A stretch of 64,000 bases of DNA from Methylobacterium sp. CB376 (GTDB lineage: Bacteria > Pseudomonadota > Alphaproteobacteria > Rhizobiales > Beijerinckiaceae): NCBI RefSeq assembly GCF_029714205.1, contig NZ_CP121648.1:3428001-3492000 (forward strand), written 5' to 3'. The position numbers and the translations under genes were made by a program. Of the stretch, positions 1-64,000 are shown in pieces. Numbering within the stretch: the first letter of the stretch is position 1; each line of letters begins with the position of its first letter. The notes under the pieces are model-generated. The model was given only the letters and a program-made list of their open reading frames with translations, made no database searches and was not told the DNA's origin.

Positions 1-446
1 GCGGGCTCGCGGTGCCGCTCTCCGGCATCGGGCTCGCCTTCTCGGCCTCCCTGTTCGGCCTCGCCGGCTCGCTCACCATCGGGTTCCTCGACCTCCAGGC
101 GGGCCAGGCGCATACGCGCTTCTACAACGAGCTGGAGGATTGGCTGGTCGCCCGCGCCGGCCCGGAGGCGGCCGGCGCGCCGCAGGCGCCGAACCGCAGC
201 TCCGAGGCGTCCCTGCGCGACCTCGCCGAGGCGGTGACCCGCCTCTCCGCCCTGGTCGGCGACAGCACGGGCAACAGCCGCGCCAGCACCCAGGCGATGG
301 CGAACCTCGCCGAGGGCATCCAGGGCCTCGTCCAGCACATGCGCGCCGAGCAGCAGATGATCCGCGACTGGGTCGAGGCCCAGGCGAGCCGCGAGCGCGA
401 ACTCAAGCAGGTGCTCGACCGCCTGGGCCGGGAGCGCGTGGGATGA
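1..446 (+). CDS. MotA/TolQ/ExbB-like proton channel protein (C-terminal part)
   Basis: This is the 3' end of a gene that begins before the window; the frame is open from base 3. The first visible residues form a glycine- and alanine-rich membrane helix (GIGLAFSASLFGLAGS, then LTIGFLDL) of the kind found in the last transmembrane segment of MotA/TolQ/ExbB proteins. About 100 polar residues with heptad character follow, ending in an Arg/Glu-rich tail. It lies 19 bases before a MotB/OmpA-like gene, and such pairs form proton-driven stator-like complexes in the inner membrane. Whether this pair drives flagella or does an envelope task cannot be told from the fragment. The GTG at 12 is internal, not the start. 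Confidence 0.7.
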   Translation, partial: GLAVPLSGIGLAFSASLFGLAGSLTIGFLDLQAGQAHTRFYNELEDWLVARAGPEAAGAPQAPNRSSEASLRDLAEAVTRLSALVGDSTGNSRASTQAMANLAEGIQGLVQHMRAEQQMIRDWVEAQASRERELKQVLDRLGRERVG

Positions 447-465
447 CGCGCCGGGACGGGATCTG

Positions 466-1479
466 ATGGCCGGCCGCCTCCTGCGCCGCGAGCGCGCCCT
501 CAACGTCTGGCCGGGCTACGTCGACGCGCTGACGACCCTGCTGCTCTCGGTGGTGTTCCTGCTGACGATCTTCGTCACCGGGCAGTTCTTCCTGTCGCAG
601 GAAATCTCCGGGCGCGACACGGTGCTGGGCCGGCTCAACCGGCAGATCGCCGAACTGACCGACCTCCTCGCCCTCGAACGCTCCGGGCGGCGCACCCTGG
701 AGGAGACGGCCGCCTCGCTCCGGGCCAACCTGCAAGAATCGGAGACGGAGCGGCGGCGCCTGCAGGACGCGCTGTCGGCCGACCAGGGCGCGCAGGGCAA
801 GGCGAGCGATCTCGGGCGCCAGCTCGAGGCCGAGAAGGGCGCGACCAACCGGGCCCTGTCCCAGGTCGAGCTCCTGAACCAGCAGATCGCGGCGATGCGC
901 CAGCAGCTCGCGGCGCTGGAGGACGCGCTCGCCGCCTCGGAGACCCGGGACCGGGAGAGCCAGGCCCGGATCGCCGATCTCGGCAGCCGCCTGAACGTGG
1001 CCCTGGCCCAGCGGGTGCAGGAACTGGCCCGCTACCGCTCGGACTTTTTCGGGCGCCTGCGGCAGATCCTCGGCAACCGCTCCGACATCCGCATCGTGGG
1101 CGACCGCTTCGTGCTGCAATCGGAGGTGCTGTTCGCGGCCGGTCAGGCCACGCTGCGGCCCGAGGCCGGGGCGGAGCTCGACCGCATCGCCGTGGCGATC
1201 ATCGAACTCGGCCGGCAGATCCCGCCCGACATCCCGTGGGTGCTGCGGGTGGACGGCCACACCGATGCGCGGCCGATCAGCTCGGCGACCTTCCCGTCGA
1301 ACTGGGCGCTGTCGGCGGCCCGGTCGATCGCGGTGGTGCAGTACATGGTGGGACGGGGGATCCCGCCCCAGCGCCTGCTCGCGGGCGCCTTCGGCGAGTT
1401 CCAGCCCCTCGACACCGGCACGACCGAGGAGGCCTACGCCCGCAACCGGCGCATCGAGCTGAAGCTCACCGAGCGCTGA
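466..1479 (+). CDS. MotB/OmpA-family peptidoglycan-binding membrane protein
   Basis: The protein has 337 residues. Residues about 15-40 form one membrane helix (TTLLLSVVFLLTIFVTGQFF), with an Asp (VDALTT) near its start as in MotB-type proton paths. Residues about 45-190 are a long coiled coil rich in Glu, Arg, Gln and Leu. Residues about 205-335 are an OmpA/MotB domain, with DGHTDARPI and the late NRRIELKLTE typical of peptidoglycan-binding OmpA domains. The ATG is 19 bases after the MotA/TolQ-like stop, so the two are co-transcribed. The long coiled coil is unlike classical flagellar MotB, so an envelope-tethering or non-flagellar motor role is possible. Family assignment is firm; the biological role is not. 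Confidence 0.85.
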   Translation: MAGRLLRRERALNVWPGYVDALTTLLLSVVFLLTIFVTGQFFLSQEISGRDTVLGRLNRQIAELTDLLALERSGRRTLEETAASLRANLQESETERRRLQDALSADQGAQGKASDLGRQLEAEKGATNRALSQVELLNQQIAAMRQQLAALEDALAASETRDRESQARIADLGSRLNVALAQRVQELARYRSDFFGRLRQILGNRSDIRIVGDRFVLQSEVLFAAGQATLRPEAGAELDRIAVAIIELGRQIPPDIPWVLRVDGHTDARPISSATFPSNWALSAARSIAVVQYMVGRGIPPQRLLAGAFGEFQPLDTGTTEEAYARNRRIELKLTER

Positions 1480-1549
1480 GCGGCGGGCAGGACATCGCCG
1501 GGTGAGGCCGGGGCACGCCCCGTCGGGTTCTCCGGCCGGATCCTCGGCG

Positions 1550-1568
1550 GAGTTGCGCCGGGCAACTC
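1550..1568. terminator. hairpin downstream of the MotB-like gene
   Basis: GAGTTGC (1550-1556) and GCAACTC (1562-1568) form a perfect 7-bp stem with a 5-base loop, 70 bases after the MotB-like stop and between convergent genes. No T-run follows, so this is only a candidate terminator. Confidence 0.4.
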
Positions 1569-1612
1569 TGCTTCACTGTCCTTCGTGCATCGTTTTCGCT
1601 GACGCGGTGCTT

Positions 1613-1630
1613 CGGTTCGCCGCCGAACCG
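1613..1630 (-). terminator. hairpin just downstream of glgP
   Basis: CGGTTCG (1613-1619) and CGAACCG (1624-1630) form a perfect 7-bp stem with a 4-base loop, 23 bases past the glgP stop on the minus strand. GCATCGT and ACGATGC further out could extend it into a larger fold. Position suggests termination of glgP; a U-tract is lacking. Confidence 0.45.
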
Positions 1631-1653
1631 GTGGCCGCTTCGACGCACGATGC

Positions 1654-4176
<2,523 letters not shown>

Positions 4177-4695
4177 CTCGGAACCCCCTTCAGCGCCGAC
4201 GATCCTCTTCTCTGCCCCGCGCTCTTGGTCGCGTTGCGGGCAGCAGATCATCGGCCGAACTGCTTCATCGTGTGACGTCTTTTTCATCATGTCGAGACGG
4301 CCGGAGCGCTTGACGACAAGTCTCCCGGCGTGTGGCCGTCGCGACACGTGGCACCGAAACCCGACGCGACTGTGGCCGAGGCGGGCTGAAGGCGTCATGA
4401 ACGGTCGCGACGCCCCGGAAGCCGTGCCGTTCGGACGGGTTTCCCGCAGAGTCAGGGCGGATCATCGCCCACGAACGCCGTGGCCGCGGTGCGGTTCCTC
4501 ACGCCCCGGGGTCGCGGGGAGCGTCGGCGAACCGTCACGGGGGGCGGCTAGCCTGCCGCGGCGCGGGAACCGCCGCCGCCCTTTCGGTTTGCATGGTTTC
4601 GATTTGCTTGACCGGGCGCCGCGCGCAAGCCCGCCCGCGCGCCGCGCCCGGACGCGGCCCCGCCCCTGAACCCGCGACGCGCACGGAGGCGAGCG
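4177..4695. promoter_or_regulatory. divergent intergenic region between glgP and the GH13 gene
   Basis: These 519 bases hold no convincing gene. They should contain the glgP promoter and the promoter for the GH13 gene. A comparatively A+T-rich stretch lies at about 4255-4300, on the glgP side. I could not place a -35/-10 pair with good spacing on either strand. The ribosome site of the GH13 gene is GGAGG at about 4684. Confidence 0.4.
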
Positions 4696-6303
<1,608 letters not shown>

Positions 6304-6304
6304 C

Positions 6305-6318
6305 TTCACTTAAGTGAA
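6305..6318. promoter_or_regulatory. 14-bp perfect palindrome upstream of glgA
   Basis: TTCACTTAAGTGAA begins two bases after the GH13 stop codon. An imperfect dyad (CTTCG...CGAAG around GGAAATTCC) follows at about 6319-6343. It is markedly A+T-rich for this genome and could be an operator in front of glgA; no known regulator is implied. Confidence 0.35.
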
Positions 6319-6530
6319 ACTTCGCGGAAATTCCGTCGAAGCTCTGCCACGCGGGTCAGAAACTCTCGGTTTCGCACGATATCGCGCGATTTACGCTTGA
6401 ATCCCTGCTGCGATGCGATATTGTGCAACGCGGCGGAACCGGACGCGCAAGCGCGCGTTGCCGGCCAAACACAGGCGCCGTGGCGACGTCCGCCAGCATC
6501 CTTGCGGCCCGCGGCGTGGGGGCATTCTCG

Positions 6531-8060
6531 ATGATCGGCTCGGCGTGCGCGCGCTCCGTTTCCCCTGCGCCGGTCCCGTCGTCACCATCCCCCTTCCTCC
6601 GCAGCCCCGGCTCGCTGCGCCAGCGCATCCTCTTCGCCACGCCCGAGATGGCGGATTTCCTGAAGACCGGCGGCCTCGGCGAGGTGGCGGCGGCGCTGCC
6701 GCGGGCGCTGCGCCAGCACTACGACGTGCGCATCCTGATCCCGGGCTACCGCCAGGTCGTCGACCGCTACGCCGACATCCCGGTCGTCGCCCAGCTGCCG
6801 GGCCGGGACGGGCTCGCGCCCTCGGCGCTCGGCCTCGTCGAGACCGGGGACGGCATGCCGGTCTACGTGCTGCTCAACGCCGAGCTCTACGACCGGGCGG
6901 GCTCGCCCTACGGCGACCAGGGCGGCGACTTCGCCGACAACGACCTGCGCTTCGCGCGCCTCAGCCTCGCCGCCGTGGAACTCGCGAAGGGTGCCGATCC
7001 GGACTGGCAGGCCGACCTCCTCCACCTCAACGACTGGCAGACGGCGCTCGCCCCCGCCTACCTGGCCTGGCAGGGCCTGCGGGTGCCGAGCATCCTCACC
7101 GTGCACAACCTCGCCTATCAGGGTCTGTTCCCGCGGGAGAATCTCGCCCGGCTCGGCGTGCCAGAGGGCGCCTTCCAGATCGACGGCGTCGAGTTCTACG
7201 GCAAGCTCTCCTTCCTGAAAGCGGGGCTGTTCTACGCCTCGCACGTGACGACGGTGAGCGAGACCTACGCGCAGGAGATCACCTCGCCGGAATTCGGCTG
7301 CGGCCTCGACGGGCTGCTGCGCACCCGGGCCGGCCAGGGCCGCCTCACCGGAATCCTCAACGGGATCGACGAGATCTGGGATCCGCGGACGGACCCCCAT
7401 CTCGCCACCGCCTTCGAGGCGGATGACTGGAAGGGCAAGCGCGCGAACGCCGACGCGGTGCGCGAGCGCTTCGGGCTCGGCGTCTCGCGCGGCCCGCTCT
7501 TCGCGATCGTGTCGCGGCTCGTCCACCAGAAGGGTGTCGACCTCACGCTCGCGGCGGCGGAAGCGATCGTGGCGGAGGGCGGCCAGCTCGTCGTCACCGG
7601 CCAGGGCGAGCCGCGCTTCGAGAGCGCCTTCATGGACCTCGCGCGCCGTCACCCGGGGGCGGTGGGCGTGCGGATCGGCTTCGACGAGACCGACGCGCAC
7701 CGGATGTTCGCGGGCAGCGACTTCCTGCTGATGCCGTCGCGCTTCGAGCCCTGCGGGCTGGCCCAGATGTACGCGCAGCGCTTCGGCTCGCTGCCGATCG
7801 CGCGCCGGGTCGGCGGCCTCGCCGACACGGTGGAGGACGGGGTCACGGGCTTCCTGTTCGGCGAGGCGACGCTGAAGGGCCTCACCGGCGCGATCCGCCG
7901 CGCCCTCGACACCTTCGCGTCGAAGCGCCACCTCAACACGATGCGGCGCACCGCGATGGCCCGCACCTTCGGCTGGGACAAGGCGGCGCTGAGCTACAGC
8001 GGCCTCTACGCCCGCACCATGGGCAACGGCGTCGAGATGCTGCGCCCGCGGGCGGCGTGA
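6531..8060 (+). CDS. glgA: glycogen synthase (ADP-glucose type, GT5)
   Basis: This GT5 starch/glycogen synthase transfers glucose from ADP-glucose to growing alpha-1,4-glucan. The KTGGLGEV nucleotide-sugar motif, HVTTVSETYAQEI and LNGIDEIWDP in the linker, and a C-terminal GT-B half with SRFEPCGLAQMYA are all present. The conserved domain begins at about RILFATPEM, some 30 residues in. I chose the ATG at 6531 because GGGGG lies 8 bases upstream; the frame is open back to 6423, so the true start could be earlier. It follows the GH13 gene by 227 bases and ends facing the minus-strand Fe-S gene across a strong palindrome. Confidence 0.92.
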   Translation: MIGSACARSVSPAPVPSSPSPFLRSPGSLRQRILFATPEMADFLKTGGLGEVAAALPRALRQHYDVRILIPGYRQVVDRYADIPVVAQLPGRDGLAPSALGLVETGDGMPVYVLLNAELYDRAGSPYGDQGGDFADNDLRFARLSLAAVELAKGADPDWQADLLHLNDWQTALAPAYLAWQGLRVPSILTVHNLAYQGLFPRENLARLGVPEGAFQIDGVEFYGKLSFLKAGLFYASHVTTVSETYAQEITSPEFGCGLDGLLRTRAGQGRLTGILNGIDEIWDPRTDPHLATAFEADDWKGKRANADAVRERFGLGVSRGPLFAIVSRLVHQKGVDLTLAAAEAIVAEGGQLVVTGQGEPRFESAFMDLARRHPGAVGVRIGFDETDAHRMFAGSDFLLMPSRFEPCGLAQMYAQRFGSLPIARRVGGLADTVEDGVTGFLFGEATLKGLTGAIRRALDTFASKRHLNTMRRTAMARTFGWDKAALSYSGLYARTMGNGVEMLRPRAA

Positions 8061-8146
8061 GGGCCGGATCCTCCAGGCCCGTCCTCGCGCCGAGAGATCG
8101 AACGCCTCCCGATGTCCGGCCCTCACACGCGCGCGATGACGCGATG

Positions 8147-8180
8147 ATCCGGGATCCGCTTGATCAAGCGGATCCCGGAT
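8147..8180. repeat. 34-bp perfect palindrome (interspersed repeat, hairpin type Q)
   Basis: ATCCGGGATCCGCTTGA is followed at once by its exact reverse complement, giving 34 bases of uninterrupted symmetry between convergent glgA and the Fe-S gene. With one mismatch it extends to 42 bases. The same GATCCGGGATCCGCT arm recurs at 50065 and, diverged, at 60706. It can act as a bidirectional terminator. Confidence 0.85.
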
Positions 8181-8199
8181 TATCCTCCGCCTCCGGGCC

Positions 8200-10212
8200 T
8201 CAGCCCCGCTCGCGCAGGTAATCCTCGGTCGTCCGCGGCGGCGGGGCGGCGTGGGGGTCGAAGCCCTCGGCGAGCACGTGGGAGACCCGGCAGGTCTCGC
8301 ACATCATCAGCGCGCGCAGGCGGTCCTGGCCGGCCGTCCCGGCGAACATCCAGTGCTTGTCCTGCAGCCGCCCGATGATCCGCTCGACCGTGCTGCGGGT
8401 GCCGAACGGCTTGGCGCAGGCCACGCAGGCGAACGGCTCCTCCTCCTTGAGGACGCGGCGCGGCGCCGCCCAGGCCGCGAAGTCGAGCCGCGGCTCCAGG
8501 GTGATGACGTCTTCCGGGCAGGTCGCGGCGCAGAGGCCGCACTGCACGCAGAGGCTCTCCGAGAAGCTCAGGAGCGGACGGTCCGGATCGTCGCTGAGCG
8601 CGCCGGTCGGGCAGGCGCCCACGCAGGCGTGGCAGAGCGTGCAGGCCTCGGTGCGGAAGTCGAGCCCGCCGAAGGGCGCCCCGGGATCGAGGGGGATCCG
8701 GTCGACCGGGCGCGGCGCCGCGTGGTGCAATTCGCGAAGGGTGAGCCGCAGCACCTCGCGCGCCTCCCCCTCCGGCACGAAGCCCGCCGGCGCGGCCGTC
8801 GCGGTGCCGCGGGGGCCCGCCGCCAGCGCCGCCCCGAGCGCGTCCGGGTCGTCGGTCTCGATCAGCGACACGACCGGGGCGCCGTCCGGGGGGCCGTAGC
8901 CCAGCGCCTGCAGGATCGCGTCGGCCCGCGCCAGGACGCCCCGGAGCGGGGTTAGGTCGTGCTTCGGCCGCGCCCGCGCCAGGAGCCGCACCCCGGTCGC
9001 CCCGAAGGCGAAGGCGCCGGTGAGCAGGTCGAGCCCGGCCTGAGTCACCTCGTTGACCCTGATCGGCAGGACGTGGGCCGGCAGGCCGGCGCCGAAGCGG
9101 GCGAGCGCGTCGATCAGCGCCTCGCCGTGATCGCCGTCGTGGAGGAGCACCACGGCGCCCTCCCCGCCCGCTGCCGCGTAGGCGCGCAGGAGGCGGCGAA
9201 GGCGCCGCAGCAGCGCGTCGGCGGGCGGGAGCGTGGCGGCGGCCGCGCCGGTCGGGCAGACCGAGGCGCAGGATCCGCAGCCCGCGCACACGAAGGGATC
9301 GACCGCCACGTGGTCGCCGGCCGGCGCGATCGCCCCGGTCGGGCAGACGTCGAGGCAGCGGCTGCAGCCGGTGATGCGCGAGCGCGCATGCGCGCAGAGC
9401 CCGTCCTTGAAGGCGATGAAGCGGGTCTTGTCGAAGGTGCCGACGAGGTGCGAGGCCTCGAACAAGACCGCGGCCACGGCCGCCGGGTCGCGGGGATCCG
9501 CCCGCAGGTAGCCGCTGCGCAGGGCGTGGGCCGGGAAGAGCGGCGCCTCCCCCGAGACGTCGATCACGATGTCGCAGGTCGAGGTCGCGCCGTCGTGGCC
9601 TTCCCCGAACAGGAGGCGCTCCCGCGAGGAGGGGCGCGGCAGGGCGTAGGCGTCGATGCCGAGCGTGAAAGCGCCGAGATGCCCGCCGGCCCGGCGGATC
9701 GTGCCCTTGAGGACCGGGAACTCCGCCCCGCGCGGGGGCACCACGTCGCCGGGCCGGGTCAGCAGCACCGTGACGTCGAGGTGGTCGGCGAGGCGGCGCC
9801 CGACCTCGATCGCGGTCTCGTCCCGCCCGTAGACGAGCGCCACGCCCCGGCTCTCGAAGCTCACCACGGGCGCGGGCGGCATCGGCTCCGCGGCGGCGGC
9901 GAGGAGCGCCGCCATCTTGGGGCCGGCCGCGGCGCCCTCGGCGGACCAGCCCGCCGCCTCGCGGATGTTGGCGTAGGCGACGCGGTCCTGCGCCCCGACC
10001 TCCTCGGCCAGTTCGTCGAAGAGCGGGGCCTGCAGGGTGCAGGCCAGGGTCACCGGATCGCCGGAGGCGAGGAGCCGGCGCGCGCGGTCGAGCTCGCGGG
10101 TGCAGAGCGCCTCGCCGGTCTCGACCCGGCCGCCGCAGCCGCGGCCGATCGCCTCCGCGTCGAGCGGGATGGTCCCCTCGCAGGAACAGGCAATCACGAC
10201 GCGATCCGGCAC
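8200..10212 (-). CDS. multi-[4Fe-4S] ferredoxin-type protein of the formate dehydrogenase locus
   Basis: This is a 670-residue protein with no membrane helix or signal peptide. It carries four CxxCxxxC(P)-type clusters in two pairs: CSRCLDVCPTG with CAGCGSCASVCPTG near residues 280-320, and CTLCHACVGACPTG with CVQCGLCAATCPED near residues 525-570. Further Cys pairs (CVACAKPFG, MMCETC) near the C-terminus could bind another metal. The N-terminus (VIACSCEGTIPL) also has two cysteines. Homologues of this architecture sit beside formate dehydrogenase operons in alphaproteobacteria. I infer a role in electron transfer or Fe-S/cofactor delivery to formate dehydrogenase; that is not demonstrated. 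It diverges from the accessory operon across 145 bases. Confidence 0.85.
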   Translation of the reverse strand: MPDRVVIACSCEGTIPLDAEAIGRGCGGRVETGEALCTRELDRARRLLASGDPVTLACTLQAPLFDELAEEVGAQDRVAYANIREAAGWSAEGAAAGPKMAALLAAAAEPMPPAPVVSFESRGVALVYGRDETAIEVGRRLADHLDVTVLLTRPGDVVPPRGAEFPVLKGTIRRAGGHLGAFTLGIDAYALPRPSSRERLLFGEGHDGATSTCDIVIDVSGEAPLFPAHALRSGYLRADPRDPAAVAAVLFEASHLVGTFDKTRFIAFKDGLCAHARSRITGCSRCLDVCPTGAIAPAGDHVAVDPFVCAGCGSCASVCPTGAAAATLPPADALLRRLRRLLRAYAAAGGEGAVVLLHDGDHGEALIDALARFGAGLPAHVLPIRVNEVTQAGLDLLTGAFAFGATGVRLLARARPKHDLTPLRGVLARADAILQALGYGPPDGAPVVSLIETDDPDALGAALAAGPRGTATAAPAGFVPEGEAREVLRLTLRELHHAAPRPVDRIPLDPGAPFGGLDFRTEACTLCHACVGACPTGALSDDPDRPLLSFSESLCVQCGLCAATCPEDVITLEPRLDFAAWAAPRRVLKEEEPFACVACAKPFGTRSTVERIIGRLQDKHWMFAGTAGQDRLRALMMCETCRVSHVLAEGFDPHAAPPPRTTEDYLRERG

Positions 10213-10357
10213 GGTGTTGTCCTCGGCCTCGACTGGAATTCGGGCCTCTTGCAGGCCGTCCCGCCCCTATATAGGAGGCGTTGAAAAGTGCGACCCGACA
10301 CGTGCGCGCAGGGTTGTTCCGGCGCGCGGGGGTTCTCCGCCGCGGGGGTTCTCCGCC
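10213..10357. promoter_or_regulatory. divergent promoter region with a 16-bp tandem duplication
   Basis: The region separates the Fe-S gene from the accessory operon. A TATATA lies at about 10274, but no -35 element fits at 16-18 bases on either strand. CGCGGGGGTTCTCCGC is repeated exactly, back to back, at 10325-10340 and 10341-10356, right in front of the ATG at 10358. Each copy carries a GGGGG that could act as a ribosome site. Confidence 0.5.
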
Positions 10358-11113
10358 ATGTCCGCCGCCCATTCCGCCACGCCGCAGATCCTCGCGACCG
10401 GCCTGATGCTGCCGCCGCCCTTCACCCTGGTCACGCTCGATCCGCCCGGATCGGCGCAGGCCGAGGCCTGCCGCCGGGCCGCGGACGCGGACGCGGCCGG
10501 CACCCTCGTCCTCTCGGCCGGGGAGCGCGTGATCGAGGCGGCGGTCGTGCTCGCCCCCGAGGAGCCCCTCCGCCTCGCCCGCCGCGCGGCGCTGATCGGG
10601 ATGGGCGCGCTCGCCGACGCGCTCGGCAGCCACGCCCCGCCCGACAAGCCGGTCGCGGTCGAGTGGCCGCTGACCCTGCGCTTCGACGGGGCGCGCCTCG
10701 GCGGCGGGCGCCTCGCCTGGCCGGAGGGCTGCGGCGAGGACGAGGTGCCGGACTGGCTCGTCTTCTCCTGCATGCTGATCGCCTCGAAGCGTCACGCCGG
10801 CGATCCCGGCCTCACGCCGGACTCGACCTCGCTGGAGGAGGAGGGGTTCGCGCCCGAGACCGCCGGGCCGATCGTCGAGAGCTTCGCCCAGTACCTGATG
10901 AAGGGCCTCTCCGACCTGGAGGAGGACGGCTTCGCCTTCGCCCTCGCGCGCTACCGCGCCGTCCTGGCCGAGCCGCCGGGCGAGCGCCTCACCATCGACG
11001 GGCACGGCGACGCCCTGGCGGTCGGCCCGGAGGGGACGCGCCCGCGGCCGCTCGGGGAGGCGCTGCGCGCGCCCGCCTGGCTCGATCCGGCGACCGGAGC
11101 ACCGCGCCTGTGA
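10358..11113 (+). CDS. biotin/lipoate A/B protein ligase-like protein
   Basis: This 251-residue cytoplasmic protein resembles the biotin/lipoate protein ligase-like family found in alphaproteobacterial formate dehydrogenase clusters. I see the opening LPPPFTLVTLD, a Val/Glu-Trp-Pro motif (VAVEWPLTLRFDG) where ligases have their beta-strand core, and VPDWLVFSCML. The canonical lipoate-ligase lysine motif is not obvious, so it may not be an active lipoyl ligase. The ATG at 10358 directly follows the duplicated 16-bp leader. Its stop overlaps the next GTG by four bases, starting a chain of five coupled genes. A function in formate dehydrogenase maturation is inferred from context only. Confidence 0.75.
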   Translation: MSAAHSATPQILATGLMLPPPFTLVTLDPPGSAQAEACRRAADADAAGTLVLSAGERVIEAAVVLAPEEPLRLARRAALIGMGALADALGSHAPPDKPVAVEWPLTLRFDGARLGGGRLAWPEGCGEDEVPDWLVFSCMLIASKRHAGDPGLTPDSTSLEEEGFAPETAGPIVESFAQYLMKGLSDLEEDGFAFALARYRAVLAEPPGERLTIDGHGDALAVGPEGTRPRPLGEALRAPAWLDPATGAPRL

Positions 11114-11673
11114 CCCGCCTGAAGCTGCCCCGCACGCTGCGCCTCGACGCCTCCGACACGCTCGTCTTCGCGCGGGCCGCCGAGCCCGGCGAATGGGCGG
11201 TGACCGGCTCCTTCCTGTTCCTCGACGCCGATCCGGCCGCCCTGGCGCCCAAGGCGCGGATCGCCTTCCGCTCCGGCTTCCTCGGCATCGCCTCGTTCGG
11301 CTTCTCGACCCTCGTGGTGGTCAGCGAGGCGAGCGAGGCCGAGCGGGAGGCCGCCACCGAGGCGCTCGCGGCCCAGATCCACGCGCGGCTCGGCGCCCCG
11401 AGCCTCGCCGCCGCGCGGGAGGCCGCGGCCGAGGAGATCGCCGCCGCCGCCGCCCTCTGCCAGCCTCCGGTGAATTCCGTTCTGGCGCTCCACCGCGCCG
11501 TCGAGGCCGGGGAGATCCGCGAGCAGTACCGGGTGCTGCGCCCCCGCGAGGGGGCCGTGCCGGGCGCCGACCGCCGCCACGCCTACGCGCGCGCCTTCGA
11601 CTTCGCCGAGACCGACGACGAGCCCGAGGAGGCGGTCGACCTCGTCGGCCTGATGGGGAGCCGGGCGCCGTGA
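11110..11673 (+). CDS. uncharacterised protein of the formate dehydrogenase accessory operon (DUF6505-like)
   Basis: The protein has 187 residues, starting with GTG inside a GTGA overlap with the upstream stop. It opens with LKLPRTLRLDASDTLVFARAAEPGEWAV and has a compact alpha/beta look (GSFLFLDAD, FRSGFLGIASFGFSTLVVV), with an acidic tail ending in DEPEEAVDLVGLMG. No catalytic or metal-binding motif is obvious and there is no signal peptide. I tentatively match it to the DUF6505 family, whose members lie in the same gene order beside formate dehydrogenase. The hydrophobic strands and tight coupling suggest a small cytoplasmic partner in enzyme assembly, which is inference. Confidence 0.72.
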   Translation: MTRLKLPRTLRLDASDTLVFARAAEPGEWAVTGSFLFLDADPAALAPKARIAFRSGFLGIASFGFSTLVVVSEASEAEREAATEALAAQIHARLGAPSLAAAREAAAEEIAAAAALCQPPVNSVLALHRAVEAGEIREQYRVLRPREGAVPGADRRHAYARAFDFAETDDEPEEAVDLVGLMGSRAP

Positions 11674-12689
11674 CGGAATTCTGGGTCTCGAGCGGCCACC
11701 ACCTCGCCCGGCGCCAGGAGGGCGGCGGGCTCGCGGTGACGGACGAGCTGCTCCTCGCCTACCTGGCGCGGCCGGAACTCGTGCCCCCGCCGGAGGCCTG
11801 CGCGGCCGAGCGGGCGCTGCACGCGCGCCTGCGGGCCGCGCCGCGCCGCGTCGTGGCGCCGGAGGAGGTCGCCGCCGTCGCGGATGCCGACGCGCGCGAG
11901 AATTGGCAGGTCGTGCTCGCCTTCCGCGACCGGCTGCTGGCGGCCCGTTCGGTTGAGGACGCGTATCTCGACCTCGTGCGCCGGGGCGGCGGGGGGACGC
12001 CGCCGCTCTTCCTCAACCAGCTCGTCCACCTCATCCTGCGCAACGCCCTCGACGGCTGCCAGGACCCCTACGTGCTGCGGGCGGGCGAGCTGTTCTTCCG
12101 TCCGCAGGCGGTCTCGGTGCAGGCGGTCTCGGCGACGGAAGGCGCGCTGCTCCTGGCGGATGCCGAGCTGGTCGACCTGGAGGAGGGCCGCGCCCGGCCC
12201 TCGCCCCTCGTCGCCATGCTGGGCCGCGAGCCGATCGGCGACCTCGACGTGCTGACGCCCGAGACGGCCTGGACCTACTGGAGCCGCTCGGACGCCTTCA
12301 CGATGGCGCTCAATCTCGGCTCCGATCCGCGCAGCCGCGAGGGGCTCGCCCGGGTGATCGAGGCCTGGATCCGCCACCTCCTGCACCGCCGGGTGAGCGT
12401 GGCGCCGGTCGCCCGGATCGAGGACCGGGACTGGCGCTGGTTCGTCGGCCTCGACGCGGAGGCGACCCGGATCGGCAACGCGCTCTGGCGCGGCGAGGCC
12501 CTGCCCGAGGAGACCCGCGCCCGGGTGCTCGCCCTGTTCACGCTCGCCTTCGCGGAGACGGCCGGCCTCGACCCACGGCTGGGAGACCAGCCGGTCTACC
12601 TCCTGCTCGCCATGAATCCGGATCGCCGCGTCACCGTGAAGCCCCAGAACCTGATCGCCGGCCTCCCGCTCGTCGGAGAACCCCTGTGA
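11670..12689 (+). CDS. uncharacterised protein of the formate dehydrogenase accessory operon (DUF6352-like)
   Basis: The protein has 339 residues, beginning VTEFWVSSGHHLARR at a GTG within a GTGA overlap. Recognisable blocks are LLLAYLARPEL, LFLNQLVHLILRNALDGCQDPYVLRAGELFFRPQ, ETAWTYWSRSDAFTMALNLGSDPRSREGLARVIEAWIRHLL and QPVYLLLAMNPDRRVTVKPQNLI. The sequence looks mostly helical and cytoplasmic. The Ser-Gly-His-His motif at the N-terminus could bind metal, but I cannot show that. I tentatively match it to DUF6352, a family tied to formate dehydrogenase operons. Gene order and translational coupling support a shared job with its neighbours; the job itself is unknown. Confidence 0.75.
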   Translation: MTEFWVSSGHHLARRQEGGGLAVTDELLLAYLARPELVPPPEACAAERALHARLRAAPRRVVAPEEVAAVADADARENWQVVLAFRDRLLAARSVEDAYLDLVRRGGGGTPPLFLNQLVHLILRNALDGCQDPYVLRAGELFFRPQAVSVQAVSATEGALLLADAELVDLEEGRARPSPLVAMLGREPIGDLDVLTPETAWTYWSRSDAFTMALNLGSDPRSREGLARVIEAWIRHLLHRRVSVAPVARIEDRDWRWFVGLDAEATRIGNALWRGEALPEETRARVLALFTLAFAETAGLDPRLGDQPVYLLLAMNPDRRVTVKPQNLIAGLPLVGEPL

Positions 12690-13213
12690 GCGAGGCGGAT
12701 CCGCGCCGCGCGGGCGTCGCGCCCCGCTACGAGGTCGGGGTGATCGTCGCCAAGCGCCGCCTCAAGGGGCCCTGGGCGAGCCATGCCTGGCTCCCCGTCG
12801 CCGCCCTCCCGGGCCGGCCGGAGACGCCGCCCTGGACCCGCCTCGGCGCGAGCGAGGCGGAGGAGACCTTCTACGCCGGCAGCGTCACGGTCGCGCTGCA
12901 CCCGGCCGAGACCGCCCATTACGGCGACAACCTCGCCTCCGCGCAGCCCTCGCTGTGGATCGCGCTGCGCCCGGTCGGCCCGGAGACCTACGAGATCGCC
13001 ACGGTGACGGCGGATCCCTACGAGGGCGAGGCGCTGGCGGAGGGGATCGGCGAGATCGTCGAGGCGGTGCCGATGCCGCCCGAGATGCAGGCCTGGCTCG
13101 CGGCCTACTACGCGGCCCACCACGTCGAGCGCCCGTTCGAGAAGCGCAAGCGCGACCGCGCCGACCCGGAGGCGCTCGCCCGCCAGGGGCGGCGCCGGGA
13201 CGACGAGCGGTGA
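12686..13213 (+). CDS. DUF3305 protein
   Basis: This 175-residue protein starts at a GTG that overlaps the previous stop by four bases. The pattern YEVGVIVAKRRLKGPWASHAWLPVAALPG followed by YAGSVTVALHPAETAHYGDNLAS and LWIALRP is typical of DUF3305, a family almost always next to DUF3306 and formate dehydrogenase genes. The motif EAVPMPPEMQAWLAAYYAAHHVERPFEKRKR near residues 130-160 ends in a basic tail. No signal peptide or membrane segment is visible. The likely role is as an accessory factor for the molybdenum enzyme encoded downstream. Confidence 0.85.
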   Translation: MSEADPRRAGVAPRYEVGVIVAKRRLKGPWASHAWLPVAALPGRPETPPWTRLGASEAEETFYAGSVTVALHPAETAHYGDNLASAQPSLWIALRPVGPETYEIATVTADPYEGEALAEGIGEIVEAVPMPPEMQAWLAAYYAAHHVERPFEKRKRDRADPEALARQGRRRDDER

Positions 13214-13911
13214 GCGGGGATTTCCTGTCGCGGTGGTCGCGCCTCAAGCGCGACGGCGCGCGCCCGGTGCGGGAGACCCCGGACCGCGCGGGCGAGACCG
13301 CGCCCCCGCCAGGGCCGGACGCGGCCGAGCCGGAGCTGCCGCCCGAGGAGCTGGCGAGGCTGCCCTCCCTCGACGCGCTGACCCCGCAGACCGACCTCGC
13401 GCAGTTCCTGCGGGCGGGCGTGCCGAGGGCGCTGCGCAACGCGGCGCTGCGGCGGATGTGGTCCCTCGACCCCGCCATCCGCGACTTCGTGAGCGAGGCC
13501 CGCGAATACGCCTGGGACTGGAACGTCCCGGGCGACGTCCCGGGCGCCGGGCCGCTCCTGCCGACCGACGACGTCGCCGCGATGGTCGAGCGCGTGATCG
13601 CGGGGGAGCCCGCCCGAGCCGCGCCCGGGCACGACCCCGCGGACGGGCCATCCGGGCGCGAGAGCGTCGTCACCCCGGCGCTCCCCGGCCCCCAAGCCCC
13701 GCCCGCTCTCGAGCTCGCGCGGGAGGAGGCCGCGCGGGAGGAGGCCGGGCGGGACGAGGCCGGGCGGGAGGAGGCCCCGGATGCGGCCGGGACCGGCCCG
13801 GACGCCCCGCCCCGCCACGCGGCGGAGCCGGCGCAGATCCGCCCGGAAGCCCCGGAAAACGCCGCGAAGCGGCGCCGCGCCCGCCGCCACGGCGGCGCGA
13901 TGCCGCTTTGA
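13210..13911 (+). CDS. DUF3306 protein with a Glu/Ala-rich repeat tail
   Basis: This 233-residue protein starts at a GTG in a GTGA overlap with the DUF3305 stop. The N-terminus FLSRWSRLKRD and the core LTPQTDLAQFLRAGVPRALRNAALRRMWSLDPAIRDFVSEAREYAWDWN match DUF3306, the usual partner of DUF3305. After about residue 130 the protein turns low-complexity; residues around 174-194 carry EEAAREEAGRDEAGREEA, encoded by 15-base near-perfect tandem repeats at about 13730-13780. The last residues are a basic stretch (KRRRARRH). The tail is probably disordered and length-variable. This is the last gene of the overlapping chain; torD starts 90 bases later. Confidence 0.82.
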   Translation: MSGDFLSRWSRLKRDGARPVRETPDRAGETAPPPGPDAAEPELPPEELARLPSLDALTPQTDLAQFLRAGVPRALRNAALRRMWSLDPAIRDFVSEAREYAWDWNVPGDVPGAGPLLPTDDVAAMVERVIAGEPARAAPGHDPADGPSGRESVVTPALPGPQAPPALELAREEAAREEAGRDEAGREEAPDAAGTGPDAPPRHAAEPAQIRPEAPENAAKRRRARRHGGAMPL

Positions 13912-13955
13912 GGCATTAAAAAGTAGGATTGCGGCGCGGCCGCCACGGTATATGG

Positions 13956-13966
13956 TGCAAATTGCA
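13956..13966. promoter_or_regulatory. TGCAA-A-TTGCA dyad in front of torD
   Basis: This perfect 11-bp palindrome lies in the 90-base gap between the DUF3306 and torD genes. The gap is unusually A+T-rich (TTAAAAAG at about 13916, TATATG at about 13949). An internal promoter or operator for the torD-fdh part of the locus is plausible; no well-spaced -35/-10 pair was found. Confidence 0.35.
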
Positions 13967-14001
13967 AAACGCGGCGGATCGACCGCGAGGCGAGGGTGGA
14001 G

Positions 14002-14649
14002 ATGCGAGGGGTCGGGCACGTCGAAGTGGACCGAGCCCTCGGTGTGGACGCGTTGGTGGCGGATCAGGACCCGAATGTCGACGAGATCGACGTGCTGCGC
14101 GCGCGCCACTACGGCGGGCTCGCGGCGATCCTGGGCCAGGCGCCGGATGCGGGCCTCATCGAGGCGCTGCGCGGGGTGAGCGGCAACGATACGCCGCTCG
14201 GGCAGGCGCACGCCGCCCTGGCGGACGCGGCCGCCGAGGCCGACCTTCGCGCCGTGGAACGCGACTATTTCGAGCTCTTCATCGGCGTCGGGCGCGGCAA
14301 GATCCTGCCCTACGCGTCCTACTACCTCACCGGCTTCCTCAACGAGCGCCCGCTGGCCCGGCTGCGCGAGGATCTGGCGCGGCTCGGCATCGAGCGCGAC
14401 CCGCGGGTGAGCGAACCCGAGGACCACATCGCGATCCTCCTCGAGGTGATGGCCGGGCTGGCGGAGCGGCGCTTCGGGGCGGAGTCGCCGGGCGAGCAGC
14501 TCTTCTTCGAGCGCCACCTGAAACCCTGGGCGCGCCGCCTCTTCGAGGACATCGAGACCGAGGCGGCGACGCCCCTCTACCGGGCGGTCGGCGCGCTCGG
14601 GCGGACTTTCATCGAGATCGAGACCGCCGCCTTCGCCATCGACGCGTGA
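14002..14649 (+). CDS. TorD-family chaperone for formate dehydrogenase
   Basis: This 215-residue helical protein belongs to the TorD/DmsD redox-enzyme chaperones, which bind Tat signal peptides and hold molybdoenzymes until the cofactor is inserted. The hallmark segment is VERDYFELFIGVGRGKILPYASYYLTGFLNERPLARLREDLARLGI, followed by EPEDHIAILLEVMAGL and FFERHLKPWARRLFEDIE. ATG 14002 is preceded by GAGGGTGGAG; a GTG at 13996 in the same frame is an alternative. It lies directly before two Tat-signal proteins of the same locus, so its clients are almost certainly the small Tat protein or the alpha subunit. Confidence 0.88.
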   Translation: MRGVGHVEVDRALGVDALVADQDPNVDEIDVLRARHYGGLAAILGQAPDAGLIEALRGVSGNDTPLGQAHAALADAAAEADLRAVERDYFELFIGVGRGKILPYASYYLTGFLNERPLARLREDLARLGIERDPRVSEPEDHIAILLEVMAGLAERRFGAESPGEQLFFERHLKPWARRLFEDIETEAATPLYRAVGALGRTFIEIETAAFAIDA

Positions 14650-14678
14650 GGCCGGTCACCGCAACCGAGGAGCGGGAC

Positions 14679-14897
14679 ATGGAACGGGACAGGAAGGACC
14701 AGCTTGGCCGCAGGCAATTCTTTCGCGCGCTCGGCGGTGGCACCGCGGCCGCGGCCGCGGCCCTGGTCTCGCCGCTCTCGACCGGGGAGGCCAAGGCCTA
14801 CGATCCGGGCTCGGAGGAGACACGCGCACGCTACCGGGAGACGGACCACGTGAAGGCCTTCTACCGGACCAACGGCTACGAGACCCTGAAGAAGTGA
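14679..14897 (+). CDS. small Tat-signal protein of the formate dehydrogenase region
   Basis: This 72-residue protein starts at an ATG 6 bases after GAGGAG. The N-terminus has a twin-arginine signal (GRRQFFRALGGG, residues 10-21), then an alanine-rich hydrophobic stretch and an AKA-like cleavage point. The mature part is only about 35 residues, charged and aromatic (ETDHVKAFYRTNGYETLKK). It matches the class known as formate dehydrogenase region Tat target (TIGR02811), found directly upstream of the alpha subunit in many proteobacteria. No cofactor-binding residues are seen. It may help hold or target the catalytic subunit; function unknown. It ends 7 bases before the alpha subunit ATG. Confidence 0.88.
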   Translation: MERDRKDQLGRRQFFRALGGGTAAAAAALVSPLSTGEAKAYDPGSEETRARYRETDHVKAFYRTNGYETLKK

Positions 14898-14904
14898 GGG
14901 CGCG

Positions 14905-17868
14905 ATGCTGAAGAAGCGCAGAGGCGGCGCCGCGGGCCGCGCGACCCCCTCCCCGGCCGCCGGCACCCACCATTCCCTGACCGCAGGCGCTCTGCCAGAG
15001 ACCCTGGATCGCCGCAGCTTCCTGCGCCGCTCCGGCCTCGCCGCGGGCGGGCTCGCGGCCGCCGGGGGCCTCCAGCTCGGCGCCGTGCGTCCCGCCCGGG
15101 CCGCCGGCTCGGCGGTGAGCGGGCCCGAGGTGACGATCCGCAAGAACATCTGCACGCATTGCTCGGTCGGCTGCACGGTGACGGCCGAGGTGGTGAACGG
15201 GGTCTGGGTCGGCCAGGAACCCTCCTGGGCGAGCCCGATCAACCGCGGCACCCACTGCGCCAAGGGTGCGGCGATCCGCGAACTGGTGCACGGCGAGCGC
15301 CGCCTGAAATACCCGATCAAGCTCGAGAACGGCGAGTGGAAGCGGATCTCCTGGGAGCAGGCGATCGACGAGATCGGCGCCAAGCTCCTCGCCATCCGCG
15401 AGAAGAGCGGCGCGGATTCGGTCTACTGGCTCGGCTCTGCCAAGTTCACCAACGAAGCGGCCTACCTGTTCCGCAAGTTCGGGGCGTTCTGGGGCACCAA
15501 CAACGTCGACCATCAGGCCCGGATCTGCCACTCGACCACCGTGGCGGGCGTCGCCAACACCTGGGGCTACGGCGCCCAGACCAATTCCTACAACGATATC
15601 CGCAACGCCAAGACCATGATCATCATGGGCGGCAACCCGGCCGAGGCGCATCCGATCTCGATGCAGCACGTGCTCTCGGGCAAGGAGATCAACCGGGCGA
15701 ACCTGATCGTCATCGACCCGCGCTTCACCCGCACGGCCGCCCACGCCACCGAGTACGTCCGCCTGCGCTCGGGCACCGACATCCCGGTGATCTGGGGCAT
15801 GCTCTGGCACATCTTCCAGAACGGCTGGGAGGACAAGGAGTTCATCCGCAGCCGCGTCTACGCCATGGAGGATGTCCGCAAGGAGGTCGCCAAGTGGACC
15901 CCCGAGGAGGTCGAGCGGGTCTCCGGCGTGCCGGGCGAGCAGCTGCGGCGCGTGGCCGAACTCTTCGCCAAGGAGAAGCCCGCGACCCTGATCTGGTGCA
16001 TGGGCGCGACCCAGCACACGGTCGGCACCGCCAACGTGCGGGCCTTCTGCATCCTGTGCCTCGCGACCGGCAACGTCGGCAAGCCCGGCACGGGCGCCAA
16101 CATCTTCCGCGGGCACACCAACGTCCAGGGCGCGACCGATCTCGGCCTCGATGTGACGACGCTGCCGCTCTATTACGGGCTGGTCGAGGGCGGCTGGCGG
16201 CACTGGGCCCGGGTCTGGGACGTCGAGTACGAGTGGCTGCAATCGCGCTTCGACGAGGTGCCGACGCTGGCCGGGCGCAAGGCGCGCTCGCGCAAGGAGA
16301 ACATGGAGGCGCCCGGGATCACCTCGACGCGCTGGTTCGACGCCGTCACCTTGCCGGCCGACCAGGTCGACCAGCGGGCGCCCCTGCGGGCCATGATGGT
16401 GTTCGGCCACGGCGGCAACACCGTGACGCGGCTGCCCGAGGCCGTGAAGGGCATGAGCGCCCTCGACCTCCTGGTCGTGGCCGACCCGCACCCGACCACC
16501 TTCGCGGCGCTCGACGCGCGGCGGGACAACACCTACCTCTTGCCGATCTGCACCTCGCTGGAGATGGACGGGTCGCGCACGGCCTCGAACCGCTCGCTGC
16601 AATGGGGCGAGCAGATCGTGAAGCCCGCCTTCGAATCGAAGAACGACTACGAGGTGATCTACCGGCTCGCCGCCAAGCTCGGCTTCGCCGACCGGATGTT
16701 CAAGAACATCAAGGTAACGGACGGCGTGCCGGAGGCGGAGGACCTGCTGCGGGAGATCAACCGCGGCGGCTGGTCGACGGGCTATTGCGGGCAGAGCCCG
16801 GAGCGCCTGAAGGCGCACATGCGCAACCAGCACAAGTTCGATCTCGTGACGCTGCGCGCGCCCAAGGACGATCCGGAGGTCGGCGGCGACTATTACGGCC
16901 TGCCCTGGCCGTGCTGGGGCAAGCCGGAGATCCGCCATCCCGGCACGCACATCCTCTACAACACGGCCCTGCACGTGAAGGACGGCGGCGGCACCTTCCG
17001 GGCGCGGTTCGGCACCGAGCGCAACGGCCAGACCCTGCTGGCCGAGGATTCCTTCTCCGTCGGCTCCGACCTGACAGACGGCTACCCCGAATTCACCATG
17101 GGTGTCTTCAAGAAGCTCGGCTGGGACAGGGACCTGACGCCCGAGGAGATGGCCGTCATCACCCGGATCGGCGGCAATAACATCGACGCGGTGAGCTGGG
17201 CCACCGACCTGTCGGGCGGCATCCAGCGGGTCTGCCTGGAGCACGGCGTCACGCCCTTCGGCAATGGCAAGGCGAGGGCGAATGCCTGGAACCTGCCCGA
17301 CCCGGTGCCGGTGCACCGGGAGCCGATCTACTCGCCCCGGCCCGACCTCGTCGCCAAGTACCCGACCCGGCCCGACGAGCGCCAGTTCCGCATGCCGAAC
17401 CTCGGCTTCTCGGTCCAGAAGGCGGCGGTGGACCGCGCCGTCGCCAGGGACTTCCCGATCATCCTGTCGTCGGGCCGCCTCGTCGAGTACGAGGGCGGCG
17501 GCGAGGAGACGCGCTCGAATCCCTGGCTCGCCGAGTTGCAGCAGGACATGTTCGTGGAGGTGAACACGCAGGACGCGGCCGAGCGCGGCATCAGGGACGG
17601 GCAGTTCGTCTGGGTCTACGGGCCGGAGAACGGCGCCAAGACCAAGGTGAAGGCGCTGGTGACCGACCGGGTGGCGAAGGGCGTGGCCTGGATGCCGTTC
17701 CACTTCTCGGGCTGGTACCAGGGCAAGGACATGCGCGCCTTCTACCCGAAGGGCACCGACCCCGTGGTGCTGGGCGAGAGCGTCAACACGGTCACGACCT
17801 ACGGCTTCGACCCCGTCACGGGGATGCAGGAGACCAAGGTCACCCTCTGCCAGATCCAGGCCGCGTAA
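14905..17868 (+). CDS. formate dehydrogenase, molybdopterin catalytic (alpha) subunit
   Basis: The catalytic subunit oxidises formate to CO2 at a bis-MGD molybdenum (or tungsten) centre. At 987 residues it is the usual size. A Tat signal (RRSFLRR, residues 36-42) directs export of the folded enzyme. The [4Fe-4S] site uses Cys83, Cys86, Cys90 and Cys118 (CTHCSVGC ... HCAKG). The metal ligand position is Cys208 in ARICHS, encoded by TGC, so this is a cysteine rather than a selenocysteine enzyme, with the neighbouring His conserved. MGD-binding blocks such as IMGGNPAEAHPIS and GATQHTVGT are present. It is followed within 18 bases by the beta subunit. The symbols fdhA, fdnG and fdoG are all in use, so none is assigned. 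Confidence 0.95.
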   Translation: MLKKRRGGAAGRATPSPAAGTHHSLTAGALPETLDRRSFLRRSGLAAGGLAAAGGLQLGAVRPARAAGSAVSGPEVTIRKNICTHCSVGCTVTAEVVNGVWVGQEPSWASPINRGTHCAKGAAIRELVHGERRLKYPIKLENGEWKRISWEQAIDEIGAKLLAIREKSGADSVYWLGSAKFTNEAAYLFRKFGAFWGTNNVDHQARICHSTTVAGVANTWGYGAQTNSYNDIRNAKTMIIMGGNPAEAHPISMQHVLSGKEINRANLIVIDPRFTRTAAHATEYVRLRSGTDIPVIWGMLWHIFQNGWEDKEFIRSRVYAMEDVRKEVAKWTPEEVERVSGVPGEQLRRVAELFAKEKPATLIWCMGATQHTVGTANVRAFCILCLATGNVGKPGTGANIFRGHTNVQGATDLGLDVTTLPLYYGLVEGGWRHWARVWDVEYEWLQSRFDEVPTLAGRKARSRKENMEAPGITSTRWFDAVTLPADQVDQRAPLRAMMVFGHGGNTVTRLPEAVKGMSALDLLVVADPHPTTFAALDARRDNTYLLPICTSLEMDGSRTASNRSLQWGEQIVKPAFESKNDYEVIYRLAAKLGFADRMFKNIKVTDGVPEAEDLLREINRGGWSTGYCGQSPERLKAHMRNQHKFDLVTLRAPKDDPEVGGDYYGLPWPCWGKPEIRHPGTHILYNTALHVKDGGGTFRARFGTERNGQTLLAEDSFSVGSDLTDGYPEFTMGVFKKLGWDRDLTPEEMAVITRIGGNNIDAVSWATDLSGGIQRVCLEHGVTPFGNGKARANAWNLPDPVPVHREPIYSPRPDLVAKYPTRPDERQFRMPNLGFSVQKAAVDRAVARDFPIILSSGRLVEYEGGGEETRSNPWLAELQQDMFVEVNTQDAAERGIRDGQFVWVYGPENGAKTKVKALVTDRVAKGVAWMPFHFSGWYQGKDMRAFYPKGTDPVVLGESVNTVTTYGFDPVTGMQETKVTLCQIQAA

Positions 17869-17886
17869 GGATGTGAGGCCAAGACC

Positions 17887-18483
17887 ATGGCGCGAATGAA
17901 GTTCCTCTGCGACGCCGACCGCTGCATCGAGTGCAACGCCTGCGTCACCGCCTGCAAGAACGAGCACGAGGTGCCCTGGGGCATCAACCGGCGCCGGGTG
18001 ATCACGCTCAACGACGGCAAGCCGGGCGAGCGCTCGGTGTCGATGGCCTGCATGCACTGCACGGACGCGCCCTGCGCGGCCGTCTGCCCGGTCAACTGCT
18101 TCTACACGACGGCGGACGCGGTCGTGCTGCACTCCAAGGACCTCTGCATCGGCTGCGGCTACTGCTTCTACGCCTGCCCGTTCGGGGCGCCGCAATATCC
18201 GCGCGTCGGGAACTTCGGCTCCCGCGGCAAGATGGACAAGTGCACCTACTGCTCGGGCGGCCCGGAGCCCGACCTCTCGACGGTCGAGTACGAGAAGTAC
18301 GGTTCGAACCGCCTGGCCGAGGGCAAGCTGCCGCTCTGCGCCGAGATGTGCTCGACCAAGGCCCTGCTCGCCGGCGACGGCGAGATGATCGCCCAGATCT
18401 ACAAGGAGCGGGTGATCAAGCGGGGCTACGGCTCGGGGGCCTGGGGCTGGAAGACGGCCTACCGCGAGACCGTCGCGATCTGA
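17887..18483 (+). CDS. formate dehydrogenase iron-sulfur (beta) subunit
   Basis: This 198-residue electron-transfer subunit has four ferredoxin-type cysteine groups: CIECNACVTACKNE (residues 14-27), CMHCTDAPCAAVCPV (about 57-71), CIGCGYCFYACPFG (about 87-100), and CTYCSGG with a late CAEMCSTKAL. This is the arrangement of the FDH3/FdnH type, carrying electrons from the alpha subunit to the membrane cytochrome. No C-terminal membrane anchor is seen, unlike E. coli FdnH, so anchoring depends on the gamma subunit. The gene lies 18 bases after alpha, and its TGA is at 18481-18483, 23 bases before the gamma ATG. Confidence 0.95.
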   Translation: MARMKFLCDADRCIECNACVTACKNEHEVPWGINRRRVITLNDGKPGERSVSMACMHCTDAPCAAVCPVNCFYTTADAVVLHSKDLCIGCGYCFYACPFGAPQYPRVGNFGSRGKMDKCTYCSGGPEPDLSTVEYEKYGSNRLAEGKLPLCAEMCSTKALLAGDGEMIAQIYKERVIKRGYGSGAWGWKTAYRETVAI

Positions 18484-18506
18484 TGCCTGAACGGAAGGAA
18501 GGCGCC

Positions 18507-19526
18507 ATGCGGCGAGGTCTGACGCATCTCGGGATCCTGGTGATGGCCGCCCTGATCTGGGCGGTCGTCGGTCTGGCCGGCCCGGCCCGCGCGGTCGACG
18601 CCCCGGACGGCGCCCCGAACCCCACCACCTCCTCGGTCAACGAGGACCTGCTGTTCCGGCAGGCCCCCAAGATCGGCGGGCGCATCTCGATTCCCGACCA
18701 GAAGGCCGCGAACCTGATCCAGCCGCAAGGGCGCGAGTGGCGGAGGTTCCACGAATCCTGGATGCCCTGGGTCGGGGGATTGGTCATCCTCGGCATCGTG
18801 GCGGCGCTCGCCCTGTTCTACTTCACCCGCGGGCGCATCCGACTCGACCACACCGAGGAATCCGGCCGCAAGCTGCTGCGCTTCAACGTGTTCGAGCGCT
18901 TCTCGCACTGGATGACGGCGTTCTGCTTCATCCTGCTGGGGCTGTCGGGGTTGAACTACATCTTCGGCAAGCGCCTGCTGATGCCGCTGATCGGGCCCGA
19001 CGCCTTCGCGGCCCTGTCGCAATGGGCGAAGTACGCGCACGTCTTCCTGGCCTGGCCGTTCATGCTCGGCGTGCTGTTCATGGCCGTGCTGTGGGTGCGC
19101 GACAACATCCCCAACCGCATCGACATCGAGTGGCTGAAGAAGGGCGGCGGCTTCCTGAGCGACGCGCATCCCCACGCCGAGCGCTTCAATGCCGGCCAGA
19201 AGCTGGTCTTCTGGATGGTGGTCGGCTTCGGCACCGCCATGGGCGCCACCGGGCTGATGATGCTGTTTCCCTTCGCGCTCACCGACATCAACGGGATGCA
19301 GGTGATGCAGGTGGTGCACTCGCTGATCGGCGTCGTCTTCGTCGCCGGCATCCTGGCCCACATCTACATCGGCTCGCTCGGGATGGAGGGCGCCTACGAC
19401 GCCATGGGCAGCGGCGAGGTCGATATCGCCTGGGCGCGGGTGCACCACGACCTCTGGGTCAAGGAGCAGCTCGCCAAGAACGCGGACGGGCCTCAGCTCG
19501 GCCGCGGGCAGGTGCCGGCGGAATAG
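18507..19526 (+). CDS. formate dehydrogenase cytochrome b556 (gamma) subunit
   Basis: This 339-residue inner-membrane cytochrome passes electrons to quinone. I chose the ATG at 18507 because GGAAGGAAGG precedes it and it starts a clean signal peptide (to about residue 29, GPARA). A periplasmic stretch follows, then a helix around GGLVILGIVAALALFYF, then the FdnI-like block NVFERFSHWMTAFCFILLGLSGL, KYAHVFLAWPFMLGVLF, FWMVVGFGTAMGATGLMML and VVHSLIGVVFVAGILAHIYIG. His residues in RFSHW, YAHVF, VVHSL and LAHIY are candidate haem ligands. An ATG at 18483 overlapping the beta stop is a weaker start. With its extra N-terminal domain it is the long form common in alphaproteobacteria. Confidence 0.93.
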   Translation: MRRGLTHLGILVMAALIWAVVGLAGPARAVDAPDGAPNPTTSSVNEDLLFRQAPKIGGRISIPDQKAANLIQPQGREWRRFHESWMPWVGGLVILGIVAALALFYFTRGRIRLDHTEESGRKLLRFNVFERFSHWMTAFCFILLGLSGLNYIFGKRLLMPLIGPDAFAALSQWAKYAHVFLAWPFMLGVLFMAVLWVRDNIPNRIDIEWLKKGGGFLSDAHPHAERFNAGQKLVFWMVVGFGTAMGATGLMMLFPFALTDINGMQVMQVVHSLIGVVFVAGILAHIYIGSLGMEGAYDAMGSGEVDIAWARVHHDLWVKEQLAKNADGPQLGRGQVPAE

Positions 19527-19533
19527 CGCCCGC

Positions 19534-19557
19534 GCGCCGGAGCGCCGCCTCCGGCGC
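19534..19557 (+). terminator. hairpin after the gamma subunit
   Basis: GCGCCGGAG and CTCCGGCGC form a perfect 9-bp stem with a 6-base loop, 7 bases past the gamma stop. There is no U-tract. It may terminate or attenuate transcription into the two small genes that follow. Confidence 0.5.
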
Positions 19558-19650
19558 CCGGGTGCGCGAGGGATCGGACGGCGGGGGCCGCGGCCGCGCG
19601 AACCGATGCGGCCACGGCGCTCGCGAGGCGAGACGCGGGAGAGAGGTGCG

Positions 19651-19863
19651 ATGAAAGCCTTCGTGGTGGCCGTGATCGTGGCCGTTGCGCTGGCGGCGGG
19701 GGCGGCCTTCGTGCTGACCGCGAACCAGGAATACGCCTACCAGGCCTTCGCGACCTCGGGGGCGCGGGTCTCGAACCCGGGAACCAACCTCGTCGGCCCG
19801 AACTGGACCGGCGACCCCAAGGATTCGGCGCCGGGCCACAAGCACCTGGAGGCGGGATCGTGA
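19651..19863 (+). CDS. small membrane or exported protein downstream of formate dehydrogenase
   Basis: This 70-residue protein starts at an ATG after GAGAGG. Residues 1-24 are one hydrophobic helix (KAFVVAVIVAVALAAGAAFVL), either an uncleaved anchor or a signal peptide. The rest is short and polar (NQEYAYQAFATSGARVSNPGTNLVGPNW) and ends in a His-containing tail. Its stop overlaps the next GTG by four bases, so the two are translated together. I do not recognise a characterised family. Position after the gamma subunit suggests an envelope protein of the formate dehydrogenase locus. Confidence 0.7.
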   Translation: MKAFVVAVIVAVALAAGAAFVLTANQEYAYQAFATSGARVSNPGTNLVGPNWTGDPKDSAPGHKHLEAGS

Positions 19864-28700: not shown

Positions 28701-29393
28701 CTCCTGGAGGGCGGCGGTGTCGGAACTGCCGACGCTCGCCCGCAGCACCGCCTGAAGGCGCCCTTCGAGACCGTCGACGGCGCGGAGCACCGCTTGGTCG
28801 ACGGCCTCGCGGCTCTCGGCGAGCCGCCGGTCGAGCTCCTCGCGCAGGACGTCGTGCAGGTGCGCCGGATGCGACGCCCCGGGCTGCTCGCGCAGGAGAT
28901 GGGCCAGCCGGGTCTCGAGTCCCTGGACGGCGCGGGCCACGGTCCGGTCCGCACCGTCGAGGCTCTCGTCGAGGCGGCGGTCGATCTCGTCCAGGCGGCG
29001 GGTCATCGCCGCGAAGGCGCCGCTCAAGTCCTGAGTCTGTGGGCGGATGCCGGCGGGCTGCGGCCCCCCTGCCGGGGCATGGCCTGCGGCGGCATGGCCT
29101 GCGGGCGCTTGGCCTGCGGGCGCTTGGCCCGCGGCGGATTGGCCCGCGGGGGCCGCGCCGCGCCGCGATTCGGGGCGGGTCGGCCAGTCCCTGGCCTCGG
29201 GGCGCCCGTTGCCGCGGGCGGGTGCGCGGCCGTCCCGGGCTCGCGATTTCCCGCCCGCGCGGGCGGTTTCCTGAGACATCGCCGCGGCGAGCCACTCCTC
29301 GACCGAGAGGCCGGCACGGCGGGCCGCTTCCCGCGCGGCGTCCCGGACATCGGGGTCGAAGGCGTCGAGGCTGGGGGGAGCGTTCCGTCTCAT
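25755..29393 (-). CDS. PodJ-like polarity/localisation factor with SEL1 repeats
   Basis: This 1212-residue protein starts at ATG 29393. Residues 1-40 hold a short motif (ARRAGLSVEEWLAAAM) shared by alphaproteobacterial polar organisers. Repeats of GQAPAGQAPAGHAAAGH follow at about 80-110, then a very long coiled coil (about 130-730), a Pro/Ala-rich linker, one membrane helix near 865-885 (RPLLLGLAAVVLALGALQAL) and, on the far side, about five SEL1-type tetratricopeptide-like repeats (such as APAQYRLGSQYEKGMGV) at about 970-1140. This order (cytoplasmic coiled coil, one helix, periplasmic SEL1 repeats) is that of PodJ, which places factors at a cell pole. It lacks the C-terminal peptidoglycan-binding domain of Caulobacter PodJ. 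Confidence 0.85.
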   Translation of the reverse strand: MRRNAPPSLDAFDPDVRDAAREAARRAGLSVEEWLAAAMSQETARAGGKSRARDGRAPARGNGRPEARDWPTRPESRRGAAPAGQSAAGQAPAGQAPAGHAAAGHAPAGGPQPAGIRPQTQDLSGAFAAMTRRLDEIDRRLDESLDGADRTVARAVQGLETRLAHLLREQPGASHPAHLHDVLREELDRRLAESREAVDQAVLRAVDGLEGRLQAVLRASVGSSDTAALQEMLKQFEARITSLGERIAASGQRPIGRRGVPVQEELRAAVAEIRERQQQLDAGESADDVVDAMRRDLTRAADSAAAATVALSPAIAGLQAETTRLREAVTGLATSRDLGAMEQAIRTLADEVQRARQPEDLAAVVGPIDLMRVQVGRLADDVAADVHGRLAQDLERLSRKIDGALGSADAGSLANRDAIASLFRELDGIRQQLASLAAPERIQSLARSVEEVNARVAALTSGVAEQRPLVAEIRPLLEEIRSGLRAPDEAPPAITRGLADLDRKLDALREQAAAHASAKEPAATDDIIGRIEALSEKVDRVASAGSGGVIERLDEIGASLRRPAMAGGDLASIHGMLRSLADKLDRIGDGSGGEGLDGLEKQVLALAARLDTRGRDPALAGLERTMSDLLAQVAQLRDEAPIQAAAERAARHAVADTIGAGLPGTAGPAADQLSALQATLTELRAQQEASERRMQATMEGVHTALESLVSRLSQIEAERPLGAAARRREAPVREALQESTALPAAAAPSAARAPQAPAAPQAPAAAQAPAAVPPSEEMLEPGASRPRPPRPAPGTAEPVPELPPADIKANFIAAARRAAQAAAVEAAGGKAGSRAARAAARDERSPRPEIAAGPGLVGQLRATMERRRRPLLLGLAAVVLALGALQALNGSGGAPEQAAPVPTVAAAKPQPEATPGDPSTTQALGEVPAPAREPAATAARPDPAPEKAPVPKVAAAASLAPDLAGLPPSLASLRQAALEGDGAALYEIASREADGRGMVRDLTLAAKLFERLGASGYAPAQYRLGSQYEKGMGVTRDAAQARQWYGKAADQGHVRAMHNLAVLLAESGAPGGKPDYGAAATWFRRAAEHGVRDSQYNLAVLLARGLGVPQDLPQSYGWFAAAAAQGDEDAGRKRDEVAAKLPAKDLAGAKAAAEAWKPKPADPAVNDPPASQGEPAAQAAGPVSLIGAPPPSLGAPRRSEAKPAGKFTGTGV

Positions 29394-29911
29394 GAGCGGC
29401 TCGGGACCTGTGAGGATCGGCGCGGCGCCGTCGCCGTATGGGCGGAGGGGCAGGTGCCTCGCCCGAAGCAACGATGAAGGCATAGTCAACGGGTTGAGGT
29501 ACGGGGACCCCGAGCCGGACTTTGTCCCAATCACAGTAAACAAGGTGTTAAGTGGGCCTCCGCGGCCCGGATCGCCGGCCGATCCGGCGAGTCGCACGAC
29601 CACCCGCACAGCGAATTGAGTGATTTTTGTTCACAACCACAGATCGAGCTGGTGCGTCGCGACGCCCGGCCCGCCAGCGGTGAGGCCGCCTGCGGCACCA
29701 CGAAACGGTAAGCTGAAATTCTCGGCAACGTGTTGATACATTGGGCATTTTACCGTAAATAACACACGCCCAAGTTGACGTTACCTTTCCCTAAGGTAGG
29801 TCAGGTGACCTTCTTTGTGTCATAGTTCCGGCCGGGCGCGGCGTAGGGGCGCCCGGGCCTCGACGCAAAATGCGGGGTTGTTGGATGGCATATGAACGAC
29901 AGGGGGAAACG
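29394..29911. promoter_or_regulatory. divergent regulatory region between the PodJ-like gene and a MerR gene
   Basis: These 518 bases carry no gene I can support and are A+T-rich for the genome, especially 29520-29550 and 29610-29830. The part near 29740-29780 (TTTTACCGTAAATAA) and the dyads at 29782-29810 look regulatory. A hairpin GCCGGCC-centred inverted repeat lies at about 29570-29590. Confidence 0.45.
29782..29810. promoter_or_regulatory. two adjacent dyads, candidate MerR operator
   Basis: TACCTT-TCCCT-AAGGTA (29782-29798) is followed at once by GGTCA-GG-TGACC (29799-29810). A TTGACG (29775-29780) sits just upstream, so the first dyad would lie in the spacer of a promoter, as in MerR-type control. 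A good -10 at 19 bases is not evident. Confidence 0.45.
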
Positions 29912-30349
29912 ATGAGGATGGCCTCCGGACGGACGAACACCCCCGCTTCGCGGTCGGGGCGCAGCGCCTCGAGCCGGCACACCGCCCCCGCGACACTGAC
30001 GATCGGTGATCTGGCGGAAGAGTTCGGCGTGACGCTCCGGGCCCTGCGGTTCTACGAGGCGAAGGGCCTTCTGCACCCGCAGCGGCGCGGCACCACGCGG
30101 CTCTACACCGAGGAGGACCGCAGCCGCCTCGCCACGATCCTGCGGGGGAAGGAACTCGGGTTCACGCTTCGCGAGATCGCCGCCATGGTGGACGGCGAGG
30201 AGATCGGCGAGGGCGGCACCACGCCCACCCTGGCCCTGACCCCGGCGCAGGTCGAGGAGCAGATCGCCCATCTGGAGAACCAGAAGGCGGAGATCGAGCG
30301 CGCCCTCGAGGCCCTGCGCAGCTACGGCAAGGCCAAGGCGAGCGCCTGA
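29912..30349 (+). CDS. MerR-family transcriptional regulator
   Basis: This 145-residue protein starts at ATG 29912, chosen for AGGGGGAA just upstream; the frame opens at 29870. After a basic, disordered 30 residues comes the MerR winged helix (TIGDLAEEFGVTLRALRFYEAKGLLHPQRRGTTRLYTEED, about 33-72) and its second half (RLATILRGKELGFTLREIAAMVDG). The C-terminus is a dimerisation coiled coil (QVEEQIAHLENQKAEIERALEALRSYGK). No cysteines are present, so it is not a metal sensor of the MerR/CueR kind. It probably binds the dyads at 29782-29810 in its own promoter. The target genes and ligand are unknown. Confidence 0.88.
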   Translation: MRMASGRTNTPASRSGRSASSRHTAPATLTIGDLAEEFGVTLRALRFYEAKGLLHPQRRGTTRLYTEEDRSRLATILRGKELGFTLREIAAMVDGEEIGEGGTTPTLALTPAQVEEQIAHLENQKAEIERALEALRSYGKAKASA

Positions 30350-30704
30350 CGGGCGCTGGCGGGGGACGCCCGGCGCGGCGCGGCGCGTCCCTCGCGCGAT
30401 CATGCTCGCCGGCCGCGTGACGGCCCGGCGGGACCCGCGACGCGATCGCGCCGCAGCGAGGCCGCCTCGCTGCGGCCTTCGTCGTTGGCGCAGCCGGGGA
30501 GCCCGCGGCGAGGCGCGCGATCCGGCGAGGATGCGGGGAGCTCGGACAGGAGGGGATCTCCGGGCGGCGAGGGCGTCGTCCTATCTACACCGGCGCCTCG
30601 CGCAGGTTCCTCTCGCGCGTGATGCGATCGGACCGCGCGGTTGCGGCGGCGCGGCGCTTCCGGTTTGATGGCGGGCCCGCTTCGGCCCGCGATCGCCGTT
30701 CCGC
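30350..30704. other. intergenic region after the MerR gene
   Basis: These 355 bases hold no supported gene. The main feature is the hairpin at 30451-30475. The remainder is G+C-rich without a recognisable promoter; the promoter of the WD40-cytochrome gene must lie in its last 150 bases. Confidence 0.4.
30451..30475 (+). terminator. 11-bp perfect hairpin after the MerR gene
   Basis: CCGCAGCGAGG and CCTCGCTGCGG pair perfectly around a 3-base loop and are followed by CCTTCGTCGTT. It lies about 100 bases after the MerR stop and probably terminates that transcript. Confidence 0.6.
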
Positions 30705-31994
30705 ATGACCCTGCGAACACTTTTTGTCCTTCTGGTCCTCGTCGCCCTGCCGGCCCGGGCGGAGGCGCCCCTGCGCGGCCATGGCGGCCCGGTGCGGGCG
30801 CTCGCGGTATCGCCGGACGGGCGCGTCGCGATCTCGGGGAGCTTCGATCAATCCGCGATCCTCTGGGCCATCGACGAGGGCGCCGCGCTGGCGGTACTGC
30901 GCTTCCACGACGGTGCCGTGAACGCGGCCGCGGCGCTGCCCGACGGGCGGATGGCGACCGGGGGCGAGGATGGCCGCGTCGCGCTCTGGCGGCTCGGCAG
31001 CGCCGAGCCCGTCGCGGTGTTCGCGGACCATGCGGGGCCGATCGCCGGGCTCGCCGTCTCGCCGGACGGGGCGCGGCTCGCCTCCGCCTCCTGGGACGGG
31101 ACGGCGCGGATCCGCCCGCTGCCGGGCGCGGACGGGCCGGCCCCTGACCGGCCCGGGCGGGTGGCGAGCGAGCATCGCGGCAACGTGAACGGGGTCGCCT
31201 TCCTGCCCGACGGCCGCCTCGTCACGGTGGGGTACGACGCGGCGCTGCGCGTCGTCCCGGAAGACGGGCCCGCCCTGACCGTCACGCTGCCGACGCCGCT
31301 CAACGCGGTGGCGACCGCGCCGGACGGCGAGATCGCCGCGGCGGGCGCCGACGGCACCGTGCGCCTCCTCGGCCCGGACGGGCGCGAGCGCGCCGCGGTG
31401 GCGATCCCGCCCCGCCCGGTCATCGCGCTCGCGGTCTCGCCCGATGGCGGCCGGATCGCCGCCGCGACGGTCGGGGGCGCGGTGGCGATCATCGATCGGC
31501 GCGCCGCCAAGGTCCTGTTCACCCTGGTCGGTCCGGGCCTGCCGGTCTGGTCCCTCGCTTTCCGCTCGGACCAGGAATTGCTCACCGGCGGGAGCGACCG
31601 GCTGGTGCGCCGCTGGGACCTGCGCACCGGCGAGCCGATCGGCCCGCTGGCGATGGCGGCCCCGGCGGACGGACTCGCCGCCTTCCGGGGCGAGCGGGGC
31701 GCGGAGGTGTTCCGCGCCTGCGCGGCCTGCCACACGCTCGGGCCGGACGGCGGCAACCGCGCCGGGCCGACGCTGCACGGGATCTTCGGCCGCCGGATCG
31801 CCACCGCCCCCGGTTACGGTTACTCGGAAGCGTTGCGCCGCCTCGACCTCGTCTGGTCCCCCGAGACGGTGGCGCGGCTCTTCGAGGTCGGGCCGTCGCG
31901 CTACACGCCAGGCACCAAGATGCCCGAGCAGACGATCGGGGATCCCCGCGACCGCGAGGCCCTGGTGCGCTTCCTCGAGAGGGCGACGCGCTGA
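30705..31994 (+). CDS. WD40-repeat protein fused to a C-terminal cytochrome c domain
   Basis: This 429-residue exported protein has a signal peptide (TLRTLFVLLVLVALPARAEA, residues 2-21). Residues about 24-320 contain seven WD40-like repeats; clear units include AVSPDGRVAISGSFDQSAILW, ALPDGRMATGGEDGRVALW and AVSPDGARLASASWDGTARI. The C-terminal 100 residues are a class I cytochrome c with haem motif CAACH (339-343), GPTLHGIFGRR and axial Met406 in PGTKMPEQ. The haem domain is like mitochondrial-type cytochrome c. The protein would fold in the periplasm, where a beta-propeller carries the electron-transfer domain. The partner is unknown. It runs convergent to ribE. Confidence 0.88.
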   Translation: MTLRTLFVLLVLVALPARAEAPLRGHGGPVRALAVSPDGRVAISGSFDQSAILWAIDEGAALAVLRFHDGAVNAAAALPDGRMATGGEDGRVALWRLGSAEPVAVFADHAGPIAGLAVSPDGARLASASWDGTARIRPLPGADGPAPDRPGRVASEHRGNVNGVAFLPDGRLVTVGYDAALRVVPEDGPALTVTLPTPLNAVATAPDGEIAAAGADGTVRLLGPDGRERAAVAIPPRPVIALAVSPDGGRIAAATVGGAVAIIDRRAAKVLFTLVGPGLPVWSLAFRSDQELLTGGSDRLVRRWDLRTGEPIGPLAMAAPADGLAAFRGERGAEVFRACAACHTLGPDGGNRAGPTLHGIFGRRIATAPGYGYSEALRRLDLVWSPETVARLFEVGPSRYTPGTKMPEQTIGDPRDREALVRFLERATR

Positions 31995-32050
31995 GCGCGC
32001 GCCGCGATGCCGCCGCGTTGCCGGGAGAGGCGCGCCCCTTGCGCCTCGGC

Positions 32051-32114
32051 GAGCGCGCTCAGCGCGCGGCTTGGGCCTGGGCGAGCGCGCTCAGCGCGCG
32101 GCTTGCGCCTCAGC
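32051..32114. repeat. 32-bp tandem duplication spanning the ribE stop codon
   Basis: Two copies start with GAGCGCGCTCAGCGCGCGGC at 32051 and 32083, and part of the unit (GCGCCTCGGC) precedes the first. Read on minus, the unit encodes the last residues of RibE (AQAAR) plus the stop; the second copy repeats both beyond the gene. Each unit also holds a GCGCGCT/AGCGCGC inverted pair. Confidence 0.75.
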
Positions 32115-32726
32115 GAGGCGGGCGGCGTAGCGGGCGATCAGATCCACTTCCAGGTTGACCCGGTCGCCGGCCCGGCGCTCGCCCCAGGTCGTCGCCGCCA
32201 GGGTGTGGGGGATCAGCAGGACCGTGAAGGTGTCGCCCGCGACGCCGTTCACGGTGAGGGAGGTGCCGTCGAGGCTGACCGAGCCCTTCTCGGCGATGAA
32301 GCGCGCGAGGTCGGGCGGGGCGCGGAGCACGAAGCGGTCGCTCGCCGCGGAGGCGTCGCCCTCCCCGCCCGTGACCGCCTCCCGCGCCAGGATCTCGGCG
32401 AGGCCGTCGACGTGTCCCGTGACGAGGTGGCCGCCGAGCTCGTCGCCCATGCGCAGCGACCGCTCCAGGTTGAGGCGGGTGCCCGGCTGCCACGCGCCGG
32501 CCGTGGTGCGGGCGAGCGTCTCGGCCGCGGCGTCGACCGTGAAGCGGCAGCCGCCCTCCTGCGGGACGATCTCCACCGCCGTCAGGCACGGGCCCGAACA
32601 GGCGATCGAGGCGCCCACCGCGATCGTGGCGGGATCGTAGCCGCAGGCGATGGTGATGCGCCGCAGGCGGTCGCCGCCCTCGACGGCGATCACCCGTCCG
32701 ACGTCGGAGACGAGGCCGGTGAACAT
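32091..32726 (-). CDS. ribE: riboflavin synthase alpha chain
   Basis: The enzyme dismutates two 6,7-dimethyl-8-ribityllumazine molecules to riboflavin in the cytoplasm. The protein has 211 residues in two related lumazine-binding barrels: [12 protein letters not shown] ... GASIACSGPCLTAVE in the first, and GHLVTGHVDGLAEI ... GSVSLDGTSLTVNGV in the second. It starts inside the 3' end of ribD (37-base overlap), so translation is coupled. The C-terminal tail after VDLIARYAARLAEAQAAR lies in a 32-bp tandem duplication. ribH (lumazine synthase), often next in this operon, is not present downstream. The symbol ribC is also used for this gene. Confidence 0.93.
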   Translation of the reverse strand: MFTGLVSDVGRVIAVEGGDRLRRITIACGYDPATIAVGASIACSGPCLTAVEIVPQEGGCRFTVDAAAETLARTTAGAWQPGTRLNLERSLRMGDELGGHLVTGHVDGLAEILAREAVTGGEGDASAASDRFVLRAPPDLARFIAEKGSVSLDGTSLTVNGVAGDTFTVLLIPHTLAATTWGERRAGDRVNLEVDLIARYAARLAEAQAAR

Positions 32727-33886
32727 GAGGAACTCCGCGCGTAGGTGGTGAGGCGGTCCGGGCCGAGGGGCCGCTCGGCGACGCGGCGCAGGCCGCCGGC
32801 GAGGCGGGCCGCGAGGGCCGGGCCGATCGCCGGCTTGCCCGGCTGGCCGAGGGGCGCGGCCCCGGTGAGGAGGAGGCAGGAATCGACGAGGTCGGCCGCC
32901 GCGAGCGCGTCCGCCAGGGTCGGTCCCCCCTCGCAGAACACCCGGGTGATGCCCCGCGCGCCGAGCGCGCGCAGGGAGGCGGCGAGGTCGGGGCGCCCGT
33001 CCGGACCGGCGGGCAGGCGCAGCACCTCGGCGCCCGCCTCCCGCAGGGCCCGCTCGGCCGCGGGCGGGGCCGCGGCGCCGGCCAGGATCAGGGTTTGGGC
33101 GCGGCCGCCCGGGCGCAGCAGCCGCGCGCCGGGCGGGAGCTGCAGCTGCGGATCCAGCACGACCGGCAGCGGCGAGCGGTCGCCGAGGCCCGGCAGGCGC
33201 ACGGTGAGCGCCGGATCGTCCGCGAGCGCCGTCCCGATGCCGACCAGGATCGCGTCGCTGTGGGCGCGCAGCCGGTGAACCTCGGCGTTGGCGAGGGCGC
33301 CGGTGATCAGGAGTCGCCCCGCCCCGCCCGCCGCGAAGCCGTCCGCGGTGCGGGCGAGCTTGAGGCAGAGGGCCGGCCGGCCCGTCGTCACCCGCATCAC
33401 GTGCCCGGCATGGTCGCGGGCGGCCTCCTCGGCGCAGGGACCGACCGTCACGGCGACCCCCCCGGCGCGCAGGCGCCCGTGGCCGCGCCCGGCGACGCGG
33501 GGATCCGGGTCGTTCATGGCGCTCACCACCCGGGCGACGCCCGCCGCCAGCACCGCGTCGGCGCAGGGCGAGGTGCGGCCGTGATGCGAGCAGGGCTCCA
33601 GGGTGACGTAGAGCGTGGCGCCCCGGGCCGCCTCCCCGGCCTCCGCCAGGGCGACGCGCTCCGCGTGCGGTCGCCCGCCGGGCTGGGTCACGCCCTGCGC
33701 CAGGATCCGCTCCGCGCCCGGCGGGCCGGCGACCAGCACGGCGCCGACCGAGGGATTCGGCCAGGTCCGCCCGAGATGGCGACGGCCGAGCGCCAGGGCG
33801 AGGCGCATGTAGCGCCGGTCGAGGGAGGCCTGCCGGTCGGGTCCGGGCTCGGCCCGGTCGGGCCCGGGCTCGGCGGACGCGCTCAC
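32690..33886 (-). CDS. ribD: bifunctional riboflavin deaminase/reductase
   Basis: RibD carries out the second and third steps of riboflavin synthesis. The protein has 398 residues. The zinc deaminase domain (about 20-160) shows HAE in [15 protein letters not shown] and [14 protein letters not shown]. The reductase domain (about 165-380) shows [34 protein letters not shown] and the late [20 protein letters not shown]. The GTG start at 33886 overlaps the nrdR stop in GTGA. A repeat-like N-terminus ([13 protein letters not shown]) precedes the conserved part, so a start further in is possible. The 3' end overlaps ribE by 37 bases in another frame. Confidence 0.93.
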
Positions 33887-34443
33887 GCGCGCGACCGGGC
33901 GCGCCGTGCCGGCGCCTCGCCGCCCTCCCCCGGCGCAGCCGCCGGCCCGGGCGCGGCCTCGTCCGGCGGCTCCGGCTCGCCCCCGGGGCGCCCCGCCCCG
34001 TTGAGGCGCCCGAGCAGCTCCTCGAAGTCGCGGGCCTCGCGGAAATTCTTGTAGACCGAGGCGAAGCGCACGTAGGCGACGTCGTCGAGGGCCTTCAGCC
34101 CCTCCATGACGAGTTCGCCGATCGCCTCGCTGCTCACCTCCGCCTCGCCGCCGCTCTCGAGCTGGCGGGCGATGCCGCTCACCAGCCGCTCGACGCGGTC
34201 GGCCTCGACCGGGCGCTTGCGCAGGGCGACGTCGATCGAGCGCTGCAGCTTGTCGCGGTCGAACGGGACCCTGCGCCCCGAGCGCTTCACCACGGTGAGG
34301 TCCCGCAGCTGCACCCGCTCGAAGGTGGTGAAGCGCCCGCCGCAATCCGGGCAGATCCGGCGGCGCCGGATGGCCGAGGCGTCGTCGCTCGGCCGGGAAT
34401 CCTTCACCTGCGTGTCGAGGCCGCCGCAATAGGGGCACCGCAT
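33883..34443 (-). CDS. nrdR: NrdR, repressor of ribonucleotide reductase genes
   Basis: NrdR is a zinc-finger/ATP-cone repressor of ribonucleotide reductase operons that responds to ATP/dATP. The protein has 186 residues starting at ATG 34443, with GGAGGG upstream. The four-Cys zinc ribbon is MRCPYCGG ... [18 protein letters not shown] (residues 1-43), and the ATP-cone is [27 protein letters not shown] onward. The domain end [16 protein letters not shown] is conserved. Beyond residue 150 there is a lineage-specific Pro/Ala/Glu tail of about 35 residues with a basic end. It lies between glyA and ribD, the conserved alphaproteobacterial order. Confidence 0.95.
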
Positions 34444-34500
34444 CGACCGCCGACCCTCCGTGAGGCGCCCCCGGCCCGGGGCGGCGCGCATGAACGACGA

Positions 34501-34530
34501 GGGCCGGGCCCGCTGCCACGGGCCCGGCCC
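34501..34530 (-). terminator. 12-bp perfect hairpin after glyA
   Basis: GGGCCGGGCCCG and CGGGCCCGGCCC pair perfectly with a 6-base loop, 20 bases past the glyA stop on the minus strand. TCGTCGTT follows on that strand. It separates glyA transcription from nrdR-ribD-ribE. Confidence 0.7.
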
Positions 34531-34550
34531 CCGAATCGCGTGTTAATCGA

Positions 34551-35852
34551 TCAGGCGTAGATGGGGAAGCGGTCCGTGAGGGCGTGGACCTCCTCCAGCA
34601 CCTTCTTCTCGGCCGCGCCGTCGCCCGCCTCGCCCGCCCGGGCGAGGCCGTCGAGCACCGTCACGATGAGCTCGCCCACCTTCTTGAACTCGGCGACGCC
34701 GAAGCCGCGGGAGGTGGCGGCCGGGGTGCCGAGGCGGATGCCCGAGGTCACGGTCGGCTTCTGCGGGTCGAACGGCACGCCGTTCTTGTTGCAGGTGATG
34801 CCGGCGCGCGAGAGGGCCGCCTCGGCCGCCTTGCCGGTCAGGTTCTTGGGCCGCATGTCCACCAGCATCAGGTGGTTGTCGGTGCCGCCGGTGGTGATGT
34901 CGAAGCCGCCCGAGATGATCGTGTCGGCCAGCGCCTTGGCGTTCTCCACCACCTGCTTGGCGTAGATCTTGAAGTCGGGCGAGAGCGCCTCGCCGAAGGC
35001 CACCGCCTTGCCGGCGATGACGTGCATCAGCGGGCCGCCCTGGAGGCCCGGGAACACGGCCGAGTTGATCTTCTTGGCCAGAGCCTCGTCGTTCGTCAGG
35101 ACCATGCCGCCGCGCGGGCCGCGCAGCGTCTTGTGCGTGGTCGTGGTGACGACGTGGGCGTGCGGGAACGGCGAGGGATGCACGCCGCCCGCCACGAGAC
35201 CGGCGAAATGGGCCATGTCGACGAAGAACACGGCGCCGACGCTGTCGGCGATCTCGCGGAACTTGGCGAAGTCCCAGTGGCGGGGATAGCCCGAGCCGCC
35301 CGCGATGATCACCTTGGGCTTGTGCTCCTCGGCGAGCTTGGCGACCTGCTCCATGTCGATGCGCTGGTCCTCGCGGCGCACCGTGTAGGAGACCGGCTTG
35401 AACCACTTGCCCGAGACGTTCGGGGGCGCACCGTGGGTGAGGTGGCCGCCCGCCGCGAGGTCGAGGCCCAGGAAGGTGTCGCCCGGCTGCATCGTGGCCA
35501 TGAACACGGCCTGGTTCGCCTGGCTGCCGGAATTCGGCTGCACGTTGGCGAAGTCGCAGCCGAACAGGCGCTTGGCGCGCTCGATGGCGAGGTTCTCGGC
35601 AATGTCGACGAACTCGCAGCCGCCGTAGTAGCGGCGGCCCGGATAGCCCTCCGCGTACTTGTTGGTGAGCACCGAGCCCTGCGCCTCCAGCACCGCCCGC
35701 GACACGATGTTCTCGGAGGCGATCAGCTCGATCTCGTGCTGCTGCCGGCCGAGCTCCTGTTGCACCGCGCGGGACAGTTCCGGATCGACGTCAGCGAGGG
35801 AAGCCGAGAAGAACGAATTCGACAGGGGAGTCTTGGCGGTGCCCGCGCTCAT
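34551..35852 (-). CDS. glyA: serine hydroxymethyltransferase
   Basis: GlyA interconverts glycine plus methylene-tetrahydrofolate with serine, using pyridoxal phosphate; in methylotrophs it is the entry enzyme of the serine cycle. The protein has 433 residues, the family's usual length. The cofactor lysine is Lys241 in [14 protein letters not shown]. Also seen are [25 protein letters not shown] and the [13 protein letters not shown] block. The start ATG 35852 gives the expected N-terminus. A strong hairpin lies 20 bases downstream and a 334-base leader region with paired direct repeats lies upstream. It is the first gene of the conserved glyA-nrdR-ribD-ribE group. Confidence 0.97.
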
Positions 35853-36186
35853 GTTGACCTCGACTGCTGGAGTGTTTCGTCCCGTGGACGGATGGTTGAG
35901 CCATGTCGTCCCGTTGGCCGGGTTTTACACGGGGGTGAAACCGCGGCCAAGACCGGCCCCGGGCCGCCGCGGCGGATCAGGGTGCGGCCCGCGCGCGCGG
36001 GATCCCGTCCCGTGCAGATCCCGGCGCGGTGCCCGCCCACGGGCGCCGTCCGGGTGCCCGGCATCTCCCCGCCGTGGTAGCCGCTCAAGCCGTTTTAAGT
36101 CAAGGAAGACAAAGAACAGAAAAACTTAATGCCCTGACAGAAAAACTTGGCATGCCAGCGGCCGGGCGCGCCGTCGACGCTGTTCG
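35853..36186. promoter_or_regulatory. glyA upstream region
   Basis: These 334 bases lie between slyX and glyA and have no gene. The first 200 bases from glyA are G+C-rich. On the minus strand a TTGACT (about 36104-36099) could be a -35 element, but the -10 at 17 bases (CTACCA) is poor. The A-rich direct repeats at 36116-36148 are upstream of that. Confidence 0.4.
36116..36148. promoter_or_regulatory. paired ACAGAAAAACTT direct repeats upstream of glyA
   Basis: ACAGAAAAACTT occurs at 36116-36127 and again at 36137-36148, exactly 21 bases (two helical turns) apart, in an A-rich island. The same-face spacing suggests a pair of binding sites for a regulator of glyA. No family can be named. Confidence 0.5.
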
Positions 36187-36396
36187 TCAGTAGTGGGGCG
36201 GTGGCGGCTCCTCGCCGGGCGCGGTCGGGCGCTCGGCCATCTCGCGCAGGCGCTCCTGGAGCGCGGCGACCTGCCGCGCGAGCTGGTCGAGCTGGGTCCA
36301 CTGGGCGGCGACCATGCGGCTCAGGTCCTCGAGAGCCCGCTCCTGGTGCGCCACCCGGATCTCCAGGTCGTCGAGGCGGGTCTCCGGCTCGGCCAT
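36187..36396 (-). CDS. slyX: SlyX-like coiled-coil protein
   Basis: This 69-residue cytoplasmic protein starts at ATG 36396 with GGAGGG upstream; the frame extends to 36444 without a better start. It is nearly all one coiled coil (TRLDDLEIRVAHQERALEDLSRMVAAQWTQLDQLARQVAALQERL) followed by the typical Pro-rich end PPPPHY. Length and tail match SlyX, a small protein of unknown biochemical role. It lies 96 bases downstream of the L,D-transpeptidase on the same strand and may share its transcript. Confidence 0.88.
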   Translation of the reverse strand: MAEPETRLDDLEIRVAHQERALEDLSRMVAAQWTQLDQLARQVAALQERLREMAERPTAPGEEPPPPHY

Positions 36397-36492
36397 GCTG
36401 CCCTCCGAAAGGGAACGGCCCGGGCGAGGCCCGGGCCGGGTCATCGGCGTCGCGGCCCGGGCCGCGCCCGGACCTCCGCGGGACGCGGCGCG

Positions 36493-37773
36493 TCAGTTGG
36501 TCTGGCCGTCGTCCTCGTCCGCGAAGTTGCGCGGGGCCTGCGCGGCCGCCGTCATCGCGGCGGTCGGGGCGCCGACGCCGTCGCGCTTGTAGATGTCGTC
36601 GCGGAACTGCACGAGGCCGTCCGGCGTGGACCAGGCGGTGATGTAGGTCCAGTAGACCGGGATCGGCGCCAGCGGGCGGGCATCGACGCGCTGGCCGCTC
36701 TGGATGATCGCCTCGATCGTCTCCGGGTTGCCCTGCGGCGTCCCCTGCAGGATCCAGGCGACGTAGTCGCGCACGTTCTGCACGCGCACGCAGCCCGAGG
36801 AGACGAAGCGGAAATCGTCGCCGAAGATGCCCTTGGCGGGCGTGTCGTGCATGTAGACGCCGTGCGGGTTCGGGATGTTGATCCGCACGAAGCCCATCGA
36901 GTTGAGGTCGACGCCCGGATCCTGGCGGAAGCGGTAGCGGGTCGCCTCGTCGGAGCGCCAGTTCACCTGCGACGGGGCGATCTCGCGCTCGCCGTCGAAG
37001 ATCCGAATCTTGTTGTCGGTCAGGTAGTTCGGCTCCTTCTGCATCTTCGGGATCAAGTCCTTCTTGATGATAGAAGCCGGGACGGTCCAGTAGGGGTTGA
37101 AGTTCACCTCCTGGATCTTGGCGTTCATGATCGGCGACTGGCGGTCGATCTTGCCGACGCCGGCGGCGTGGCGGGTCGCGACGTGGTCGCCCTCGACCGT
37201 CTCGACCAGGGCGGCCGGGATGTTCACGATCACGTAGCGGGCGCCGAGATTGCCCGAATAGGAGCGCAGCCGCACGGCGTTGAGTTCGAGCTGGCGCAGC
37301 CGCACGTCCGCCGGCACGTTCATGGCCTGGACGGTGGTGAGGTTCATCGCGCCGGTCTCGTTGAGGCCGTGCCGGGCCTGGAACCGGCGCACCCCCGCCT
37401 CGACGTAGGAATCGTAGATCGGCGAGGAGCCCGCCGCCGGATCGAGGTCGCCCGAGACGATGAGGCGCTGGCGCAGGGCCACCACGGCGGGGCTCTTCGT
37501 ACCGACCCGCAGCCGGTCGGCGCCGGAGACCGGCTGCCAGCCGCCGCGGGCGACGATGTCGCGGTAGCGCTCGATCATCTGCTCGGTCGCGGCGAGCGTC
37601 TGCGGCGAGAGGATCGGCGTGTTCGAGCGCTGAACCCGCATCGTGGCGGCGGAATCGTAGTTCTGCGCCCATTCGGCCTGGGCGAGGCCGCGCTCCTCGG
37701 CCAGGGCCGGAAGAGCGACGGCGGTCAGCAGCGCCAGGCCAAGCGAACCGCTGAGGGAAGCGCGTGTCAGCAT
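36493..37773 (-). CDS. L,D-transpeptidase (YcbB/LdtD type)
   Basis: This 426-residue exported enzyme forms 3-3 cross-links in peptidoglycan. I chose ATG 37773 because it opens a signal peptide (LTRASLSGSLGLALLTAVALPALAEE, to about residue 26). A peptidoglycan-binding-like domain (SPAVVALRQRLIVSGDL ... VEAGVRRFQARHGLNETGAMN) spans about 93-150. The YkuD catalytic domain follows (about 175-385), with VYMHDTP (His309) and the nucleophile Cys328 in SSGCVRVQN. The Lys/Glu-rich cap insert (PASIIKKDLIPKMQKEPNYL) marks the YcbB subfamily. Such enzymes are numerous and important in polar-growing Hyphomicrobiales. Confidence 0.92.
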   Translation of the reverse strand: MLTRASLSGSLGLALLTAVALPALAEERGLAQAEWAQNYDSAATMRVQRSNTPILSPQTLAATEQMIERYRDIVARGGWQPVSGADRLRVGTKSPAVVALRQRLIVSGDLDPAAGSSPIYDSYVEAGVRRFQARHGLNETGAMNLTTVQAMNVPADVRLRQLELNAVRLRSYSGNLGARYVIVNIPAALVETVEGDHVATRHAAGVGKIDRQSPIMNAKIQEVNFNPYWTVPASIIKKDLIPKMQKEPNYLTDNKIRIFDGEREIAPSQVNWRSDEATRYRFRQDPGVDLNSMGFVRINIPNPHGVYMHDTPAKGIFGDDFRFVSSGCVRVQNVRDYVAWILQGTPQGNPETIEAIIQSGQRVDARPLAPIPVYWTYITAWSTPDGLVQFRDDIYKRDGVGAPTAAMTAAAQAPRNFADEDDGQTN

Positions 37774-38025
37774 GGGACGAAAGCTCGTGAACCTTTGGGG
37801 AGGACGGACCGGGGCGGGCGGCACGTCACCGCTCGACCCGACCGTGGCCGGATGCGGTTAAGACTCCATGGCGACCCGGCCAGATTGTGGCGGAACGGCT
37901 CAGGTCACGGGGAGACGCCGCCTTCGGTGTGGACTGCGGCGCTGCGGCAACAGGCGGTGGCACGGTCACGATTCTGCGACCGGGCGCGCGTGGCGGGGGG
38001 CGGCCGGATCGGCTAGAGCAGCCCC

Positions 38026-38466
38026 ATGACGACTCCCATGCCGACGGAGCGGCCGGCGCAGCATCCGTCGAGGCGCCGCGGCGCGGCGCAGGACCCATCG
38101 AGGCGGCGCGCCGCCGCGCGGGGCGCGTGGCCGCGGCGCCTGCGGGCGCCCCTGGCCGTGCTCGCGCTCTACGGGCTGGTGCTGCAGGCCTTCCTCGCCG
38201 GCATGGCCCCGGGTTCGGCCGCGCGCGCCGCGGGGGTGGTCTGCGCGGAGCACGGGCCGGCGGCCGAGCGTCCGGGCCCGCTCGCGGCGCATTCCTGCTG
38301 CGCGGCCGCCTGCGCGGCGCAGGCGACGCCCCTGCCTCCCCCGGCCGCGGCCCGGGCCGCCCCGGGGCGGGCGGCGATCCGGCTGGCCTGGCGGCCGGCC
38401 GCGCACGCCCTGGCGAGTCGGCCCCCGGCCCGCCCCGCCTCGGCCCGAGGCCCTCCCCTCGCGTGA
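38026..38466 (+). CDS. small exported protein upstream of the copper gene (DUF2946-like)
   Basis: This 146-residue Arg/Ala-rich protein has one hydrophobic segment (APLAVLALYGLVLQAFLAGMAPG, about residues 41-64), probably a late signal anchor, then a Cys cluster (VCAEH, HSCCAAACAAQ, about 72-98). The pattern of one helix followed by a few cysteines, right before a YcnI/PCu(A)C gene, is that of DUF2946 proteins, which accompany copper genes. The match is loose and the base composition makes open frames common, so I hold it at moderate confidence. ATG 38038 is an alternative start. Confidence 0.5.
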   Translation: MTTPMPTERPAQHPSRRRGAAQDPSRRRAAARGAWPRRLRAPLAVLALYGLVLQAFLAGMAPGSAARAAGVVCAEHGPAAERPGPLAAHSCCAAACAAQATPLPPPAAARAAPGRAAIRLAWRPAAHALASRPPARPASARGPPLA

Positions 38467-38539
38467 GCGCGGCCGCCCGGCCGCCCCGGTCCGCGGCCCC
38501 GCGGGCCGCCCCGATCCCTCACGCGAACGGATTCCCACG

Positions 38540-39511
38540 ATGTCGTGCCTTCTCCGCGGCGGCCTGACCGCCCTCCTGATCGCCTCCTCCGTCCCCGCCC
38601 TCGCCCACGCCGTGCTGGAGCGGCGCCAGGCGGGGCCCAACCAGCCCTACCGGGCCGTGGTGCAGATCGGCCATGGCTGCGACGGCAAGGCCACCACCCG
38701 GGTCACCGTCACGGTGCCGGAGGGCGTGGTCGGCGCCAAGCCGATGCCGAAGCCCGGCTGGACGCTCACCACCGTGACCGGTCCCTATTCCCGCGCCTAT
38801 CCGCACTACCACGGCGAGATCCGCGAGGGGGTCAAGGAGATCACCTGGAGCGGGGGCAACCTGCCCGACGACCAGTTCGACGAGTTCACCTTCCAGGCCC
38901 GGATCTCGGACGCGTTCAAGCCCGGCGAGACGGTCTATTTCCCGGTCCGGCAGGAATGCGGCGAGGCGCGCATCGCCTGGACGGAGATCCCGGCCGCGGG
39001 CCAGAACGCGCACGACCTGAAGACGCCCGCGCCGGGCGTGCGGATCGTGGCGGCCGCCCCGGTCACGGCCCAACAGGTCGCGGCCCAGGCGGCTCCGGCG
39101 ATCCAGGCGGGCGACCTGACGATCGAGGGGCCGTGGATCCGCGGGACGCCGGGCGGCGCCAAGGTGGCGGGCGGCTACCTGCGGGTGACCAACCGGGGCA
39201 GCGCCCCCGACCGGCTCGTCGGCGCCTCGATCCCCCTCGCGGCCCGCGGCGAGATCCACGAGATGTCGGTGGCGAACGGGGTGATGCGGATGGCGCCGGT
39301 CGAGGGCGGCCTGACGATCGAGCCCGGCAAGACCGTGGAGCTGAAGCCCGGCGGCTATCACCTGATGTTCATGGACCTGACGGGGGCCGCCAAGGCGGGC
39401 GAGGCGATCGAGGGCACGCTGACCTTCGCGCGGGCCGGCACCGTCAAGGTGACGTTCCAGGTCGGCGCGATCGGCGCGTCCGGGCCGGCCGCGCAGGAGC
39501 ACCAGCACTGA
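38540..39511 (+). CDS. YcnI (DUF1775)-PCu(A)C copper-handling fusion protein
   Basis: This 323-residue exported protein has a signal peptide ending LAHA that would leave His23 at the mature N-terminus, the copper-binding residue in YcnI proteins. Residues 23-152 are a YcnI/DUF1775 domain (HAVLERRQAGPN, then VQIGHGCDGKATTRVTVTVPEG and a second Cys in RQECGEARI). Residues about 190-310 are a PCu(A)C domain with His240, Met251, His274 and Met276 in the H-x10-M-x22-H-x-M spacing of Cu(I) chaperones that supply cytochrome oxidase. A His tail (EHQH) ends the protein. The two domains are usually separate genes; here they are one polypeptide, giving two copper sites in the periplasm. Confidence 0.9.
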   Translation: MSCLLRGGLTALLIASSVPALAHAVLERRQAGPNQPYRAVVQIGHGCDGKATTRVTVTVPEGVVGAKPMPKPGWTLTTVTGPYSRAYPHYHGEIREGVKEITWSGGNLPDDQFDEFTFQARISDAFKPGETVYFPVRQECGEARIAWTEIPAAGQNAHDLKTPAPGVRIVAAAPVTAQQVAAQAAPAIQAGDLTIEGPWIRGTPGGAKVAGGYLRVTNRGSAPDRLVGASIPLAARGEIHEMSVANGVMRMAPVEGGLTIEPGKTVELKPGGYHLMFMDLTGAAKAGEAIEGTLTFARAGTVKVTFQVGAIGASGPAAQEHQH

Positions 39512-39566
39512 GGAGCGGGACGGGGCGCCCTCGCGGCGCCCCTCCGGCCACCCACCCGCGGGTCAT

Positions 39567-39735
39567 CCGACATCCGGCTGATTGCTCCGCCATGCGGATG
39601 TCGGCGTCGCTCAGGCGCCGCGCGGGCTTGGCATACCCAATCCGCTCGATCCCTTCGGGATGGCGGATTGGGGCTTCGCTCAGGCGCCGCGCGGGCTTGT
39701 TACCCGCTCTCCGGACGTGATCGTCCGGACAGCGG
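39567..39735. repeat. composite interspersed repeat (three hairpins, two linkers)
   Basis: The element sits between convergent genes. Hairpin P is CCGACATCCG/CGGATGTCGG (39567-39604). A linker GCTCAGGCGCCGCGCGGGCT follows. Hairpin R is CCAATCCGC...GCGGATTGG with inner ATCCC/GGGAT (39637-39671). The same linker repeats at about 39678-39697. Hairpin S is CCGCT-C-TCCGGACG/CGTCCGGA-C-AGCGG (39704-39735). P and the linker recur at 50.1 and 60.65 kb. Confidence 0.85.
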
Positions 39736-39736
39736 A

Positions 39737-40993
39737 TCAGTCCACCCACTCGCCCCGGCGCATCACCGGCTCGGCGCCGCCCTCGGCGGTGAGGCCGTCG
39801 ACGTCGACCGCGGCCGAACCGATCATCCAGTCGATGTGGATCAGGCTGCGGTTGGCGCCGCGGGCCGCGAGATCCTCCTCGGACAGGCCCTGGCCGCCCT
39901 CGCGGAAACACTTGCTGTAGGCTTGGCCGAGCGCGATGTGGCTCGCCGCGTTCTCGTCGTAGAGGGTGTTGAAGAACAGCAGCCCCGAGGCCGAGATCGG
40001 CGAGGAGGCCGGCACCAGGGCGACCTCGCCCAGCCGGCGGGCGCCCTCGTCGGTGTCGAGCACGCGGGCGAGCACGTCGGCGCCGCTGCGCGCCGTCGCC
40101 TCGACGATCCGCCCGTCCGCGAAGCGCACCGCGATGTCCTCGATCAGGGTACCCTGGTAGGAGAGCGGCTTCGTCGCCGCCACCCGCCCCTCGACCCGCA
40201 GCCGGTGGGGGGTGGTGAAGACCTCCTCGGTCGGGATGTTGGCGTTGCAGATGATGCCGCTGCGCGAGGCCGAGGCGCCGCCGCACCATTCGTGGTCGTC
40301 GGCGAGCCCGACCGTCAGGTCGGTGCCCGGACCCTGGAAGCGCAGGGCCGCGTAGCGCCGCCCGTTGAGCCGGTCGGTCCGGCGGCGCAGGGCGGCGTTG
40401 TGCGCCGCCCAGGCCGCGACCGGATCCTCGCCGTCGACCCGCGAGGCGGCGAAGATCGCGTCCCACAGGCGCGCCACCGCCTCCTCCTCGGGCAGGCCCG
40501 GGAAGACGGCGCGGGCCCAGGCCGGCGTGGCCGCCGAGACGATGGTCCAGTTGGTCGCGAAGGTGGCGATCAGCTCCAGCGCCGGCTGGTAGGCCCGCGA
40601 GCGGGCGCGGTTGGCGCGCGCCACCTTGTCGGGATCCTGGCCGGACAGGAGCGAGGGATCGTCGCCCACGATGGCGAGCCGGGCGGCGCCGTTCCGGTAG
40701 GCGCTGGCCATGCCCTCGTAGAGCCAGCCCGCGGCGCGGTCGAAGGCGTCGTCGGGGGCGTGCGCGAAGCGGGCGAGCGTGGCCGCGTCGTCGCCGTAGA
40801 GCGTCGTCACCAGGGACGCGCCCGCCCGGTAGGCCTCGGCGGTGATGCGTCGGGCGAGGCCGAGGGCTTCGAGCGGCGCCGTCATCACCAGTTCCTGGCC
40901 GGGCCGCAGCCCGAGCCCGACCCGCACCGCGACCTCGGCGAGGCGGTCGAGGCGGGTTTCGTGCGCGCGGCTCATGGAAACGTGAACATTCAT
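39737..40993 (-). CDS. M29-family aminopeptidase
   Basis: This 418-residue protein belongs to the thermophilic aminopeptidase family M29 (AmpS/AmpT), cytoplasmic metal-dependent exopeptidases. Conserved features are RLDRLAEVAVRVGLGLRPGQELVMTAPLEAL at the N-terminus, DDHEWCGGASASRSGIICNANIPTEEVFTTP, and the Glu/His-rich C-terminal half (YDENAASHIALGQAYSKCF and HIDWMIGS). I chose ATG 40993, which has GAGGGA 6 bases upstream. A GTG at 41041 that overlaps the DUF2218 stop in GTGA is an alternative, adding 16 residues. It follows DUF2218 and a CoxL-like gene on the same strand. Confidence 0.88.
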   Translation of the reverse strand: MNVHVSMSRAHETRLDRLAEVAVRVGLGLRPGQELVMTAPLEALGLARRITAEAYRAGASLVTTLYGDDAATLARFAHAPDDAFDRAAGWLYEGMASAYRNGAARLAIVGDDPSLLSGQDPDKVARANRARSRAYQPALELIATFATNWTIVSAATPAWARAVFPGLPEEEAVARLWDAIFAASRVDGEDPVAAWAAHNAALRRRTDRLNGRRYAALRFQGPGTDLTVGLADDHEWCGGASASRSGIICNANIPTEEVFTTPHRLRVEGRVAATKPLSYQGTLIEDIAVRFADGRIVEATARSGADVLARVLDTDEGARRLGEVALVPASSPISASGLLFFNTLYDENAASHIALGQAYSKCFREGGQGLSEEDLAARGANRSLIHIDWMIGSAAVDVDGLTAEGGAEPVMRRGEWVD

Positions 40994-41037
40994 CGGCATT
41001 CCCTCGTGAAACGACCCTGTCGCGGTCAGCCTATCCG

Positions 41038-41349
41038 TCACGCGAGCCGCGTCCAGGCGATCCCGCCGAGATCCTCCCGGAACGCGAAGCGGGCGAGGTG
41101 CTCGGCCACCACGGCCTCCAGCCGCGCCAGGGCCTCGGCGTCGGGAGCCCTCACCCGCAGGGTCAGGCCCTCGGAATCGGCCTCGAACACGGCCTCGCGC
41201 CCCTCTCCGAAGGGGACGACGCCCCGCTCCGGGGAGAACGCCGTCTCGGGGAAGCGGTGGCTCCAGTGCTTGCAGAGCTGGGTCAGGTAACGGCTGCCCT
41301 GGGTCGTGTCGACCCGGGCCTGCGCGGTCAGCAACGACGCCCCGCTCAT
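41038..41349 (-). CDS. DUF2218 protein
   Basis: This 103-residue protein starts at an ATG that overlaps the upstream stop by four bases (ATGA). The sequence LTAQARVDTTQGSRYLTQLCKHWSHRFPETAF followed by an alternating beta pattern (AVFEADSEGLTLRVRAPDAEALARLEAVVAEHLARFAFRE) is characteristic of DUF2218, small alpha/beta proteins of unknown activity often near iron or molybdenum genes. The KHWSHRF motif holds one Cys and two His that could bind metal. Tight coupling to the CoxL-like gene suggests a linked role. Confidence 0.88.
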   Translation of the reverse strand: MSGASLLTAQARVDTTQGSRYLTQLCKHWSHRFPETAFSPERGVVPFGEGREAVFEADSEGLTLRVRAPDAEALARLEAVVAEHLARFAFREDLGGIAWTRLA

Positions 41350-43700
41350 GCGCCCTCGGCCTCCCGCAGGGCCGCCCAGATCGCCCGGGGCGTGGCCGGC
41401 ATGTTGATGTGGGCGACGCCCCGGGCCCGCAGGGCGTCGACGAGGGCGTTCATCACCGAGGGCAGCGCGCCGGCGCAGCCGGCCTCGCCGCAGCCCTTGA
41501 CGCCGAGCGGGTTGGTCTTGGCCGGAACCGGGTGGCTCTCGAAGCTCATCGGGGGCGCGTCGGCGGCGCGCGGCAGGCAGTAATCCATGAACGAGCCGGT
41601 CACGAGCTGGCCCTGCTCGTCGTAGGCCGTGCGCTCCATCAGCGCCTGGCCGATGCCCTGGATCACGCCGCCGTGGATCTGGCCCTCGACGAGGAGCGGG
41701 TTCACCACCGTGCCGAAATCGTTGACCGTGGTGTAGCGCACCACCGCGGCGACGCCCGTCTCGGGATCGACCTCGACCTCGGCGACGTGGCAGCCGTTCG
41801 GGAAGGCCGAGGGGGAGGCCTCGTGCACGTGGGCGACGTCGAGGCTGCGCGGCGCCTGCGGGTCGGGCAGGCCCTCGCGCAGCTTGGCGGCGAGGTCGAG
41901 GAGCCCGATGCCGCGATCGGTGCCCGCGACGACGAAGCGGCCGTCCTCGAAGACGATGTCGGCCGGGCCGGCCTCCAGCACGGCAGCGGCGGCCGCCCTG
42001 CCCTTCTCGATCACGAGGGCGCTCGCCTCCACGATGGCGGCGCCGCTCGCCATCAGCGACTTCGACCCGCCGGTGCCGCCGCCCGCGATGAGCTGGTCGC
42101 TGTCGCCCTGGAGCAGGCGGACCTTGTCGAGGGGGATGCCGAGGCGGTCGTGCAGCACCTGCGCGAAGGGCGTGGCGTGGCCCTGGCCGTAATCGAGGGT
42201 GCCGGTGATGATCGTCACGGTGCCGTCCGCCTCGAAGCGCAGGCCGCCCATCTCGTTCATCGGCGGCGCGGTGATCTCCAGGTAGTCGCCGATGCCGATG
42301 CCGCGCAGCAGGCCGCGCGCCTCGCTCTCGGCGCGGCGGGCCGGGAAACCGTCCCAATCCGCGGCGGCGAGGGCCCGGTCGAGCACGGCCGGGAAGTCGC
42401 CGCTGTCGTAGGTCATGCCCGAGGGGGCCGCGTAGGGCATGTCCTCCGGGCGGATCTGGTTGAGGCGGCGCAGGGCCACCCGGTCGCGGCCGGTCTCGGC
42501 GGCGGCGTTCTCGATCAGGCGCTCGATGAAGTAGTTGCCCTCCGGGCGGCCCGCGCCCCGATAGGCCCCGATCGGCGTGGTGTTGGTGTAGAGGCAGGCG
42601 ACCGCCACGTCGAAGACCGGCGTGCGGTAGACGCCGACCATGTTGCGGGCGATGTTCACGGTCTGGAACAGCGGCGAGAGCGGGTTGAGGTAGGCCCCCA
42701 TATTGCCCCGGCCGCGCACCCGGAAGGCCAGGAAGCGGCCCTCCGCGTCGAGGGCGAGCTCCGCCGTCACCGCGACGTCGCGGCCGTGATGGTCGGAGAG
42801 GAAGCTCTCGGAGCGCAGGTCCGTCCACTTGACGGGCCGCCCCAGCACCTTGGCGGCGTGGAGGAGCGGCAGGTACTCGGGATAGACCGGCGCCTTCATG
42901 CCGAAGGAGCCGCCGACATGGCCGGTGACCACCCGGACCTTGTCGCGCCCGGTCTTGAGCACCCCGTCCGCGAGGCTGTTGCGCAGGCCGAAGACGCCCT
43001 GGGAGCCCACATGCAGGGTGTAGCGCCCGTCCCCCGGCTCGTAGACGCCGATCGCCGCGCGCGGCTCCATCGGGTTGATGACGAGGCGGTTGTTGACGAG
43101 GTCGAGGCAGGTGACGTGCGCCGCGGCCGCGAAGGCGGCGTCGGTGGCGGCGCGGTCGCCGAGGGCGAAGTCGAGGGCGAGGTTGCCGGGCGCCTCGTCG
43201 TGGATGAGCGGCGCGTCGGGCGCGGCCGCCTCCTCGGCGGTGGTCACCACCGGCAGGTCCTCGATGTCGAGGATCACGGCCTCGGCGGCGTCGCGGGCCT
43301 CCGCCAGGGTCTCGGCGACCACGAGAGCCACCGGCTCGCCCGCGTAGCGCACCCGGTCGGTGGCGAGCGAGGGCTGGGGCGGCTTGCGCATCGGCGAGCC
43401 GTCCTGGTTGGTGAAGGCCATGCTGTTGCCGATACGGCCGTAGCCGTCGAGATCCGCCGCCGTGAACACGCCGAGCACGCCCGGCATCGCGCGGGCGGCC
43501 TCGGCGTCGATCCCGTTCAGCCGCCCATGCGCCACCGGGCTGCGCACGAAGACCGCGCGGGCCTGCCCCTCAAGGGCGAGGTCGTCCGTGTAGCGCCCCT
43601 GCCCCTGCACCAGCACGGGATCCTCGGCCCGCGGCACCGGCTGACCGATGCCGAACTGCTGGGGGGCCGCAAAGTCGCGCGCGTCGGGACGGGCATTCAT
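41346..43700 (-). CDS. xanthine dehydrogenase-family molybdopterin-binding (CoxL-like) subunit
   Basis: This 784-residue molybdenum hydroxylase large subunit of the xanthine oxidase/aerobic CO dehydrogenase family starts at ATG 43700. The first domain begins GIGQPVPRAEDPVLVQGQGRYTDDL. Molybdopterin-binding segments include VTGHVGGSFGMKAPVYPEY, GAYRGAGRPEGNYFIERLIE and GGGTGGSKSLMASG. The catalytic Glu is in GVKGCGEAGC near the C-terminus. The active-site loop is not the VAYRCSFR of true CO dehydrogenase, so it probably oxidises another substrate such as an aldehyde or N-heterocycle. The FAD (CoxM) and [2Fe-2S] (CoxS) subunits are not adjacent, and its first 131 bases overlap the upstream glycosyltransferase frame. 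Confidence 0.9.
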   Translation of the reverse strand: MNARPDARDFAAPQQFGIGQPVPRAEDPVLVQGQGRYTDDLALEGQARAVFVRSPVAHGRLNGIDAEAARAMPGVLGVFTAADLDGYGRIGNSMAFTNQDGSPMRKPPQPSLATDRVRYAGEPVALVVAETLAEARDAAEAVILDIEDLPVVTTAEEAAAPDAPLIHDEAPGNLALDFALGDRAATDAAFAAAAHVTCLDLVNNRLVINPMEPRAAIGVYEPGDGRYTLHVGSQGVFGLRNSLADGVLKTGRDKVRVVTGHVGGSFGMKAPVYPEYLPLLHAAKVLGRPVKWTDLRSESFLSDHHGRDVAVTAELALDAEGRFLAFRVRGRGNMGAYLNPLSPLFQTVNIARNMVGVYRTPVFDVAVACLYTNTTPIGAYRGAGRPEGNYFIERLIENAAAETGRDRVALRRLNQIRPEDMPYAAPSGMTYDSGDFPAVLDRALAAADWDGFPARRAESEARGLLRGIGIGDYLEITAPPMNEMGGLRFEADGTVTIITGTLDYGQGHATPFAQVLHDRLGIPLDKVRLLQGDSDQLIAGGGTGGSKSLMASGAAIVEASALVIEKGRAAAAAVLEAGPADIVFEDGRFVVAGTDRGIGLLDLAAKLREGLPDPQAPRSLDVAHVHEASPSAFPNGCHVAEVEVDPETGVAAVVRYTTVNDFGTVVNPLLVEGQIHGGVIQGIGQALMERTAYDEQGQLVTGSFMDYCLPRAADAPPMSFESHPVPAKTNPLGVKGCGEAGCAGALPSVMNALVDALRARGVAHINMPATPRAIWAALREAEGA

Positions 43701-46449
43701 GCCGAACTCTCCGGAGGGTCGCTTCCCAGCTAGCGATTCGGCGCGATCCTGCAAGGTCGCCGGGAGCGGGGCGGCCCCGCCGTGGGGGCACGGCTCGGCC
43801 GCCGCGGGCGCCGATCAGCCCGGCTCCCGCTCCTGCGCGGCCCGCTCCGGCCCTCTCTCGGGCGCGGGCCGCCCGGACGGCGCCGAGCCGCGCGCGCAGG
43901 CGCTCCGCGAGCACGCTCCAGGGCCGGCCGGCGGCCCTCGCCATCGCCGCGCGGCTCATCGCCTCCAACCGCTCCGGCGCGGCCGCCAGGGCCCGCAGGT
44001 GGTCGAGGAAGCCCGGAACGCAGCGCTCCTGCGGGACGACGACGCCGCTGACGCCCGACTCGACCGCCTCGGCCACCGCCCCGCAGGCGGCCACGATCGG
44101 CACCACGCCGTGGACCATGGCCTCCAGCACGGTGAGCGGGAGCCCCTCGTAGCGGGACGGCAGCAGGATATCGGCCCAGCGGTAGATCTCGGAGAGGCCG
44201 GCATCGTCGTAGACCGGCGGTTCGACCAGGTGCGCGTGCCGGCTGAGGGTCAGGTGGGCGTCGGTCAACACCGCCTTCCCGACCACCCGGATCTCGAAGA
44301 GCGGGTCCGGGTCGAGCGCGTCGATGATCTCGGCCAGCCGGTCGAGCCCCTTCTGGGTATCGAGGCGGCCCAGGTAGAGCAGGCGCAGGGGGCGACCGGC
44401 CGGGGCGCGCGGCGCGACGGCGCGGTGCGGATCGGGCTCCAGCGAGGGCGCGTTCGGCAGGGCCAGGATCTTGTCGCGCGGGATGCCGAGGCTCGCCATC
44501 TCGCAGGCCATCCCCTCCGAGCAGGTCAGGACGAGGTCGATCGCGTGCTCGTAGGCGAGGGCGAGCATCGGATGGCCGCAGGCGGCGCCGATGCGCGACT
44601 TGTCGAACAGGTGCAGGTAGGTCGCCGTGGTGACGCCCCGGCGCCGCAGCCCGCTGAACAATCCCATGATCTCGGCCGAGTGGCAGCTCACCACGAGTTC
44701 GAACGTGGTCAGGACATTCGCGAAGTCGCGGGCCCAGGCCTCGTCCAGGATCCTGGGCAGCTGCGTGCCCAGGAAGGAATCGCCCGCCCAGGCGGCGATG
44801 CGGCCCCCGGCGTCGACGAGGTAGATGTCGTCGAAGGCCTCGAGCGCGCGGTGCGCCCGGTAGGCGACGTCGCTCCCGAGCAGGATCAGGCTGGTGCGCA
44901 GCCCCTGGCGGCGCAACTCGCGGGCGAGGCAGAACGTGACCTTCTCGACGCCGCCGAAATCGCAATGCGGCAGCACGCAGGCGACGCGGCCCTCGCGCGC
45001 CTCGGCCACCGGCGGGAGCAGGGCGCCGTCGAACTGGGCGCGGGCGCGCGGCGCCATCGCGTCGAGCGGGCGGGAGCCGAGGAAGACCTCCTCGACCAGG
45101 TTGCTCGGACGGCCGCGCAGGCCGTGGCAGCGCAGGTGCAGGCAGAACTGGACGAAGTCCGTCACCGCCACGTCCTTCAGGGTCTCCGCCGCCATCGCCC
45201 GAGGCGGGAGGCGGATCTCCAGGGTGGCGACGCGGTAATTGGCGCCGTGGATCGGCAGTTCCGTGATCCAGGCGTCCTTCTCGTCGAGGGCGATCGCCTG
45301 CAGGAGCTTCTGCGAGACGGCGAGGAGGTGGCAGTGCGGCGAGAAGCCGTGCCCGCGCCGGACCCGGATGGTGTCGTCGTCCGAGGCCGCGAGGGTCAGC
45401 GACACGAAGTTGTGGCCGGCGAGGGCCCGCTCGATCTCCAGGCAGAGCCAGCGCGTCAGGCCCGCCCCGCGCAGCAGGGCGAGCGTCCGGCCGGTCGTCG
45501 ACAGGAGGTACTGGCCCGCCCAGACGAAGGCCGGCTCGCGGATCGCCTGCCAGATCCGCGTCTCGAAGGCCTGCTGGTCCATGCGCGGGCCGCCGCGCTG
45601 CAGGTCGCTCGCCATCTCCACGCTCGCCTCGTCGGACAGGCGCACGGCGAAGCGCGGCAGCTCGTCGTGCTCCCGCGCGACGAAGGCGTTCACCTGGAAC
45701 AGCGCCTCGTGCTTGCGGCGCAGGTATTCCCGGATCTGCGTGTCCGAGCGGGTCGAGTCGGCGAGCATGCTCTCCGCCCGCTTCCGGTAGGACAGGCCGA
45801 GATTCGGCAGGTGGCGGCCGCGGAAGCCGCGCCCCACGGCCGAGAGCCAGAAATCCCAATCCTCGTAGCCGAGCCGCATCCCCTCGTCGAAGCGCAGACC
45901 CGCCTCGATCATGCGGCGCCGGATCAGGCTGCCGGCCTCGCACAGGTTGACGACCGAGGCCGCGTAGGCGTTGAAGTCGCCGCTGTAATCGTGGAAGGCC
46001 CGGACACCGAACATCCGGATGTCCGGGTAGAACCAATCCGCCTCGGGATGAAGGAGCAGCGCCTCCTGCATCGCCGCGATGCCGTAGGGGGCGAGGAGGT
46101 TGTCGGCATCGAGGAAGTAGACGCCCTCCGCCGCCGGGAGCCGGCGGAGCGCGAAGGCGATGCCGCGGTTGCGGGCCGCGCTGAGGCCGCCATTGGCCTG
46201 CCTCACGCAGTGGATGTTGGGCCAGCGCGCGCAGAAGGCGGTCAGCGTCGTGAAGGTCTGCGGGTCGGGGCACCCGTCGTCGACCAGGACCACGTCCACG
46301 TCCGCGAACCGCGACTGGCGCGTGAGCGAGGCGACCGCCTCGCGCACCAGCCCGCTGTGCTTGAAGACCGGGACGATCACCGCCAGGCGCGGGCGCGCCG
46401 GGGAGGACGGCGCATCCGCCGGGGCGCGGGGCACGGGATCGGCGCTCAT
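43570..46449 (-). CDS. two-domain glycosyltransferase (GT2 plus GT4)
   Basis: This 959-residue protein has an N-terminal GT2 domain (about 20-260: RLAVIVPVFKHSGLVREAVASL, VVLVDDGCPDP, QANGGLSAARNRGI, YFLDADNLLAP) and a C-terminal GT4 domain (about 480-865: LPHCDFGGVEKVTFCLARELRR, LRLLYLGRLDTQKGLDRLAEII, LPSRYEGLPLTVLEAMVHGVVPI). A middle region is unassigned. Its ATG overlaps the upstream stop (ATGA). The last 90 residues are Arg/Gly/Ala-rich, unlike any GT, and run 131 bases into the CoxL-like gene; a TGA in the third minus frame at 43815 would give a normal end, so a small indel near 43830-43860 may have removed the native stop. A role in surface glycan synthesis is inferred. Confidence 0.85.
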   Translation of the reverse strand: MSADPVPRAPADAPSSPARPRLAVIVPVFKHSGLVREAVASLTRQSRFADVDVVLVDDGCPDPQTFTTLTAFCARWPNIHCVRQANGGLSAARNRGIAFALRRLPAAEGVYFLDADNLLAPYGIAAMQEALLLHPEADWFYPDIRMFGVRAFHDYSGDFNAYAASVVNLCEAGSLIRRRMIEAGLRFDEGMRLGYEDWDFWLSAVGRGFRGRHLPNLGLSYRKRAESMLADSTRSDTQIREYLRRKHEALFQVNAFVAREHDELPRFAVRLSDEASVEMASDLQRGGPRMDQQAFETRIWQAIREPAFVWAGQYLLSTTGRTLALLRGAGLTRWLCLEIERALAGHNFVSLTLAASDDDTIRVRRGHGFSPHCHLLAVSQKLLQAIALDEKDAWITELPIHGANYRVATLEIRLPPRAMAAETLKDVAVTDFVQFCLHLRCHGLRGRPSNLVEEVFLGSRPLDAMAPRARAQFDGALLPPVAEAREGRVACVLPHCDFGGVEKVTFCLARELRRQGLRTSLILLGSDVAYRAHRALEAFDDIYLVDAGGRIAAWAGDSFLGTQLPRILDEAWARDFANVLTTFELVVSCHSAEIMGLFSGLRRRGVTTATYLHLFDKSRIGAACGHPMLALAYEHAIDLVLTCSEGMACEMASLGIPRDKILALPNAPSLEPDPHRAVAPRAPAGRPLRLLYLGRLDTQKGLDRLAEIIDALDPDPLFEIRVVGKAVLTDAHLTLSRHAHLVEPPVYDDAGLSEIYRWADILLPSRYEGLPLTVLEAMVHGVVPIVAACGAVAEAVESGVSGVVVPQERCVPGFLDHLRALAAAPERLEAMSRAAMARAAGRPWSVLAERLRARLGAVRAARARERAGAGRAGAGAGLIGARGGRAVPPRRGRPAPGDLAGSRRIASWEATLRRVRHECPSRRARLCGPPAVRHRSAGAAGRGSRAGAGAGALHGRPRP

Positions 46450-48082
46450 GCCCGGCGCGTCCCGCGGACCACCGCGAGGTGGAGGAAGTGCGCCAGGGCG
46501 TGCCGCGTCCCGGCGCCGGCCCGGCGCGTCCCCAGGTAGATGTCGAAGCAGTCGCCGAGCGGGCCGGGCGCCTCGAACAGGACCTGCCCGGTCTCGCGCG
46601 CCCGGAGCCGCAGCCAGGCCGCGCGCCCGTCGAATCCCTCGCGCGCGGCCAGCGCGTCGCCCGGGCGCGGGCTGCCGTGCCGCAGCCAGCGCCGCGGAGC
46701 GGCGCCGCGGGGGCCGGCCTCGGGCCTACCGGAAGCCCGGAGGGGGCCGCGAACAGGCCGAACTCCGTCGGGTCGGCCTCGTCGTGGGCGAGCGCGACAT
46801 CCGCCAGCACGGCCCGCACGCCTTCGATCCGCACGTGGCGGATGACGGCGACGTGCGGCGCCTCGTCGGCCGGGTGCAGGAACAGGCCCGACCCGACGCC
46901 CATGTATCGCAGCAGTTCGGGCCGCGGCTCCGGCAGCCCGCCGCCAAAGGCCGCGCGCTCGAGCAGTTCGTCGATCCGCACGTGGCTCGGCGCCTCCGGC
47001 GCCGCCTCCCCGTCCGCCGGCCGGCCCCAGCCGCGGGAGGGCAGCCGCAGGCCCGGCACGCCCGCGTAGATGCGCAGCGCCAGGGGGCGCTGCCCCACCG
47101 CGCCGTCCGAGGTCACGGCCCGCAGGCGCGGATCCGCCGTCTCCTCGCCCAGGCTGAGGGCGAGGCGGGGCGCGGTGCCGCGCTCCCAGAGGAGCTCGAC
47201 CTCGACCGGCTCGTCCAGGGGGCGCGCCGTCACGGGGCAGTCGAAGCGGTTCCAGCCGGGATCGAGGGTGGCGGCCGCAACGGTCCAGGTCCCCAGCAGG
47301 TCCCGCGAATGCGCGGCGCGCAGGCGGATCGCCACGCTCGCGCGCGTCTGGCGGTCCGCCGCGGCGAGGTGGAGTTCGAAAGCGTGCACGGCGCGGAACT
47401 CGCGCTTGGAATTCTGGCTGAGCCCGGTGACCTGCGGCAGCTCGGCCGGGCACAGGACGGCGTCTCCCGGAGGCAGGAACAGGCCGAGGCGGGGCTGCGG
47501 CGGCACGGCCTGATCGACGATGCGCTGCGCCGCGTGGAGCGCCTCGACATGCTCCGTGACGATCTGCTGGAGCCGCCCGATCTCCAGCTGCCCGGCGCCG
47601 AGATCGGCGAGGAAGCGCTCCGACAGCCCCAGCGCGCGGTCGAGCTGCCACGCCGCCACCCCGTCCGGTCCCGCGGCGGAGAGGTCGAACACCGCGTCCG
47701 CGCCGGGGACCTGCGGGGCGATCTGCCTCAGCCGGGCCACGGCCTTCGGAAACCTCTCGACGAAGTCGCGGTCCAGGATCGCGCCGAGGATCGGTCGGGC
47801 GAGGAGCGCGTCGTCCGGCCGCCCCGCGGCGTCGGAGATCTCGAAGCCCCTCAGGGCATCGATCTGCTTCTCCGACAAGGCCACGCAATGGGCGGCCGCG
47901 GCGGCCGCCGGCAGGTGCTGGCGCAGGCGGTCGAGAACCACGAAGGCGTGGCGGGGCGGCCAAGTCGCGGCCGGGGCGGCATCGCCCGGGTCCGGGACGA
48001 CGAGGCCCGCTTGTCTATCGCTCGGCATCTGGGGAAGTCCGACCGGCTGGGATCCGATGGGGGGTGATGGGGCCGCGGCCAT
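46446..48082 (-). pseudogene. glycan-locus protein of unknown function interrupted by a frameshift
   Basis: Two frames each hold a sensible part of one protein. The first, from ATG 48082 (AAGGTAAG upstream; 48097 is an alternative), runs for about 450 residues (LRGFEISDAAGRPDDALLARPILGAILDRDFVERFP ... EADPTEFGLFAAPSGLPV). Near 46710-46735, at a CCCCC run, meaning switches to another frame that ends LRARETGQVLFEAPGPLGDCFDIYLGTRR and stops at 46446, overlapping the glycosyltransferase ATG in ATGA. That overlap shows the second frame is the true C-terminus. The middle has beta-sandwich-like features (LAADRQTRASVAIRLRAAHS). I recognise no characterised family; DUF6212 is a tentative guess. A recent indel or a sequence error is likely. 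Confidence 0.7.
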
Positions 48083-48354
48083 CTTACCTTGGGTCATCTA
48101 GCCCGTGCCGAAGCCTCCGCCAAGGCGTCGGCTCCCGATGACGGCTTCGGCGCACGATCCCGCGGCGGCGGCCGCGCCTTCCCGGCGACCGGGCCGCGAC
48201 GTGGCGCACGCGCGGGTTTGACCCCATCATTCCCTAGAGTAAGGTGGGGCGGGTCGTTCGGCGCGTTCGGCGGCACGCGCGGGGAGGCGGCCTCGCGCCC
48301 ACCCCCGCCGGACGAATGCGGGCTCCCGCGCGCTCACCAGCCTGAGAGGGCGTA

Positions 48355-48984
48355 ATGTACAGAAGATACGTCTCTCTTGGTCAGAATTGTGAGGTAGCCT
48401 TCCAGTTCCGGAGGATCTTCGGCACCGACAGTTCAAGTTTCTTCTCCTGGAACGTCACGAGTTTCGAAGCCGCAATCCGGCTCATCGACGATGATTTCGA
48501 GGGGATCTTGGAGGAGTGCAACCTCGAACGGCACGCCGACGGCCGCATGGTGCGGGACAAGGGCTATGATTACTTGTTCCACTCGCCATTCGCGACCCCG
48601 GAGCCGCGCGACGATCCCGATTTCGCGGCGACGTTGACGCGCTGGCGGGAACGCACGCTGCACCTGGTCGCGAAATTTCGCGAGGCGTACCGCGCTCCGT
48701 GGCGGACCGCCTACTTCTACGTGACGGACCAGGCGGCGTGCCGCTCCCGGGCGGTCCGGCTGCGCGACGCGCTTCGCGCCAGGCATGAGGCGGACAACTT
48801 CGTCCTGGTGCTGCTGCAGGACGAGGGGATGCGGGAGGAGCCGTGGGGCGAACCCTGCCTGGCGAACCATTATCTAAAGCGCCTTGCGCCCTGGCACGAT
48901 GCCAGCGACGGCCACGTGTCGTCCTATGACCGCGTCTTCCGCGCCCACCCGTTCGACGGCGCCGTCGCCTACGCGGGCTACTGA
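48355..48984 (+). CDS. DUF1796 putative papain-like cysteine peptidase
   Basis: This 209-residue cytoplasmic protein starts at an ATG after GAGAGGG. It opens YRRYVSLGQNCEVAFQFRRIFG, the SLGxxC signature of DUF1796 (Cys12), with SSSFFSWNVTSFEAAIRLIDDDFEGIL and YDYLFHSPF following; the Asp/His later in the chain (KRLAPWHDASDG) fit a papain-like triad. Members are common in capsule and glycan clusters, where their substrate is not known. The base composition is somewhat lower in G+C than the flanking housekeeping genes. It diverges from the frameshifted glycan gene and lies 233 bases before a glycosyltransferase-like gene. Confidence 0.82.
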   Translation: MYRRYVSLGQNCEVAFQFRRIFGTDSSSFFSWNVTSFEAAIRLIDDDFEGILEECNLERHADGRMVRDKGYDYLFHSPFATPEPRDDPDFAATLTRWRERTLHLVAKFREAYRAPWRTAYFYVTDQAACRSRAVRLRDALRARHEADNFVLVLLQDEGMREEPWGEPCLANHYLKRLAPWHDASDGHVSSYDRVFRAHPFDGAVAYAGY

Positions 48985-49217
48985 TCCACCGCGACTCGGA
49001 AGGGATCGACCCCGGGCGGGCCGCGCTCCCGGGAACCTCGGCCCCGGTGGGCCGCGGCGGCCGGACTGGCCTGGACGAGGCCTTCGTCACACGGTGCTCC
49101 GGACCGCGGTCGCGGTTGCGCGCCTTCGGCGCTTCCGCGATCGCCCGCAACAGGCCATCTGTTCACCGCGCGAACGGCATCGTCTCCGCCGCAACAGACA
49201 TCCCGAGGACCGATCTC

Positions 49218-50066
49218 ATGAGATGCGACATCGTCGTCGTGCTGTACGAAGCAGAGCTCGCCCTGGCCCTCCTGCAGGCAGAATCGATCGCAAAATTCAT
49301 CGATCCGGCCTCGGTGGACAGGATCATATACTGCATCAACGACGAGGATCCGCGAACCACCAGCGATTTTATTTATAGCAAAATATATCCATTGCTCGAA
49401 AAGGTCGGGATACGGACTTGCATGCTTTTCAGAGAGCACTTTACACTTAAGACGGGCAATGGATATTGCCTGCAACAGATTCAGAAGCTTGAAACAGCGT
49501 TTAGAGTGCAGACTGATTTTTATGTGGCGATCGACACGAAAAACTTCCTTGTCAAAAATTTCAGCCTGTCGGATTTGTTCGTCGGCTCTTATCCGGCGAC
49601 ATTCCTCGAATCCTACGAGGAAAACGACTTCAGACGATACATGAAAAGCATGTACCTCGCCTACTGGTCTGTCCCGGATCCGCACACCGATATTCATCTG
49701 CCGGCCATGGCGACACCGTTCGTTTTCGAAGCGGACCTCGTGCGCGGCATGATCGCCGAGATCGAGAGGCGGGAGCGGACCTCCTTCGGACCGTTCTTTG
49801 AGAGGAATTTCGGCGCGAGCGGCGGCTACTCCGAATTTCTCTTGTACTCAGCCTACTTGTACAGCCAGCGGCAGCGCGCGGGCCGATCCCGGAGCTTCTC
49901 GCTCACGAGTTGGGGCGACACCCCCGTCGCTCCCGAAGAGATTCACGTCCTCGTCGACACGGCGAGGAACAATCCGGACTGGAAGATGTGCGGCATCCAC
50001 AAGGCCCGCCTCGGGCCGGATCCGCAGCGGACCCTGGATGAGATCCGAGCAGCGATCGGCCTCTGA
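49218..50066 (+). CDS. glycosyltransferase-like protein (DUF6492-like)
   Basis: This 282-residue protein starts at ATG 49218 with GAGGA upstream. The opening RCDIVVVLYEAELALALLQAESIAKFI is a Rossmann-like GT-A start. RIIYCINDEDP and DFYVAIDTKNFLVKN look like the nucleotide-sugar and D-x-D (here DTK) regions. The pattern PATFLESYEENDFRRYMKSMYLAYW, HLPAMATPFVF and GGYSEFLLYSAYLY resembles the DUF6492 group of predicted glycosyltransferases; that match is tentative. Bases 49350-49560 are strikingly A+T-rich (ATTTTATTTATAGCAAAATA), unlike the genome, which suggests horizontal acquisition. The stop codon TGA lies inside the stem of an interspersed repeat. Confidence 0.75.
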   Translation: MRCDIVVVLYEAELALALLQAESIAKFIDPASVDRIIYCINDEDPRTTSDFIYSKIYPLLEKVGIRTCMLFREHFTLKTGNGYCLQQIQKLETAFRVQTDFYVAIDTKNFLVKNFSLSDLFVGSYPATFLESYEENDFRRYMKSMYLAYWSVPDPHTDIHLPAMATPFVFEADLVRGMIAEIERRERTSFGPFFERNFGASGGYSEFLLYSAYLYSQRQRAGRSRSFSLTSWGDTPVAPEEIHVLVDTARNNPDWKMCGIHKARLGPDPQRTLDEIRAAIGL

Positions 50067-50195
50067 TCCGGGATCCGCTCGATCAAAGCGGATCCCGGAT
50101 CACAAGCCTGCGCGGCGCCTGAGCGCGGCGCCTGAGCGAAGCCGACATCCGCATGGCCGATATGGGAGATGGCGAAGCCATCAATCGGATGTCGG
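50064..50195. repeat. composite interspersed repeat, Q-linker-P order
   Basis: Hairpin Q (GATCCGGGATCCGCT/AGCGGATCCCGGATC, 50065-50101) is followed by the linker on the minus strand (two copies of GCGGCGCCTGAGC) and hairpin P (CCGACATCCG/CGGATGTCGG, 50142-50195). Read as reverse complement it aligns to 60612-60742 without gaps over 131 bases with about 11 mismatches. It supplies the stop codon of the preceding gene. Confidence 0.9.
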
Positions 50196-50279
50196 ATGTC
50201 GCGCTGCGCGTCGTGGGCAGGGCGGACGCGGTCGGCCCGCCCGCCGCGGCAGCGCGGCGCGGACGGCCGCAGGCCGGCA

Positions 50280-51725
50280 TCATTGCAACGGCGCCGAGGA
50301 GACGAGCCGCCCCTGATCGTTGCACCACATTCTCAGCGATCCGTCGTCCGAGCGTTTCACCATCGCGCAATAGCCGTCCTGGATGTCGCTGGGCGTCGGG
50401 GACCTGTCCGACACGAGGGGCCGCTGCCGGACGGGCCCGTCGGAGATGACGCCGCCGACCGCCAGGAGCGAGCCATCCTGCTGCCCCACGACCGAGACCC
50501 GCCGAAGGTCGGAGACCACGTTCTCGCCACGGACGCTGCCGGCGGCGAACAGGGTGTCTCGGATCTCGACGAAGAGCGGACCGGGATCCATGAACTTCAG
50601 GTTGTAGGAAATCTGGCTCTGTGCATCGAGTTTGTGCGGCTTCGAGGCGAACCTGACATTCTGAAGCGTCAAAGCCGTGCCGCGACCGCTGACTTCGATG
50701 TCCGCGTGGAGGCCGCGAGCGGAGCGGGAGTTGCCGCCGAAGGCGGTGCCACCACTCAGGAGCACGCGTCGCCCGAGCGACGTGCTGTCGGCGGTGAACT
50801 GCATGCCTCCTTTGGCATTGTAGTCGATGCTCCCACCAACGACTTTGAGATCGGTCGAGTAGGCGACGATGCCGTAGCCCCCGGTCGAGGCGTAGATATT
50901 CGGATTGAGGAGGAACATCTGCCCGTCGCCCGAGGACCGCATGTTCCCGGCCGCATTCGTAGCCCAATCGCAATCGAGAAAGCGCCAATCAACCGTCGAA
51001 TTTGTATCGGTTCCCCATCCTCCATTGTTCGAAAACGTCGAACGACTGGCTTCGAGAAAGCCCTGGAACGGTCCGGAAGCGATGCCCGAACCTGGCAGGT
51101 TGTAGAACACCATGTCGTCAAGTCGAAGCCAGGGCGTGAAAACACCGGCCTGACTTCGGACCAGCTCAAGGCCGTGGGCCGAAGCAGGCCCGCTATGGCC
51201 ATCTTGGCTGGTCAGTCGAAAATGAGACAGGCTCACGTTGCCCTGCGGGAATCCGTACTTGTTGGAGAAATCGACGCCCTTGGCGTCGAATGTGAGGAGC
51301 GCCTTGCCGGATTTCGCCTTCAGGTAGAGGGTCGTGGAATGCGATCCCGCGCCTCGGACGTCGATCTGGCCCGATATCGTGAGCGGAGCCGTCAAGCAGT
51401 TGCCCGTCGGGAGCAGCAGGCGCTTGCCCGCTCCCTGCGCCGCCGACGTCTGCGCGGCGTCGATCGCCGCCTGCAGGGCCGCGGTATCGTCCGTGCCCGA
51501 CCGGTTGCCGGCATCGTAGTCGCACTTCGCGCCGTAGTCCTTGGCATTGATCTCGTCGGCGAATCGATCCCTCAGCTGTCGCCGCGCGAGCGCTCCGGCG
51601 GGCTGGACGGATTTCTCCGACACGTCATCCGGCCCGCTCGACAGGAGGGGCGGGAGTCCCTGCTGTTCAGCGAGAACCTGGGAGCACGAGAGCAGGAGGG
51701 ATGCGAGGGTTGCTATTCTCAGCAT
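50280..51725 (-). CDS. exported right-handed beta-helix (pectate-lyase-3-like) protein
   Basis: This 481-residue protein starts at ATG 51725, which opens a signal peptide (LRIATLASLLLSCSQVLAEQ, to residue 21). The segment INAKDYGAKCDYDAGNRSGTDDTAALQAAIDAA (about 70-100) is the classic opening of pectate-lyase-3/tail-spike beta-helices. Helical-coil repeats of Asn, Gly and hydrophobics follow (FSNNGGWGTDTNSTVDWRFLDCDW, GGYGIVAYSTDLKVVGGSIDYNAKGGM, LTLQNVRFAS). The last 80 residues look like a separate cap. No catalytic residues can be named. Such proteins bind, cleave or modify polysaccharides at the surface, which suits the glycan neighbours. Confidence 0.85.
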   Translation of the reverse strand: MLRIATLASLLLSCSQVLAEQQGLPPLLSSGPDDVSEKSVQPAGALARRQLRDRFADEINAKDYGAKCDYDAGNRSGTDDTAALQAAIDAAQTSAAQGAGKRLLLPTGNCLTAPLTISGQIDVRGAGSHSTTLYLKAKSGKALLTFDAKGVDFSNKYGFPQGNVSLSHFRLTSQDGHSGPASAHGLELVRSQAGVFTPWLRLDDMVFYNLPGSGIASGPFQGFLEASRSTFSNNGGWGTDTNSTVDWRFLDCDWATNAAGNMRSSGDGQMFLLNPNIYASTGGYGIVAYSTDLKVVGGSIDYNAKGGMQFTADSTSLGRRVLLSGGTAFGGNSRSARGLHADIEVSGRGTALTLQNVRFASKPHKLDAQSQISYNLKFMDPGPLFVEIRDTLFAAGSVRGENVVSDLRRVSVVGQQDGSLLAVGGVISDGPVRQRPLVSDRSPTPSDIQDGYCAMVKRSDDGSLRMWCNDQGRLVSSAPLQ

Positions 51726-52118
51726 GTGTGGGGATTCCGCCGGTTCAGCGATGGAAGGGTGGAGCGCGCTCCAGGTCAGCAGGAAAGTTCCGTGACGGAG
51801 GCGCGCCGAGTCCCGAGCGCTTCCGCGCCGCGCGGGCGCGGCGCTGACGGCATCCGCGCGCGCCGCCCGTCCGCCACGACTGCGTCGCACCCGTCGGCGA
51901 CCGGCTCGCGCCGACAGCTCCCCCGCTCGCCGCATCGCCCCCGGCGCGGCCAGGTCGGCGTGCGGCCCCGATGGCGATACGAGCGGCCGCGGGACCGGGC
52001 TCCTGCGCGCGGGTGCCGAACCGGCCTCGCGGAGCGAGCCCGACACGACGCGCCCCCCGCCGGGTCGAGAGGCCGAGGCCCCGGCAAATCCCCTCAGGAC
52101 ATCCAGTCCGACAGCCCC
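51726..52118. other. intergenic region between two minus-strand glycan genes
   Basis: This 393-base, G+C-rich stretch has open frames that are only Arg/Ala/Ser-rich composition effects. No promoter, hairpin or gene remnant is convincing. It should hold the promoter of the beta-helix gene. Confidence 0.35.
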
Positions 52119-52988
52119 CTACAGCGCGCCCAAGCGCGCATAGGCATCATAGACGCGAAAGTAAGTCTCGATGAGCCCTTGCCAATCGTAGTTCCGTGGT
52201 GTCGCGGTCTCCCCGATCGTTTCAGGTTCGAGCGAGATCTCGCGGCCGCGGATCGTGTCACTTTCCTGAATCGAGCCGCCATATCTCTGAAAAAAGCCGG
52301 ACATGACGGGAATTTGAATGCTGTCGAGTGTGTACGGAAACGTACCTACCCGATCGGAGCTTGGATTATTCAGGCCGGCGGCCCGCATCATTCGCCTTAG
52401 AAGCTCGAACAGGACCTCGTCACGAGGGTGATTTGGCGTAAAGAACAACTTCTGCTCGCGAAAACGCTCCGCGATGAAGTCGCTCATTTTGATGTCCAGG
52501 CCCTCCTCCCGGCTCTCAAGCTCGGCCAGCGAGGCCCCGGCCGGGTCACCCGCGAAGAGCGGGCCATCGGGACTGGTGATATCGGCCACGATGGCCTGCA
52601 CCGGTCGCCCGTTCTGCCAGCCCTCGCGAATAATCGGCAGATGATAATCGCTGAGCGGACCCGTGATCTTGCCGCGCGACGTGTATATATAGCCAATCGT
52701 CGGAAAATAACCTTCAAAATAGACGTTAGGCCAAGAAAAACAGCGCTCGCGCATCACCGCTTTCAATCTGCTGGTCCGCAAGAACGCGACGCCGTAATCT
52801 TCGGCAATTCTCTGGCAGAAAAGTATGTCGCAACGATTGGCCTGCGTTAAAACACGGTCTTCATCCTGTTCCGTATATAGCCAAACCGGTGAAAATTCCA
52901 CAAATTCAAAATCCGCCCCCAAATGTCGCGACAGGGCGTCCAATGTTTGCGCCTGGCAATTTCCAAGAAAACCAATTCGCGCCGCCAT
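52119..52988 (-). CDS. WcbI-family polysaccharide biosynthesis protein (putative acyltransferase)
   Basis: This 289-residue protein has the sequence IGFLGNCQAQTLDALSRHL at the N-terminus; the GNCQAQ motif (residues 9-14) is the hallmark of the WcbI fold, an SGNH-like fold that binds CoA and is proposed to acetylate capsular polysaccharide. Further WcbI-like blocks are RCDILFCQRIAEDYG, YFPTIGYIY, DYHLPIIREGWQNG, FFTPNHPRDEVLFELLRRMM and a C-terminal YPYTLDS-type segment (FPYTLDSIQIPVM). Its base composition is lower in G+C than the housekeeping genes. There is no membrane segment. It fits decoration of an exported glycan with other genes of the region. Confidence 0.85.
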   Translation of the reverse strand: MAARIGFLGNCQAQTLDALSRHLGADFEFVEFSPVWLYTEQDEDRVLTQANRCDILFCQRIAEDYGVAFLRTSRLKAVMRERCFSWPNVYFEGYFPTIGYIYTSRGKITGPLSDYHLPIIREGWQNGRPVQAIVADITSPDGPLFAGDPAGASLAELESREEGLDIKMSDFIAERFREQKLFFTPNHPRDEVLFELLRRMMRAAGLNNPSSDRVGTFPYTLDSIQIPVMSGFFQRYGGSIQESDTIRGREISLEPETIGETATPRNYDWQGLIETYFRVYDAYARLGAL

Positions 52989-53800
52989 AACTCACCCCCG
53001 CGTCCACCTTCGTATTAATGATTCCGATAGCAGTTACGACGAAAGCGGCAATTCGCCCACTGTCGTGCGGTCAGACGGCGAGGTGCGCAGGCTCTCGTGC
53101 CCGTCGGCCCGGCCCGGGGCGCCCACGGCGGCTCCCCTCGACCCGCGGTTCCGTGGCCGACGACGAACCGCTGAGGGTGCATTCTGTCCAATCTCACCTC
53201 GTCCGTGCGGACGGCGATGAGGACGGATCCATAGCTCAGCTTCCGGCACCTTCCAACGCAGGTCTGGCGGCTCCTCGGCCGATGACACGAATGGCACACG
53301 CAACCGGATGTCGCAACGCATCGTCCCCGCGGGAGGCGGAGCGCGCAACTCGGTCCGACGACGGCGTTCGAGGATCGAGGACGGGGGCTCGGCCGGGTCG
53401 GACGACGCGGCCGGATCAGCCCGCCGGGCCGAGGCACGGCCCCTCCCTGCTCTCGCGCCGGCCTCGACCCGACGCGTCGCCCGGGGCGGGCGCCGTGTCC
53501 GAACGCTCCCGCCCCTTGCCGAATGCCGCTCCCGACCCGCGCAACCGCGCGACGGGGCCGGCGCGCACCAACTTCCAGGCGAGTGCCGGCACCCGCACCT
53601 CCGCCGCGCGCGACCGCAGGCCCCGGCTGAGGTTGCCAAAGCGGAGTGTTGGACGTATGAAGCTGCCCGATCCGCGGCCGTCCCGAGACTCGGGCCAATG
53701 GTTCGAGCGCTTTTGATTGAGCTTCTTTGCAAGCAACGAAGCTAACCGGCCGTTCGGCGAGCCGGGTGGCATCTCGCCACTGCAATTGTTGGATGACCGG
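52989..53800. other. 812-base gene-free region inside the glycan island
   Basis: The wcbI-like gene and the SGNH-like gene diverge from here. The first 50 bases are A+T-rich. The rest is G+C-rich, with open frames on both strands that read as Arg/Ser/Pro-rich composition and do not resemble proteins. I see no tRNA, repeat of the P/Q/R/S family or clear promoter. It could be degraded sequence left by insertion or deletion. Confidence 0.4.
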
Positions 53801-54562
53801 ATGTCGCGCTACTCCATTCTGATCCTCGGCGGCAGCCACATGTTTCCTATGAAGCATGCAGTTGACCGAGCTGGCCCTGAATCGACGAAGAACGAGTACA
53901 TCTTCAAGCCGATCGCGGACTTCAGGCCCGACGCGCGGATCGTCGACCCCATCGACGGTGGATGGACCGACTACACGCTCAATGCCGATCTCGACGCGTG
54001 GATGGCACAGGGGATCCACGCGGACCGGCTGGCACTGACGATTTCCGGCAGCGATTACCTGTCCCTGTGCATCAGCAACAGGCCCGTGCACTTCGATGTC
54101 ACCCTGCCCGAACAGCCGGATCTGGAGGAAATCGAGGGCGCGCTGATGATCCCGCATGCGGAGATCATGCGCAAGATGCGGGCCGAAATCAGGCACATCG
54201 TGCTCGGTGTGGAGCTGATCCGTGCACGGTGTTCGGTGCCGATCACTTATCTCGAGTCACCGCCGCCGATCGAGGACAACGATCACATCATTGCGCATGC
54301 GGGCTGGGCGGCGGGCGGCATCCAGGCCTGGGGCGTCTCGCGTCCCATCTTGCGCTACAAGCTGTGGCGGATCCACTCGCGCGTCGTCGCGGACGCCTGC
54401 CTCGCCAACGGCATCGAGTTCCTGCCGTTGCCGCCCGAGGTGCTGAACGAGCGGGGCTATATGTCGGAGAAGGCGATCGCCAACGACGTCATGCACGCCA
54501 ATGAATGGTTCGGCTCACGCATGGCTGCCCAACTCGACGCGGTGTACGGCTCAGCCCAATGA
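53801..54562 (+). CDS. SGNH-like protein of the glycan island
   Basis: This 253-residue protein starts at ATG 53801, with only a weak ribosome site; a TTG at 53717 would extend it. The opening SRYSILILGGSHMFPMKHAV looks like a first strand followed by a GGSH loop, comparable to the GDS(L) or GxSH nucleophile loop of SGNH folds. LALTISGSDYLSL and ITYLESPPPIEDNDHI (with a later DVMHANEWFGSRM, which could supply the C-terminal Asp/His pair) strengthen the resemblance. Its stop overlaps the GSCFA start in ATGA, so the two are translated together. I infer an esterase or acyltransferase acting on glycan substituents; the family is not certain. Confidence 0.65.
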   Translation: MSRYSILILGGSHMFPMKHAVDRAGPESTKNEYIFKPIADFRPDARIVDPIDGGWTDYTLNADLDAWMAQGIHADRLALTISGSDYLSLCISNRPVHFDVTLPEQPDLEEIEGALMIPHAEIMRKMRAEIRHIVLGVELIRARCSVPITYLESPPPIEDNDHIIAHAGWAAGGIQAWGVSRPILRYKLWRIHSRVVADACLANGIEFLPLPPEVLNERGYMSEKAIANDVMHANEWFGSRMAAQLDAVYGSAQ

Positions 54563-55662
54563 CCCATCCCTACCGGACCGCCCCCGATCACAGTTTCTGG
54601 CACCGCGCGGTCGTGGAGGTCGACAACGTCGACCCGGTCGTCGCGCCGAGCTTCACGATCGATCGCTTCTCTCGCGTGGCCACCGCCGGGAGCTGCTTTG
54701 CCCAGCATATCGCCCGCTATCTGCAGGACGTCGGCATTCCGCGCTACACGACCGAGGAGTGCCACCCGGAGGTCGGTGCCTATGCAACCGATTTTCACTA
54801 TCACCAGTACACGGCCCGTTACGGCAACGTCTACACGGCACGACAGCTCTATCAGCTTTTCCTGCGCGCCCATGGGCAATTCGCGCCGCTTGAGAGCGCT
54901 TGGCCGACGGAGCGCGGCTTCGCCGATCCATTCCGTCCCGGCATCCCGGAAGGCTTCGCCAGCCGCCGCGAACTCGAGCGCGACGTGGCCAAGCACCTCG
55001 CCGCCGTCCGTCGCATGTTCGAGGAACTCGACGTCCTGATATTCACGCTCGGGCTGACGGAATCCTGGGTCTCACTGCTCGACGGGAGCGTGTTCCCGTC
55101 CTGCCCCGGAACGATTGCCGGAACGTTCGAGCCAGCCAAGTATCGCTTTCACAATTTCACGATGCGCGAGGTCGTCGACGACCTCACGAGCTTCATCGCC
55201 GCGCTCAGGAGCGTGAACAAGCGAGCCAAGGTGTTGCTCACGGTCTCCCCGGTTCCACTCGTCGCGACGGCGAACGGCGGCCACGTGCTGACCGCCACCA
55301 CCTATTCGAAATCGGTTCTTCGCGTGGCCGCGGAGGAGGTGGCCGCCGCACATGCCGAGGTGGATTACTTCCCGTCATACGAGATCATCATGGGGCCGCA
55401 GGCCCGCGGACGCTTCTTCGCTCAAGACCTGCGAACGGTGACGGAGGAGGGCGTGGCGACGGTGATGAACCTCTTCAGGAGGCACTACCTCGGCAGCATG
55501 CACAGCTTCCGGTCGCCCGTGCCGGCAGCGGCCCTCTCCCGCCCGCTCCCGAGCCCGTCCGCCGCATCCCCGGCCGGCGCGCCCGGCGACACGGAGGCGG
55601 CCCGCCGGCAGCTCGAGCTCATCTGCGAAGAAATGGCGAACGACGACAGGGCGAGGGCATGA
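54559..55662 (+). CDS. GSCFA-domain protein
   Basis: This 367-residue protein has the name-giving GSCFA motif at residues 44-48 (ATAGSCFAQHIARYLQ). Other family blocks are NVYTARQLYQLFLRA, DVLIFTLGLTESWV, FHNFTMREVVDDLTSFIAALRSVN, VLLTVSPVPLVAT and TYSKSVLRVAAEEVA, followed by VDYFPSYEII. GSCFA is an SGNH-like (PC-esterase-related) fold, probably acting on acyl groups of cell-surface glycans. The Ser in GSC and the later Asp/His (VDYFPSYE) are candidates for catalysis. The C-terminal 45 residues are a Pro/Ala/Ser tail. The start overlaps the upstream stop by four bases. There is no signal peptide, so it acts in the cytoplasm. Confidence 0.9.
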   Translation: MTHPYRTAPDHSFWHRAVVEVDNVDPVVAPSFTIDRFSRVATAGSCFAQHIARYLQDVGIPRYTTEECHPEVGAYATDFHYHQYTARYGNVYTARQLYQLFLRAHGQFAPLESAWPTERGFADPFRPGIPEGFASRRELERDVAKHLAAVRRMFEELDVLIFTLGLTESWVSLLDGSVFPSCPGTIAGTFEPAKYRFHNFTMREVVDDLTSFIAALRSVNKRAKVLLTVSPVPLVATANGGHVLTATTYSKSVLRVAAEEVAAAHAEVDYFPSYEIIMGPQARGRFFAQDLRTVTEEGVATVMNLFRRHYLGSMHSFRSPVPAAALSRPLPSPSAASPAGAPGDTEAARRQLELICEEMANDDRARA

Positions 55663-56198
55663 GGGAGGCCTGACCGGCCGGCCCGGCCGCGCCGGAGACC
55701 CGTGAGCACGAGCGCACAACGCTGACCACGATCGAGGGGGGTCAGCCCGGTCGAGCGGCCCGCGCTAGCGCCCGATGCAGGCCCTGCAGCCCCTCGGCGC
55801 AGCCCCTGGGCGACGGGCCGCGGGCGCCGTCGCGGCTCCGGCCGGTTTCTCGGAGCGGTGCCGCCCGGGTCCTGGGGCCGTCCAGGGCGGCGGCCTCGTG
55901 CGCCGACCGGATCGCGGCGCGCGAGCCGGGTAGCCGCGAGTGCATCCCGCCGGCCGGCCGCGAACCGCGCGCGGCGGGGCGCACGCCGTGCGGGCCGGTC
56001 CCGCGGCCGCGCTCCGAACGTCGATCCCTCGGCGAGCCGTCGCCGGTCCGATGACGGATTCCCCGATCCCTTGACACCTCCTCAGGTCGTCATATAGCCG
56101 GTCCGCACTGGTGTGCCTGGGGCGAATGCGGCGGCGACGCGGCAGATGAGTTGCGCACCCGCTCTCTTGACAAGTGCTGTTCCGTTGGAGACTCGCTG
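55663..56198. other. intergenic region before the methyltransferase gene
   Basis: These 536 bases have no supported gene. They are G+C-rich up to about 56050, where a good sigma-70 promoter begins (56071-56098). Between the promoter and the ATG at 56199 lie about 100 bases of leader with no clear hairpin. Confidence 0.45.
56071..56098 (+). promoter_or_regulatory. sigma-70 promoter for the methyltransferase gene
   Basis: A perfect -35 TTGACA (56071-56076) is followed after 16 bases by TATAGC (56093-56098). It is the best promoter match I see in the window and points to the gene at 56199; transcription would start near 56105. Confidence 0.7.
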
Positions 56199-56828
56199 AT
56201 GTTAAGCTTGAATGAAATCGGTCTCAAACATGGAACAGACAAGGCCAGCAATGTTCACGATTATCTGAATTTCTATGAAAAGAGACTTGCACACTTAAGA
56301 GAGGAGTCTTTCACCCTGTTCGAGATCGGGGTCTATCAGGGCGCCTCGGTTCGAATGTGGGAGGAGTTTTTCCCGAACGCGACGATCGTTGGCCTCGACA
56401 TCAATCCGGCGACCCAGGCGGCGGAAGCGGGTCGGATCAAAATGCGCATCGGCGATCAGTCAAGTGTGAAGTTTTTGTTCAGCGTTATCAACGAATTCGG
56501 ACCTCCTCGCATCGTGATCGACGACGGCTCGCATCGCTGGGATCACCAAATTCAAACATTGAACATCCTGCTGCCTTTCGTCCCGGCCGGCGGACGCTAC
56601 ATCGTCGAGGACATTCACACCAGCTCCGATCATATGAAAAAAGATTATCAAGGTTTTTCGCAGGTAAGCGGATTCGAGTATCTGAGCCGTCTGTCCCATC
56701 TGATCTGCACGCACGACGTTGCCGGCCCTTCCGAGATCTTCGACAACTTTTTGTATAGCCATTACCAAGAGATTGAGTCGGTGGAGTTCGCCCGTCGCAC
56801 CGCAATCATCAACAAGAAGAGCTTCTGA
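56199..56828 (+). CDS. class I SAM-dependent methyltransferase
   Basis: This 209-residue protein starts at ATG 56199 with GGAG 8 bases upstream. The N-terminal block LNEIGLKHGTDKASNVHDYLNFYEKRL precedes the SAM site LFEIGVYQGASVRMWEEFFPNATIVGLDIN (motif I ExGxxxG, Asp in motif II), then RIVIDDGSHRWDHQIQTLNILLPFVPAGGRYIVED. This is the pattern of methyltransferases in the cephalosporin-hydroxylase/CalO6-related set, often in glycan or lipid-sugar loci. The gene is A+T-rich relative to the genome, consistent with transfer. It has a strong promoter and is followed 109 bases later by a paralogous domain fused to GT61. Confidence 0.88.
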   Translation: MLSLNEIGLKHGTDKASNVHDYLNFYEKRLAHLREESFTLFEIGVYQGASVRMWEEFFPNATIVGLDINPATQAAEAGRIKMRIGDQSSVKFLFSVINEFGPPRIVIDDGSHRWDHQIQTLNILLPFVPAGGRYIVEDIHTSSDHMKKDYQGFSQVSGFEYLSRLSHLICTHDVAGPSEIFDNFLYSHYQEIESVEFARRTAIINKKSF

Positions 56829-56937
56829 GGCCCCGGAGTGACGCGCCGCCGCCGAGGCGGCGGCGCTTCTGGGCCCGCTGCGGCTCCCGGACGGTCGAAG
56901 CAACTCCTCGGGTCCAGAAGAGCAAGAGCGGACGGTA

Positions 56938-58725
56938 ATGGAAGATGTGAACCTTGCCGCGTCTCGACGCGAGTCGCTCGATCAGATCGGACTTCGTCTC
57001 GGCACTCTTCGGGCGTCCAACGTTCACGACTATCTGCGGCGCTACGAAGCATTATTGCGCCCGAAACTTTCGCGCCCGATCAAGATTCTCGATCTCTCGT
57101 TGTTGGAGATCACCGGCGCGCGCGCGCTGGCGGAGTTCATCGAAACAGGATTGATCGTCGTCAGCGTCGGTCCGGAGCGCGAGATCCCGGACCTCGAGCT
57201 CGCCGATCATCCGCGCCTCCTCCTGACGCGCGGCGATTGCCGCGATCCGGCTTACCTCTGCAGCCTTCACGCGTACGGCCCGTTCGACCTCATTCTGGAG
57301 AACGACCGGCACGTGGTCGAGGATCAGCTGATCGCACTGGAATACCTGTTCCCCGCGTTGGCGCCGGGCGGATCCTTCGTCTTCGAGAGCGCGTTCGCCT
57401 CGACAGCGGAAACGCCGCGCCTGAGCGAGGCGGGGATCACGGGCATCATCGACGTCGCGCGAGACCTCGGGACCAGCTTGACGGCCAGAGAGCCGAGGAT
57501 CCGGCAGTTCGACGACGAGATCGTCACGAAGGCGCTCGATGCCGTGATCTTCGAGAGGTCGAACATCACCCTGAGGCGCACCGACAAGCCGAAGAACGCG
57601 CCGGTGATCCTGCACGCCAAACCGTTCGCGGAGATCGGCGACGGCGTCGTGGAAGCGCTCGAGAGCAAGCCGTACACGCGCACGGACCCGGTTGTCCAAA
57701 CCCGGCTGGCTTGGATGACCGAGCGGCTGCTGGAGCGCGTCGGAAAGGTCGAGCATCCCCCGGCGGGCCAGATCGGCACCGTGAGCAACGCCATCATCTT
57801 CGGCGAAGGCATCATCGTCGATCGCGCCGGCCGCCTGGTGGTCGAGAGCTTGATGAACGAGCGGGACGTTCCGCGTCTTCCCTACATCAAGAAGCTGCAC
57901 GGCGACCGCTACGCGATGCTGGACCACGATCAGGTCGAGCATCTGAGCGGCGAGAACATCGTTGCCGTCAAGCAGCGCTGGGATACCAATTACGGCCATT
58001 GGCTTGTCGAAACCCTGCCCAGGGTCGGCCTGCTGGCGGAGCGCATGCCGCTGGACAGCTGCAAGCTGCTCATCACCGCTTGGTCGGACGCAATGGCGAG
58101 CGTGATGCGGCAGTCGCTCGTCCTATGTGGCGCGACGAACGAAAACATCCTCCAGGTGTCTGGCGCCCCCCTGTCGGTCGACAAACTGATCTATGTGACG
58201 CCGATCTCCAGCCATCCATTTGTTTTCCACCCTTACTCGGCGAGATTTTTGCGGTCGCTCGCCGTCAAGCACATGGAGCGCATCGGGGTGTCCGGCGCCC
58301 AGCCGACCAAGGTGTACGTCTCTCGAAACAAGGGAAATTCGCGCCGCATCGTCAACGAGGACGAGATCGCTGCGATCCTCACGTCGCGTGGATACAGGAT
58401 CGTTTATCCTGAGAATCACACTTTCTATGAGCAACTCGAGATTTTCGCAAATTGTACGCATATCGTGGGAAACCTCGGTGCCGCGTTGACGAACGTTGCC
58501 TTCGCACGCGACGGAGTCGGCCTTCTTGCGCTCGCCTCGGAGTTCATGCCGGACGATTTCTTCTGGGATCTCACCAGTCAGCGCGGGGGGAGGTATTTCT
58601 CCATTCACGGCACAGCGGTGGAGAAACACGATGAAGGTCATCGATCGGAAATGAATGCTTGGTTCGTGCTGGATATCCCGAATTTTGTCGAGATGCTCGA
58701 CCGGTTCGAAGCCGAAGTTGCTTGA
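56938..58725 (+). CDS. inactive methyltransferase-like domain fused to a GT61 glycosyltransferase
   Basis: This 595-residue protein has an N-terminal half (about 1-210) that is a paralogue of the preceding methyltransferase: SLDQIGLRLGTLRASNVHDYLRRYEALL mirrors its opening, and the later LENDRHVVEDQLIALEYLFPALAPGGSFVFES mirrors its motif IV region. Motif I, however, reads KILDLSLLEITGARALAEF with no E-x-G-x-x-x-G, so SAM binding is unlikely. The C-terminal half (about 270-590) is a GT61/DUF563 glycosyltransferase: WDTNYGHWLVETLPR, KVYVSRNKGNSRRIVNEDEI and HIVGNLGAALTN are its signatures. It ends the glycan part of the island; the downstream 400 bases are empty. Confidence 0.85.
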   Translation: MEDVNLAASRRESLDQIGLRLGTLRASNVHDYLRRYEALLRPKLSRPIKILDLSLLEITGARALAEFIETGLIVVSVGPEREIPDLELADHPRLLLTRGDCRDPAYLCSLHAYGPFDLILENDRHVVEDQLIALEYLFPALAPGGSFVFESAFASTAETPRLSEAGITGIIDVARDLGTSLTAREPRIRQFDDEIVTKALDAVIFERSNITLRRTDKPKNAPVILHAKPFAEIGDGVVEALESKPYTRTDPVVQTRLAWMTERLLERVGKVEHPPAGQIGTVSNAIIFGEGIIVDRAGRLVVESLMNERDVPRLPYIKKLHGDRYAMLDHDQVEHLSGENIVAVKQRWDTNYGHWLVETLPRVGLLAERMPLDSCKLLITAWSDAMASVMRQSLVLCGATNENILQVSGAPLSVDKLIYVTPISSHPFVFHPYSARFLRSLAVKHMERIGVSGAQPTKVYVSRNKGNSRRIVNEDEIAAILTSRGYRIVYPENHTFYEQLEIFANCTHIVGNLGAALTNVAFARDGVGLLALASEFMPDDFFWDLTSQRGGRYFSIHGTAVEKHDEGHRSEMNAWFVLDIPNFVEMLDRFEAEVA

Positions 58726-59124
58726 AGCGGTTGGAGCGCGCGTCGCGCATTCGGCGGCTCTGCCACGATCGGCGCGGCGGGACCGCGTCGGGGCAGAGAG
58801 CTCGCGACCCCGCGGTTGAGTGGCCCGAGCGGGTTGGTTTGGGACAGCCCGGTCCGGCGCGCGGCCGCGAAGCCCGATGAGGCCGGCGCCGCCTGCCTCG
58901 CTGAACGGACCGCCGTCGAGAAGGTCTCGGATTCCGAGGGGCCGACGTCGAGCCCGGGACGCCGTCCGATCGTGGCAGGTCACGATGAGAGGCGCCGCAG
59001 GGTTTCCCGCTTCTGCTCAACCATAACCGGCAGCAATACGGCCGGGCCAGCCGGCCGTGAGTCGCTCGCCCATGGACCCGCCCCCGCGACGTCGGGGATC
59101 GCCTCGTGGCCTTTGTGGCGCGCC
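58726..59124. other. intergenic region after the GT61 fusion gene
   Basis: These 399 bases lie between convergent genes. Open frames here read as Arg/Gly-rich composition. No gene, strong hairpin or repeat of the P/Q/R/S family is evident. Confidence 0.35.
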
Positions 59125-59601
59125 TCACCGGAGCTGCCGGTACCCCTTGCCTCCGCCCATGGCCAGGAGGGGCAGGGTCATGGCCTGTTGCCAGCACCAA
59201 GCGCTGACCAGCAGGGGCCATGCAAGAGGCACCAGAGAAGCGCCGATCATCACGGTGAAATCGGACGCCAGCTCGTGGCCGGGCGGCTTAGCTTCCACGA
59301 CCGGCGGTCGCTGATGCTTGATGAGAACGTCATTGAGCGCCTCGCCCATCAGATCTCGAAACGGTACATTGAGATCCTGCGCCAGCTGACTCAACTCCGA
59401 CCAGCCGGCACGATTCAGATGAATCTGCGCGCCATCCCGTTCCGATGAGAACTTGTCAGGATCCGCTGCGAGACTTTCACAACTCCGGTCGACCACGGGG
59501 CCCTGCCGGAGTTCCGTCGCGGAGACCCCCACGATCGGCTGCGGCTTCGAGCCCTTCTCCGGTGAAAGGCCCATCAACGAGGGACGCGTTGGCTTTGCCA
59601 T
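59125..59601 (-). CDS. ribbon-helix-helix-type partner of ParA, with a hydrophobic C-terminal tail
   Basis: This 158-residue protein starts at ATG 59601, 13 bases after the parA stop. Residues about 60-97 (AQIHLNRAGWSELSQLAQDLNVPFRDLMGEALNDVLIKH) look like a ribbon-helix-helix DNA-binding unit (beta strand, helix, turn, helix), as in small ParA partners. The N-terminal 55 residues are polar. After RPPVVE comes a hydrophobic stretch (FTVMIGASLVPLAWPLLVSAWCW, about 115-137) not expected in such a protein, suggesting that its 3' end was replaced by foreign sequence or that it is membrane-tethered. ParA plus an RHH protein is a typical plasmid partition or cell-positioning pair. Confidence 0.7.
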   Translation of the reverse strand: MAKPTRPSLMGLSPEKGSKPQPIVGVSATELRQGPVVDRSCESLAADPDKFSSERDGAQIHLNRAGWSELSQLAQDLNVPFRDLMGEALNDVLIKHQRPPVVEAKPPGHELASDFTVMIGASLVPLAWPLLVSAWCWQQAMTLPLLAMGGGKGYRQLR

Positions 59602-59614
59602 GGGGGATGACGCC

Positions 59615-60265
59615 TCAAGCGTGGCGGGGAAAGGAGCGGGCGAGCTCGGACACGGTCGACCACACCGCGGCGATCTCCGCCGCCGCGCGGCCGTCCGGAT
59701 CGTACTCGTCGACGGACTGGCCGGAGATGAGGGCATGCGACAGGCTCGCCCGTTGGGAGACCTGCCCCGGGAGAACAGGCGCTCCCATGTTGGTCAGGAC
59801 GGCGCGCGTCTCCGCCACGGCGCTCGTCTGCCGCTCTCCGCGTCCGGGTGGTGGAGCCGCGTTGATCACGCAGGCCATCGGTGCTTTGAGGCTGCGCGCC
59901 ATCGCGAGCGTCGCGCCGACCGCGTCGAGATCGAACGGGCCGGGTCGCACCGGGATCAGCGTCAGCGTTGCCCGGCTCATGAGAGCAGAGACCAGGGAAG
60001 TATTGTGAGGCGGGCTGTCGATCACGGCCCAGCGAATGCCCTCGCGGCGAGCTGTGCAGAGAACCTCCGGGACGGCCTGTGCACTGGCGCGGGTCAGGCG
60101 AAGCGTTCCGGCCGATCGTCGCCCGTGCCACATGGAGAGGGAGCCCTGTGGATCGGTATCGACGAGGAGCGCTCTACCGTCACGCTCAGCGAGGGCGCTC
60201 AGATGCACGGCAAGCGTGCTCTTGCCAGCCCCGCCCTTCTGAGCTGCGATTAGGATCACATGCAC
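59615..60265 (-). CDS. ParA-family ATPase
   Basis: This 216-residue protein has a deviant Walker A motif KGGAGKST (residues 10-17), the first strand MHVILIAAQ, LLVDTDPQGSLSMW for the switch Asp and AVIDSPPHNT for Walker B. The family moves plasmids, chromosomes or protein clusters using ATP-dependent DNA binding. It is short, without an N-terminal DNA-binding domain, as in small partition ATPases of type Ib. It forms a two-gene minus-strand unit with an RHH partner; no parB-like gene, replication gene or obvious iteron array is nearby. It may be a remnant of an integrated plasmid or a chromosomal orphan ParA. Confidence 0.88.
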   Translation of the reverse strand: MHVILIAAQKGGAGKSTLAVHLSALAERDGRALLVDTDPQGSLSMWHGRRSAGTLRLTRASAQAVPEVLCTARREGIRWAVIDSPPHNTSLVSALMSRATLTLIPVRPGPFDLDAVGATLAMARSLKAPMACVINAAPPPGRGERQTSAVAETRAVLTNMGAPVLPGQVSQRASLSHALISGQSVDEYDPDGRAAAEIAAVWSTVSELARSFPRHA

Positions 60266-60611
60266 AGCCGCTCTCCCGAGGAGCTCTCAGCATTCATGAG
60301 AACTGCATTGCTGGAAGGCTAAGTTCACGTACAGTCTATTCTGACCCATGGGAACGTATCATGGGGTCGGTGCTAAATGCAGGCGCCGATGTGCCGTTCG
60401 CGCTAAACTCGGCTTCATACTGTGCGAGCGCATAGTTAATGGACGGTTAACGTCGGAAACTAACATGGTAGGCTTGCAGGCGTGACAGTAGAGTGCCGTC
60501 GAGCGGCCTACCGCAAACTTGGATGCAGATCGCCGAAGGGGCGCAGGGCAGCGGGAATTGCGGCCCGTCACGCGGCAGCGGAGCCGGTGAAGACCCGGGA
60601 ATACAGATCAT

Positions 60612-60742
60612 CCGACATCCGATCGATTGCTTCGCCATCTCCGATTTCGGCCATGCGGATGTCGGCTTCGCTCAGGCGCCGCGCTCAGGCGCCGCGCAGG
60701 CTCGCGATCCGGGACCGGCTTCGATCAGGCGGATCCCGGATC
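60612..60742. repeat. composite interspersed repeat, P-linker-Q order
   Basis: Hairpin P (CCGACATCCG 60612-60621, CGGATGTCGG 60656-60665) is followed by the doubled linker GCTCAGGCGCCGC and a diverged hairpin Q (GATCCGGGA 60706-60714, TCCCGGATC 60734-60742). It is the inverted counterpart of the 50064-50195 element: 131 bases, no gaps, about 11 mismatches by hand alignment. Confidence 0.9.
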
Positions 60743-60801
60743 AATCGCGGGCTGCTCCTGTGCCCGCCAGCCGGCTTGACGGGCCATCCCTGGTCAACTA
60801 C

Positions 60802-60812
60802 TGGTATGACCA
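60802..60812. promoter_or_regulatory. TGGT-ATG-ACCA operator in front of the GntR gene
   Basis: TGGTATGACCA is a perfect TGGT-N3-ACCA palindrome, the usual recognition pattern of FadR-subfamily GntR regulators, 24 bases before the regulator's ATG. A further TGGTCA lies at 60791. TATAAC follows at 60819. Autoregulation is likely. Confidence 0.65.
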
Positions 60813-60835
60813 ACGTCATATAACGATGCGACGGG

Positions 60836-61582
60836 ATGGAAATTGCTCGCCCCAATGAGGGTCGGTCCGGCTTCGAAGTCGTCTTCGCGTTCCTGCGCGA
60901 GCGGCTGCTGGCCGGTGCCCTGCGCCCCGGCGATCGCTTGATCCCGGAGCGCGAACTGGCCGCTCAGCTGGGCGTCAGTCGACCGATCGTCCGCGAGGCG
61001 CTGCGCGCACTCACCGCGCTCGGCATCGTGGAAATCCGGGAGCGCATGGGGACCATCGTCCGCAAGCCAGACGTCACCGTCCTCAACGACTTCTTCGCCT
61101 TCGCGCTCGCCCAGCAGGACGGGCTCGCGGACGACGTCATGCAGGCGCGCATCGCCGTCGAATGCCAATCGATCCGGCTCGCGTGTCAGAACGCGACCGT
61201 CTCGGACCTCGAGCGCCTGCAGCGGGCGCTGCAGCGAATCGTCGAGACCATCGACGACCCCGAGGCAGGCGGCGCGGCCGACTACGCCTTTCATCGCGCG
61301 ATCGTGGCCGCGGGAGGCTCCAGCACCCTCGGCGTGCTGCACGACTCCATGGCGCATGTCCTGATGCGCTCGCACGTCGACCGGCGCCGCCTCGTGCAGG
61401 TCGTCGAACCCATGCGGTCCTACCTCATTGAGGACCACCGCCGGATCTTCGACGCCATCGCCGCCCGAGACCCGGCGCGGGCGGACGCGGTTCTGCGCGA
61501 GCACTTCGCGATCGGGGACGGCTTGCGACGGCAGGCAGCACTGGCCGCCTCCGCGCACGTGAGCGCCGCGAGGGCCGGCTGA
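60836..61582 (+). CDS. GntR/FadR-family transcriptional regulator
   Basis: This 248-residue protein has an N-terminal winged helix (VVFAFLRERLLAGALRPGDRLIPERELAAQLGVSRPIVREALRALTALGIVEIRERMGTIV, about 15-75) and a C-terminal all-helical FCD effector domain with metal-ligand His residues (DYAFHRAIVAAGG, SHVDRRR, YLIEDHRRIFDAI, REHF). This places it in the FadR subfamily, which usually senses organic acids. A TGGT-N3-ACCA site lies just upstream. It is followed after 15 bases by a beta-hydroxyacid dehydrogenase and then an amino-acid-type ABC transporter, which it probably controls. The substrate of the pathway is not identifiable here. Confidence 0.9.
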   Translation: MEIARPNEGRSGFEVVFAFLRERLLAGALRPGDRLIPERELAAQLGVSRPIVREALRALTALGIVEIRERMGTIVRKPDVTVLNDFFAFALAQQDGLADDVMQARIAVECQSIRLACQNATVSDLERLQRALQRIVETIDDPEAGGAADYAFHRAIVAAGGSSTLGVLHDSMAHVLMRSHVDRRRLVQVVEPMRSYLIEDHRRIFDAIAARDPARADAVLREHFAIGDGLRRQAALAASAHVSAARAG

Positions 61583-61597
61583 AGGGGGGACGCGGAC

Positions 61598-62500
61598 GTG
61601 AGGGAGAACGACAAGGCGGGCTGCGTCGGCTTCATCGGGCTCGGCACGATGGGGCGCGAGATGGTCCGCAACCTGCTCAAGGCCGGCCACGCCGTGCAGG
61701 CCTACGACGTGCGTGCCGAGGCCGTGGCGGAGCTCGCGAGCGACGGAGCCGTCACGGCGACGAGCCCGGCCGACGCGGCGCGGGGCGCGGACCTCGCGAT
61801 CACCATGCTGCCCGACACGCCTCACGTCGAGGCGGTGGTCTACGGGGAGCAGGGCCTTCTCAAGGCCCCCCCGGCCGGTCGACTGATCGTCGATATGAGC
61901 ACGATCTCGCCCGTCGCCGTCCGGCGCATGGCGGCGGATCTCGCGGCGGTCGGCATCGCCTTCCTCGACGCGCCGGTCTCCGGCGGCCCGGTGGGCGCGA
62001 AGAACGCGGCTCTCTCGATCATGGTCGGCGGCGAGGCCGAAGCCTTCGCGAGGGCCGGGCGGTTCTTCCGCGCCATGGGCACCACGATCACCCACGTCGG
62101 GAACGCCGGTGCGGGCCAAGCGGTCAAGCTGTGCAACCAGCTCATCTGCGGCATCACCATCCAGGCGATCTGCGAGGCGCTGGCGCTCGCGCGCGCGTCG
62201 GGCGTCGATCTCGAACAGCTGCGGCACGTGCTGCTCGGCGGCTCCGCGGCCTCCTGGATGCTTGACCGGCTCGGGCCTCAGATGATCGCGGGCGATGCCT
62301 CCGCGGGCTTCCGCATCGACCTCATGCTCAAAGACCTGCGCCTCGTCCTCGAGCAAGCCGGTGCCCTCGACGTCCCCCTGCCGGCGACCGCGCTCGTGAC
62401 GAGCCAGTACGTGGAGGCGCGCGCCCACGGCGAGGGCGCGAACGGCAACCAGGCGCTGTTCCGCGTCTACGACCGCATGACCGGTCGGGCGGCAGGCTGA
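61598..62500 (+). CDS. beta-hydroxyacid dehydrogenase (3-hydroxyisobutyrate dehydrogenase family)
   Basis: This 300-residue enzyme starts at GTG 61598, with AAGGGGGGA upstream. The nucleotide site is VGFIGLGTMGREMVRNLLKAGHAVQAYD (GxGxxG), the substrate motif FLDAPVSGGPVGAKNAALSIMVGG, and the catalytic Lys lies in GQAVKLCNQLICG. It oxidises or reduces a small beta-hydroxyacid with NAD(P). Subgroup cannot be settled by eye; 3-hydroxyisobutyrate, 2-hydroxy-3-oxopropionate (tartronate semialdehyde) and L-threonate relatives all share these motifs. It lies between a GntR regulator and ABC permease genes, which suggests uptake and catabolism of a polar carboxylic or amino acid. Confidence 0.88.
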   Translation: MRENDKAGCVGFIGLGTMGREMVRNLLKAGHAVQAYDVRAEAVAELASDGAVTATSPADAARGADLAITMLPDTPHVEAVVYGEQGLLKAPPAGRLIVDMSTISPVAVRRMAADLAAVGIAFLDAPVSGGPVGAKNAALSIMVGGEAEAFARAGRFFRAMGTTITHVGNAGAGQAVKLCNQLICGITIQAICEALALARASGVDLEQLRHVLLGGSAASWMLDRLGPQMIAGDASAGFRIDLMLKDLRLVLEQAGALDVPLPATALVTSQYVEARAHGEGANGNQALFRVYDRMTGRAAG

Positions 62501-62518
62501 GGCACGGGATCGCGGCCG

Positions 62519-63202
62519 GTGTCCCTCGACCTCGACTTCGGCGCCGTCCTCGAACGGTGGCCGAGCTTCCTCGACGGTGCGCTGCTCACCCTTGAACTCT
62601 CCGGCATTGCGACGGCAGTCGGCGGCGCGCTCGGCGGGATCACGGCGATCGGCCGCAGGAGCCGGCACGCGGCATTGCGCCGCCTCTGCGAGGTCTACGT
62701 CGAAGCGATCCGCAACACGCCGCTCCTCGTCCAGATCTTCCTCGTCTACTTCGGCCTCGCGAGTCTCGGCTTCCGCTTCTCGGCCCTAACCGTCGCCGCG
62801 CTCGCACTCACCATCAACGTCGGCGCCTACACCACCGAGATCGTGCGCGCCGGGCTCGACGCGATCCCCCGCGGCCAGATCGAGGCGGCGGAGGGTCTCG
62901 CCCTGTCGCGCGCGCAGATCTATCGGCACGTCGTGCTGCTACCCGCGATCGAGCGGGTCTATCCCTCGCTCACGAGCCAGTTCGTGCTCCTGATGCTCGC
63001 CTCCTCCGTGACCTCGCAGATCTCGGCCGAGGAACTGACGGCGGTGGCGAACTACATCCAGTCCGACACGTACCGGGCCTTCGAGACCTACATCGTGGTG
63101 GCGCTGATCTACGTCGCGCTCTCCTTCATCATGCGTGCGGGCTTCTGGGGGCTGGGTCTCGTCCTGTTCCCGCGGCGGCGACGCCTCGGTACCCCGCTGT
63201 GA
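62519..63202 (+). CDS. polar amino-acid ABC transporter permease (first)
   Basis: This 227-residue inner-membrane permease of the HisM/GlnP family starts at GTG 62519. Helices are at about 17-45, 60-85, 90-115, 150-180 and 190-215. The family's NTPLLVQIFLVYFG and the EAA loop (EAAEGLALSRAQIYRHVVLLPAI, about residues 120-142) that contacts the ATPase are present. It lies 18 bases after the dehydrogenase and 9 bases before the second permease, forming a heterodimeric channel. No periplasmic binding protein gene is seen in the operon up to the window end. Confidence 0.93.
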   Translation: MSLDLDFGAVLERWPSFLDGALLTLELSGIATAVGGALGGITAIGRRSRHAALRRLCEVYVEAIRNTPLLVQIFLVYFGLASLGFRFSALTVAALALTINVGAYTTEIVRAGLDAIPRGQIEAAEGLALSRAQIYRHVVLLPAIERVYPSLTSQFVLLMLASSVTSQISAEELTAVANYIQSDTYRAFETYIVVALIYVALSFIMRAGFWGLGLVLFPRRRRLGTPL

Positions 63203-63211
63203 GGTGCTGAG

Positions 63212-63880
63212 ATGTCCGGCTCCCTCAACGCGAACCACCTGCTCTTCCTCGGCCAGGGTGCGCTCTGGACGATCGGATTGTCGCTCATCGCCCTCGTCGG
63301 CGGCGGCGCGCTCGGCTTCGTCATCGCCCTGTGCCGCATCTCGGCTCTGCGCGCGGTGCGCTTCGCCAGCGGCGCCTACGTCCAGCTCATCCAAGGCACG
63401 CCGCTCCTCGTCATCATGTTCCTGACCTTCTTCGGCCTGCCGCCGCTGGGTCTGAGGGTGTCGCCGCTCACCGCGGCCGGCGCCTCGCTGACGATCTACG
63501 TCGGGGCCTACCTCGGCGAGATCTGGCGCGGTGCCATCCAGTCCGTGCCGCGCCCGCAATGGGAAGCGGCCGAGGGACTCGCCCTCTCGCGCGCCCAGCG
63601 CATGACGAAGGTCATCCTGCCCCAGGCCGTGCGCATCGCGACCCCGCCAACCGTCGGCTTCATGGTGCAGATTGTGAAGAACACCTCGCTCGCCTCAGTG
63701 GTCGGCTTCGTCGAATTGGCTCGCGCGGGCCAGATCATCAATAATTCCCTGTTCGAACCCTTTCTGATCTACGCAATCATCGCGGCCGTGTACTTCGCCA
63801 TGTGCTTTCCCCTGTCGCGGCTCAGCCAGCGACTCGAGAGGCGAGGCGCGCGCGGCCGCACCACCCTGATGCCGGCCTGA
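63212..63880 (+). CDS. polar amino-acid ABC transporter permease (second)
   Basis: This 222-residue permease is homologous to the preceding one. It opens with NHLLFLGQGALWTIGLSLIALVGGGALGFVIALCRIS and has QGTPLLVIMFLTFFGLP and an EAA loop (EAAEGLALSRAQRMTKVILPQAV, about 128-150). VQIVKNTSLASVVGFVELARAGQIIN is the conserved later block of the His/Glu/Gln permease family. Its TGA shares one base with the ATG of the ATP-binding gene (TGATG), so translation of channel and ATPase is coupled. Together with 62519-63202 it forms the membrane channel of an uptake transporter for a polar amino acid or related acid. Confidence 0.93.
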   Translation: MSGSLNANHLLFLGQGALWTIGLSLIALVGGGALGFVIALCRISALRAVRFASGAYVQLIQGTPLLVIMFLTFFGLPPLGLRVSPLTAAGASLTIYVGAYLGEIWRGAIQSVPRPQWEAAEGLALSRAQRMTKVILPQAVRIATPPTVGFMVQIVKNTSLASVVGFVELARAGQIINNSLFEPFLIYAIIAAVYFAMCFPLSRLSQRLERRGARGRTTLMPA

Positions 63881-64000
63881 TGGAGATGCCGCGCGCCATG
63901 CCCGATACCCCAGCAGGTCAGACGCCGGCGCCCGTCGTCACCCTGCGCGACGTCCACAAGAGCTTCGGCACCCTCAAGGTGCTCGACGGCGTCTCGTTCG
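63880..64000 (+). CDS. amino-acid ABC transporter ATP-binding protein (N-terminal part)
   Basis: Only the first 40 codons are inside the window. VVTLRDVHKSFGTLKVLDGVSF is the standard opening of GlnQ/HisP-type ATPases; the Walker A motif would follow directly. ATG 63880 overlaps the permease stop (TGATG); ATG 63886 and ATG 63898 in the same frame are alternatives, and the family usually begins shortly before VTLRDVHK. It supplies the energy for the two upstream permeases. Confidence 0.9.
   Translation, partial: MEMPRAMPDTPAGQTPAPVVTLRDVHKSFGTLKVLDGVSF

What the first reader, a model, noticed from the sequence alone, without database searches (positions are those of the whole stretch)
39567..39735. 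Modular intergenic palindromes built from interchangeable hairpins and one shared linker
Four places (8147, 39567, 50064, 60612) carry pieces of one system. Hairpin P (CCGACATCCG/CGGATGTCGG) occurs at 39.6, 50.1 and 60.65 kb; hairpin Q (GATCCGGGATCCGCT and its complement) at 8.15, 50.1 and, diverged, 60.65 kb; hairpins R and S only at 39.6 kb. A linker containing GCTCAGGCGCCGC joins them, once between modules at 39.6 kb and doubled internally at 50.1 and 60.65 kb. The 39.6-kb element is P-linker-R-linker-S; the others are P-linker-Q. This is the logic of E. coli BIMEs (REP units plus linkers), but the sequences are of a kind I have not seen described.
Basis: partly seen in the sequence, partly recalled or inferred. 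Interest (0 to 1): 0.75.

Follow-up and report, generated by a model that had tools for sequence, protein, structure and literature searches.

The report
Stop-codon-hugging modular mobile repeats in Methylobacterium
The window carries three full copies and one fragment of a small two-hairpin DNA repeat, about 110-170 bases long, that is scattered through Methylobacterium genomes and often sits exactly on a gene's stop codon, which reappears at the edge of the repeat so that the gene stays whole.

Summary
The sequences are real, at the stated places. They belong to a repeat family with hundreds of copies: 523 linker sites in this genome against 2 in the control, and a structure-model match in 78 of 110 Methylobacterium genomes. 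Linker counts are low, at most 12, in 388 other genomes of the order. It is not a BIME. Order is fixed: head hairpin (P or R), linker, optional extra units, tail hairpin (Q or S), in 47 of 48 complete copies; the exception is two copies in tandem. No Y1/RAYT transposase was found here. What varies is the choice of head and tail and the number of internal units; against a same-species strain 3 of 15 loci differ in unit number. Near-identical copies with different flanks define a 108-110 bp mobile unit. Its ends tend to carry the same triplet, TCA...TCA or TGA...TGA, as if a 3-base target were duplicated. In 22 of 48 complete copies that triplet is a called gene's stop codon; element-free orthologues of sodB and pntB stop at the same codon. 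Arms differ between lineages but stay complementary. Best reading: a BOX/MITE-like non-autonomous mobile element. Its enzyme is unidentified; no host function is shown.

The parts
39563..39739 (+). Complete element P-linker-R-linker-S; left triplet TCA 39563-39565, right triplet TCA 39737-39739
   Evidence: CM hit 39631-39739, 104.6 bits, for the R-linker-S part
39567..39604 (+). Head hairpin P, short form
   Evidence: arms CCGACATCCG/CGGATGTCGG
39609..39622 (+). Linker core, copy 1
   Evidence: C1:3467609-3467622
39636..39672 (+). Hairpin R with inner TTC-loop hairpin; R also serves as a head elsewhere in the genome
39678..39691 (+). Linker core, copy 2
   Evidence: C1:3467678-3467691
39704..39739 (+). 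Tail hairpin S; its terminal TCA is the TGA stop codon of the called gene 39737-41041 on the minus strand
50064..50199 (-). Complete element P(long)-linker-linker-Q; the TGA at 50064-50066 is the stop codon of the called gene 49047-50066 (+)
   Evidence: (88.9 bits)
50064..50102 (-). Tail hairpin Q
60608..60743 (+). Complete element P(long)-linker-linker-Q with TCA at both ends (60608-60610, 60741-60743)
   Evidence: (72.6 bits)
60670..60696 (+). Linker core in two tandem copies, 13-base period
   Evidence: C1:3488670-3488683 and 3488683-3488696
8146..8182 (.). Solitary tail hairpin Q, no linker or head found beside it

Best explanation
A genus-wide family of small non-autonomous mobile elements (MITE-like, with the composite grammar of BOX elements). 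Basic unit: left triplet T(C/G)A, head hairpin with a nested TTC-loop hairpin, conserved linker (about CTTCGCTCAGGCGCCGCGCGGGCT), tail hairpin, and the same triplet again, 108-110 bp in recent copies. Shown: discrete borders, dispersed near-identical copies, matching end triplets, coincidence with TGA stop codons, drifting but complementary arms, unit-number change between strains. Inferred: the element enters a T(C/G)A triplet and duplicates it. TGA is the commonest stop codon here (857 of 1023 called complete ends), and insertion into a stop codon rebuilds it on both sides, so such insertions are tolerated and accumulate. Composite forms (P-linker-R-linker-S, doubled linkers) then arise by tandem gain and loss of units, not by shuffling. 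The transposase acts in trans and is unidentified; no Y1/RAYT protein was found in this genome. Effects on transcription ends or mRNA decay are possible by-products, not shown.
For: Borders: 7 copies in genome G105 and 11 in G099 are nearly identical inside and look unrelated outside (read by eye), G105 from (TCA)TACG to CGTA(TCA), G099 from (TCA)TACC to CGTA or CGGA(TCA), one G099 copy with TGA and one G105 copy with TCG on the left. End triplets: of 80 model matches in 1.584 Mb, 42 have TCA or TGA at both ends: TCA/TCA 34, TGA/TGA 6, TGA/TCA 2, TCA/TGA 0, Fisher p 5e-6; the other 38 have another triplet or a gap on a side. Stop codons: the tail end is the TGA stop of a called neighbour in 18 of 48 complete copies, the head end in 4 more; all four head cases have left TGA, 14 of the 18 tail cases have left TCA. 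Element-free pntB: 30 loci read, 28 without the linker, 27 of these end at the same TGA, the other two residues later. Element-free sodB: 24 of 80 loci read, 22 end at the same codon position (17 with TGA), two one residue earlier. In convergent gaps 12 of 20 elements sit on a stop, while stops are 224 of 1015 TGA/TCA triplets there. Covariation: 91.2% of cells paired against 74.9% in shuffles, 143 cells changed on both sides against 44; arm-swap permutations 0 of 2000 for each of three stems on 33 loci chosen by linker. Unit gain/loss: 3 of 15 loci. An IS5-family transposase gene is interrupted by a copy.
Against: No insertion was caught in the act: 14 of 15 loci in 400 kb are shared in place with a same-species strain and the 15th is probably displaced by a nearby 1-kb difference. 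At the interrupted IS5 transposase, comparison with five uninterrupted homologues leaves one base unaccounted for under a clean 3-base duplication; insertion beside the triplet with no duplication also fits. The internal tail triplet is often complementary to the right one, so part of the end-triplet match could come from the tail stem; that link is weaker in the own sample (p 0.08). The model that aligned the ends was built with TCA as consensus. Two of 48 complete copies lie inside called genes. With a fixed register the head-stem signal was small (5.2 of 9 paired against 4.7 swapped), because R-type heads are a base longer; the clear result needed a floating register, applied to data and controls alike. 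No parent IS was found: three genomes, one IS5-type domain. Terminal arms drift between species. Gene calls are my own (72% coding).
Confidence: 0.7

Rival explanations
1. Single-strand, hairpin-guided mobile element (IS200/IS605- or REPIN-like in behaviour): the hairpins are recognised as folded ssDNA, insertion is next to a short T(C/G)A(T) target with no duplication, and the element's own TCA end rebuilds the stop codon.
For: Arms drift as long as they pair, as expected if shape is read; the internal tail triplet is often the complement of the right end; the IS5 site fits insertion without duplication; no longer duplication was seen by eye in the flanks of 20 copies.
Against: No Y1_Tnp in own or G050; 15 of 111 in the genus, 2 of the 12 genomes with most linker sites. 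Left and right triplets switch together, TGA with TGA in 6 of 8, which a fixed right end does not predict.
Confidence: 0.2
2. BIME/REP mosaic maintained by a REP-associated tyrosine transposase.
For: High copy number, hairpin units plus linkers, mostly extragenic location at 3' ends.
Against: Fixed order in 47 of 48, the other a tandem; no Y1_Tnp in this genome; no GTAG or CGTC foot tag as a constant feature.
Confidence: 0.04
3. Host-serving 3'-end RNA element (bidirectional terminator or mRNA stabiliser) kept by selection on the transcript.
For: Strong stems directly after stop codons, enriched between convergent genes: 20 of 43 elements with two called neighbours (2 inside called genes and 3 without neighbour left out) against 132 of 740 gene gaps; paired changes across species.
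Against: No U-tract is part of the consensus. G.T against A.C mispairs show no consistent strand sign: 6/22 (p 0.004), 16/29 (p 0.07), 21/24 (p 0.77) in three alignments of related sequences. The nearest other species found, G010, has 9 linker sites against 2 for the control and 1 model hit, and has pntB ending at the same codon without the element. Near-identical copies lie at different sites within single genomes.
Confidence: 0.12

Closest known systems
BOX elements of Streptococcus pneumoniae and S. suis (boxA-boxB(n)-boxC; passages of PMC3049150 seen)
   Same: Composite element with fixed left and right end modules, variable number of internal units in tandem, alternative end modules in one family (S. 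suis boxE/boxF), over-represented between convergent genes, unit-number variation between strains.
   Different: No sequence comparison was run; host here is a GC-rich alphaproteobacterium; the conserved part is a linker and the hairpin arms drift; the end triplet coincides with TGA stops. BOX ends were likened to ISSpn2; no parent IS is known here.
Bacterial MITEs such as ERIC, Correia/NEMIS, RUP (passages of PMC2229807 and PMC3049150 seen)
   Same: About 100 bp, non-coding, terminal inverted repeats, foldable, likely moved in trans, one copy interrupts a transposase gene.
   Different: Most are described with TA ends and AT-rich bodies; here a T(C/G)A triplet and a GC-rich body; internal conserved linker; no matching IS found.
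REP/BIME and REPINs with RAYT; GTAG- and CGTC-tagged REPs (PMC3733652: passages and section 6; PMC2817692: passages)
   Same: High-copy palindromes, mostly downstream of genes; GTAG REPs are reported to supply a TAG stop codon to flanking ORFs.
   Different: No RAYT found here, no constant tag, stems of 9-14 bp with a nested hairpin in the head (CGTC REPs: 8-9 bp stems, 4-5 base loops), strict head-to-tail order.
RIME and AB/C palindromic elements of Rhizobium/Sinorhizobium (named in passages of PMC2573895 and PMC2873474; original 1995 paper not held)
   Same: Alphaproteobacterial intergenic mosaic elements with large palindromes (partly recalled).
   Different: Sequences could not be compared; the linker pattern gives at most 12 sites in each of 388 genomes of the order outside the genus.

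Membership tests
BIME / REP-RAYT | REP units in alternating orientation, order free | tested here: not met
   48 complete copies: head-linker-tail order throughout; one string is two elements in tandem
BIME / REP-RAYT | A Y1 (RAYT) transposase in the genome or linked | tested here: not met
   PF01797: 0 in own genome; 15 of 111 in the genus
REP superfamilies | GTAG or CGTC tag at the hairpin foot | tested here: not met
   alignment A1: position after the head stem is mostly CTTC, sometimes CGTC; not constant
MITE | Short non-coding unit with defined ends, dispersed as near-identical copies | tested here: met
   G105 (7 copies) and G099 (11 copies), nearly identical inside, different outside
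MITE | Terminal inverted repeats | tested here: met
   TACGannTCCG / CGGAnntCGTA at the outer ends, imperfect and lineage-specific
MITE | Target site duplication | tested here: inconclusive
   matching triplets at both ends, p 5e-6 on 42 of 80 matches; pntB and the L061:19640 site fit; the IS5 site is off by one base
MITE | Partner IS with the same ends | tested here: not met
   20 PF13340 loci in three genomes, no matching ends among the best candidates printed; other transposase families not tested
BOX-like composite repeat | Fixed end modules with a variable number of internal units | tested here: met
   architectures P>S 11, P>Q 11, P>>Q 8, R>Q 5, R>>Q 3 and ten singletons such as P>R>S, P>R>Q, R>R>Q; 3 of 15 loci change unit number between strains
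BOX | Sequence homology to boxA/boxC | not tested
   no comparison was run
RIME / AB-C | Sequence of the published elements | not testable with these tools
   original paper not held
Rfam families | Match to a covariance model | tested here: not met
   window: 0 at gathering; 16 loci with the element at E up to 1: two matches, neither at the element

The most novel reading that the evidence does not exclude
A mobile element whose recognition lies in hairpin shape plus an internal linker rather than in its terminal sequence, so that its ends can drift freely while staying complementary, and whose insertion is steered to translation stop codons by a triplet that its own end re-creates. The enzyme would be neither RAYT nor a known IS partner.
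Probability: 0.15. Interest if true: 0.8.

Novelty: new variant of a known kind. Interest (0 to 1): 0.52.

Why it matters
It adds a high-copy, genus-wide repeat family to a group of bacteria where the paper searches made here (listings, and passages of one genus paper) showed none like it. It suggests a simple way for a mobile element to live in a compact genome: enter a stop codon and give it back. It also gives an evolutionary test case, arms that change together across species while a central linker stays fixed, and possible strain-typing loci. Finding the enzyme would tell whether this is ordinary MITE traffic or a structure-guided system.

Tried and rejected
RAYT link: tested in own genome and genus, not supported. 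Rfam: no match at the element. RNA-level selection by wobble counts: A.C looked in excess over G.T in two of three alignments; without the three outer tail pairs the excess stays significant only in the smallest alignment, so no claim is made. Guide-triplet model: internal-to-right complementarity is common but weaker than the left-right match in the own sample; kept as a rival. Presence/absence in the same-species strain: no clean case in 400 kb. Parent IS: one Pfam family in three genomes, no matching ends. Plasmid collection: no hit for the 50-kb copy; four Methylobacterium plasmids for the G071 copy, of which three were opened; in the two with listed genes none was a transposase, and the third had no gene listed there. 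First gene caller was too strict and was replaced. First arm-scoring scripts had wrong offsets or a fixed register and were redone. For alignment A1, 25 of the 33 relative loci were used; L153, L157, L163, L167, L169, L178, L179 and L181 were left out as incomplete or unusual, and 9 own copies were added. CM scan of 80 sodB loci of mixed genera: one weak hit, in Methylobacterium trifolii.

Full report
What is there. At 39563-39739 the order is P-linker-R-linker-S; at 50064-50199, on the minus strand, and at 60608-60743 it is P-linker-linker-Q with a longer P; at 8146-8182 a Q stands alone. The linker core GCTCAGGCGCCGCG with up to one mismatch occurs 606 times in the 7.69-Mb genome against 63 for the pattern read backwards. 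The 18-base form with up to two mismatches occurs 523 times against 2.

Grammar. I took eighty 20-kb stretches of the genome. In the 1.584 Mb used for gene context (76 of them plus the window), 95 clusters of modules were found, 48 of them with head, linker and tail. The order is head (P or R), linker, optional further units, tail (Q or S). The single string in another order is two elements in tandem. P goes with S and with Q, R nearly always with Q. The other 47 clusters are parts, lone hairpins or lone linkers, some of them chance. The composite forms are therefore a choice of ends plus a variable number of internal units, not a free mosaic. A covariance model built from 34 sequences finds 80 matches at E 1e-7 or better in the same 1.584 Mb, some of them neighbouring units of one element.

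Distribution. The model matches in 78 of 110 Methylobacterium genomes, at most about 35 candidates being scored per genome. By linker count the own species leads (523 and 506), followed by genomes with 178, 91, 91, 89, 88 and 85. Of 397 genomes of the order, 388 lie outside the genus; none of these has more than 12 linker sites, controls being 0 to 5. The genus name rests on named relatives of the neighbouring sodB gene, 98% Methylobacterium tarhaniae at best, records of the own genome possibly being left out by the tool.

Structure. In other species the linker is kept but the hairpin arms are different, and in most loci each arm still pairs with its partner. On 33 relative loci chosen by the linker, pairing within an element beats all 2000 permutations of arms between elements for the head stem, the inner head hairpin and the tail stem, with a register that may float by a few bases in data and controls alike; with a fixed register the head-stem difference was small, since R-type heads are a base longer. 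On alignment A1 (25 of these loci plus 9 own copies) the drawn structure has 91.2% paired cells, against 74.9% in shuffles and 43.1% or less when slid, and 143 cells changed on both sides against 44. A1 was picked for complete elements, so its percentages lean high. Wobble counts give no consistent sign of selection on a transcript.

Mobile unit. In genome G105 seven copies, and in G099 eleven, are almost identical inside and look unrelated outside. The shared part runs from TCA-TACG (G105) or TCA-TACC (G099) to CGTA-TCA or CGGA-TCA; one G105 copy has TCG and one G099 copy TGA on the left. No long duplication is seen in the flanks by eye. The first and last triplets tend to agree: in the own sample 34 TCA/TCA, 6 TGA/TGA, 2 TGA/TCA, 0 TCA/TGA among the 42 matches of 80 where both are TCA or TGA (p 5e-6); the other 38 have another triplet or a gap. 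In 91 matches from loci mostly of other genomes, near-identical copies included, the counts are 66, 1, 1 and 0.

Stop codons. In 18 of 48 complete own copies the tail's last triplet is the TGA stop codon of a called neighbouring gene, and in 4 more the head's first triplet is. The head cases have TGA on the left, with TGA on the right in three and TAG in one; of the 18 tail cases 14 have TCA on the left. Element-free orthologues show that the stop was there before. Of 30 pntB loci fetched, 28 lack the linker, and 27 of these end at the same TGA, the other two residues later. For sodB, 24 of 80 loci were read; 22 end at the same codon position, 17 of them with TGA, and two end one residue earlier. 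The head-side case at L061:19640 has the same TGA in G010. In convergent gaps 12 of 20 elements sit on a stop, although stops are 224 of 1015 TGA/TCA triplets there. Two of the 48 lie inside called genes and three lack a called neighbour. Gene calls come from my own script, with coding density 72%, so some genes are missed.

Dynamics. Against a same-species strain, aligned blocks over 400 kb are 96-99.9% identical, mostly above 99%. Of 15 loci 14 are shared in place and the fifteenth is probably displaced by a 1-kb difference; three loci differ in the number of units: a 13-base linker six times against twice, a 68-base R-linker unit, and a 35-base unit. Recent change is thus by tandem gain and loss. 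The nearest other species found, G010 (84-86% DNA identity in the two longest matches), has 9 linker sites and one model hit, so most own-species copies arose later or were lost there.

An interrupted gene. An IS5-family transposase gene near C1:3183790 is interrupted by the best-scoring copy among those scored in the genome. Five uninterrupted homologues on plasmids, of 15 listed, were read, and all five have a TGA triplet at the site. The fit to a clean three-base duplication is off by one base; insertion without duplication also fits. This is the main result against the duplication model.

Mechanism. The best-supported picture is a MITE-like element, moved in trans, with a T(C/G)A target, for which a TGA stop codon is a safe place because the stop reappears at the element's edge. 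Internal units then multiply by slippage or unequal exchange. The enzyme is not known. No Y1_Tnp is found here; 15 of 111 genus genomes have one, among them 2 of the 12 with most linker sites. Twenty IS5-type loci in three genomes showed no matching ends.

Known relatives. The grammar matches BOX elements (passages of PMC3049150). Supplying a stop codon is reported for GTAG REPs (passages of PMC3733652). Membership in BIME/REP fails on order and transposase. A genome paper on the genus, seen in passages, describes IS elements and a few MITEs but nothing like this (PMC2680597). The absence of a description is limited to the searches listed and to open-licence papers.

Noticed in passing
L062:13336-13439 (own genome) and more than 30 places in G010, e.g. 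L366-L368, L370-L373: A second interspersed repeat of about 105 bases, CTAGAGCATTTTCCGGCGAAGTGG...GCTGCTCTAG, also two-part and palindromic; at G010 C223:5881 its TAG follows the aligned gene's end, where the own genome carries the family described here.
   Followed up: partly
L394 (G000:C1:4633342, IS5-type locus): Inverted repeats of 16 identical bases beginning CTAGAGCG flank this IS5-type gene; they resemble the end of the second repeat family and may point to its parent.
   Followed up: no
window 21322-21442: Tandem array of a 22-23 base GC-rich palindromic unit (GGGGGACCCCACACGCGGGTGCG).
   Followed up: no
G000:C1:3183790-3184542 (L393, L182): IS5-family transposase gene interrupted by the element; the same insertion is present in strain G050 (L183).
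   Followed up: partly
L153:1963-2105 (-): Sub-threshold Rfam match to Brucella sRNA CI27 (35.2 bits, gathering 59.8) near an element in G012.
   Followed up: no
L249, L341: Sequence resembling the second repeat family also appears right downstream of sodB (L249) and pntB (L341) in other species.
   Followed up: no
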